Shown piece after piece: positions 1 to 36,414 of a DNA stretch of 36,414 bases. The DNA lies in IMG/VR virus record IMGVR_UViG_3300010371_000024, positions 1 to 36,414 of that record; one strand, 5' to 3'. Position 1 is the first letter of the stretch. Each line of letters begins with the position of its first letter. The translations under genes and the position numbers were made by a program. The DNA comes from a virus. The notes beneath the pieces were generated by a model. That model worked only from the letters and a program-made list of their open reading frames with translations, was not told the origin of the DNA and ran no database searches.

Positions 1-110
1 TCGGTGGCGACCTCTACGTGGATGGCACAGCGAAGCTCGAGGCACTGACATCAGTCGGTGGCGGCCTCTACGTGTATGGCACAGCGAAGCTCGATGCACC
101 GGCACTGACA
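1..110. repeat. Terminal direct repeat, left copy
   Basis: Bases 1-110 are identical to 36305-36414. With the in-frame continuation of the gene starting at 36136, this shows the contig closes on itself. The overlap lies entirely inside a tandem repeat array, so the exact number of repeat units at the junction is uncertain. Confidence 0.95.
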
Positions 111-450
111 TCAGTCGGTGGCGGCCTCTACGTGTATAACACAGCGAAGCTCGATGCACCGGCACTGACATCAGTCGGTGGCTACCTCCGCGTGTATAAC
201 ACAGCGAAGCTCGATGCACCGGCACTGACATCAGTCGGTGGCTACCTCCGCGTGTATGGCACAGGGAAGCTCGATGCACCGGCACTGACATCAGTCGGTG
301 GCTACCTCTCCGTGGATGGCGCAGCGAAGCTTGATGCACTGACATCAGTCGGTGGCGACCTCTCCGTGAATGGCACAGCGAAGCTCGATGCACCGGCACT
401 GACATCAGTCGGTGGCTACCTCCGCGTGTATAACACAGCGAAACTTCCGA
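1..450 (+). repeat. Tandem 54-60 base repeats
   Basis: About eight near-identical units lie here, each running from GGTGGC through GCGAAGCTCGATGCACC to CTGACATCAGTC. Two units lack the six bases for Ala-Pro and are 54 bases long. Variation is concentrated in the codons after GGTGGC and in the Tyr/Asp/Asn codons, so the exposed positions change while the scaffold stays fixed. The array continues from 36250-36414. Confidence 0.95.
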
Positions 451-962
451 AAAACATCGTTGGAAATGATGCTAAAGCAAAACAAATGGCGATTTCGTTA
501 CGATTTAATCTTCGCGTGGCCTTGAGAATGAGCTTTTTATTGAATGGTTTTCTTTTTGCCGATGGGATTTTAGGCAAAGTTCTTGGTAAAAAAGAGATCG
601 GCGCAAATGTTGTTTATGAATTAGCGATCAGAGGCGGCCTCAAGAAGACATTCTGCGTACAAAATGGCGAAACATTTTCTCACGGCGATACTATTGAAAA
701 AGCTATAGCCGATCTTCGATATAAAATCTCCGATAGGGACACTTCAAAGTTTGAGCACTGGAAAAACAATCTAGATCAAAAGATCACAGTCGATGAAGCG
801 ATTGCGGCTTATCGAACAATCACTGGTGCGTGTGAAATGGGAACAAAGCAATTTGTTGAATCCATAGATGTGCCGGAAAAGCTCACGCCAAGAATCGTTC
901 TAGAAATGACCAAAGATAAATTTGGTAATGGCGATTTGGCTGAGTTTTTGAAAGGTGAATGA
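1..962 (+). CDS. Beta-solenoid repeat protein, C-terminal part of a junction-spanning gene
   Basis: This is the 3' part of a gene that starts at 36136. When the 110-base terminal overlap is merged, the product is 376 residues. Residues about 39-206 are some nine repeats of 18-20 residues with the pattern GG-L-V-Y-TAKLDAPALTSVG, each encoded by nearly identical 54-60 base units; this resembles leucine-rich or beta-solenoid phage proteins. From about residue 207 (base 450) a non-repetitive domain follows, with GFLFADGILGK, a GETFSHGDTIEKA segment and ITGACEMGT. I recall similar C-terminal domains in other phage and mobile-element proteins, but no function is established. The stop is TGA at 960-962. 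A role in binding or surface recognition is inference. The repeat number may be mis-assembled. Confidence 0.85.
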   Translation, partial: GGDLYVDGTAKLEALTSVGGGLYVYGTAKLDAPALTSVGGGLYVYNTAKLDAPALTSVGGYLRVYNTAKLDAPALTSVGGYLRVYGTGKLDAPALTSVGGYLSVDGAAKLDALTSVGGDLSVNGTAKLDAPALTSVGGYLRVYNTAKLPKNIVGNDAKAKQMAISLRFNLRVALRMSFLLNGFLFADGILGKVLGKKEIGANVVYELAIRGGLKKTFCVQNGETFSHGDTIEKAIADLRYKISDRDTSKFEHWKNNLDQKITVDEAIAAYRTITGACEMGTKQFVESIDVPEKLTPRIVLEMTKDKFGNGDLAEFLKGE

Positions 963-963
963 A

Positions 964-1062
964 ATGCATTTAAATGATGAAATCAACCACGGCCTATTAG
1001 CCTCAACAATTGTCATGATGTTTGTTGTGATTTGTTTTGTTGGGTTTGTGTTTTTTAGATGA
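964..1062 (+). CDS. Single-pass membrane peptide, 32 aa
   Basis: This short frame begins two bases after the preceding stop, behind an AAAGGTG ribosome site. The product is 32 residues: a polar N-terminus (about residues 1-11), then one continuous hydrophobic helix rich in Ile, Val, Met and Phe, ending in a single Arg. Small membrane peptides of this shape are common in phage accessory operons. I do not recognise a family. The tight spacing, the ribosome site and the clean transmembrane segment support it being real, but its size leaves doubt. Confidence 0.5.
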   Translation: MHLNDEINHGLLASTIVMMFVVICFVGFVFFR

Positions 1063-1075
1063 TGAGGAGTTTGAG

Positions 1076-1393
1076 ATGAGTAAACAAACATTAACTGATG
1101 GAAGTGAAGTTCCGGCGGACTACTCTCATACTGAGATAGATCCAAAAACAGGCCAACAAAAGGGATATGTTGTTTTGAGTGAAGATGAGAGGTTGAAAGG
1201 CTTTGTGCGTCCTTATCGGGATACATATATTCACAAGAATTGTGGAGCAGAGACGAAAATGAGCCGATCAATTTCTGAAACTTATGCAAGAGATCCGAAG
1301 TTTTATAACGGAACATTTTGTTGCCATTGTCGGAGCCATTTTCCTTTAGATCAATTTTTATGGAAAGGAACTCAAGATGTCGTCGGAAGTTAA
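1076..1393 (+). CDS. Small phage zinc-ribbon-like protein, 105 aa
   Basis: I chose the ATG at 1076 because GAGGAG lies just upstream; an upstream in-frame start lacks one. The product begins MSKQTLTDG. Its core reads GFVRPYRDTYIHKNCG, then ETYARDPKFYNGTFCCHC and FPLDQFLWKGT. The pattern of a lone Cys-Gly followed by a CxxC pair before HFPLDQF-W resembles a small zinc-ribbon-type protein that I recall from many tailed-phage accessory regions. No activity is known to me. It overlaps the next gene by 17 bases and is part of the rightward operon. Confidence 0.8.
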   Translation: MSKQTLTDGSEVPADYSHTEIDPKTGQQKGYVVLSEDERLKGFVRPYRDTYIHKNCGAETKMSRSISETYARDPKFYNGTFCCHCRSHFPLDQFLWKGTQDVVGS

Positions 1394-1589
1394 AAAAGAA
1401 GAGATGAAAATTGCACTTGTTTTGGATGATTACAAAGTCCCCAATAAAGACGATTGGTGGAAGAAAAGTTTAAAATCAGCTCCTCAAATTGAACGCGACT
1501 ATGATTTTGTCAGAGAAGAATCTGGGCAAGGCATTACTAAAGATACGACTATTTTCTATTGTTTTTATAAATTGAAGGATTCAAAATGA
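1377..1589 (+). CDS. Hypothetical protein, 70 aa
   Basis: Start ATG at 1377, with AAAGGA seven bases upstream, inside the end of the preceding gene. An internal ATG at 1404 (MKIALVLDDYK) has a weaker site. The protein is charged and Lys-rich: a short hydrophobic strand (IALVLDDY), a WWKKSLK segment, and an end in KLKDSK. The same KDSK ending with its downstream start context recurs in other genes of this operon. It overlaps the next gene by four bases (ATGA). I do not recognise a family. Confidence 0.7.
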   Translation: MSSEVKKEEMKIALVLDDYKVPNKDDWWKKSLKSAPQIERDYDFVREESGQGITKDTTIFYCFYKLKDSK

Positions 1590-2134
1590 CCACACTAAAA
1601 CACACCTTGCCGCCAGAGGTTGAAAAGATCAGAGATGAGAATGCTACCAATCTCTCACTCGAAAGTCATCCTGTTGTTTGGGTTGAAAATAAATTGACAG
1701 GGTTTAAAACAGATCCGAATTATCCCAGTCGAAAATTTAAAGAAGAGAATTATAAAGCTGGCTTCAATGAAGGCTATCACACCGCGATTGAGGAGATGGC
1801 TGGGAAAGTTATTGAGCTTAATTGTGATTGCACTGTCGCTGAAAGATTAAGTGGACATAAGTCTGAGTGCGCCGTTCAGCAGACCTCTCTCATTTATGAG
1901 GCAAAGATCGCTAAACTTGAAGCTGAACTTGAGCTGCAAACTGAGGGCGCAATCTATCATGGTAACGAGTGCTTTAAATCAGAAGCCAAGCTCACAAAAG
2001 CGACAGAAGCGCTGAAGAATGCTGAAAAATATCTAACTTCTTGCGGATATGACAAAGCAGAAAAAGGTGATCCGGATAGACAAATGCTTGAGGACTTCCG
2101 CAAAACTCTCGCTGAAATTGGAGAGTTGAAATGA
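1586..2134 (+). CDS. Coiled-coil accessory protein, 182 aa
   Basis: The N-terminal part includes HPVVWVENKLTGFKTDPNYPSR and a Cys pair (CDCTVAERLSGHKSECAV). The C-terminal half is a predicted coiled coil that begins QQTSLIYEAKIAKLEAELEL. The end, RKTLAEIGELK, belongs to a module reused by neighbouring genes (3' ends at 2874, 3409 and 4157). The QQTSLIYEAKI segment is also shared with the gene ending at 2874. Translation is coupled on both sides by ATGA overlaps. The function is unknown. It appears to be built from shuffled modules rather than descended as one unit. Confidence 0.75.
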   Translation: MTTLKHTLPPEVEKIRDENATNLSLESHPVVWVENKLTGFKTDPNYPSRKFKEENYKAGFNEGYHTAIEEMAGKVIELNCDCTVAERLSGHKSECAVQQTSLIYEAKIAKLEAELELQTEGAIYHGNECFKSEAKLTKATEALKNAEKYLTSCGYDKAEKGDPDRQMLEDFRKTLAEIGELK

Positions 2135-2322
2135 GTCAAATAGCTAGATTTTTAATTTTTATGAAATGCTTTTTTGGCGGTCACGTTTTTGAGATGACGC
2201 CCATTTATGGGCAATTAGGGACAGATATTGACCACCGACTTTGTCATTGCAGGTTTTGTGGATTTGTCTGCTTTGCTCCTGACAGATACGGCACGACTTA
2301 TCAGATCAAGGACTCCAAATGA
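2131..2322 (+). CDS. Small Cys-rich protein, 63 aa
   Basis: The product has a hydrophobic N-terminus (IARFLIFMKCFFGGHVFE), followed by a Cys-rich part with CHCRFCG and a later Cys. This could bind one zinc ion or be a small membrane-associated protein. It ends YQIKDSK, the same tail seen in the genes ending at 1589 and 3281. The start overlaps the upstream stop by four bases. No family is recognised. Confidence 0.65.
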   Translation: MSQIARFLIFMKCFFGGHVFEMTPIYGQLGTDIDHRLCHCRFCGFVCFAPDRYGTTYQIKDSK

Positions 2323-2540
2323 AATTCACACGCGAAATTGTAAAGCCGAAGTATGATGTTGGTGCGCAGGTTAAGTTTAAGCATAATCTTAGTTACAGCT
2401 TTGGCATCATATCTGAAATTGATATAAATTTCAGGGAAAAACAAATAATTAAATATCAAATTCACTGCGCGAACGACTGGTCTTGGCACCAAGAATCCGA
2501 CATCATCGGCACTTTCACAATGGATGGGCAAGATGAATGA
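2319..2540 (+). CDS. Hypothetical protein, 73 aa
   Basis: The first residues, MKFTREI, are repeated at the start of the gene at 3278, including the surrounding bases. The rest looks like a small beta-rich domain: KYDVGAQVKFKHNLSYSFGIISEI, then IIKYQIHCANDWSWHQESDI. Strands of this kind fit an SH3-like barrel, but that is inference from the pattern only. It is coupled to the previous gene by ATGA and overlaps the next by a few bases. Confidence 0.65.
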   Translation: MKFTREIVKPKYDVGAQVKFKHNLSYSFGIISEIDINFREKQIIKYQIHCANDWSWHQESDIIGTFTMDGQDE

Positions 2541-2874
2541 ATTTTTATTTGCAATTGCAGCTCAATGGGAGTGCGATTCAAAAGTCTCTGAAGTATGTAA
2601 CGCAGTTTATGGCGCTCGCTGGCAACATCAGCAGACCTCTCTCATCTACGAAGCAAAGATTGTGAAGCTTGAGGCCGAGATAAATGAGCTTCGAGAGATG
2701 GGTTTTCAGCTTGAGGTTAAATTTCAAAAAGCGATTGAAGAACTCAGAAGAGAATTAGGTTGGATTAGGCATATAAAAGGCAAGATTATTGCCCGCGAAT
2801 CGGTGATGATTGGATTTAAGCAGGCCGAAAAAGCGCTTGCGGAAACTCTCGCAGAAATCGAAGGTGAAAAATGA
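2533..2874 (+). CDS. Coiled-coil accessory protein, about 113 aa
   Basis: ATG codons at 2524 and 2533 are both possible; neither has a strong ribosome site and I prefer 2533 (MNEFLFAIAAQ). The centre carries QQTSLIYEAKIVKLEAE, nearly the same as in the 182-residue gene at 1586, followed by a long coiled coil. The end, ETLAEIEGEK, is the shared terminal module whose bases also supply the ribosome site of the next gene. The function is unknown. Confidence 0.7.
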   Translation: MNEFLFAIAAQWECDSKVSEVCNAVYGARWQHQQTSLIYEAKIVKLEAEINELREMGFQLEVKFQKAIEELRRELGWIRHIKGKIIARESVMIGFKQAEKALAETLAEIEGEK

Positions 2875-3281
2875 GTCGAAGTGGATATTCAGATGATTAT
2901 GATTCGAACTATCTTTATCTCTACCGTGGCATCGTTAACCGCGCCATTGGCGGAAAAAGAGGTCAGGCTTTCTTACAAGAACTTGCATCGGCAATGGACG
3001 CAATGAGAGAGAAGCGTCTCATAGATCATGAACTGATTAACGAAACTGGTGAGATGTGTACTATTGGCGTGGTCTGTAAAGCTCGCGGTTTGGATGTCAG
3101 CTGCGTTGCTGTCGAAGACGCTGATAGCGTCGGTAGACTTGTCGATATTGCTCGCTCAATGGCAGCTGAGATCGAATATGAAAATGATGAATGTGGACCC
3201 AGTGACGAGACGCCTGAGCAGCGCTGGATTAGAATGAGAAAATGGGTTTCAGATAATCTTAAAAGTCAGGACTCTAAATGA
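2871..3281 (+). CDS. Conserved phage hypothetical protein, 136 aa
   Basis: Start ATG overlaps the upstream stop (ATGA), with GAAGGTG before it. The sequence contains YRGIVNRAIGGKRGQAFLQE, LASAMDAMREKRLI, CTIGVVCKARGLD and a C-terminal ETPEQRWIRMRKWV. I recall proteins with this GKRGQAFL...ETPEQRW layout in many phages and prophages; they are all of unknown function. The ending LKSQDSK, followed by the MKFTREI start of the next gene, repeats the arrangement at 2319. Confidence 0.8.
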   Translation: MSRSGYSDDYDSNYLYLYRGIVNRAIGGKRGQAFLQELASAMDAMREKRLIDHELINETGEMCTIGVVCKARGLDVSCVAVEDADSVGRLVDIARSMAAEIEYENDECGPSDETPEQRWIRMRKWVSDNLKSQDSK

Positions 3282-3409
3282 AGTTCACGCGCGAAATTGA
3301 AGCGCTGGGGTTGGCAATTCAAATTTTAGCCGATGATTGTCGCCAAGATGAAGACTGCGATCATTGTTTATTACGAGGCCTTCTCGCAGAAATCGAAGGT
3401 GGAAAATGA
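3278..3409 (+). CDS. Small chimeric peptide, 43 aa
   Basis: This short frame is linked by ATGA overlaps to both neighbours. It begins MKFTREIEALG, the start module also found at 2319, and ends LLAEIEGGK, the end module of the genes at 2533 and 1586. The middle has a small CxxxxxCDHC-like stretch (CRQDEDCDHC). It looks like a minimal product of module shuffling: a start block joined almost directly to an end block. The perfect overlaps argue that it is translated. Confidence 0.6.
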   Translation: MKFTREIEALGLAIQILADDCRQDEDCDHCLLRGLLAEIEGGK

Positions 3410-3609
3410 ATATTGAAGTTGGTAAAATTATTGCGTGTAAATCTCCAAATGGTTATTACCGAGTCACTAAAGTTTATGAACTGCGGGGAGTTGCTGTCGT
3501 GGATCTTGTGACAAGGAATAAAAATGTTTTATTTCCACTGAAGTTCTCAGCAATACCAGTTTACATATGTCGCAATTTAACTTTTATTGAGAAATGGATT
3601 ATTAAATGA
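3406..3609 (+). CDS. Hypothetical protein, 67 aa
   Basis: I chose ATG 3406, which overlaps the upstream stop and has GAAGGTGG upstream, over an earlier in-frame start that lies inside the previous gene. The protein (MNIEVGKIIACKSPNGYYRV...) is beta-rich and could form an SH3-like fold: VGKIIACK, YYRVTKVYEL, AVVDLVT, VLFPL. This is a pattern guess. It is followed by an ATGA-coupled gene. Confidence 0.65.
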   Translation: MNIEVGKIIACKSPNGYYRVTKVYELRGVAVVDLVTRNKNVLFPLKFSAIPVYICRNLTFIEKWIIK

Positions 3610-4157
3610 CATCGACTGAAAACAAATCAGCGTCGAGAGAGTGGGTTTTTACCGATGGACTGATAAGTTGGTCAAATGGGCGTGTTCACGTCATCGAAAA
3701 ATCAGCTTTCGACCAGCTTCAAAAAGAGAATGAAGAATTGAAAGAAGCGATCTCGCATCTCCCAAAAGTCCCCACGCAGCCTTATGAGAAAGAATTGGCT
3801 CAACAACTCTCAGAAGCAAAGCGTGAGATTGAAAAAGCACATCGTTGGAATGATGAGAATGCCGCTCACGCGCAAAGATTTTTAGCAGAGCGCAACACTC
3901 TCAAATCTCAATGCGCCAAACTTGTCGATGCGCTGAAGTTTTATGCTTTTCAATGCGACAATGAAGTTTCATTTAGTATGGATACTGAATTTTTAGAGCC
4001 CGAAAAAAGAGCTGTGATTAAGCCATTGAATAAAATTGGCGAAGCTCATGGCGATCCAAGTATGGTGCATCAAGATCGCATGTTTACTTATGGACCGAAA
4101 TTCAGAATCGGCAAACTCGCACGCCAAACCTTGGCAGAGCTGACGGAGGAGAAATGA
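3606..4157 (+). CDS. Coiled-coil accessory protein with MTSTENK start, 183 aa
   Basis: The N-terminus MTSTENKSASREW is shared, at base level too, with the next gene. A short domain ending in GRVHVIEKSAFDQL also matches HEWVHVVEMSAL in that neighbour. Residues about 36-110 form a coiled coil (LQKENEELKEAI). A non-coiled C-terminal part follows, ending RQTLAELTEEK, the recycled end module of this operon. The two MTSTENK genes look like paralogues that have diverged in the middle. The function is unknown. Confidence 0.75.
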   Translation: MTSTENKSASREWVFTDGLISWSNGRVHVIEKSAFDQLQKENEELKEAISHLPKVPTQPYEKELAQQLSEAKREIEKAHRWNDENAAHAQRFLAERNTLKSQCAKLVDALKFYAFQCDNEVSFSMDTEFLEPEKRAVIKPLNKIGEAHGDPSMVHQDRMFTYGPKFRIGKLARQTLAELTEEK

Positions 4158-4525
4158 CATCGACTGAAAACAAACCAGCGCCGAGAGAATGGTTCATTCA
4201 AAAACCAATTGCGCACAATTGTCCCGTAGGGCAGTCAGGACCTTTAAATCAAATAGGCGCAGTTTTTCAGGTCTTTAGGCCGACGGTGGCACTGCAAGGA
4301 CATGAATGGGTTCACGTCGTCGAAATGTCTGCGCTTGTGGAGTGTCAAGAGAAGCTCAAAACTGCGAATGAGTTGATTGGGGAGCTGAAAAAGACGCTAG
4401 ATTGGTATGCTTGCATCCATTGGCCTGATTGCTCATTGGCCTACAGAAGCGATTGTGACTGCGGACTTCCTGACATGGCATCTAGAGCATTCGACAATAT
4501 CAAAGAATATGAGGAAGTAAAATGA
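4154..4525 (+). CDS. Paralogue of the upstream MTSTENK protein, 123 aa
   Basis: It starts MTSTENKPAPREWFIQKP behind GGAGGAG and overlaps the previous stop by four bases. HEWVHVVEMSALVECQ corresponds to HVIEKSAF in the upstream gene and is followed by a short coiled coil (LKTANELIGELKKTL). A Cys-rich segment (CIHWPDCSLAY, then CDCG) follows. The function is unknown. The duplication of the first domain, with different C-terminal halves, fits cassette recombination. Confidence 0.7.
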   Translation: MTSTENKPAPREWFIQKPIAHNCPVGQSGPLNQIGAVFQVFRPTVALQGHEWVHVVEMSALVECQEKLKTANELIGELKKTLDWYACIHWPDCSLAYRSDCDCGLPDMASRAFDNIKEYEEVK

Positions 4526-4707
4526 TTGATCCAGACTATTTAAACCACGTTCTTGCTGAAGATGTTCTTTCGACAAAGCGTGAATTTGTTGGACTTAAGT
4601 TATCAAAAGAGATTATTAAAAGAATCGAAAAAGAAGCACATAAGCGAGGAATCAAGAAAACTCAGATGATTCGCCTAGCACTTCATCAAATGTTTGGAGG
4701 TAAGTAA
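4522..4707 (+). CDS. Ribbon-helix-helix DNA-binding protein, 61 aa
   Basis: Residues 20-26 (REFVGLK) fit the DNA-contacting beta ribbon; 28-42 (SKEIIKRIEKEAHKR) and 46-59 (KTQMIRLALHQMF) fit the two helices of the Arc/MetJ/CopG fold. A short acidic N-terminal arm precedes the ribbon. Such proteins bind operators as dimers of dimers and often regulate their own operon. No partner toxin is visible nearby, so I read it as a phage transcription regulator. The stop overlaps the next ATG by one base; GGAGG within its last codons is the ribosome site for the next gene. Confidence 0.75.
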   Translation: MIDPDYLNHVLAEDVLSTKREFVGLKLSKEIIKRIEKEAHKRGIKKTQMIRLALHQMFGGK

Positions 4708-5045
4708 TGGAAACAGATATAAAGGTTTTAAGCATTAATGGGATTGATTATGTGCCGAAATCATCGGTTCAAGCGACTCAACCAAATGGCCCGACAAAAA
4801 TTGTTGTGCTTCAGCGTGGATGGGTTATGGTCGGTAAGCTTGAGAGAAATGGATCTGAGTGTAAGCTTCATCATGCCTCTGTCATTAGATCATGGGGAAC
4901 AACTAAAGGTCTCGGTGAGATCGCCTCTGAGGGTCCCAAGTCATCAACAAAACTAGATCCTTGTGGAGGCGTTGTTGAATTTGATTATTTAACCGTCGTC
5001 TGTGCGATTGCTTGTGAGGAATCAAAATGGGCGAAGCATCTTTAA
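4707..5045 (+). CDS. DUF6948-like small protein, copy A
   Basis: The 112-residue product starts METDIKVLSINGIDYVPKSS. The core includes GWVMVGKLERNGSECKL, HHASVIRSWGTTKGLGEIA and CGGVVEFDYLTVVCAIACEE. The layout (NG-DYV start, then a GKLERNG strand, a hydroxyl-rich RSWG segment and a closing strand) resembles the DUF6948 phage family as I remember it; this is not verified. An almost identical copy lies inverted at 34490-34828, most differences being silent and the N-terminal residues differing more. The start has GGAGGTAAGTA upstream. It overlaps the Gly-X gene by 19 bases, as in the other copy. Confidence 0.8.
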   Translation: METDIKVLSINGIDYVPKSSVQATQPNGPTKIVVLQRGWVMVGKLERNGSECKLHHASVIRSWGTTKGLGEIASEGPKSSTKLDPCGGVVEFDYLTVVCAIACEESKWAKHL

Positions 5046-5314
5046 AAAGAACAATTAATTTTGAAGAGTCCAAGGCCAGTTTTGGCAATGGCTATGGCAA
5101 TGGCGATGGCGATGGCTATGGCAATGGCAATGGCGATGGCAATGGCTATGGCTATGGTTATGGCAATGGCGATGGCGATGGCGATGGCGATGGTGATGGT
5201 TATGGCAATGGCAATGGCTATGGTTATGGCTATGGCAATGGCAATGGCGATGGCAATGGCTATGGCAATGGCTATGGCAATGGCTATGGCGATGGCAATG
5301 GCGATGGCTGGTAA
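5027..5314 (+). CDS. Gly-X dipeptide repeat protein, copy A, 95 aa
   Basis: A 19-residue head (MGEASLKRTINFEESKASF) is followed by 38 Gly-X dipeptides in which X is only Asn, Asp or Tyr, ending GW. The bases (5084-5311) are hexanucleotide units of GGC or GGT followed by a codon such as AAT, GAT or TAT. The gene starts inside the end of the DUF6948-like gene. The composition suggests a flexible, possibly metal-binding or self-associating tail; the function is unknown. Copy B is at 34245-34508. That the two copies keep intact frames argues that the product is made. Confidence 0.7.
   Translation: MGEASLKRTINFEESKASFGNGYGNGDGDGYGNGNGDGNGYGYGYGNGDGDGDGDGDGYGNGNGYGYGYGNGNGDGNGYGNGYGNGYGDGNGDGW
5084..5311 (+). 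repeat. GGC-NAT hexanucleotide microsatellite, copy A
   Basis: These 38 six-base units all fit GG(C/T) followed by TAT, AAT or GAT, except the closing GGCTGG. Because of the six-base periodicity all three forward frames stay open: Gly-X in the used frame, Met-Ala/Met-Val in a second, Trp-X in the third. Unit gain or loss does not shift the frame. Confidence 0.9.
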
Positions 5315-5339
5315 TTAAATAATTTTAACGAGGTAAGTA

Positions 5340-5567
5340 ATGGAACACATATTTTGGATGATTATTGGCGCCGCATTTACAATAGTCATAGCACTTATTT
5401 TTATTATTGTTAAATGTGTGCTTACTGAATTGATCTCAAATCTTATTCATAAGAAAACTCTCTATTTGAGAGAGATGCATACAGAAGAAATTGATAAGCT
5501 GTATTGTAAAGTTTTAAGGCTTGAGAAAGCAATAGCCGCGGAACAAGGAAAGAAAGCCAAAAAATGA
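5340..5567 (+). CDS. Membrane protein with cytoplasmic coiled coil, 75 aa
   Basis: Residues about 4-27 (IFWMIIGAAFTIVIALIFIIV) form one transmembrane helix. They are followed by a charged helical tail rich in Lys and Glu, ending GKKAKK. The start lies behind GAGGTAAGTA, the same leader as at 4695. It overlaps the next tiny gene by four bases (ATGA). One helix plus a coiled-coil tail next to a second small membrane gene recalls inner-membrane spanin or accessory holin pairs, but there is no diagnostic motif. Confidence 0.65.
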   Translation: MEHIFWMIIGAAFTIVIALIFIIVKCVLTELISNLIHKKTLYLREMHTEEIDKLYCKVLRLEKAIAAEQGKKAKK

Positions 5568-5698
5568 GCAATGAAGCAATGACTATGTTTACTCTAGGAT
5601 TTGTAACTGCTTTATTTCTATCGACGGCTTTATACGCCCAACACGTTAGAGCCACAGGAGACTTCTGTCCTGGTGATTATAGCTTTGAATCCAAATAA
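5564..5698 (+). CDS. Small membrane or exported peptide, 44 aa
   Basis: It starts at the ATG overlapping the previous TGA. Residues about 8-25 (MFTLGFVTALFLSTALYA) are a hydrophobic segment that could be a membrane helix or signal sequence. A short polar tail with one Cys (GDFCPGDYSFESK) follows. No lipobox is present. It is the last rightward gene and its final 22 bases overlap, tail to tail, the last gene of the leftward unit. It may act with the preceding membrane protein. Confidence 0.5.
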   Translation: MSNEAMTMFTLGFVTALFLSTALYAQHVRATGDFCPGDYSFESK

Positions 5699-5997
5699 GC
5701 ATCGGTAGATCGTTCTGTATAAGCTTCTGCCTGAAGCTCTGCTAGATTCATTGCATAGTCTATTTCTGAATCAATAATGGCCTGCTCTGTCGCTTTGTAA
5801 AGAGTAGAATAAAGCGTCTCTCTTGCCTCAATTTCTTTGGTCTGGTCGATCCAGTCTTTGTATCCTTCAACATCGCACCAAACGCAGATTGCTGTGATTG
5901 TGATCTCACAGCTTGAATCAAACTCAGCTTCAACAAGGAAGTTCCAGTCAGCTTTGTTTCCGTTGGCATCGAAATAAAATGATCTTTTGTGTGGCAT
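5677..5997 (-). CDS. Hypothetical protein, 106 aa
   Basis: This is the final gene of the leftward unit. Start ATG at 5997, with AGGAG five bases upstream. The product begins MPHKRSFYFDANGNKADWNFLVEAEFD, a beta-hairpin-like opening. It continues CEITITAICVWCDVEGYKDWID and ends in an acidic helical part. I recall similar small proteins in other phages but no function. Its 3' end overlaps the rightward 44-residue gene. Confidence 0.75.
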   Translation of the reverse strand: MPHKRSFYFDANGNKADWNFLVEAEFDSSCEITITAICVWCDVEGYKDWIDQTKEIEARETLYSTLYKATEQAIIDSEIDYAMNLAELQAEAYTERSTDAYLDSKL

Positions 5998-6005
5998 GTG
6001 ATCTC

Positions 6006-6260
6006 CTATATCTTACCCATATTCAAGTCATGTGCCGCATGAGCTCCATTAGATAAGTTTTTAAAATGAAATTCGTCAGCAGGTGGCAATTCTTGCTGGC
6101 ACTCGATCATAAGTTTGACATGTTCATACATAAGAGTCGGGATGTCCTCTAAGAATGTATCAAGCATTGCACCATGACCTAATTCACGCGCAGTCTTAAT
6201 TGCCGATACTGAATGAATGATCTCGCTATGAAGCTTTTCAAATCTTATCAATATATCCAT
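6006..6260 (-). CDS. Hypothetical helical protein, 84 aa
   Basis: I chose ATG 6260 because a clean GGAGG lies just upstream; an earlier in-frame start lacks one. The protein (MDILIRFEKLHSEIIHSVSA...) is mostly helical, with many His, Glu and Met residues (GAMLDTFLEDIPTLMYEHVK). No transmembrane segment or known motif is visible. It sits between a lipoprotein gene and the last gene of the unit. Confidence 0.7.
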   Translation of the reverse strand: MDILIRFEKLHSEIIHSVSAIKTARELGHGAMLDTFLEDIPTLMYEHVKLMIECQQELPPADEFHFKNLSNGAHAAHDLNMGKI

Positions 6261-6328
6261 AAAACCTCCAGGTGAGGCCTTATAAATCATTTATGATCTT
6301 AAGTGAAAATCAAAACAATGAGAGTGAA

Positions 6329-6574
6329 TTATTTGCAGTGAGAAGAGTACCAATCCTTAGCAGGACCAAGATCACTTGGATTGATACTGATATATCCATC
6401 ACACTGAGATGAAGGCATGGAGCTCACAAAGATGAATTTACCGTCAATGGTATCAGGCACCTTCCATTTATTACAAAGCCCCGCTTTTAAGTCTTGAATA
6501 TATACGAATTGAATCGGTTGATGAGTACAGGCCGTCAACGAGAGACTAAGAATTAAGCAGCTTATCTTCAGCAT
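6329..6574 (-). CDS. Small lipoprotein, possible outer-membrane spanin, 81 aa
   Basis: Starting at ATG 6574 (GAGGATAAG upstream), the product begins MLKISCLILSLSLTAC, a signal peptide with a lipobox ending LTAC, so it should be lipidated at Cys16 and anchored in a membrane facing the periplasm. The mature part is about 66 residues with three further Cys. It overlaps by 29 bases the upstream 72-residue gene, which has a hydrophobic N-terminus and a charged coiled tail. Overlapping small membrane and lipoprotein genes in a late region fit a spanin pair for outer-membrane disruption. This is inference. Confidence 0.75.
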   Translation of the reverse strand: MLKISCLILSLSLTACTHQPIQFVYIQDLKAGLCNKWKVPDTIDGKFIFVSSMPSSQCDGYISINPSDLGPAKDWYSSHCK

Positions 6575-6764
6575 TTTTCTTATCCTCTGGCGTAGCATTG
6601 GGGTCTGCTATGACTTTTTTGTAATCGGAAGCTTGCTGCTCTTCAACAACCATTTTTTCGTGTTTAGCCCATAATGAACTCAGCCAAGATATAAAATCTT
6701 TAACGAGATCAAGAGAGATCTTCTCCAAAAGCGGCGCTAATAAAGCAACAAGCCATCCCCACAT
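6546..6764 (-). CDS. Small membrane-associated protein, possible lysis protein, 72 aa
   Basis: The N-terminal half (MWGWLVALLAPLLEKISLDL, then FISWLSSLWAKH) is hydrophobic or amphipathic with many Trp. The C-terminal half is highly charged (EQQASDYKKVI, PEDKKNAEDKLL). It is two bases from the upstream gene and overlaps the downstream lipoprotein. It could be an inner-membrane spanin or a holin-like protein. Neither has a diagnostic sequence here. Confidence 0.65.
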   Translation of the reverse strand: MWGWLVALLAPLLEKISLDLVKDFISWLSSLWAKHEKMVVEEQQASDYKKVIADPNATPEDKKNAEDKLLNS

Positions 6765-6766
6765 AA

Positions 6767-6970
6767 TTATAGACCTGCGATAATAGCTTGAACTTTGGCG
6801 TCCAAGATTGCTTTCACTTGTGGCTCAAGAGCCAACAATCCAGCAGATACTAATGCACCATAAGGCGCAGGGATCTTAGCAACTTCTGCTTGAACAAGGG
6901 CAATTAATTCACCCTCTTGAAATACCAATTCATCGGCAACAATCTTTTTTTCTGCATCTGTCAAAGCCAT
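6767..6970 (-). CDS. Hypothetical hydrophobic helical protein, 67 aa
   Basis: The sequence (MALTDAEKKIVADELVFQEGELIALVQAEVAKIP) is Ala/Leu/Ile-rich. A central hydrophobic stretch (YGALVSAGLLALEPQVKAIL) is only weakly transmembrane-like. AAGGAG lies upstream of the ATG. It sits in the row of small late genes between fibres and lysis-type genes. I do not recognise it. Confidence 0.65.
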   Translation of the reverse strand: MALTDAEKKIVADELVFQEGELIALVQAEVAKIPAPYGALVSAGLLALEPQVKAILDAKVQAIIAGL

Positions 6971-6988
6971 ATAACACTCCTTGTTTAG

Positions 6989-7252
6989 TTATCGTTTTGA
7001 TTTCAAAGCTTTAAGCATTAATTCCATATCTTTTTCATAATCCTCAGGACTTGGAATCTCTTCAGGCTCTTTCAGAGACCCTGAATCATTGTCCTCAAAA
7101 TCCATGTCATCACTAACCATGCCACCTTCGCTGTATTTTCTTGCATGAGCATAGGAAGCAGCGACCGCTTGTTTTGGATCATGTCCAGCAGCAATCATCT
7201 CATCAATGTTTTTTTGAATCACTTCTTTTGATTTTCCCTTATGCAAAGGCAT
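6989..7252 (-). CDS. Conserved small phage protein, 87 aa
   Basis: The first 38 residues, MPLHKGKSKEVIQKNIDEM followed by IAAGHDPKQAVAASYAHAR, match a motif I recall from many phage genomes (PLHKGKS...N--EM--AGH--KQAVAAA). The C-terminal part is acidic and low complexity (DDMDFEDNDSGS). The function is unknown; it is often found near structural genes. A GG motif after the conserved part resembles segments in two of the ejection-type proteins here. Confidence 0.75.
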   Translation of the reverse strand: MPLHKGKSKEVIQKNIDEMIAAGHDPKQAVAASYAHARKYSEGGMVSDDMDFEDNDSGSLKEPEEIPSPEDYEKDMELMLKALKSKR

Positions 7253-7253
7253 C

Positions 7254-7592
7254 TTAAGCTCCTATTGTGTTTACGTTAGCTGATAATGTTCCTGTGCCAC
7301 CTGATTTTGTGAAAACAACCCTTAACCATTTGTAACAAGAATCAAACTTTGCAATTCCAAAAGCGCCAGCGGTTCCAGTGATCGAAACAGTTGCGGAAGG
7401 AACATCAATCCAATTTGTTGGTCCAACTTGTTCATTCACAATATCGTTTGAGAATTGAACTTTGACAGTGCCAGCAATAGTAGAAGTTGCGACCGCTTGA
7501 ACTGAAACATATAAAACATTTGTGGCAACAATCGCAGCACTATTTGTACTTGCAGTAACTGCATTTAAAACTTGTTCTAATGATGGTCTCAT
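7254..7592 (-). CDS. Beta-sandwich virion-like protein, 112 aa
   Basis: This Thr/Ser/Val-rich protein alternates strand-like segments (AAIVATNVLYVSVQAVATS, VKVQFSNDI, PSATVSITGT, KWLRVVFTKSGG). The layout matches the 125-residue protein at 11016-11393, which also has a KV-F-ND segment and a GTG closing turn. Both may be small decoration or fibre-associated domains. It is one base from the next gene downstream. A virion location is inference from composition and place. Confidence 0.65.
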   Translation of the reverse strand: MRPSLEQVLNAVTASTNSAAIVATNVLYVSVQAVATSTIAGTVKVQFSNDIVNEQVGPTNWIDVPSATVSITGTAGAFGIAKFDSCYKWLRVVFTKSGGTGTLSANVNTIGA

Positions 7593-7599
7593 TTTTCAC

Positions 7600-7746
7600 C
7601 TACTTGTTTAAACTCTTTTTAACTTCTTCAATCAAGGCATCGATCTTCTCTTGTCGCTTCCTTTTGTATTCCGCTTGCGCAATAAATCCTCGAATGATTC
7701 CAACGAAGATCAGTGTCATCATTCCAACAATCAGCACACTAATCAT
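7600..7746 (-). CDS. Small membrane protein, 48 aa
   Basis: The ATG overlaps the previous stop (ATGA). Residues 1-23 (MISVLIVGMMTLIFVGIIRGF) form one transmembrane helix. The rest is a charged, probably coiled helix (EYKRKRQEKIDALIEEVKK). With the preceding 66-residue membrane protein it makes a translationally coupled pair of small membrane genes, a common arrangement for holin/antiholin or spanin genes. The stop is TAG. Confidence 0.6.
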   Translation of the reverse strand: MISVLIVGMMTLIFVGIIRGFIAQAEYKRKRQEKIDALIEEVKKSLNK

Positions 7747-7943
7747 TTTGCTGCCCCAGCAATAGCATCAATTCTTGTATGCGCTCTCACTGCACAATCC
7801 TTTGCGTCTTTAATCCCAGCTCTTGTTTCAGCCACGAACATGCCGCCTTTGAAAATGAAAACAAAGAACGAGATGACACTCGCGACATTCGAGAGAACGA
7901 GAACTCCGATGCCGATATAAACTGATGTTGGAAGTGATTCCAT
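7743..7943 (-). CDS. Small membrane protein, holin-like, 66 aa
   Basis: I chose the ATG at 7943, which overlaps the fibre gene stop (TGATG); a GTG nine bases earlier is possible. Residues about 8-31 (VYIGIGVLVLSNVASVISFFVFIF) are a single long transmembrane segment. A polar tail with Lys, Arg and Asp (RAGIKDAKDCAVRAHTRID) follows. Small size, one helix and a charged tail right after the fibre genes fit a class of small holins or a phage membrane accessory protein. Confidence 0.6.
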   Translation of the reverse strand: MESLPTSVYIGIGVLVLSNVASVISFFVFIFKGGMFVAETRAGIKDAKDCAVRAHTRIDAIAGAAK

Positions 7944-9862
7944 CACTGGCACCCGCAGTTTAATGAGCAGGTCGCATTTGCATTTGCTCCTGAATTATAT
8001 ACATTAAAAGTGTAACCCACAGATGACGAACTCGCAGGGTTTGCAGTTGTGTTTGCGCCACCATTGCACATTGACGTGCACAATAAATTTTTTGTACAAA
8101 CTCCCGATGGCACATTTACTGTGTAAGTTCCTGCGGGAGATCCAAGAGTTACAGTTACCGCAGAATATGTAGAATAATTTATTGTGCATGGAGATGAGCT
8201 ACAAACAGATCCACCAAAAGTGCCGCCGCTAAAGCCAACAAAAAACTGTTTCATCATCGGAGCTTGTGGATCAGGCTGCACGACATTCCCTGTCAATACA
8301 GGCGAGGGGAATCCTTGAGTGAGTTGAATGACGGACCAATTTACATTATCGAATAATGTGATAGGACCGGCGGCGGAAGCACCTTGTAAAATAAAATTTA
8401 TATTCGTTGAAATAGAGTTCACTACTTTTGTTGCACACAAAGTCATGTTGCTATAATCCGCCGATCCAGCGGTGAAGAAGTTCGCTCCAGTTTGAAGAAC
8501 AGTAGAGGCTTCATCGATCATTCTCATCTTTTGATAGTTAGCTTGATTTCCGTAAAAAGTTGCGGTTGCACATACGAAATATATACCAGCACTTGTGGGC
8601 GTGCATTGCAGACCTGCGCCCGATGAGGTGTTTGTACACGTCATATTTGACGGGTTAATCGGCGCAATTGCCGGAGTTGTCACAGTGAAACCAGTATAAC
8701 TAGAACTCGTCAGCGTCGCCGAAGCGTAGCTCGTTGCTCCACTCCAGCTTTGCAAACTCGTCTGTGCGCTAATCGCATTTTGTGCCGACCAGCCAGCAAT
8801 GGGGACTCGAAATTGAAGTGAGACAATCGAGCCAGTGCCAGCAATAACACTGGCGTTAATTGGTACACCTGCGGCAGTTGTCGAGCTTTGATGTCCGGCA
8901 TTGACCCCAGTTGAAGAGGGTTGGCAAAGGACTGATTCTTTAAAATATGTGGTACTAAATTGATTGGATACTGTTAAATCGCCACAAACTTGATTGGCTG
9001 CAATAGCTGATGAGGTTGTCAGCCCTGATGGAATACCGATAACGGCATTGACCGCAGTAGGTGTTCCACTCGTGAATGTACATTGCTCTAAGAGATCGGC
9101 ACCATCTCTTCGCCAATTACAATTCACATTGCTGACAGTTCCAAAGCCGGTGATTGTTGGAGTGTATGCGGCCCAATCACTATTCGGATTTAGCGAAAAG
9201 ACATTTGTGTTAGGCCCCACATAACAATCATCAACCTGCACGACAGCATTTGGAGTGTTGTCAGTAATTCGTAATTGAAGTGGTGAGAAACTGGGGAAAA
9301 CAAAAGTCCCCCCATAATATCTTCCTGCGGCGGTGGATGAGGACCTGATTGGAATGGAGAATGTCTGTGATGTGGCGACAGGAGTACCTCCCGTGTCAGT
9401 AATAGACATTGTAAAGGTCGTCGCTACACTGCTCGTTGAATCAGTTCTGACACGGCAGTAGTACGCGCCGTTAAGACCGTTAAGTCCGCCGCCGGAAACA
9501 GTTAACGACGGTAAACTTGGACTAATCGCAGTGAGCCCTCCGCTCGCACCATCAGTCATAAGCATGGACTGTTTTTCTAAGAGCGGATCAGTTGTTGTAT
9601 TAGCGACCGACGCCCCAGCACCACCACCGCTCGAGGTCCATCCTAGGGTTGCAGCTTCAAACTGAGGGTTTTTAAGTAGATTCTCATACCCAGTCTCAAC
9701 CCTAGAATTGATGCCCGAGACTTGAGTCGTCTGTAAAAAAGGTGCCAAGAAATTAAATGTCGTTGGTTTAGAGGTCGTCGATAGAGCGCCGCTAAGTGTT
9801 GTTGGAGGAAGTCCTGCGAAGGCCGTTACTGAGAAAAGAAAAGCAAGCATAAATTTAATCAT
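7943..9862 (-). CDS. Secreted fibre- or spike-like protein with signal peptide, 639 aa
   Basis: The ATG at 9862 is preceded by TTAGGAG; an earlier in-frame start would overlap the previous gene. The product opens with a Sec signal (MIKFMLAFLFSVTAFA, cleavage expected before GLPP). Next comes a segment ENLLKNPQFEAATLGWTSSGG, typical of carbohydrate-binding-like jelly-roll domains. Long Ser/Thr/Gly-rich beta regions follow and a Cys-rich tail (CTKNLLCTSMCNGG ... CSLNCGCQ). Phage fibres normally lack signal peptides, so this may be exported to the host surface or be host-derived. Its place after another fibre gene keeps a virion role possible. Confidence 0.7.
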   Translation of the reverse strand: MIKFMLAFLFSVTAFAGLPPTTLSGALSTTSKPTTFNFLAPFLQTTQVSGINSRVETGYENLLKNPQFEAATLGWTSSGGGAGASVANTTTDPLLEKQSMLMTDGASGGLTAISPSLPSLTVSGGGLNGLNGAYYCRVRTDSTSSVATTFTMSITDTGGTPVATSQTFSIPIRSSSTAAGRYYGGTFVFPSFSPLQLRITDNTPNAVVQVDDCYVGPNTNVFSLNPNSDWAAYTPTITGFGTVSNVNCNWRRDGADLLEQCTFTSGTPTAVNAVIGIPSGLTTSSAIAANQVCGDLTVSNQFSTTYFKESVLCQPSSTGVNAGHQSSTTAAGVPINASVIAGTGSIVSLQFRVPIAGWSAQNAISAQTSLQSWSGATSYASATLTSSSYTGFTVTTPAIAPINPSNMTCTNTSSGAGLQCTPTSAGIYFVCATATFYGNQANYQKMRMIDEASTVLQTGANFFTAGSADYSNMTLCATKVVNSISTNINFILQGASAAGPITLFDNVNWSVIQLTQGFPSPVLTGNVVQPDPQAPMMKQFFVGFSGGTFGGSVCSSSPCTINYSTYSAVTVTLGSPAGTYTVNVPSGVCTKNLLCTSMCNGGANTTANPASSSSVGYTFNVYNSGANANATCSLNCGCQ

Positions 9863-9870
9863 AAAATCTC

Positions 9871-11016
9871 CTAAGCTGAAAGAACCCAAACGACCTGCAC
9901 GTTCTGTGTGCCAGAGTTTGCAATGACTGAAATGTTAACTGACGCCGGAATATATCCAGAGTCTTGTCCAGGTTGTAAAAGCATCCCGACTGTGCTTGAT
10001 GCCGCTACCCCAATTGCAAACCTGATCCAGTCAGGAGTCGCAGCGGTCCCATCATTTTGCACGATAAAGCCAACAGCATTTGCAGGCTTCGTGATCGTCG
10101 CAACAGTTGAGGTCGCCTGAAGAACAGTAGAGCCATTGACGTTCACAGCAGGAGTGACGGGAATGGCTGACTGATTACTTGCAATCGCAACCGGAATGCT
10201 TGAAGCCATTAACGCTTGACCCAGTGCTGGAATCTTAGCAAGCAAGCTTGTCCAGTTCTGAAGTCCTCGCTTAATGAAAGCAATGACTGAGAACGCGCCT
10301 GTGTCCGTTGTCGCTGCTGTATCTGCTTTAGCTCCAAGGTTCGTATCTAAGTCGCCTGTTGAGGTAACGATAGAATTAAAGCTTGTCTGAGCAGTCGCTT
10401 GATTAGCCGCCGTCGCAACGCCTGTCGTGTTTGTCGCAATCGTCGAAAGCGAGGTATTACCTGTCGTTTGAAGCGCTGAAGTCGCAGCTCCACTAGGTAG
10501 TGGTAAGCTTGCAACAGTTGTCGGAATAGCCGACTGATCTGAAGCAATGGCTACTGGCACACTTGCGGCCATGAGAGCTTGCCCCTGCGATGGGACTTTC
10601 GTGTTCAAAGCAGCAAGTGTTGTCTGCGTCGCAAGACCTGTCGTGTTCGTTACGATAGTGTCAAGGTCAGACTTTGAAGCAGCAGCAGTAACTTCAGTTG
10701 CAAGACCTGTCGTGTTTGTCGCTATCGTATCAAGGTCTGATTTAACTAGAAGCTGTGTGGCTTCAAGAGAAATGCCTGTCGTGTTGGTTTTAATGGTGTC
10801 GAGATCTGCAATTTCAAGCACCTGATTTGCAGCAGTTGCATAGTCAGCAGGCAAACCACTAGCTCCATATTGAATAACAGGAAGTGGAGTTGAATTAGAA
10901 GGTGTGACTGTATCAATGTTAACAACAGTCGAAGCGCCATTGGTTTCATACTCAAGAGGGCCAGAGTTCACGGTGACAGGATTAATGGGCCAGTTGAATT
11001 CTCTTTGTAATCCCAT
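9871..11016 (-). CDS. Tail fibre-like protein with repeated trimer segments, 381 aa
   Basis: The N-terminal part (MGLQREFNWPINPVTVNS) looks like an attachment domain. It is followed by several DLDTI-TNTTGLAT repeats, which probably form a triple coiled coil. Two copies of a GQALMA-S-PVAIAS-QSAIP block are also present; such blocks recur in phage fibres. The C-terminal domain (ATITKPANAVGFIVQNDG ... VQVVWVLSA) is beta-rich. The next gene downstream starts nine bases after the stop. The start codon overlaps the upstream stop. Confidence 0.7.
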   Translation of the reverse strand: MGLQREFNWPINPVTVNSGPLEYETNGASTVVNIDTVTPSNSTPLPVIQYGASGLPADYATAANQVLEIADLDTIKTNTTGISLEATQLLVKSDLDTIATNTTGLATEVTAAASKSDLDTIVTNTTGLATQTTLAALNTKVPSQGQALMAASVPVAIASDQSAIPTTVASLPLPSGAATSALQTTGNTSLSTIATNTTGVATAANQATAQTSFNSIVTSTGDLDTNLGAKADTAATTDTGAFSVIAFIKRGLQNWTSLLAKIPALGQALMASSIPVAIASNQSAIPVTPAVNVNGSTVLQATSTVATITKPANAVGFIVQNDGTAATPDWIRFAIGVAASSTVGMLLQPGQDSGYIPASVNISVIANSGTQNVQVVWVLSA

Positions 11017-11393
11017 TAGCTGCCGATCCTTTTTGAAGCAAACGTCACTGAGATATTTCCAGTCCCTGAAGCATTAGTGTATGAGAAATAAAGACCAACA
11101 AAAGGAAGTTGAGTCATATTCACTAATATGCCAGCGGCCTGAATGGTTGGATCTAGAGAAATTGAAGCTCCGAAATCAAGCTCATTCCAATTGCTCGCAG
11201 TCGGTGTGTTGTTCACGCCAAACAAATCATTCGTCGCAAAGACTTTAAATGTCCCCGCTAATGTACCTGTCCAGTTAATCACTAGACCTGCGTTGTCTTG
11301 GTATTTAACAGATGTTGGAGTTAATATGGAGCTTGGATCAGTTGTGCCATCAACGGCATCGAAAATAACTTTGCGACTTACTTCTTTAGACAT
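11016..11393 (-). CDS. Small beta-rich virion-associated protein, 125 aa
   Basis: It starts MSKEVSRKVIFDAVDGTTDPSS, followed by beta segments: GLVINWTGTLAGTFKVFATND, WNELDFGASISLD and LYFSYTNASGTGNISVTFA. The layout resembles the protein at 7254-7592. It is the first gene after the 25-base late motif at 11445-11469, so it may be strongly expressed. An in-frame 11-codon stretch ends in TAG three codons before this ATG. It is placed before the fibre genes, and a structural or decoration role is inferred. Confidence 0.7.
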   Translation of the reverse strand: MSKEVSRKVIFDAVDGTTDPSSILTPTSVKYQDNAGLVINWTGTLAGTFKVFATNDLFGVNNTPTASNWNELDFGASISLDPTIQAAGILVNMTQLPFVGLYFSYTNASGTGNISVTFASKRIGS

Positions 11394-11402
11394 CTTTGTC
11401 CC

Positions 11403-11438
11403 CTATGGCGTGTAGTTAAGAGCGGGATCTCCACTCAT
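11403..11438 (-). other. Amber-terminated 11-codon leader in frame with the next gene
   Basis: ATG at 11438 opens MSGDPALNYTP and stops at TAG (11403-11405). The frame then continues GTK into the ATG at 11393. It lies between the 25-base motif and the gene. It may be a leader peptide or an older gene start cut off by a stop codon. Confidence 0.35.
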
Positions 11439-11444
11439 GGTCTC

Positions 11445-11469
11445 TACTTATATGTAAATTGTATCGTTA
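11445..11469 (-). promoter_or_regulatory. Late promoter candidate, site 1
   Basis: On the minus strand the site reads TAACGATACAAT, one variable base, then TACATATAAGTA. It matches 24557-24581 at 24 of 25 positions. Its TAA is the stop codon of the 896-residue gene. It lies about 50 bases upstream of the gene starting at 11393. TATAAG near the end could act as a -10-like or late-type element. Confidence 0.6.
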
Positions 11470-14157
11470 AGCCTCATCAGTCACGTCGCTTCGATATGTT
11501 TTAGTCTTGTAATTATTAGCAATATTTAACTGTTTAAGTCCTGCAGCTGTTGACCTTGGACGTTTCGCTGGAGCATTAGAGCCGCTGGCTTGTTGTGGTC
11601 CTGCAAAAGTTGTCTGGTTCGCCATGCGTACGGATTGCATCATGCTTTGATCAAGTGGTTGTCCAAGGAATAAAGCAATTCCTTGCTTTGTGTGATAAGG
11701 AAGTTTCTTTGCGGTATCAGGATTCGCAAAAGTTAAGAGCTGTTTTTTCATATCTTGATACATCTCAGGATGAGTCGCTTGGAGCGCATGAATCTGATCA
11801 AGTGTTACCGTTCCATGTTTTACAAAATGAAGCGTTGAGACTGGATCATTTACGATGTCATAAATACGATTAAACTTCTGTTTCTGTGCCTCTGGAGTCT
11901 TCATCTTAGGTGACAAAGGAAGATTGTTCTCATTTGTCTTTGGTCTCACAGAGTTTAAATACTGCACAGATGAAGCAAGTGATGTTGCAATCCCTTGAGA
12001 AATATTAGGCAGATTTTGATGAAGAGAATCAATGTGCATGGATGTTTGATTGGAGAGCGCATCTGGATCTTGCGATAATTCTTTTATTTTCTCAACTCTT
12101 TGATCATAGGAGTGAGTTCCAAGAACAGCAGGAGCAACAATGGCCCCACCGATTCCAAGCACTGATTTCACAGCATCAGTTGTGCGCCTTGCAGTTTGAT
12201 TAGCCATTTTTTGAGCAGCTCGCAAAGCATTGTACTTTTGAGATAACGCCATTCCTTCAGCGACAGGATTTGGTCTATATTCTACAGGCAAGTTTGCAAG
12301 ATGCTTGATGTAAGCGCTGATTCCAAAATCTCTGGCGTTTGATATTGCCGCACCCGTTGGCGATTCAAAGAATGATCTTGCAGCAGACATTCCAGACGTT
12401 CCAGAAGGATTAAAGTTTTTAGGCAAACCATGATTTAAGAAGGTTTCTGCATGTTGAAGTTTCTGAAGTTCATCAGGAGCAAAGATTGCTTTTTGGATCT
12501 CTGGCTCCATTTTATTAAAGGCCGTAAAGAATTTCCTTGGACTAAATTCTCCTTCTTTCATTGCGGCTTCGCGAAGTGCTGATTTCTGATATTCTTTTAT
12601 AACAGCAGCTTCCTCAGGAAAGTTCTTCTCTAAGAAGGAGTACATCCCAGCATATTTCTTTTGGCCTAATCTATTAGCCACATCCTCAGGTTCTAAACGA
12701 TTAGTGATAAAATCAATGGCGTCTTTTGCGCCGCCTACTTTGCCTTTCCCAAGCCATTCAGACAATTCAGTGAGGTTTTTTCTAAAAGGAGTATATTGGG
12801 CATCAGCGGCGTCAATGTTTTTAACGAGAGATTGAAGCTGTTCAACTTTTGGTCCCCAGATAGAGGCTTCTTCTGGATTTGTCATATCTACTTTTGATGC
12901 AAAATCAGAAGCATAGTTTTTAATTGTTCTTTGCTCCCATTGATCAAGCTTGTCTCTAACGATGCCAATGATTCTTTTTTCAGCAGGAGACGAAGAGGCT
13001 CCAGAAATCCTACTATTCAGTCCAGATTGATAGCCTCTGAGATCATCAACAGTCTTAAGATCACCGATTTCATCAGCAATTTGAGATGCTAGTTTTGCAG
13101 CGGGAGAATGTTTACCAATGGATGGATCGCTGACAAATTCTTCTATGTTTCGAGCAATTGCGGGAGCTGAGCTTTCTTTTAAAGGAATTGTCTGCGCCAC
13201 ATCTTTAATTGCGGAATAGAGTTCATCAAAAGGTTTTGCTTGATCTGCAATTTTTGCCGACAAAGATCCTTGAAGTGTGCTCCCTAATTGTGCCTTGCTA
13301 AGTTCAGCATCTGGTAAAGTGCTTTCGGTGGCATCTTTGACAGCTTGAAAACCAGCATCATAAACAGCCTTTTTTGCTTCGCCCGCATAAGTCGGAGCAC
13401 CGTTCACAAGAGAATCTGTTAGCTTTTGCACGTAAGGATCAGAAGAAAAACTAGCCTCTGTGGTCGGAGCGCCGATTGCCTGAGCTGCTTTTAAAATCTC
13501 AGGAGCATTTTCTTTAAGCCCTGCTTCTTGAGCTACCGCCTCAGCAGTCTTTGCTTCTTGATTAGCAGATGCCGCATCTCCTGCAAGACCTTCAGCAATA
13601 GATCCTTTGATGTTTCCAAACTTACCAGCGATTCCTTTAAGTCCTTGTCCTAAAGCCCCAGCGCCAACTCCAAGAGCCGCACCCATGCCAACATCTGCTA
13701 GGATATGTTGAGCGTTTAGGTTGCCATCGCCAAGAGCCGCATCAGAGACAGCGTTACCGGCTCCGAAGATAGCACCTTCTGCTCCAGTCGCCGCAAGCGT
13801 TCCGGCAAGCCCAGCTTCTTCAGGAGCGGCAATGCCTCCAGTGAGACCAACAAGGCCAGCGCCGCCAAGCATAGTGCCAACAGTTGAGGTCACAGGGTTT
13901 GCTTGCATACGACCACGCATGGCTTCAGGAGTGCTTATTCCTAAGCCTCTTTCAGCAACGTCACTAGCCCCTAGAGTTAAACCACGAGCAGCGCCTTCAA
14001 GACCGGCAATCGCTTGTTGACCAAGACTTCCGTATTTATCCGAGTCAAGCTCAACGGCATTATCTGGAATAACATCCGCCTGCGTGGGTTGAGCAGGAGG
14101 TGACGCCGCCGCCGGTTGTGGATCTAGTTGAACTTCGTTTGCAGGAATAGCATCCAT
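11467..14157 (-). CDS. Ejection-type internal virion protein, 896 aa
   Basis: The protein has a Pro/Ala-rich N-terminus (PAAASPPAQPTQADVIPDN). A long Gly/Ala-rich region with several amphipathic or membrane-prone segments follows (residues about 45-175, such as GMGAALGVGAGALGQG). The rest is a long helical body. This fits the largest ejection protein of P22-like phages (the gp16 role), which enters the host envelope ahead of DNA. It is the third of three large genes between the nozzle-like protein and the fibres, the usual place for such proteins. I see no lytic transglycosylase motif. Confidence 0.7.
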   Translation of the reverse strand: MDAIPANEVQLDPQPAAASPPAQPTQADVIPDNAVELDSDKYGSLGQQAIAGLEGAARGLTLGASDVAERGLGISTPEAMRGRMQANPVTSTVGTMLGGAGLVGLTGGIAAPEEAGLAGTLAATGAEGAIFGAGNAVSDAALGDGNLNAQHILADVGMGAALGVGAGALGQGLKGIAGKFGNIKGSIAEGLAGDAASANQEAKTAEAVAQEAGLKENAPEILKAAQAIGAPTTEASFSSDPYVQKLTDSLVNGAPTYAGEAKKAVYDAGFQAVKDATESTLPDAELSKAQLGSTLQGSLSAKIADQAKPFDELYSAIKDVAQTIPLKESSAPAIARNIEEFVSDPSIGKHSPAAKLASQIADEIGDLKTVDDLRGYQSGLNSRISGASSSPAEKRIIGIVRDKLDQWEQRTIKNYASDFASKVDMTNPEEASIWGPKVEQLQSLVKNIDAADAQYTPFRKNLTELSEWLGKGKVGGAKDAIDFITNRLEPEDVANRLGQKKYAGMYSFLEKNFPEEAAVIKEYQKSALREAAMKEGEFSPRKFFTAFNKMEPEIQKAIFAPDELQKLQHAETFLNHGLPKNFNPSGTSGMSAARSFFESPTGAAISNARDFGISAYIKHLANLPVEYRPNPVAEGMALSQKYNALRAAQKMANQTARRTTDAVKSVLGIGGAIVAPAVLGTHSYDQRVEKIKELSQDPDALSNQTSMHIDSLHQNLPNISQGIATSLASSVQYLNSVRPKTNENNLPLSPKMKTPEAQKQKFNRIYDIVNDPVSTLHFVKHGTVTLDQIHALQATHPEMYQDMKKQLLTFANPDTAKKLPYHTKQGIALFLGQPLDQSMMQSVRMANQTTFAGPQQASGSNAPAKRPRSTAAGLKQLNIANNYKTKTYRSDVTDEA

Positions 14158-15839
14158 TATCTATACACCCATTGTCCATTTCTCATGATGACAGGTTTAC
14201 CTTGATATGTTCCAGTAGCACCCTCTTGAGATAAACTTGCCGCTGGAGCAGGGTTTAATAAACCATATCTTTTAAGCGTTGAAGCTCCTGCCTCTTCAGC
14301 ATTGAAATAACCAAGACCTTTGTTGAATTTGATATTTGTTGTGTCCTGACCAACATCTGTTTTAGATGGAAACATCCCTTTAACAATCTGTTGAGACTCT
14401 TCAAGATTAAATCTTCCAGCCGATTGTTTTGCAATTTTTGCAGCTAAAGCATTAATCAAGCCTTCCCTTTGATTAGGACTTAATGCTCCTGCAGCAGTCA
14501 TGCTAGACAATTTCTTAAATGAGTCAACATACTCACTTCTTAAAGCTCTAACTGCTTCGACATCATTAGCTTCTTTAGTCGCCGCTGTTACATCAGCAGG
14601 ATTCATAATCCCAGCTCTTTGCATAGCATTGAACTTGTTATAATTAACTGCTCCAGAACTAAGACCACCGGATGGTCCAGAGCCACCAGAAGACAGAAGC
14701 ATACGATTATTTATTTTCTTTTGCTCAATATCATTGATTGCTTGTTGAAGATTCATTCTTGCCTGTGTATTTTGAATATTTCCAGCAGACATAGCCATCT
14801 TTGCTTGTACGCCCGTTAAAAGCTGATTCTGTGTTGCAATATTTGCTTGCATATCGCTTTGCATATTCTCTCTGTTCATTCTCCAAAGATTCATGGCTTT
14901 TGATTGGTCATTTTTCTGCGCTTCAATATCATTAGCAACGGCGCGATTAATATTTTCCATTGCCATATTAGTTCCATGTGCGCCAGCACCAAGGCCGCTT
15001 AAGATGATTCCTATTGATGATAAAATTTTAGATCCAGTGCTTTGATTTTTAAAATATCTGTTTGGATCAATCTGAGAATTTGCAAACTGCTTGGCAAAAG
15101 CATCGTCTTTTTGTTTATATTCATCAGCAATCTGCTCCGGCGTTTTCATTTGCGACTGCTTATTAATAAAATCTTGATAAGCCTGCTGTGCTTGCAGACT
15201 AGATTGATCTATGTTTTTAGATAATCCTTGAAGTTGCTGCTGCTCTTTATCAAATAAAGAGTTTTGACTTTGACCAAATTGGTCTAGTGGATTTGCCGGT
15301 TGTGATGATTGAGGATTCGCTGCAGCAGCTTGCTGAGATTGTTGCTCCGGAGGAGCGGCCTGTGGAGCTTGTTGAGGAGCTGCGCCTTTACCACCTTGTC
15401 CAGATGGATCAATAATACCTGAGGTAACAGCAGCATTGCCAATGGAGCTAACAGCTTGTCCGATGGCCTGAGCTGGAGGAAGTCCTGCGTGTTGTAAAAC
15501 AGTGTTTACACCTTGTTCAAATAAGCTTGGACCTGAATCTTCAGGAGCCTGTGGTGCCTTACTTTCAGGCACATTGTTAGGATCTCCAACATTGATATTC
15601 ACTGAAGGAGTTGCTTGTTGTTGAGAACTGTTATCAGTTGGCTTTAATGAGTCAGGAGTTTGAACATCCCCGCCATTATCGAAATGCTGAACTTCACCAC
15701 CTTTGGAAAGCTTCTGAACCATCGCCAACGCCTTAGGAGACATACTGCTTTTCATAAAAGTAAAAGATCTACCGCTTGGATGCTCGACATGATAAGAGTC
15801 TTCAGATTCAGATTTAATTTTAAAGTCTTTTAATTCCAT
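14157..15839 (-). CDS. Ejection-type internal virion protein, 560 aa
   Basis: An N-terminal domain of about 45 residues (MELKDFKIKSESEDSYHVEH, then GRSFTFMKSSMSPKAL) precedes a KGGEVQHFDNGGDVQ motif. A Gln/Ala/Pro-rich low-complexity stretch and a long helical region follow (SSLQAQQAYQDFINKQSQ, GIILSGLGAGAHGTNMAMEN). The C-terminus is a small beta part (TYQGKPVIMRNGQWVYR). The position between two other low-complexity late genes and the GG linkers suggest a virion protein ejected with the DNA. The neighbouring starts overlap or abut. Confidence 0.65.
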   Translation of the reverse strand: MELKDFKIKSESEDSYHVEHPSGRSFTFMKSSMSPKALAMVQKLSKGGEVQHFDNGGDVQTPDSLKPTDNSSQQQATPSVNINVGDPNNVPESKAPQAPEDSGPSLFEQGVNTVLQHAGLPPAQAIGQAVSSIGNAAVTSGIIDPSGQGGKGAAPQQAPQAAPPEQQSQQAAAANPQSSQPANPLDQFGQSQNSLFDKEQQQLQGLSKNIDQSSLQAQQAYQDFINKQSQMKTPEQIADEYKQKDDAFAKQFANSQIDPNRYFKNQSTGSKILSSIGIILSGLGAGAHGTNMAMENINRAVANDIEAQKNDQSKAMNLWRMNRENMQSDMQANIATQNQLLTGVQAKMAMSAGNIQNTQARMNLQQAINDIEQKKINNRMLLSSGGSGPSGGLSSGAVNYNKFNAMQRAGIMNPADVTAATKEANDVEAVRALRSEYVDSFKKLSSMTAAGALSPNQREGLINALAAKIAKQSAGRFNLEESQQIVKGMFPSKTDVGQDTTNIKFNKGLGYFNAEEAGASTLKRYGLLNPAPAASLSQEGATGTYQGKPVIMRNGQWVYR

Positions 15840-17126
15840 CTATGCTCCCTTCCTAGAAGAGATTGCTTTTTTCAAAGCGTCTTTAAAGTCACCTTGAGGG
15901 TTTTTGCTATCAGCCTGTTTCTCTTTTAGTTTTGATGCCACAAAGTCAGCCGCTGCTTGAGCTGGATCTTTTGATTCCATGATTGATCTTGGAATTACTA
16001 ATTCTCCAGGAGACAACATCGTCTTCACAGTGTCGTTAACAGGTGAGTCTCCTTTGACTTTTGCTTTGCCAGGAACTTTACCGCCGTCAGACTTTAATTG
16101 TGTTGTTCCTTTTTGCTCAAAAGCTTGAGGATGATAAATCTTTGCAGCTAAGTGCAGATGACTTGGAATGGGACCACCTTTATAAGCCAAAGCAACAGCA
16201 GGACCAGCCTCACTTACCGCTCCGCTCAATGCATCTAATCCACCAGCTCCTCCAGCAGCGTCAGCGCCGCCAGCTCCGCCCGCATCCATAGGACCACCAG
16301 CCATTGAAGGAGAGATAGAAGACGTTGGACTATTTCCACCAATCTTAATCGGAGTCATTCCGTTCCCATAAACACTAACGCCAGCGTTTTGCAGCATCTG
16401 GTTTGCGATATTGGCACTTGAGTTTGATTGTCCAAAGTTTCCAGACTTAAATGGTTGACCAGCGACAGCGCCCCCAGAGCTAAGTTTTTCAATAAAGCCG
16501 CCGTGAGCTTTTCCTCCAGCTAATCCACCTAAGCTATTCAATAAACCGCTTGCTGTGTTCTGAGTTGCCGCTGCATTTTGCGCAGAAGTCCCAGCATTAA
16601 TTCCCTGAGATCCAAGAGACGATTGATTAGCTAGCTGACCGCTTGTTGAAATGTTCTGAAGATTCTCATTAGCTTGCTGGCCGTAGAGATTTCCGAGTTG
16701 TTGTTGCGCTCCGAGCTGTTGTTGCGCTCCAAGGATTGCCCCTTGTCCAGCCGCCTGCTGGTTTGCTGCCTGAGCATTTTGAGAAGCTTGTCTAATCGCT
16801 AACGCTGGATTAATTCCTTTTTGTGAGGCAATCATTCCCGTGTTTTGTTGAATATTCTGATTCGTTGCTTGATTCAGCATCGCTTGAGCAGGATTAGGGC
16901 CTTGTCCTTGAGACTGAGCAAGTAACGCTTGAGCAAGAGCGTTTTGATTATTTTGCACTCCGCCAAGACCTTGTTGAGATTGTGAAATCTGGTTATTGAG
17001 AGATCCAATATCCATAGGATTATTAGCTTGATACTCATTCTGAGGAGTAAATCCTTTAGCAATCCCATTTGTTATTCCACCCAAAGATCCGACAGCGTTG
17101 CCGATTCCAGAAAATACATCTCCCAT
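15840..17126 (-). CDS. Ejection-type internal virion protein, 428 aa
   Basis: The N-terminal 200 residues are Gln/Asn/Ala-rich and helical (QQQLGAQQQLGNLYGQQANEN) after a short Gly-rich start (MGDVFSGIGNAVGSLGG). The C-terminal part has SDGGKVPGKAKVKGDSPVND followed by MLSPGELVIPRS, a segment I recall from phage tail and ejection proteins. The Gln-rich helical composition fits P22 gp20-like ejection proteins. It starts with ATG overlapping the GNAT-like gene stop and ends in TAG one base before the 560-residue gene. Confidence 0.65.
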   Translation of the reverse strand: MGDVFSGIGNAVGSLGGITNGIAKGFTPQNEYQANNPMDIGSLNNQISQSQQGLGGVQNNQNALAQALLAQSQGQGPNPAQAMLNQATNQNIQQNTGMIASQKGINPALAIRQASQNAQAANQQAAGQGAILGAQQQLGAQQQLGNLYGQQANENLQNISTSGQLANQSSLGSQGINAGTSAQNAAATQNTASGLLNSLGGLAGGKAHGGFIEKLSSGGAVAGQPFKSGNFGQSNSSANIANQMLQNAGVSVYGNGMTPIKIGGNSPTSSISPSMAGGPMDAGGAGGADAAGGAGGLDALSGAVSEAGPAVALAYKGGPIPSHLHLAAKIYHPQAFEQKGTTQLKSDGGKVPGKAKVKGDSPVNDTVKTMLSPGELVIPRSIMESKDPAQAAADFVASKLKEKQADSKNPQGDFKDALKKAISSRKGA

Positions 17127-17500
17127 TATAACTCCTTCATGAAATGCACAAAGTTTCCAGCGAAACTATAGTTGTGCTTCTGTGCCATCTCTTGAATGGC
17201 CGCAATATTGCTATTCGCTAACAGCATTTTAATTCCAGCCTCTTTGGCCGATAGTTCTAAGTCCTCAACGATTAAATCAAAAGCGTCTGCTCTGTCTTCT
17301 TTGCTAGCCTCTGGATTAGAGATAAAGAAATCCATGATGGCACATTGATTGTTCATCTTTAATAAAAACCCACAGGCGACATCTGGAACAATGACTCCCG
17401 TTGGAGGAAAAGACCAAACAGGAGGCACCGGAACATATCTCAATGAACACCATTTGGAGATCATGTGGTAATCGTCTGGATAATAGTCTCTCACATCCAT
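17126..17500 (-). CDS. GNAT-like acetyltransferase-fold protein, 124 aa
   Basis: The order of elements fits a compact GNAT fold: MDVRDYYPDDYHMISKWCSL, then CGFLLKMNNQCAIMDFFISN and NIAAIQEMAQKHNYSF near the end. The AIMDFFISNP strand followed by RADAFDLIVEDLELSAKEAG corresponds to the acetyl-CoA-binding strand and helix. A clear Q/RxxGxG/A loop is not visible, so activity is uncertain. Similar genes sit next to nozzle and ejection genes in other podoviruses as far as I recall. It overlaps both neighbours by one base. Confidence 0.65.
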   Translation of the reverse strand: MDVRDYYPDDYHMISKWCSLRYVPVPPVWSFPPTGVIVPDVACGFLLKMNNQCAIMDFFISNPEASKEDRADAFDLIVEDLELSAKEAGIKMLLANSNIAAIQEMAQKHNYSFAGNFVHFMKEL

Positions 17501-20500
17501 TAGAATGATTTCTCCGCTGGTAAATTGTTGTAAAGTCCGGCCTTCACTCCAACTCGAAAAGCCATTGATGACAAGGAGAATCCTTCTCCGATAGTGCCTG
17601 ACTGAGTTTCAGTAAGCTCAATCTGCATGGACTGACATTTCTGTACTTTCAAATTCACTCGAAAAGAGTAAAGCCCTGGATCTGTTAGAACTGGAATGAC
17701 TATTGTTTCAGCAATTGTTGTTGAGAAATCGACGTAGATATTAATATTTAAAGTGTGTGGTGACTTGTAACTGCCTAAGATCTGAAGCTCCCAGACTCTC
17801 TGAAATCCTTCAATCCCTGCAAAGCTTAACCAACCTGTTTTAAATCCAAGTGGAATCAGTGAGCCGTTATCGGTAAACACCCCAGGAGTTTGTTCAAACT
17901 CTAATCCATCCGATTGAATGTAAATGAGATCATTCTCAAAGATGCATGAATCAACAGCACCTGAGGCATAAATATCAGTTTCCCATTGGTTCACATAATA
18001 GTCATAAACCAGGTTAGTCCCATTACTTAAAGTAAAGATTGCTCTATTTGAGTTCTCAAATAATTGAGCAGAGGTTACTTGATAAGAGTTAAATTCTCTC
18101 ACATCTGCGCCGATGTATCTTTCCTGAAATGACCGATCTAATAACCAGATTCCCTTTAAAGGATCTTGATAAACAAGACCTATCGGAAGCTCTAAGATAG
18201 ACGCTTGATTCGTGCATCCTGTGGTTCCAGCAATCCTAATTGCTTCAGTGAAGTCATCATTCAACCCATTAGGGCTTGGACCATCACCGACAACATAGAA
18301 TTTATTCGTTGGACCAAAGATAATAATCTTGTCGTCCATCGTTCCAATCGCACTAAGCCTGCCTATCTTCTGATCGACATTCTGATTAAACAACAAAGAA
18401 CTAAACTCAACAGGGACTCCAGGTAAAGCCTGTTTAGAATATCCAAACTGAAAGGGATTCTCAGGCGATAAGTAAAGAGCCCTGTTCTTAAATGAAACTA
18501 AGGCTGAAATGGCAGGAGGAGAGATGTTGTCGACCTCACCGCCTGTTGTGTAAAGCTGCTCATTACCGACAATCGCCTCATCGGGAAGTGTGTCAGTGAT
18601 GGCAACAAAGTCAGATGTTGGATCATTGTATGTAAGGCTTGTTAGGCTTGAAACTCTATAGAAAATAGTTTGATTGTTTTGCGTTCGGTAAAGAACGACA
18701 GACACATCAGATTTTGCGGTTTGTCTTAGGCAAGGAATATTAACTAGCACCGAGCAAACATCTTTTGTTGAGAACGTATCGCCTGCATGACTTGCAGTTG
18801 CAATATTATTAACTGTGATTGTTCCTGTCGTTGAGGTCGCTTGTGAAATGCTTGTGATGTAAGTTCCTGCTGGAAAAGTGGAGGCATTAGTCGTATCTGT
18901 AAAGATCTGTCCAACAAAATAATTAGACCACGCACCGACTGTCACTGATGAAATCACGTTTGTATTAATTGTTGTCGTGCCTGTAAATGTGACAGCACTC
19001 AGAGATGAAGCTGCTGGCAACTGAACTGTTAAAGCAGGGCTTGGAGCTGAACGATTTAATTGTCCTTGGTTATCCACCCATTCATAAAGTGCAATGTATT
19101 GAATCTGATTAAGAGTTGTTCCCGTGTTAAGGCTTGAGCCAATCCCACCAGCACTTGTGTAAAACGTCTGAGACAAATTCTCTGGATAAATGTGAAAACC
19201 CTGCTCAACAATATTAGCCCCATCATAAGCCCAGCATTGACCACTTGCTAAGAGAAGATTATTGGCAATGTTTAACTTTGAAGGAGCGTGAGAAACATTA
19301 AAATCAATCGCTGCTTCAAGCACTCCAGTATTAAAGAAGATGTTTCCATTTTGAGATGAAACATCATCTTGAAAGAGATAAGGAAATGCAAACTTCGTTG
19401 CTGAAATTGCTGTCACCTCTGGCAGGACTCCGTAAAGATAATATTGTCCAGCGTTGAGCGGCGCTAGTTTCATTATGATTTGTCCAGAACCATTAATCAG
19501 AAAATATGTGGGCTCTTGAGATGTCAAAACTGTATCGCTAGAACTTGTTGATATTTTATTTAGTAAATATTCTCCAGCATAGACGACGAGAAAATAGGTG
19601 ACGCTATTGTAAGTAAATAGCTTACTTGCAAGTCCCACTCCTCGCATGACAATCGATGCTGTGCCAACAGTTCCAGTGAGTGTCAGAGTGTTCTTTTTAA
19701 TCATGTGGGAGGTGTCATTGCCTGAGTTTGTCGCATCAGCAGCAAGGGCTTCGTAATAGATTGTTGCCGTTGTTCCACTCACTGAGGCCGTCAGCGTAAA
19801 GAATCCATAAGATGAATCAATGGCTGTGTGAGCTAAAAGAACTGTTGTTAAGGCTCCGTCAACAATAAACCCATTCGTTGTTCCAGCGCTGAGAAGTGTT
19901 GAATAAAACACCCAAACATTGCCAGAGCCATCACCACACAAAGTAATATTATTAACAGTGCCAGCAACAGTCACATCATAAGCACTTGATAAAACTAAAC
20001 CAGAGCTTAGAGATTTCAATGAAATGTGTGAGATCGCTGATTTATAGGCAAAGTAAATAGAGCCATTAATTAAAGCAGCATTGAAGTTTTGAAAGGTGGT
20101 CGTTGCAATCGTTACTTCAGCGCCCAAAGTTGTTGGAGTCGCGGTTGAAATTGCACGATATACAAGTTTTGTTCCAGAACTTTGCCAGTAGGAAATGATA
20201 AAATAGTTTCCGATAATAAGAGTTCTGGCAAGTGGTGCTCCGGAGTCAATCAAAGCGTTATTAACAATGACTGATCCAGTTGTCGAATCAACAACCGAGT
20301 ATCTAATTCCACCCGTTGAGTCAGACCATGTATAACATTTAAGTCCAGTGACTGAGTCATAAGCAAGACTTGGAAGATTCTGGCTACCTGAGTTTCTAAT
20401 CACAGACGTGACAGACAAATCAACAGGCACCATGGGACCGCGGTTAATCTGCTCACCAAGATCTTTCGAGTAACTATAAAGATTAGTTCCATCAAGAGCT

Positions 20501-20730
20501 ACAAGCTCATTTTGATAATTTGAGACGCCAACGCCTTTAGAGATTGATCCACCACCTAAGATGGAGGCTGGAATTGCAGTTGTGCCATCACGCTTTTTGA
20601 TCTCTTTTAAAGTGCTAAAGCTTGCATTATTTAAGGTAAGCATCTTGCCAGGGATGACCTGCTTATCATCGGTCTTAGTATCTAGACCTAGAGAGAATGA
20701 GATTGGAACATTCTGAGGTTGTAAGGCCAT
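17500..20730 (-). CDS. Tail nozzle or stabilisation-like protein, 1076 aa
   Basis: The opening (PISFSLGLDTKTDDKQVIPGKMLTLNNASF, written here as its PISFSLGLDTKTDDKQ and PGKMLTLNN parts) followed by KKRDG matches the start of P22 gp10-like tail stabilisation proteins, which form the nozzle below the portal and adaptor. The rest is a long Ser/Thr-rich, beta-propeller-like chain with repeated strands. It comes after the adaptor and before the ejection genes, as in P22-type podoviruses. It is the longest gene in the window and longer than the P22 protein. The assignment rests on the N-terminal motif and order. Confidence 0.75.
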   Translation of the reverse strand: MALQPQNVPISFSLGLDTKTDDKQVIPGKMLTLNNASFSTLKEIKKRDGTTAIPASILGGGSISKGVGVSNYQNELVALDGTNLYSYSKDLGEQINRGPMVPVDLSVTSVIRNSGSQNLPSLAYDSVTGLKCYTWSDSTGGIRYSVVDSTTGSVIVNNALIDSGAPLARTLIIGNYFIISYWQSSGTKLVYRAISTATPTTLGAEVTIATTTFQNFNAALINGSIYFAYKSAISHISLKSLSSGLVLSSAYDVTVAGTVNNITLCGDGSGNVWVFYSTLLSAGTTNGFIVDGALTTVLLAHTAIDSSYGFFTLTASVSGTTATIYYEALAADATNSGNDTSHMIKKNTLTLTGTVGTASIVMRGVGLASKLFTYNSVTYFLVVYAGEYLLNKISTSSSDTVLTSQEPTYFLINGSGQIIMKLAPLNAGQYYLYGVLPEVTAISATKFAFPYLFQDDVSSQNGNIFFNTGVLEAAIDFNVSHAPSKLNIANNLLLASGQCWAYDGANIVEQGFHIYPENLSQTFYTSAGGIGSSLNTGTTLNQIQYIALYEWVDNQGQLNRSAPSPALTVQLPAASSLSAVTFTGTTTINTNVISSVTVGAWSNYFVGQIFTDTTNASTFPAGTYITSISQATSTTGTITVNNIATASHAGDTFSTKDVCSVLVNIPCLRQTAKSDVSVVLYRTQNNQTIFYRVSSLTSLTYNDPTSDFVAITDTLPDEAIVGNEQLYTTGGEVDNISPPAISALVSFKNRALYLSPENPFQFGYSKQALPGVPVEFSSLLFNQNVDQKIGRLSAIGTMDDKIIIFGPTNKFYVVGDGPSPNGLNDDFTEAIRIAGTTGCTNQASILELPIGLVYQDPLKGIWLLDRSFQERYIGADVREFNSYQVTSAQLFENSNRAIFTLSNGTNLVYDYYVNQWETDIYASGAVDSCIFENDLIYIQSDGLEFEQTPGVFTDNGSLIPLGFKTGWLSFAGIEGFQRVWELQILGSYKSPHTLNINIYVDFSTTIAETIVIPVLTDPGLYSFRVNLKVQKCQSMQIELTETQSGTIGEGFSLSSMAFRVGVKAGLYNNLPAEKSF

Positions 20731-20741
20731 GTGACTCCAAT

Positions 20742-21050
20742 TTAAAAACAGTAAAGATCAATCGAAACAACAGCATCACTAACGAGAATCAGCGTGAGAG
20801 ACGGATTAGGATTTGAGTCCTGATTGTCGTAAATCCCTGCTGCACTTCTTTTTCTAACGATGCTCCATCCTTGGAGCGGCTTTCCCAATCCATGGTTTAC
20901 AACATTTGATCCAATTAATAGCTGCACCTTCGTGGTCAGCGTTCCTTGAGTCTGAGGGTTGGTTAGAATCGGATTTAAAGCTTGAGCAATAAACTGCTGA
21001 AGCTGATTGATCTCTCGACTCTCGGTCTGCATCTTTGGAATTGAAACCAC
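20742..21050 (-). CDS. Small tail-associated protein, 102 aa
   Basis: It begins at GTG 21050 (MVSIPKMQTES); GGTGG lies upstream. The C-terminal half (VNHGLGKPLQGWSIVRKRSA, then DNQDSNPNPSLTLILVSDA) matches a beta domain I recall from many podovirus genomes near tail genes. The N-terminal half is helical (INQLQQFIAQALNPIL). A role in tail assembly or fibre attachment is likely but not proven. It sits between the adaptor and nozzle genes. Confidence 0.65.
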   Translation of the reverse strand: MVSIPKMQTESREINQLQQFIAQALNPILTNPQTQGTLTTKVQLLIGSNVVNHGLGKPLQGWSIVRKRSAAGIYDNQDSNPNPSLTLILVSDAVVSIDLYCF

Positions 21051-21053
21051 TTG

Positions 21054-22085
21054 CTACCACCCTAGACCCGAGTTACCACCGTAACCATCAGAATCTCCCC
21101 ATGAGAAATTCCTCATTCGTGAATCTGACACAGTTGCAGGTTCTGAAATGTCTCTATTCGTTGCCGCTTCTTCTAAGTTTTGTTTAATAAATTGAATCTC
21201 AACATCAATTTCTGAAACATCTTGTTCTTGCTTCAGCATCGCTTTTCTTGCAGCGCTTAAGATCACATAATCTTCATAACCAGAAATCCCATCAAGAATA
21301 TCAGTATCAGCCATAAGCACTTTTGGTCGTGGCGCGTACCAGATCCGAATTGTCTGTCCGCCTTGAGTCTGTGGAACAAGTTCTAAATAATTGCCAGTGA
21401 ATCGGTAACGAATATTTGTGATGCCGTAGAACGTGTAAACATTTGGAAAGTTCCATAAGTTCTGTTGAATCTTGTTATACCGCCTCAGCGTCACCCAAGA
21501 GTTAACATCTGAAGGATTCAAAGCTACTTCAACCAGTGTGGCTTTATAAAAGTCAGCAGGTAAAGGATAGAGCTGTGATGATCCATCAGTCGTAATTGTA
21601 TAAGTAGATGACGAGTAATACTCATCTTCAAAGTGCTGAATGAGGAAGTTATACAAGTCCTTGTATGAGTTTGAGATATAAGAGTTCCATTCAGGTAAAG
21701 AAATGAACTGAGAATTGGCAAGATCAGCTCGAAGTGTCGCCATGAGCCTGATCCACTGAAGAGAGTTCTGTCCAATCGGAGCAGGAACAATATTCTGTGC
21801 GGCTGTATAAGCACTTGTGCCACTCACATTTGAGGCAGCAACTTGATAATAATACTTTGTGGCAGAGACAACGCCTGTCGGGTTTGTCGTCGCATCGTAA
21901 GTGTCATCTAGATAATAATTATGAAGTGGTGTGCCAGTGAGTGTTGCAACAGTTGAGAACGTAATGCCATCGAGAGAGCGTTGAACAAAATAAGTCGTAG
22001 CATCTGAGATCTGATCCCAAGAGAGATAATTACTAACCTGTCCTGTTTGGACATTAAAGTTCGTTGGAGTTATAGGAATTGCCAA
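21054..22085 (-). CDS. FN3-head-to-tail adaptor fusion, 343 aa
   Basis: Translation appears to start at TTG 22085, preceded by AAAGGAGGTG, a near-perfect ribosome site. Residues about 5-105 form a fibronectin type III domain (NYLSWDQISDATTYFVQRS ... YYYQVAASNVSG). From about 110 the chain matches the adaptor (gp4/gp11-like) layout: helical LRADLANSQFISLPEWNSYI, then LYPLPADFYKATLVEV and IRIWYAPRPKVL. The adaptor joins portal to tail nozzle. The C-terminus is Gly-rich (SDGYGGNSGLGW). An FN3 domain on the N-terminus of an adaptor would be an unusual fusion and might be exposed on the virion. Confidence 0.75.
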   Translation of the reverse strand: MAIPITPTNFNVQTGQVSNYLSWDQISDATTYFVQRSLDGITFSTVATLTGTPLHNYYLDDTYDATTNPTGVVSATKYYYQVAASNVSGTSAYTAAQNIVPAPIGQNSLQWIRLMATLRADLANSQFISLPEWNSYISNSYKDLYNFLIQHFEDEYYSSSTYTITTDGSSQLYPLPADFYKATLVEVALNPSDVNSWVTLRRYNKIQQNLWNFPNVYTFYGITNIRYRFTGNYLELVPQTQGGQTIRIWYAPRPKVLMADTDILDGISGYEDYVILSAARKAMLKQEQDVSEIDVEIQFIKQNLEEAATNRDISEPATVSDSRMRNFSWGDSDGYGGNSGLGW

Positions 22086-22097
22086 ACGACACCTCCT

Positions 22098-22373
22098 TTA
22101 AACTTTTTCGCCGTCTCTAGGATCTTCTTTTGTGTCTGCAACTGAATGAATATCCATAAAGTTCGACAAGGCTTGCATGAGCTTATCAGCAGACTTCTCG
22201 TGAAAAGCAGAGATCATGTCTTGAGCAGCGAGATGCTTACCGTCAGGCATCCCGTCCTCATCTTTCACAATCTCTGGCTTCATAGGAGAAGGAGCCATTG
22301 TCATTGGCCCCCCGTTTGCTCCACGCTTTTGCATAATCGTTTGCATCGCTCTTTTTTTATCAAACATGATCAT
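22098..22373 (-). CDS. Hypothetical virion-region protein, 91 aa
   Basis: It has an N-terminal basic helix (MFDKKRAMQTIMQKRG), a Met/Pro-rich linker (GGPMTMAPSPMKPE) and an acidic helical end (HEKSADKLMQALSNFMDIH). The start at 22373 has GGGG upstream. It sits two bases after the capsid-associated gene and just before the adaptor. The function is unknown; it could be a minor head protein. Confidence 0.65.
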   Translation of the reverse strand: MIMFDKKRAMQTIMQKRGANGGPMTMAPSPMKPEIVKDEDGMPDGKHLAAQDMISAFHEKSADKLMQALSNFMDIHSVADTKEDPRDGEKV

Positions 22374-22375
22374 GA

Positions 22376-23059
22376 TTATTCCCCTTGAACTGTAATTCTT
22401 GATCCTGAGAAGTAAAACTCCAAGTGAATCACCGATCCAGCAGTCGGAGCCACAGGGATTGGAGTTGTGTCAGAAGAGCTTGTTGGGCCTAAGATTTGGA
22501 ACATCATATAAGCTCCGCTCTGAACTCCCAAGATCTGAGCTTTGCTTCCAGTAGAGGAAACAATCGTCTCGTTTGGAGTTCCGATCACTTCGATAGATCC
22601 AATCCCAGTCACTCCAGGAACTTTCACAGATCCAGTGCCTCCGATAGCGCCTGTTGCAATCGCAACAAAAGGAACACCCACCGCGGGAACAACGCCAACA
22701 GGAAGGCCCGCTGCTTGCCATTGAGCAAGAGTTGTCGTCCCAAGAGCATTAATGACGTAAACATCGCCAGAAGTGGTTGAGGTCAGAGCAGATCCAGCTA
22801 AAGGAGCCACGGCCTGCCATCCACCACTATAATAAAGGTTATACGAGTCTTGCAGTTGAGCAAGAATGTAACCAGCAGGAGGATTTGGATTTCCAGCAAC
22901 AGGAGTTGTTGAGGTATGCATATATATTGCTTGAATACCTGGGCCTTTAAGGCCAGTAACTCCAGCGCCATTGGTTGCATCGACAACAAAGTTGCAATCG
23001 ATCAAGATTGGTTTTGTATGAAGCGTATTGAAAAACTGATTGTAACGTCTGTTAGCCAT
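22376..23059 (-). CDS. Capsid-associated or decoration-like protein, 227 aa
   Basis: The product is Gly/Val/Thr-rich and beta-type, with motifs such as KGPGIQAIYMHTS, GYILAQLQDSYNLYYSGG and SVIHLEFYFSGSRI. It follows the major capsid gene after a 111-base gap with a hairpin. Similar placement is typical of head decoration or completion proteins. No diagnostic motif is visible, so the assignment is contextual. Confidence 0.6.
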   Translation of the reverse strand: MANRRYNQFFNTLHTKPILIDCNFVVDATNGAGVTGLKGPGIQAIYMHTSTTPVAGNPNPPAGYILAQLQDSYNLYYSGGWQAVAPLAGSALTSTTSGDVYVINALGTTTLAQWQAAGLPVGVVPAVGVPFVAIATGAIGGTGSVKVPGVTGIGSIEVIGTPNETIVSSTGSKAQILGVQSGAYMMFQILGPTSSSDTTPIPVAPTAGSVIHLEFYFSGSRITVQGE

Positions 23060-23123
23060 TTTTAACCCCTTAGGTTAGGAATTGTTTTCGTCTCTTAGTC
23101 CCCCGACCGTTCACGAAAGATCA

Positions 23124-23154
23124 GCTCCAGGTGGCATTTTAAGCCTCAAGGAGC
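23124..23154. other. Hairpin after the capsid gene
   Basis: GCTCC (23124-23128) pairs with GGAGC (23150-23154), and GGC with GCC inside. It lies in the 111-base gap after the major capsid gene. No clear T-run follows, so it may slow transcription, mark an RNA end or protect the mRNA rather than terminate. Confidence 0.35.
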
Positions 23155-23170
23155 CGTCATAATTTAATTA

Positions 23171-24463
23171 CTAGAACTCCTGGAGCTGGACAGCGATAGA
23201 GCCGTTATGTCCTGGATGTTTAGGGTACATATTCATGTAACCACCAACGCGCAATTCTGCAGCGTCAACACCTGGAACACGAAGGATTTCGATTTCATCC
23301 ATGTATTTAAGGATGTGTGGAGCTTCATTTTGTGAACGAAGAACCCAGTCTTCCATTTCCAAGCAGAAGATCACGCCATCTGGACATGAACGGTCAGGAA
23401 ATACAGCCATAGTGGTATTAGCACCATTGACTTGCACTCCACGGAAGCCAATCTCTCCAACCTTCTCATCAACATAAACAACTTTCGATCCCAATGAAGT
23501 GATGATTGCTGTGTAAGTTGCATAAGAGCAAACGCCTGTGTCAACACGACCGCCTTGCATAGCGATTCGTCCAGTCCCTTGGAGCATTGCTTCTTCCATT
23601 GAAAGAGCAGAACCATCAAAGAACACACCACTTAAACGCTGAACGTCTTGTGAACGATTCACACCGAAGAATGAATCTGAACCAGATGGCGCAGCTTGTG
23701 GAAGCCATGCTTGAAGACCAGCAAGCTTCAACAGTTTATTCGTTGAAGTTGAACCAGTAGGCTGAAAGTTGTTATTTGAAGTTGTTGGTAAGTCACCTTG
23801 AACAGCCAAGTAGTAGTTAGCTGGCCAGTTAGAGGCGATATCCGTTGCAGAAACAACTTGAAATGTTCCAGCGTTACGATCCAAAGTTCCTGATACAACA
23901 GCGGTATCTGTTGGAGCAGTGCCTGAACCATCATAGTTCTGAACAGCCAGCAACACTTGGCTTTGTTCAATTTGAACCATGTCATCTGGATTAGCAAGAG
24001 TGACTAGGTAAGTAGTACCAGACACGTTTGCAACAGATGCGATCTGAGCAATAGTACCAGCACCATTTCTAAACATTGCTGAAGCGATACGATTCACAGC
24101 AACTTGCCATGCAGCATCGATCATCAACTCAGAACCATCAATGAAAGCGCCTGGATCTGATTGAGCAGCAGCTAACAATTGTCCATCGATAGTTGCCAAA
24201 GAGAAGTCAGCGACGCGAGTCACTAAGAACTCAGCAACAAGAGGGGATGATTGATTGGCATAGGCGCTTGCGAAAGTAGCAGAACCACCACCAGAAGACA
24301 GTGAGTAGACAACTGGATTTGGAAAGTATTTACCAGGAAACTTAGTTTCCTTGCTCATCATTGCCAAAAGTGGGTTGTCTTTATAAGTCAGCCAGTTTGT
24401 TTTCTGCCCATCATATAGTTCCTTTAAAATACCAGGAACTGAGGCTTGCGTAATATTAGACAC
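23171..24463 (-). CDS. Major capsid protein, 430 aa
   Basis: It starts at GTG 24463 (MSNITQASVPGILKELYDGQK) with AAGGAG five bases upstream. The sequence GGGSATFASAYANQSSPLVA followed by EFLVTRVADFSLATIDGQLL fits a HK97-fold capsid protein of podovirus type. The C-terminus ends NMYPKHPGHNGSIAVQLQEF. It follows the scaffold-like gene and a 115-base leader with the 25-base late motif, consistent with high late expression. Placement after portal and scaffold is as in P22-like phages. Confidence 0.8.
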   Translation of the reverse strand: MSNITQASVPGILKELYDGQKTNWLTYKDNPLLAMMSKETKFPGKYFPNPVVYSLSSGGGSATFASAYANQSSPLVAEFLVTRVADFSLATIDGQLLAAAQSDPGAFIDGSELMIDAAWQVAVNRIASAMFRNGAGTIAQIASVANVSGTTYLVTLANPDDMVQIEQSQVLLAVQNYDGSGTAPTDTAVVSGTLDRNAGTFQVVSATDIASNWPANYYLAVQGDLPTTSNNNFQPTGSTSTNKLLKLAGLQAWLPQAAPSGSDSFFGVNRSQDVQRLSGVFFDGSALSMEEAMLQGTGRIAMQGGRVDTGVCSYATYTAIITSLGSKVVYVDEKVGEIGFRGVQVNGANTTMAVFPDRSCPDGVIFCLEMEDWVLRSQNEAPHILKYMDEIEILRVPGVDAAELRVGGYMNMYPKHPGHNGSIAVQLQEF

Positions 24464-24511
24464 AATAACTCCTTGAGAATAAATTTAATTAATTTCAAGC
24501 AATGTCGTTGT

Positions 24512-24529
24512 GCCCTATATCTAATGGGC
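24512..24529. other. 5' leader hairpin of the capsid mRNA
   Basis: GCCC (24512-24515) pairs with GGGC (24526-24529) in the untranslated leader between the late motif and the capsid start. The stem is short, with a ten-base AT-rich loop, and could stabilise the transcript. Confidence 0.3.
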
Positions 24530-24556
24530 TTTAAGAATGTCTGAATAGACTGCTCT

Positions 24557-24581
24557 TACTTATATGTATATTGTATCGTTA
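24557..24581 (-). promoter_or_regulatory. Late promoter candidate, site 2 (capsid)
   Basis: On the minus strand the site reads TAACGATACAATATACAT then ATAAGTA, 24 of 25 bases identical to site 1 at 11445-11469. Its TAA is the scaffold gene stop. It lies about 95 bases upstream of the capsid gene. Conservation only across these 25 bases argues for a regulatory role. Confidence 0.6.
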
Positions 24582-25499
24582 CCTACCAAGACCTCCAGTT
24601 AAAATAGCCTGAACAAGTCGTTCTCTTTTCTCAGACCTAGACTCTCGGTGAGTGGTCGGAGCTGGTGGAATCATCCCAACAGGTTTCTTTGCTTCAATTG
24701 GAGTATTGGAAACAGGAACTCTGCCTCGACGTTCTGCTGAAGGAGGAGGCATTTCTTCCTCGACTTTAGGTTGAAGCTTTTTAAGTTTCTGTAAGGATTT
24801 AGCGCGCTCTTCATATAATGATTCAGTCATAGCGAGTGCTTCATCAACAGAGATCAGCTCCCCTGAATCTTTTAAGATCTCGACCATGAACTCATAAGCC
24901 TGAGCTTCAGCGGCTTTTCCTTCAAAAGCACAAAGCTCAAAATCATCTGGCTTAGCTTTAATGCCTGAAGCGATATCAGTTTTAAGATTCTCGATGAGTT
25001 TATTGTTTGAGGTCTTCTCGTTCTCTGAGGCAAGCTTTGCTTGTTCATCTTTATATGCTTGAAGCTTCTCATCTGCTACCCGAGAGGCAATCTCTTCAGC
25101 GGTTGGCTCAGTCTTTTCTGCCCCAGCCATCGCATTAAAGATGTCGGTCTCAGTCCAGCCAATCATTTTTAAAGCCGCAATCTTATCTTTTTGCGATAGC
25201 TCATTAAATTCTTTAGCCTTTGCTAAGACTTTATCAGCCTCACTCTTATCTTTACTGATCCATTCATCACGTTCACGCTTAAAAGCTTCACGCTCTTTTT
25301 GTAAAGCTGCTTCTTTTTTAGCGAGAATAGCAAGCCGTGATGAATCAAGCTCTGTCTTTGGCGCGGTCTCACTCGTTGTAACCGCGGCTAAGGCTGCATC
25401 AACAACTGCTGGAGGTTGAGGTGTCAGCGACGGCATTGATGTTGACTTCGGTGGCGCTGGTGTCCCTACAAACTTCTGATATGCGGCTTCTCTGCTCAT
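24579..25499 (-). CDS. Scaffold-like protein, 306 aa
   Basis: The sequence is highly charged and helical: residues about 53-90 are Lys/Glu-rich (AILAKKEAALQKEREAF) and 140-170 likewise. Pro-rich ends (LTPQPPAVVDAALA; VSNTPIEAKKPVGMIPPAPT) flank the helices. It lies directly before the capsid gene, and its composition is that of phage scaffolds. The expected role is a temporary core for procapsid assembly, binding capsid through its basic C-terminus (RSEKRERLVQAIL). The start overlaps the preceding gene by four bases. Confidence 0.75.
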   Translation of the reverse strand: MSREAAYQKFVGTPAPPKSTSMPSLTPQPPAVVDAALAAVTTSETAPKTELDSSRLAILAKKEAALQKEREAFKRERDEWISKDKSEADKVLAKAKEFNELSQKDKIAALKMIGWTETDIFNAMAGAEKTEPTAEEIASRVADEKLQAYKDEQAKLASENEKTSNNKLIENLKTDIASGIKAKPDDFELCAFEGKAAEAQAYEFMVEILKDSGELISVDEALAMTESLYEERAKSLQKLKKLQPKVEEEMPPPSAERRGRVPVSNTPIEAKKPVGMIPPAPTTHRESRSEKRERLVQAILTGGLGR

Positions 25500-25897
25500 G
25501 ACTTAACCCCTTTAGATAGTTCATTCATTTGTTCTTCTGTTAATCCTGTTTTTAGATCCATGTAACCGTCTTTGGAGACGCCCCACTTCATATTCTTTCG
25601 CTTATTCTCTTCAATGATGATGAGATGCTCGACTCCTGCCTCATCCTTCCACCAACACTCGCCTGTTTTCCATAAAGCCTCAGTGCGATTTCTCCATGAG
25701 CTATCTGTCAGCGTGTTTTTATGCTCTTGTCTGATTTTATTAAGCTCAAATGAGAGATCATGAGCTGAAAAAGCTTGTTGCTTCACCCATTGGTCACCAT
25801 CGGGAAAACTTAAGACATAAGTCATATATAAAAGCTTGGTGTGCTTCTTATCTTTGTATTTTCTAACAACTGGAATGCCGCCGTTAATTGTTTCCAT
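25496..25897 (-). CDS. Conserved hypothetical head-region protein, 133 aa
   Basis: The protein is Lys- and Trp-rich (KYKDKKHTKLLYMTYVLSF, SSWRNRTEALWKTGECWWKDEAGV). It starts one base into the portal gene stop and overlaps the scaffold by four bases. I do not recognise a family. Its place between portal and scaffold suggests a minor head or assembly role. Confidence 0.65.
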   Translation of the reverse strand: METINGGIPVVRKYKDKKHTKLLYMTYVLSFPDGDQWVKQQAFSAHDLSFELNKIRQEHKNTLTDSSWRNRTEALWKTGECWWKDEAGVEHLIIIEENKRKNMKWGVSKDGYMDLKTGLTEEQMNELSKGVKS

Positions 25898-27846
25898 TAT
25901 TGAACTCCTGCTGATGCTGGAACATTAGGGATTAAATCACTTGTTGGCGTAGCTTGTGGATTAGCTTGAGGAGTTGGCGAGCCTTGAGGAGGCTGAGGAG
26001 GAGTGGTTAACCCTAACAGATCATCCACTTGAGCTTTAAAGTCTCGAAGCTTTGAAATGAGCTTCTCAGGACATCCATTCACTTTCGCATAGTTTAAATA
26101 CTTAAGACAATAATCCTGACACAGAACTAAGTCCCACTCACCATCTGGCACAACTTCCTCGCCGTCATAGATAACACTCTCAATAGATTTACAGATCAGA
26201 TCTTCAGCCGCATCAGCTAGCATATCTGCCATCTCAACATCTGGCATACGAAGCAGTCGTCTTGCAGCTCGAGGAGTGATGAATCCAGCCTGAGCGTATT
26301 CTTGAACAGTCTGAAGCTTTGCTGCTGGTTCTTCTGGTAACTCACTCGTTGGAAAAGCTTTTAACCAATACTCTTCCATTGAAAGGTTAATATCTTTCCA
26401 GTCAATCTCTTCTAAGAAGTTATTACTTGCATACTGAACCTTGTAAGTTCCTTTTTCAGCATAGATTTCTTTCGTCAAATCAATCGACTTCTTAATTAGA
26501 CCAAGCGACGCACCTTCGACTCGTTGACCAAAGAAGAGCTGTCTATCTTCTGCGATTGTGTCGTAAGTTCTAAGTGCAGTACCGCTATTAATCCCCATCG
26601 GTTTCACGTTAGAAGCTGCAAGCTGTGACACGCCTTCTTGCTGATAACCCTTAGCAATAAGTGAATCGATCTTGATTTCGTTTGATGGATCAATAGGACT
26701 TGGAGTGATGTACTGAGGTGGCACACTACCAGCCCACTTAATGATGGGTCCTACTTCATTGTTAAAATGCTGTTGTGGAATCTTATCAGAAATGTGTGAC
26801 AGAATCTTAAACGATGCACTCATCCAACGAGACTTTTGATCAAGGATCATCAAGCGATTAATCTCACCTTGAAGGTTCATCAATCTCTCACACGCACCTT
26901 GTCCATCAATACCAACTAAGCGTTTAGAATATTGCAAGTCCTCGAAAGGAAAGTAGTCATATTTATATTCCTTCTTCGCTAACACTTTCCCCATGTCATA
27001 CAAGCTCTTTACATAGACTCCATCTTTAGCATCTTTATTTGATGGCAGATGCCAGCTCTCAGAGATGATGATGAGATCTGCTGCTGTTCCAGCTCCTCCA
27101 ATGTCTTGATAACTTGCAGGATTACATGTGTTAATTAATGCCTCTTGATCTGGATATTCTGAGATTAATATGCCTCGATCTTCAATATAGACTCGGTGTA
27201 ACTGTCTCACAGATCCAGAGAGTGATTCAATCAAGTCCCAAGTAAGCTCATGAGGCAAAATCCTTTTATAACAGACTCGATCTTCTTTGTTTCTATACAC
27301 ATAGATATATCCATCACCCCAGACAGCAGCATCTCTGGCCTGATAAGTGACTTTATTGTGAGCATCTTGTTCATAGAAGAGACCTTCAGCGAATTTACTT
27401 AACGCTTCAGCCTTTTTCTGTAATCCCCACTTAGCGCCGCTCGTAATAAACGTAGGAACAACTTTGTTTTTGGCAACCTGAGCAGTAACTGTATCAATGA
27501 CAGATGCACATAAGTTAAAGCTAATCCGAGAACCAGAAGGACTAGGCACCGCGTTGCTTGCGCGTGTGAAAGATGCACCAAGAGTATTGTAAGGAGATGA
27601 GTTTCCATAAAGCCTTGTCGAGACAGTTAATTGATTTAATCTCTGGTTAAAGTTGTCTGTCATGAATCTAATCGTTGAGGCGATCTCATGAGCCATCACA
27701 TCGTCTTGAGAATCATCTTCAGCGTCAAATCGTTTCCACCAGAAATATTTCTTAGGACCTGATAAGTCTTCTTGAGGTTCTCTCACCACTTTTCCATCAA
27801 CCATTCGTGTCATCGTGCTTCGTTCTACTTTGATCTTCTTTGCCAT
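25897..27846 (-). CDS. Portal protein, 649 aa
   Basis: After a charged start (KKIKVERSTMTRMVDGKVVRE), the protein has features of P22-type portals: a helical entry region (NFNQRLNQLTVSTRLYGNSS), KKAEALSKFAEGLFYEQDAH, the segment DAAVWGDGYIYVYRNKEDR and later LGLIKKSIDLTKEIYAEKG. The 649-residue length is close to the family. A Pro/Gln-rich C-terminal tail (PPQPPQGSPTPQANPQA) is low complexity. The portal forms the dodecameric ring at one capsid vertex through which DNA passes. It lies after TerL and before the scaffold. Confidence 0.8.
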   Translation of the reverse strand: MAKKIKVERSTMTRMVDGKVVREPQEDLSGPKKYFWWKRFDAEDDSQDDVMAHEIASTIRFMTDNFNQRLNQLTVSTRLYGNSSPYNTLGASFTRASNAVPSPSGSRISFNLCASVIDTVTAQVAKNKVVPTFITSGAKWGLQKKAEALSKFAEGLFYEQDAHNKVTYQARDAAVWGDGYIYVYRNKEDRVCYKRILPHELTWDLIESLSGSVRQLHRVYIEDRGILISEYPDQEALINTCNPASYQDIGGAGTAADLIIISESWHLPSNKDAKDGVYVKSLYDMGKVLAKKEYKYDYFPFEDLQYSKRLVGIDGQGACERLMNLQGEINRLMILDQKSRWMSASFKILSHISDKIPQQHFNNEVGPIIKWAGSVPPQYITPSPIDPSNEIKIDSLIAKGYQQEGVSQLAASNVKPMGINSGTALRTYDTIAEDRQLFFGQRVEGASLGLIKKSIDLTKEIYAEKGTYKVQYASNNFLEEIDWKDINLSMEEYWLKAFPTSELPEEPAAKLQTVQEYAQAGFITPRAARRLLRMPDVEMADMLADAAEDLICKSIESVIYDGEEVVPDGEWDLVLCQDYCLKYLNYAKVNGCPEKLISKLRDFKAQVDDLLGLTTPPQPPQGSPTPQANPQATPTSDLIPNVPASAGVQ

Positions 27847-27849
27847 AAA

Positions 27850-28125
27850 TTATTCTCTCAAATCTTTGTCAGTTTTTTGATTCTCTAATTGTTCTTGTTT
27901 CTTAGCTCTTAGCTCCTCAAAGTAAGGAGTTGCGTAGTAAAGGATCTCTTCGTCTGTGTATTCCGGCTCAGGGTTATAAAAAGCCTTTAATGCCTTTTCA
28001 TCAGCCTCTGTAGATGCTGGAAGCATGGCTTTTGGAACGTCCATCTTGATTCCATCAATCTCAATCCAGGCGAGATCATTTTCTCTGGCAAACTCCAGAG
28101 CTTCTTTAAGCTTTTCTTTATTCAT
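27850..28125 (-). CDS. Hypothetical acidic protein, 91 aa
   Basis: A short helical N-terminus (MNKEKLKEALEFARENDLAW), a beta segment (IEIDGIKMDVP), then an acidic middle (EPEYTDEEILYYATPYFEELR) and a charged end. It overlaps TerL by four bases and lies three bases before the portal. The function is unknown. Confidence 0.65.
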   Translation of the reverse strand: MNKEKLKEALEFARENDLAWIEIDGIKMDVPKAMLPASTEADEKALKAFYNPEPEYTDEEILYYATPYFEELRAKKQEQLENQKTDKDLRE

Positions 28126-29600
28126 TGATTCCTCTTATGTAAAAAATAAGTGAGTGGATCTTCTTCTGAAGCCATGATGTTAAATGAGTCCATCATCATC
28201 TCTTCAGCAATCTGCTTTTGTGCTTGATCATTAATTGATTCTTCCATGCGGTCTACTTGAGCCTTCGCCCATTGACTGGTTCCACGAATGTAAACTTCTT
28301 TCGGGACCTCAGCGGCGAGTGGTCTAGACATCAGGCCGTAGCGAATCATGTCGTAAGAGTCATCTCCTGACATCACATCACCATCGGTAGAGTCTTGTTT
28401 CAGCACATCTTCTGGTCTATCCATATCGACTTGCATACGAGTCAAACAGTCAAAGGCGATTGGACAAGCGTCCATGATGAAGAGCTTTGGCTTCTTATTA
28501 GGTTTATCATTCCAAGCTAAGTAGTTTCTTAAGTTCGTAGCCCCTTGAAGTCGATCAATTGTGGCTTTAGTGAGATCAATTCCGTGATTCGAGAACTCTT
28601 CAGCAATCGTTGGAGCCATCTTTTCAGAGATGACTTGCTTATGAGCCCAGCAGTCCCAACCAGCAACGATAGGGTTTAAGAGTTTGGTGTCTTCATACTT
28701 GTTGAGTTCTGCAGCAAATTGGTCAATACGGAGCCCAGATTTAACGAGTTCACGGTATAGGTACACATTACCGTCTTCATCAACCGCGAACCATCCAAAT
28801 GCTGCTGGATGCGTAAAACCGAAATCGTAGGCACCAAATCTGGTCCAATGATGAGGAATGGGAAATGACTGAATGAAATGAATCTCTCTCCTAATTTCAG
28901 AGAAATATTGGCCAGCAAAGATATCCCAATCGCCATAGCGGTAAGCCTTACGGAGTGCCTCATTAGGCTCTGTATCTAGTTTATGAATGTAAGCCGGATC
29001 ATTCTCAATGAGTGCTTGGTTATCAGTAACTAGGGCTTGGACGAAGGCATAGTCTTCTGGTCGTTCACGCGAGTTGAGACGCTTTTCAATAAAGATTCTC
29101 TTAAGCCAGGCGTGACCAATTCCCCCAGGGTTACCAGTGAGGAGCGTCCTTGGTTTAAAGCCTGGTGTTGAGCTTCTGTTTGAACCATAGAGGGTTCTAA
29201 ACATTTGTTCGGTCCATTGTCCGGCTTCTTCGATTGCGAGGTCTTCAAATTCTCTCCCTTGGTAAAGTTCAACATCTTTTTCATTCTCACAATGACAAAA
29301 TTCTAAGGTTGAGCCATTAGGGAGAGTGAGTATTTTCTTTGATTCATTCCAGTAATCTTTAAGGATGGGATATTCTTTAAAAATGGGCCTGATATGATTT
29401 CCTTCAAGCTCTTTATAAGTCCTGCGAAACAAACCACCATGAGTCTTTGGATATTTAAAACGACGAAGCAGCATGATGTCTCTCACACCTTTAGATTTAC
29501 CGCCGCCCTTGGCTCCTCCGTAAAAGGTCACAGGAACATCTTCAACTGTTTGCAAGAAGACTTTTTGTTTAGGCTGAAGTGAGAACTTAATTTCGATCAC
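28122..29600 (-). CDS. Terminase large subunit, 492 aa
   Basis: The ATP-binding loop is at residues 28-36 (GGAKGGGKS). A Walker-B-type strand, DLAIEEAGQW, follows at about 117-126. The C-terminal nuclease half begins around YDFGFTHPAAFGWFAVDEDG and keeps the acidic residues expected of an RNase-H-like fold, with DGDVMSGDDSYDMIRYG near the end. It starts at GTG 29600 with AAGGATAAG upstream, overlapping the small subunit gene (GTGA). The enzyme cuts concatemers and drives DNA into the procapsid through the portal. Confidence 0.9.
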   Translation of the reverse strand: MIEIKFSLQPKQKVFLQTVEDVPVTFYGGAKGGGKSKGVRDIMLLRRFKYPKTHGGLFRRTYKELEGNHIRPIFKEYPILKDYWNESKKILTLPNGSTLEFCHCENEKDVELYQGREFEDLAIEEAGQWTEQMFRTLYGSNRSSTPGFKPRTLLTGNPGGIGHAWLKRIFIEKRLNSRERPEDYAFVQALVTDNQALIENDPAYIHKLDTEPNEALRKAYRYGDWDIFAGQYFSEIRREIHFIQSFPIPHHWTRFGAYDFGFTHPAAFGWFAVDEDGNVYLYRELVKSGLRIDQFAAELNKYEDTKLLNPIVAGWDCWAHKQVISEKMAPTIAEEFSNHGIDLTKATIDRLQGATNLRNYLAWNDKPNKKPKLFIMDACPIAFDCLTRMQVDMDRPEDVLKQDSTDGDVMSGDDSYDMIRYGLMSRPLAAEVPKEVYIRGTSQWAKAQVDRMEESINDQAQKQIAEEMMMDSFNIMASEEDPLTYFLHKRNQ

Positions 29601-29962
29601 TTCTTATCCTTGCTTGAATAGTCTTCAACGATGATCTTAAAACCTTTGTCGCCTTCAGTTGAAATCTCGACAGCTTTACGCTGAGGCATGAGATACTTCG
29701 TAGCTTCTGCTGAGGCTTTTGCTCTAGCTTCAGGACTAATCACATAACCCATTTTTACAGCGCCATCTGGCTTCTCTGCGAAGTAGCATTCATTCTCATA
29801 GCCTAAGCCTTGCCAGTCTCCAGCGGCAAAGCGCAAAAGTATTTCAAATGGATTAATGCCAAGCTTTTCAGCAAGCTCTTGAGCAGGAATAGAGGACTTG
29901 TTTGGTGTCCCCTTTTTCCGTCCAGCTTTTGGTGATCTTGGTTCGCCTTTTCTTGCCGCCAT
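29597..29962 (-). CDS. Terminase small subunit candidate, 121 aa
   Basis: The basic N-terminus (MAARKGEPRSPKAGRKKGTPNK) is followed by a helical part (SIPAQELAEKLGINPFEILLRF) and a C-terminal AKASAEATKYLMPQRKAVEIST. Proteins with GRKKGTPNK then a short helical domain are often placed directly before TerL in phages, and the gene overlaps TerL by four bases. A DNA-binding small subunit that selects packaging sites is the likely role. There is no unique motif, so the assignment rests on context. Confidence 0.7.
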   Translation of the reverse strand: MAARKGEPRSPKAGRKKGTPNKSSIPAQELAEKLGINPFEILLRFAAGDWQGLGYENECYFAEKPDGAVKMGYVISPEARAKASAEATKYLMPQRKAVEISTEGDKGFKIIVEDYSSKDKK

Positions 29963-29983
29963 CTTATTTAAATTTACTTTAAG

Positions 29984-30271
29984 TTATTTAAGCTCAATTC
30001 CGCGGATGTTAGTCCAGGGAATTAACACTGTGCGTTTAGATTTAAGACCTACTGCTCTAATACCAAGAGGTGTCACTTCAAGCTCGTTGCCTCGTCGATC
30101 ATTAAGACTCATTGCAGAGCCCAACAGATCAACACCGATGGCGAGTTGCACAGTTTTGGCATAAATTTTATCTGTTTGAACTCTACCGCCGACTGGTCCT
30201 GAGGTCACTTCAGGCGCTTGAAATGTTTCTGTCTCAATACCGTCGACTACTTTTCTACTTGGTCGTGCCAT
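29984..30271 (-). CDS. Hypothetical protein, 95 aa
   Basis: A disordered basic N-terminus (MARPSRKVVDGIETETFQAP) with a Gly-rich turn precedes a compact beta part: LSLNDRRGNELEVTPLGIRA appears as AMSLNDRRGNELEVTPLG, then IRAVGLKSKRTVLIPWTNIR. It overlaps the GNAT-like gene by 25 bases. No family is recognised. Confidence 0.6.
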   Translation of the reverse strand: MARPSRKVVDGIETETFQAPEVTSGPVGGRVQTDKIYAKTVQLAIGVDLLGSAMSLNDRRGNELEVTPLGIRAVGLKSKRTVLIPWTNIRGIELK

Positions 30272-30705
30272 TTGATTTCCTTTTTAAAGATGATGAATGG
30301 ATTATGGTTTAATTCTGGATATTTATCTCTGATGTCTCTAGAGGCTCTGGTTTGCAGTGCATAAGTAAATGTGCTTTGTCCAGGTAGAGCAAACTGGATG
30401 AGATCTTTAGCGATATGAAGCTTTCGGTAGACCTGTTTGACATAGGTGAAGTAGACAGCCTCGTCGTCATAGATGAGATAGCCTAAGATAGTGTCAGTGT
30501 CGTTATCGGCAGCAATGAGGACTTTAGCTGTATCAAGCAAATGATCAATGATCTTAGAGAAGTTAGGATAAAAGATTTGCGGTGAGCAGGACTTACCGAG
30601 GGATGATTCCTTCTTCATTGAAGTAGAGAAGGTGGCTAGGATGAAATTAAGATCCGTTGCCTTTGGAGGTCTGATTGTAAATTGATCTCTCGTTTCCACT
30701 TTCAT
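30247..30705 (-). CDS. GNAT-like acetyltransferase-fold protein, 152 aa
   Basis: IRPPKATDLNFILATFSTSM at the start is the usual first strand and helix of a GNAT domain. LIAADNDTDTILGYLIYDDE is the central hairpin, and VYFTYVKQVYRKLHIAKDLI is the acetyl-CoA strand and helix with a weak Q/R-K-x-x-I-A-like loop. I recall related proteins beside terminase genes in podoviruses. The substrate is unknown. It overlaps the HTH gene by 59 bases and the next by 25, so the exact start is less certain. Confidence 0.7.
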   Translation of the reverse strand: MKVETRDQFTIRPPKATDLNFILATFSTSMKKESSLGKSCSPQIFYPNFSKIIDHLLDTAKVLIAADNDTDTILGYLIYDDEAVYFTYVKQVYRKLHIAKDLIQFALPGQSTFTYALQTRASRDIRDKYPELNHNPFIIFKKEIKWHDQVEK

Positions 30706-31060
30706 CCTTGGTCCCGATACTTTGGGGACTCATAGATAGTGGAGATTGTATCGCTAGCTCTATATTTTGAATGGCTAGAATGATGCCCTGGTATCTCTTT
30801 ATCACACGATTTACTCTATTTCTAGAGACTCTTAAGTTCTTTGTAATTTGAAGCAGTGATAGTCCATTTGAGTATTGTGTGAGCACATTATATTCAAACT
30901 TATCCATGCCAGGATGATGCGTCAGCAGTGTGTCTAGATATAGAAAGAAGTTAAGGATGATGTCTTTATTTTTAAATCTCACTGTTCTATGATCACCTTG
31001 TTTAAGTGTTAATCCTTCTGATTTTAAGATTTTATCCCACTTCTTCTCTAGATCTGTCAT
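30647..31060 (-). CDS. Helix-turn-helix regulator, 137 aa
   Basis: Residues about 63-91 read LTQYSNGLSLLQITKNLRVS then RNRVNRVIKRYQ. This is a clear helix-turn-helix of the sigma-70 region 4 or ArpU-like type. An N-terminal helical part (FKNKDIILNFFLYLDTLL) precedes it. The position just upstream of the packaging and head genes suggests a late-gene activator or a DNA-binding packaging factor. It could act on the 25-base motif found before the capsid gene; this is inference. Confidence 0.7.
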   Translation of the reverse strand: MTDLEKKWDKILKSEGLTLKQGDHRTVRFKNKDIILNFFLYLDTLLTHHPGMDKFEYNVLTQYSNGLSLLQITKNLRVSRNRVNRVIKRYQGIILAIQNIELAIQSPLSMSPQSIGTKDESGNERSIYNQTSKGNGS

Positions 31061-31293
31061 GCATCAAGCCTTTGATTCATCCTGCCTACCAGAAGCTTTG
31101 TTCTCTCCATGAGTGGTGATAATAAGCTTGATCTTTGCTCACTGAGTTTTAAGAAGAAGAATTGTCTTAAGTGATAAAGTTTCTGCTCATTCGTTTCCAT
31201 GTTCAGCATCTCTTGAATGATCTTAATATGAATCCTTGGCGGATATTGTTGAAGCAGCTCGTTTAAGGCATGAGCAAACTCAAGGTCTAGCAT
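31057..31293 (-). CDS. Hypothetical helical protein, 78 aa
   Basis: The protein is helical and basic (MLDLEFAHALNELLQQYPPR, EQRSSLLSPLMERTKLLVGR). It overlaps the HTH gene by four bases and the upstream coiled-coil gene by 14. These overlaps suggest translational coupling in a regulatory cluster. No family is recognised. Confidence 0.6.
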   Translation of the reverse strand: MLDLEFAHALNELLQQYPPRIHIKIIQEMLNMETNEQKLYHLRQFFFLKLSEQRSSLLSPLMERTKLLVGRMNQRLDA

Positions 31294-31537
31294 AAGGCTC
31301 CTTCGTTGATTTTATCTCTTGTTCAATAAACTTCTGCGCAAGTTCTAATGCTTTTGGATTTGATCCTTTAAGAAACGCTTTTATTTTATCTCTGACATGA
31401 AGTAGGGCTTGGTCAAAATCAAGACGTGGGACTGAATGTTGAAGCTTCTGCATCAGCTCACTGTTCTCATGCTCAAGAGCTGTGATATAAGCTTTAGCTT
31501 CAGCGAGTTTATATCTCATTTCTTCAGGCGTTAGCAT
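31280..31537 (-). CDS. Hypothetical coiled-coil protein, 85 aa
   Basis: I chose ATG 31537 (MLTPEEMRYKLAEAKAYITA) with GGAG five bases upstream; a GTG one codon earlier is possible. Residues 5-35 form a coiled coil (ALEHENSELMQKLQHS). The C-terminal half is helical and basic. It overlaps the nuclease gene stop and the next gene. The function is unknown. Confidence 0.6.
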   Translation of the reverse strand: MLTPEEMRYKLAEAKAYITALEHENSELMQKLQHSVPRLDFDQALLHVRDKIKAFLKGSNPKALELAQKFIEQEIKSTKEPYARP

Positions 31538-31929
31538 CACTGCTCCGTTATCTTATTAGGTTGAATATATTGATGGGCTCGCTTGAATCTGTCATCAGAT
31601 GGAAAGAACTGAGAGAGATTCCTCTTAACATCATCAACGGATCTGGCAATAAATCCAATGCCGCCTTGTTCTCGAAAGTGATCAAGAAACATCTTTTGTT
31701 CTATTGATGCCCTGCCTGTATTGGATTTTACTTCTATTGCCAGCGGCTTAGAATTAATAATGCCAAGAATATCGCTAACACCGAGAATATGGTGTTTATT
31801 GTGGGATTTACGATAGATCTTTTTGATTGGATCATAGACACCTACTGATTGATTCTTCCAGCAAAAGACTCCAAGCCATTTAAGATATTCAAGAATAGCA
31901 TTCTCAATTGGTTTTTCTTTTGATTTCAT
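31537..31929 (-). CDS. VRR-NUC-type nuclease, 130 aa
   Basis: The active-site layout of the PD-(D/E)xK fold is visible: Asp53 in GVSDILGI, then Glu66 and Lys68 in KPLAIEVKS, and a Gln at 78 in ASIEQKMFL. An N-terminal helix (IENAILEYLKWLGVFCWK) precedes it. This matches compact VRR-NUC domains, which cut branched DNA and in phages may resolve Holliday junctions before packaging. Its place upstream of terminase fits that role. It overlaps the endolysin gene by four bases. Confidence 0.8.
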   Translation of the reverse strand: MKSKEKPIENAILEYLKWLGVFCWKNQSVGVYDPIKKIYRKSHNKHHILGVSDILGIINSKPLAIEVKSNTGRASIEQKMFLDHFREQGGIGFIARSVDDVKRNLSQFFPSDDRFKRAHQYIQPNKITEQ

Positions 31930-32552
31930 GCCACATCCGGCGGAACTGATAGATCAAGCAGTCCTCTATTTTGAATCTCTTTTAGAATGGCAGCAGCGCC
32001 AATTTGTTGGCTCACTAAGCTTTCATCAAACTTTCCATCAGAGGCATACTTTCCTTTTGTGTAATACTGAGTGCCTGACCAGATATAAGGTGAGTTGATA
32101 TTATGCTTGCGGTAGCCTAGGCCGTTGTACTCTTCGAGTTTATAAAGCCAAAGATCTGCTGTGAGTGCGACAGGAGATAACATGCCGCCATACTTAAGAG
32201 CATCAATCGCAGCATCTTCCCAGGAATGAAAAGGACCACGTCCTTTAGGCACATGAGTAGTAGGGCCTGGAAGGGGATCGCCATTGTGAAGGCATGTTTT
32301 AAAATTAAAGTCAGCCTCTAAGTGATGAATGATGCCAATAATGACGGCTGGGATTTTTGTGATACGCGCCACATATTGATATCTTGGAAGGTATGTAAGG
32401 AGTTCATTAACGATAGCGTCTGTCCGTGGGATTCTGGTGAGCTCAGCAAGCGCGAAGGTTGGTTGTTTCGGTGGTTGAGGAGTGGTGACTAAGGGAGGGG
32501 CGAAGGATGTCTTTGGCTTAAATCTATCTTTGAACCAAGAAATAAAAGACAT
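31926..32552 (-). CDS. Endolysin, lysozyme-family (COG5526-like), 208 aa
   Basis: I chose ATG 32552, preceded by AAGGAG, over an upstream in-frame start. After a Pro-rich leader (FAPPLVTTPQPPKQP) the catalytic domain runs from about residue 45. HHLEADFNFKTCLHNGDPL carries the probable catalytic Glu79, then PKGRGPFHSWEDAAIDALKY, and YNGLGYRKHNINSPYIWSGT follows. I recall this pattern from COG5526-like lysozymes that cut peptidoglycan. No signal peptide or transmembrane anchor is seen, so a holin would be needed. It lies just after a terminator, far from the small membrane genes at 5.3-7.9 kb. Confidence 0.8.
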   Translation of the reverse strand: MSFISWFKDRFKPKTSFAPPLVTTPQPPKQPTFALAELTRIPRTDAIVNELLTYLPRYQYVARITKIPAVIIGIIHHLEADFNFKTCLHNGDPLPGPTTHVPKGRGPFHSWEDAAIDALKYGGMLSPVALTADLWLYKLEEYNGLGYRKHNINSPYIWSGTQYYTKGKYASDGKFDESLVSQQIGAAAILKEIQNRGLLDLSVPPDVA

Positions 32553-32604
32553 TGCTGCTCCTTGATGTATATGAAGCAATCTTTTGATGAAATGATTACA
32601 ATTT

Positions 32605-32638
32605 CAAGAAAAAAGCATTGAGAATGATTCTCATTTGC
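32605..32638 (-). terminator. Rho-independent terminator
   Basis: On the minus strand the hairpin TGAGAA-TCA-TTCTCA, extended by GCA/TGC pairs, is followed by six T bases then CTT. It sits between the zinc-ribbon gene (end 32650) and the endolysin gene. It would end the early leftward transcripts. Confidence 0.7.
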
Positions 32639-32649
32639 ATATTAACGCG

Positions 32650-32934
32650 TTAGGTTGATATGTGTTTTTGAACCCACATGACGGCGTGTCCACATTGAAG
32701 ACAGCGGTTGTCTTTGACTTGGGCTGATGACTTCTCGACCTTAGCAGAGAGTTTTTTTACTTCGACAATATGTCCTCGTTGAGGATTCCATTTTTGATAA
32801 TAACTGGTGCAACAAGTTCTTGAAGTGCAATAGGCAGTTCTTAACGTAGCCCTTCGACTTGCTTGAGCTTCCCAGCCTTCGGACTCGGCATTGGTATAGC
32901 CGATAGATCTTAAGTTGTCGTAAATTGAAGACAT
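32650..32934 (-). CDS. Zinc-ribbon protein, paralogue of its neighbour, 94 aa
   Basis: I chose ATG 32934 (MSSIYDNLRSIGYTNAESEG), ten bases after the upstream stop; a longer frame would overlap that gene by about 100 bases. The upstream ribosome site is weak. Two Cys clusters (YCTSRTCC and CLQCGHAVMWV) match the pattern YCTS-xx-C ... C-xx-CGH-xx-xWV of the next gene upstream, so the two are diverged copies. The spacing between clusters differs. A zinc-binding, possibly nucleic-acid-binding role is likely. It is the last gene before the terminator. Confidence 0.7.
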   Translation of the reverse strand: MSSIYDNLRSIGYTNAESEGWEAQASRRATLRTAYCTSRTCCTSYYQKWNPQRGHIVEVKKLSAKVEKSSAQVKDNRCLQCGHAVMWVQKHIST

Positions 32935-32944
32935 GTAAGAATGA

Positions 32945-33154
32945 TCAGGCGAATCTATCTCGTTTGGCAAGTGCCTTTTTATGCTCGGCGAAAAGTCTAT
33001 GCGGAGCCCGCTTATGTTTTCTGTTAACCCATAAAAGGATGTGACCACAATCAGAGCAGTAGACTCCCTTTTGATGCTCCTTAAGAAAACCTTTCGGCGT
33101 GTGGTTTGGATCGCAGTAGATTGATGTGCAGTAAGCTCTTAGATGTTCATTCAC
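32945..33154 (-). CDS. Zinc-ribbon protein, 69 aa
   Basis: It starts at GTG 33154 (MNEHLRAYCTSIYCDP) with AAGGAG eight bases upstream, overlapping the previous stop by four bases. The pairs CTSIYC and CSDCGHILLWV form a four-Cys zinc ribbon, followed by a basic helical tail (NRKHKRAPHRLFAEHKKALA). The same pattern is repeated in the next gene. Basic tail plus ribbon suggests DNA or RNA binding. Confidence 0.7.
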   Translation of the reverse strand: MNEHLRAYCTSIYCDPNHTPKGFLKEHQKGVYCSDCGHILLWVNRKHKRAPHRLFAEHKKALAKRDRFA

Positions 33155-33399
33155 GTTGTTAACTCCTTAAAATCAAATTGTCCCATGAATTCTTTTTTCC
33201 AGATGATGATACATTCGTCATCAAGCATCCATGTCGATGGTTGAATCACAAGCTCTACTTTTTGAACTTGCGTGCCTTTAATCTTTGGAAGGACAAGATC
33301 CATCTCTAGAATCTCACCGCGCCTATCAAAATATTTAAATGAGCAAACAACAGCGTTGTTATGATGTGACCAATGTTCATTGATGTTAAAAAATGGCAT
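33151..33399 (-). CDS. Hypothetical protein, 82 aa
   Basis: Beta-rich segments (HNNAVVCSFKYFDRRGEILE, VQKVELVIQPSTWMLD) end in a short helix (IIIWKKEFMGQFDFKEL). It lies one base from the ATPase gene and overlaps the zinc-ribbon gene by four bases. It probably belongs to the recombination/early unit. No family is recognised. Confidence 0.6.
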   Translation of the reverse strand: MPFFNINEHWSHHNNAVVCSFKYFDRRGEILEMDLVLPKIKGTQVQKVELVIQPSTWMLDDECIIIWKKEFMGQFDFKELTT

Positions 33400-33400
33400 A

Positions 33401-34222
33401 TTACTTCTTTAAAAAGTCAGCGACTAATTGAGAATGATTATCAGTTGTCTTCTTAACTAAAGGCACGGGTCCCACATTATCAATAGTGGTCATGTCTTTG
33501 GCATCAAAGGGCAAAGGTTTAACCTTGTCTGGGATTGGGTTATTGCTTGAGTTATGAAGCCAGTCTTTTAATACTTGACCTGTCTTTTCAGTGAGTTTTC
33601 CACCGACACGACCTTTAAAGAGCCCTGTTCGATCTTTCTCAGCCTCATAGGAGTTATCAAGGGCTAGTTCAAAGAGGACATCTAGTTCATATTCAAATCC
33701 ATCTCGTTGAACTGCTGCAAGTCCTACCTTCTTGGGCACCTGCTTCCCATTTTGATCCTGCATGATGTATTCAGTCTTGGACCTAAAGCAGCAGATAATA
33801 TTAATAGGCGCTTGCATAAGAGCTTCAATGAACTGATTCTGCTTTTTAGTGATCGTTGCCCAGTTGGTATATGAGTTTCCTCGACCTCTGGCATCAATAG
33901 CTTCTTTTTGCTCTAAAAGACCGCCCTGCCCTGCCCAAGCGTGAGAGATGGAGTCAATGATCAGCCAATCATATTTATTAGCCACAGCCCCATTGAGAGC
34001 GTCTAAATAAGCCTCTGTCGTAAATGGTGGCTCCATGTGGGCCATATCAAATGAGAACTTATCAGCATAAAGGCTAGAAGATCCTCTCTCTGTGTCAATG
34101 AGGGCAATATTGCCACCGAAACCAGTAGCCATCGATAAGGCGCCATAGGTCTTTCCACCACCGGATGGGCCCTGAATACCAAGCTTTAAATAAACCTTCT
34201 TCTTCTCTGCCTTTTTAAACAT
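33401..34222 (-). CDS. Sak4-like RecA-fold ATPase for phage recombination, 273 aa
   Basis: ATG 34222 is preceded by AAAGGTGG. Residues 18-25 (GPSGGGKT) are the Walker A loop and KYDWLIIDSIS (83-93) the Walker B strand with Asp90. TDTERGSSS-type residues after the first strand (LIDTERGSS, 41-49) and later NIICCFRSKTEYIM fit the compact RecA/Sak4 fold. Sak4-type proteins assist single-strand annealing and replication-linked recombination. The frame stays open upstream through the Gly-X repeats, giving a possible (Met-Ala)n extension, but the ribosome site marks 34222. Confidence 0.8.
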   Translation of the reverse strand: MFKKAEKKKVYLKLGIQGPSGGGKTYGALSMATGFGGNIALIDTERGSSSLYADKFSFDMAHMEPPFTTEAYLDALNGAVANKYDWLIIDSISHAWAGQGGLLEQKEAIDARGRGNSYTNWATITKKQNQFIEALMQAPINIICCFRSKTEYIMQDQNGKQVPKKVGLAAVQRDGFEYELDVLFELALDNSYEAEKDRTGLFKGRVGGKLTEKTGQVLKDWLHNSSNNPIPDKVKPLPFDAKDMTTIDNVGPVPLVKKTTDNHSQLVADFLKK

Positions 34223-34244
34223 AAAACCACCTTTATTAGAATAA

Positions 34245-34508
34245 TTACCAGCCATCGCCATTGCCATCGCCATAGCCATTGCCATAGCCATTGCCATCGC
34301 CATCGCCATCGCCATTGCCATAACCATAGCCATTGCCATTGCCATAACCATCACCATCGCCATCGCCATCGCCATCGCCATTGCCATAACCATAGCCATT
34401 GCCATCGCCATAGCCATCGGCATCGCCATAGCCATCGCCATACCCATCGCCAAAACTGGCCTTGGACTCTTCAAAATTAATTGTTCTTTTTAGAGATACT
34501 TCGCCCAT
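34245..34508 (-). CDS. Gly-X dipeptide repeat protein, copy B, 87 aa
   Basis: The head (MGEVSLKRTINFEESKASF) differs from copy A by one residue. It is followed by 34 dipeptides of Gly-Asp, Gly-Tyr and Gly-Asn with one Ala-Asp, ending GW. It overlaps the DUF6948-like gene by 19 bases and lies 22 bases before the ATPase start. The function is unknown. The shorter repeat and one Ala substitution show the copies drift by unit gain, loss and point change. Confidence 0.7.
   Translation of the reverse strand: MGEVSLKRTINFEESKASFGDGYGDGYGDADGYGDGNGYGYGNGDGDGDGDGDGYGNGNGYGYGNGDGDGDGNGYGNGYGDGNGDGW
34248..34451 (-). repeat. GGC-NAT hexanucleotide microsatellite, copy B
   Basis: These 34 six-base units encode the Gly-X tail. 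One unit reads GCCGAT-like (Ala-Asp) instead of Gly. The alternative Met-Ala frame is open and joins the ATPase frame. Confidence 0.9.
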
Positions 34509-34828
34509 TTTGATTCCTCACAAGCAATCGCGCAGACGACTGTTAAATAATCAAACTCAACAACGCCTCCACAAGGATCTAGTTTTGTTGATGACTTAGG
34601 ACCTTCAGAGGCGATCTCACCGAGACCTTTAGTTGTGCCCCATGATCTAATGACAGAGGCATTATGAAGCTTACACTCAGATCCATTTCTCTCAAGCTTA
34701 CCGACCATAACCCAGCCACGCTGCAAAACTACGATCTTTGTTGGGCCATTTGGTTGAGTTATTTGAACCGATGATTTCGGCACATAATCAACTCCATTAA
34801 TGCTTAAACTTTGCACAGATGCTTCCAT
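34490..34828 (-). CDS. DUF6948-like small protein, copy B
   Basis: This 112-residue copy begins MEASVQSLSINGVDYVPKSS and keeps GWVMVGKLERNGSECKL, RSWGTTKGLGEIASEG and EFDYLTVVCAIACEE. Apart from the first dozen residues, differences from copy A are few and mostly silent. It is the first gene of the leftward unit, with AAAGGATATCT before the ATG. A family resemblance to DUF6948 is from memory. Two copies in different transcription units would allow expression in both phases. Confidence 0.8.
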   Translation of the reverse strand: MEASVQSLSINGVDYVPKSSVQITQPNGPTKIVVLQRGWVMVGKLERNGSECKLHNASVIRSWGTTKGLGEIASEGPKSSTKLDPCGGVVEFDYLTVVCAIACEESKWAKYL

Positions 34829-34959
34829 AGATATCCTTTGGTTAAGTTAAAACTAAGTTGCTCTCTCGAATAATGAGACAAGAGAAATAAATCAAATAGA
34901 ATCTAGTTAATGAGAACTGTTATCAGTAATAACTAATTAAGAAATTAACCGGAACTATT

Positions 34960-34989
34960 TTGTTGTCACAGCTAAGAAGTTATTACAAT
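34960..34989 (+). promoter_or_regulatory. Promoter candidate for the noncoding RNA
   Basis: TTGTTG (34960-34965), an 18-base spacer, then TACAAT (34984-34989) resemble sigma-70 -35 and -10 boxes. Transcription would start near 34996, at the edge of the structured region. Confidence 0.45.
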
Positions 34990-34991
34990 AT

Positions 34992-35497
34992 CCTCAACGG
35001 AGCCTTTTTGTGAGGCTTAACTTGAAGCTAGTCAAAGACTGTTCGGGCGACAAAGAAGCTTCAAGGGTGGGGAGAACTCACTCGCTGGAATAATAACCAG
35101 TTAGCATAGGTGACAGAAGGTCTTCTGGAAACATCACACAAAGGTTGATAGCGTCTGGCTCCATAAGGGGATGGACACTAACAGGACTGGACCATGGGAA
35201 CAACGCTACTCGCAATAGTGCCCTGCAAGAACTCGAGCGACCACGAGTAGCCAGCAACCTGAGATCGCGGTTGGCTAAGGCTTAGACCAAACTAAGCTAT
35301 ACGTACCAACTGATATAGATGGCTGCTTCAGGGAATACCCAATTTAACCTAAGTCTTCTTGGCGCTCCTGCGTCTTCACCACAGCGGATGAATGATGCGT
35401 TAAAAATATATCTTGATTTTCTTTTCATTTAATAATTAACTGCTGTTGTCTTAACCGACAGGCTGCTTGTCTTGGTCGCACTTGCTTGCAGCTTTTC
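34992..35497 (+). ncRNA. Large structured noncoding RNA candidate
   Basis: No coding frame of note covers this GC-richer stretch. Local helices include 35021-35028 with 35058-35065 (CTTGAAGC/GCTTCAAG) enclosing 35030-35040; 35067-35081; 35085-35100; 35114-35127; 35161-35174; 35205-35212 with 35244-35251 (GCTACTCG/CGAGTAGC); 35255-35273; 35280-35297 (GCTTAG/CTAAGC); 35297-35318; 35331-35340; 35370-35398. G-U pairs in two stems favour the plus strand. A promoter-like sequence lies at 34960 and a T-rich tail at 35493. It could be a member of, or relative to, the large ornate phage RNAs (GOLLD, ROOL and similar). I cannot assign a class. It sits between divergent operons. Confidence 0.6.
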
Positions 35498-35502
35498 TTC
35501 TT
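35462..35502 (+). terminator. Weak terminator candidate after the structured RNA
   Basis: GCTGC (35462-35466) pairs with GCAGC (35488-35492) and TTTTCTTCTT follows. The loop is long (21 bases), so the call is weak. Confidence 0.3.
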
Positions 35503-35578
35503 ATCTCTTATAAATAATAAATTCAAATCTAGGTGTTAGATGTGGCTGAGTTAATTCTGTTATGTTAACTATTTTTTA

Positions 35579-35707
35579 ATGAATAAAACAGGTGCTTTTG
35601 AAGAATCGTTTTCTAATGCAATAGATGAGGTATTTTCTGGAATTTTTGAAGATATCAAAAGAGAGATTGCAGGTCTTCCATCTAGAGTTAAAACCCACCA
35701 TATATAA
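35579..35707 (+). CDS. Small hypothetical peptide, 42 aa
   Basis: The ATG at 35579 opens MNKTGAFEESFSNAIDEVFS, a helical acidic start, then IKREIAGLPSRVKTHHI. No good ribosome site precedes it. The amphipathic pattern is protein-like, but the length and missing site leave it uncertain. It would be the first gene of the rightward unit. Confidence 0.4.
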   Translation: MNKTGAFEESFSNAIDEVFSGIFEDIKREIAGLPSRVKTHHI

Positions 35708-35779
35708 ATTAAACATTTATTAAACAATTAATTGCATTTATCTGTAAACTTCTTTAGAAGATTGCTCTAGGAGATATCT

Positions 35780-36139
35780 ATGACACCTGATCAAACAGCA
35801 CAGTTAACAGAGTTTTTATTATCAACATTAAAAGATACAAAGCAGTTTGTTGTCGGCCAAGCCCCTGATGTGGTGAGACAGATACTAGCTTATGCTACTT
35901 GGGACGCTAAGTTTGGCATATATTGTGGGATTATGCTTTTAATACTTTCACTTATAAATTTTATTTTAAGTGCCACAGATGATTCATCTTTTGGCGAAAG
36001 AGCGGTTATATGTGGAGTACTTTCCATTATTTTTTTTATTATCGGAGTTGTTTCAATACCATGTAATTATTCTACTTTAAAGAAAATAGAGATTGCCCCT
36101 AAAGTATTCATTATGGACCAGCTTCGAGGGAATAAATGA
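35780..36139 (+). CDS. Two-helix membrane protein, 119 aa
   Basis: AGGAG lies seven bases upstream of the ATG. An N-terminal soluble helix (MTPDQTAQLTEFLLSTLKDT) precedes two transmembrane helices at about residues 55-70 (IYCGIMLLILSLINFIL) and 82-100 (VICGVLSIIFFIIGVVSI). The C-terminal end is IAPKVFIMDQLRGNK; I recall an IAP-x-x-x-x-DQ-like ending from other phage membrane proteins. It is linked by ATGA to the repeat protein gene. The pair may act at the host membrane, perhaps in exclusion or lysis; this is inference. Confidence 0.75.
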   Translation: MTPDQTAQLTEFLLSTLKDTKQFVVGQAPDVVRQILAYATWDAKFGIYCGIMLLILSLINFILSATDDSSFGERAVICGVLSIIFFIIGVVSIPCNYSTLKKIEIAPKVFIMDQLRGNK

Positions 36140-36414
36140 ATACTATCGTAATTAACACACAAACCGAACTAGATGCGCTTCCAAAAAAGATTGAAGCGAA
36201 TCTAGAAATTAAATTTAATGCTGCGAAATGCGCAGCCGAAGAAATTTCTGGCGACCTCCGCGTGTATGGCACAGCGAAGCTCGATGCACCTGCACTGACA
36301 TCAGTCGGTGGCGACCTCTACGTGGATGGCACAGCGAAGCTCGAGGCACTGACATCAGTCGGTGGCGGCCTCTACGTGTATGGCACAGCGAAGCTCGATG
36401 CACCGGCACTGACA
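36136..36414 (+). CDS. Beta-solenoid repeat protein, N-terminal part (continues at base 1)
   Basis: The gene starts at the ATG overlapping the upstream stop. Residues 1-38 (MNTIVINTQTELDALPKKI, then EANLEIKFNAAKCAAEEIS) form a non-repeat cap. The first repeat units follow (GDLRVYGTAKLDAPALTSVG and on). The frame is open to the end of the window, and merging the identical 110 bases joins it in frame to 1-962. Together the parts give an N-cap, about nine solenoid repeats and a C-terminal domain. It is co-translated with the two-helix membrane protein. Confidence 0.85.
   Translation, partial: MNTIVINTQTELDALPKKIEANLEIKFNAAKCAAEEISGDLRVYGTAKLDAPALTSVGGDLYVDGTAKLEALTSVGGGLYVYGTAKLDAPALT
36305..36414. 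repeat. Terminal direct repeat, right copy
   Basis: These bases are identical to 1-110 and represent the assembly overlap of a circular or circularly permuted genome. Removing one copy gives a length of 36304 bases. Confidence 0.95.

Follow-up and report, generated by a model that had tools for sequence, protein, structure and literature searches.

The noncoding junction between two divergent operons

The IMG/VR phage record IMGVR_UViG_3300010371_000024, which is 36,414 bp long and is referred to at its full length as the window, contains a stretch at the meeting point of two operons that raises the question of whether it encodes a structured RNA and, if so, of which class. A preliminary description of the sequence had proposed a large noncoding RNA at 34992–35497, either a divergent member of the GOLLD or ROOL classes or a new class. 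The window encodes a terminase and a portal protein identified using PHROGs, and the closest terminase relatives in bacterial genomes share no more than 41% identity with it. A long minus-strand operon occupies 5677–34828, and a plus-strand operon begins to the right of the RNA region and resumes at the start of the contig. The RNA region forms the divergent junction between the start of the minus-strand operon at 34828 and the plus-strand ORFs from 35579/35780. The contig is probably circular, because a tandem-repeat protein (e.g. VGGDLYVDGTAKLDAPALTS) runs over both ends (18–962 and 36136–36414). A gene pair is also duplicated in the window, one copy on each strand: a Gly-Tyr-Gly-Asn/Asp-rich repeat protein is encoded at 5027–5314 with a second repeat copy at 34245–34508 on the opposite strand, and each copy adjoins one paralogous gene (4707–5045 and 34490–34828), the latter of which is weakly similar to DUF6948. 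No tRNA or tmRNA was identified in the window by ARAGORN, and the window does not encode RtcB.

No ORF longer than 59 aa is present in 34992–35400, and all window frames are interrupted across the RNA region. The GC content of 34950–35400 is 0.42–0.55, compared to 0.25–0.30 in the flanks, which agrees with the GC-rich region between AT-rich flanks described previously. A 14-codon ORF (MNDALKIYLDFLFI) at 35388–35432 on the plus strand is probably not a gene. The predicted fold energy of the single sequence is not beyond chance, with z-scores of -1.39 for 34992–35497 and -1.45 for 35000–35410 (7 of 100 shuffles equally good). Significance beyond chance comes from comparison with a homologue and not from the window fold alone.

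A candidate plus-strand promoter, TTGTTG-18-TACAAT or alternatively TTGTCA-15-TACAAT, can be read from the sequence at 34960–34989, with the transcript expected to start near 34992–34996. It overlaps an imperfect, operator-like 14-nt inverted repeat (34926–34939/34973–34986). The promoter-like sequence of the preliminary description is thus readable, but promoter-like matches in a scan were at chance level (3 found vs 2.6 expected) and TTGTTG-18-TACAAT was absent from them. The T-rich tail described downstream likewise exists as a predicted plus-strand stem with a large loop and a T-rich run at 35462–35504, a possible terminator, but a short-loop scan returned no terminators, this stem included. 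Termination at this stem would possibly give a transcript of approximately 510 nt; the 3' boundary of the RNA is placed at 35400 or about 35504.

A homologous region in a related phage

A search with the DNA of the region against 26 gathered records of terminase relatives returned a homologous intergenic region in one, IMGVR_UViG_3300037156_000075 (G010), as two collinear same-strand matches. The window and G010 align locally with a score of 119, and none of 300 shuffles scored as well, the best reaching 80. The structural genes of G010 are homologous to those of the window from the terminase through the tail region, with 72% identity for a 430-aa head protein, and the G010 RNA differs from the window RNA in both place and orientation relative to these genes. 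It is located downstream of two genes, presumably encoding a YqaJ-like nuclease and a RecT-like protein as named by sequence inspection alone, and directly upstream of rtcB, identified using Pfam. The start codon of this RtcB RNA ligase marks the 3' end of the G010 RNA. In the 14 kb surrounding the homologue, ARAGORN identified neither a tRNA nor a tmRNA, and the stability of the whole-length G010 fold is not unusual.

The putative structured core of approximately 360–400 nt is located at 35000–35400 on the plus strand, as are all elements described below, and corresponds to G010 26355–26715. When the 5' domain is folded separately (window 34992–35105, G010 26349–26445), both sequences form four hairpins, and in each the minimum-energy structure is identical to the centroid. 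The stems of 7, 9, 6 and 5 pairs and the spacers of 2, 0 and 1 nt are the same in the two phages. Hairpin P0 (35000–35018) has a 7-bp stem in which three pairs are changed on both sides in G010 and two on one side. P1 (35021–35065) has a 9-bp stem with five pairs changed on both sides, one changed on one side and none broken; the perfect 8-base pairing 35021–35028/35058–35065 reported previously is present and is in fact a perfect 9-bp helix, 35021–35029/35057–35065. P2 (35066–35082) follows P1 without a spacer, and its 6-bp stem contains three pairs changed on both sides. P3 (35084–35101), which is separated from P2 by 1 nt, has a 5-bp stem with five pairs changed on both sides, though its pairing register at the stem end is uncertain and an alternative register gives one of four pairs changed on both sides. 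Of all 27 pairs in the 5' domain, 16 carry changes on both sides and 3 on one, 8 are the same in both phages, and no pair is lost. Dinucleotide shuffling of the G010 segment never recovered the architecture in 10,000 trials, with four shuffles matching the spacing alone; the zero count is not a strict probability because the segment ends were picked after the similarity had been seen. A relaxed four-hairpin descriptor followed by GCATAG retrieved only the window and G010 loci from 3.28 Mb of fetched sequence.

Directly 3' of P3 is the invariant junction UAGCAUAG (35102–35109), which is identical at G010 26443. The next hairpin, P5 (35145–35184), contains the most conserved block, AGCGNCUGGCUCCAUANNGGGAUNG, and its helix covaries from GUCU/GGAC to GACU/AGUU in G010, where one loop-closing pair is broken. 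The alignment places a further conserved block, GACCAUGGGAACAAC, at 35190–35204 (GACCCUGGCAGCAAC in G010). The second perfect 8-bp pairing proposed earlier, 35205–35212/35244–35251, was confirmed in the helix at 35205–35251, for which the G010 match is loose only. The alignment is poor in the middle third, about 35210–35345, and recovers in the conserved 3' block AAGUCUUCU..GGCNNUCNUGCGUCUUCACCACNNNGGAUGA (35351–35391), which holds the ATG of the 14-codon ORF and whose G010 copy ends at the RtcB start codon. The conserved blocks shared by the two sequences are, in order, UAGCAUAG, ACAARGG, AGCGNCUGGCUCCAUANNGGGAUNG, GACCNUGGNANCAAC, AAGUCUUCU and UGCGUCUUCACCACNNNGGAUGA.

The pair was also analysed with a purpose-written fold-and-align program. 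The structural gain exceeded that of column shuffles (z 2.7, 0 of 100), 3 of 192 energy-matched column shuffles were as good, and the total score exceeded energy-matched sequence shuffles (z 3.8). The minus-strand structural alignment is nearly as good (z 2.2), and the plus strand is preferred mainly for the G-U pairs that the conserved helices contain. Substitutions are evenly distributed over codon positions (11/50, 11/47 and 13/49), with no codon periodicity. From these comparisons, the element is noncoding and its structure is kept while the sequence changes, apparently under selection in the two phages. This supports the large structured noncoding RNA of the preliminary description, on covariation evidence from two sequences, which is below what R-scape needs.

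The RNA is rare, with two members known. Covariance models built from the window and G010 sequences (R1 and R2) added no further member when run on 49 phage records, mostly terminase relatives, and R1 likewise added none from 79 RtcB loci. In IMG/VR, exact motif scans returned the known homologue and chance matches, mostly inside coding sequence, and a near-exact scan for the 3' motif in a bacterial and archaeal genome collection gave no match. BLAST found no homologue in phage, plasmid or E. coli sequences; a match to a Hyphomicrobiales plasmid sits at a gene start and was attributed to chance. A separate gap of approximately 855 nt without ORFs of at least 65 aa lies directly upstream of rtcB in phage G027 (IMGVR_UViG_3300012984_000006, locus L084, 3120–3970) and is the longest before rtcB among 80 RtcB loci. 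It has no significant fold and no Rfam match above the gathering score. It was set aside as a parallel, since no similarity to the window RNA was found, and a weak match between G010 and this locus comes mostly from a hairpin common to both that lies upstream of the RNA.

Proposed role and competing explanations

The region is most likely, by a little better than an even chance, a new structured phage RNA that acts in trans. As read from the two sequences, the RNA would be approximately 400 nt long, or up to about 510 nt if it reaches the T-rich stem, with transcription proceeding rightwards out of the divergent promoter region. The 5' half of the RNA would present the row of four hairpins, the conserved UAGCAUAG linker and hairpin P5, and its end the conserved 3' tail. 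The RNA is predicted to be transcribed on its own and may act during infection as a scaffold or decoy whose fold captures a protein or an RNA enzyme; the simplest such mechanism is the binding of a protein. Action in trans is suggested because the downstream gene differs (RtcB in G010, with none in the window) and because a possible terminator follows in the window.

The main rival to this trans-acting RNA is a long 5' leader acting in cis on the translation of whichever gene follows it, with the 3' block hiding or exposing the ribosome-binding site and start codon. The G010 block indeed holds both the start codon and the ribosome-binding site of RtcB, either sequence is able to form a small hairpin (UUCACC-ACNNN-GGAUGAA), and the window element heads the plus-strand operon. 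In the window, however, the element is followed by only the 14-codon ORF, an AT-rich spacer of approximately 150 nt that reaches to the next ORF, and the possible terminator. The differing gene contexts also speak against a leader that serves one particular gene. The RtcB gene that would be controlled in G010 is not shared, and a cis-acting leader is considered unlikely while retaining some weight. The stretch could instead act as DNA, for example as an origin of replication or a packaging site with a folded strand, which would suit the divergent junction, the inverted repeat overlapping the promoter and the recombination-type genes nearby in both phages. This is improbable, as the conserved helices use G-U pairs, no sharp turn in GC skew occurs exactly there and the homologue sits between co-directional genes.

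A decayed minus-strand gene is the least credible of the explanations. In G010 a minus-strand frame of 159 codons is open over the region and VVKTQE.. is readable in both sequences at the 3' block, but the window frames are interrupted. The absence of codon periodicity also speaks against a gene, as do tblastn matches that are only trivial, the lack of a Pfam family match, and the conserved AGCGNCUGGCUCC block, which differs at first and second codon positions.

A partner in RNA cleavage or repair is speculative for the trans-acting RNA and is based on RtcB lying directly downstream in G010 only. In its fullest form, this would be a new phage RNA class working with RNA repair, in which the RNA is cut and resealed by RtcB or diverts, as a decoy, a defence enzyme of the host that cuts RNA, and some of the phages also bring RtcB with them; this version is improbable.

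Comparison with known RNA classes

No match to the window was found in Rfam 15 at the gathering score, and at E<=10 the window and G010 matched unrelated chance families only, with GOLLD and ROOL absent. One motif, CUGGCUCCAUA, was presumed to resemble an RNase P element, but this assignment was dropped as Rfam gives it no backing. The tRNA-like ends and tag frame of a tmRNA were not identified by ARAGORN or Rfam. The general kind of large structured phage noncoding RNA fits the region, as it is noncoding and its structure is kept by compensatory changes (16 of 27 pairs, from two sequences).

Another structured noncoding RNA candidate of about 480 nt is present in two phages of the same terminase group, G013 (locus L068, 11290–11770) and G016 (locus L072, 16790–17283). 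The two copies share 76% identity with 15 compensatory pairs, the G013 copy has a fold z-score of -4.9 and no credible Rfam match, and the candidate is upstream of an orthologous 162-aa gene, preceded in G013 by an HNH endonuclease gene. It resembles the window RNA in being structured and noncoding, but profile search and structural alignment revealed no demonstrable homology. A link suggested by shared short words failed the profile and energy-matched structural tests, although a previous test, run against a weaker null, had appeared to favour it.

GOLLD and ROOL are large, phage-borne RNAs with many helices and with functions that are unknown, and they tend to lie near tRNA islands (PMC12286853). 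The window RNA is also phage-borne, large and rich in helices. Many GOLLD members exceed 800 nt (PMC12286853), whereas the noncoding region of the window is at most about 510 nt with a conserved core of approximately 360–400 nt, consistent with the earlier remark that it is shorter than typical GOLLD. There is also no tRNA in the window or in the 14 kb around the homologue, no homologues link the RNA to GOLLD, and the GOLLD covariance model gave no match at E<=10. The same lack of a covariance-model match and of a window tRNA separates it from ROOL, which is often near tRNA islands. A member of GOLLD, ROOL or another Rfam class that has diverged too far for the models would share the phage origin, the complex set of hairpins and the absence of protein coding, but is very improbable given the E<=10 results for both sequences, the missing window tRNA and a length too short for GOLLD. 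The divergent GOLLD or ROOL membership offered at the outset is not supported, and the new class proposed beside it is the reading that is left, though with only two members. Few large structured RNAs have been described from phages; a further compact class, well marked by its row of 5' hairpins, would enlarge the repertoire of RNAs used by phages and give defined motifs for screening.

The bacterial Y RNA YrlA is found in rtcBA operons and contains a tRNA-like domain (PMC7790460); for Y RNAs beside RtcB, competition of this domain for an anticodon nuclease has been suggested (PMC7790460). The window RNA differs from YrlA in being longer, in having no tRNA-like domain by ARAGORN and no Rfam match, and in coming from a contig without RtcB. 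The likeness to YrlA is that of a noncoding RNA beside an RtcB ligase, in G010 only of the two phages, and this placement is a testable hint toward RNA repair or defence.
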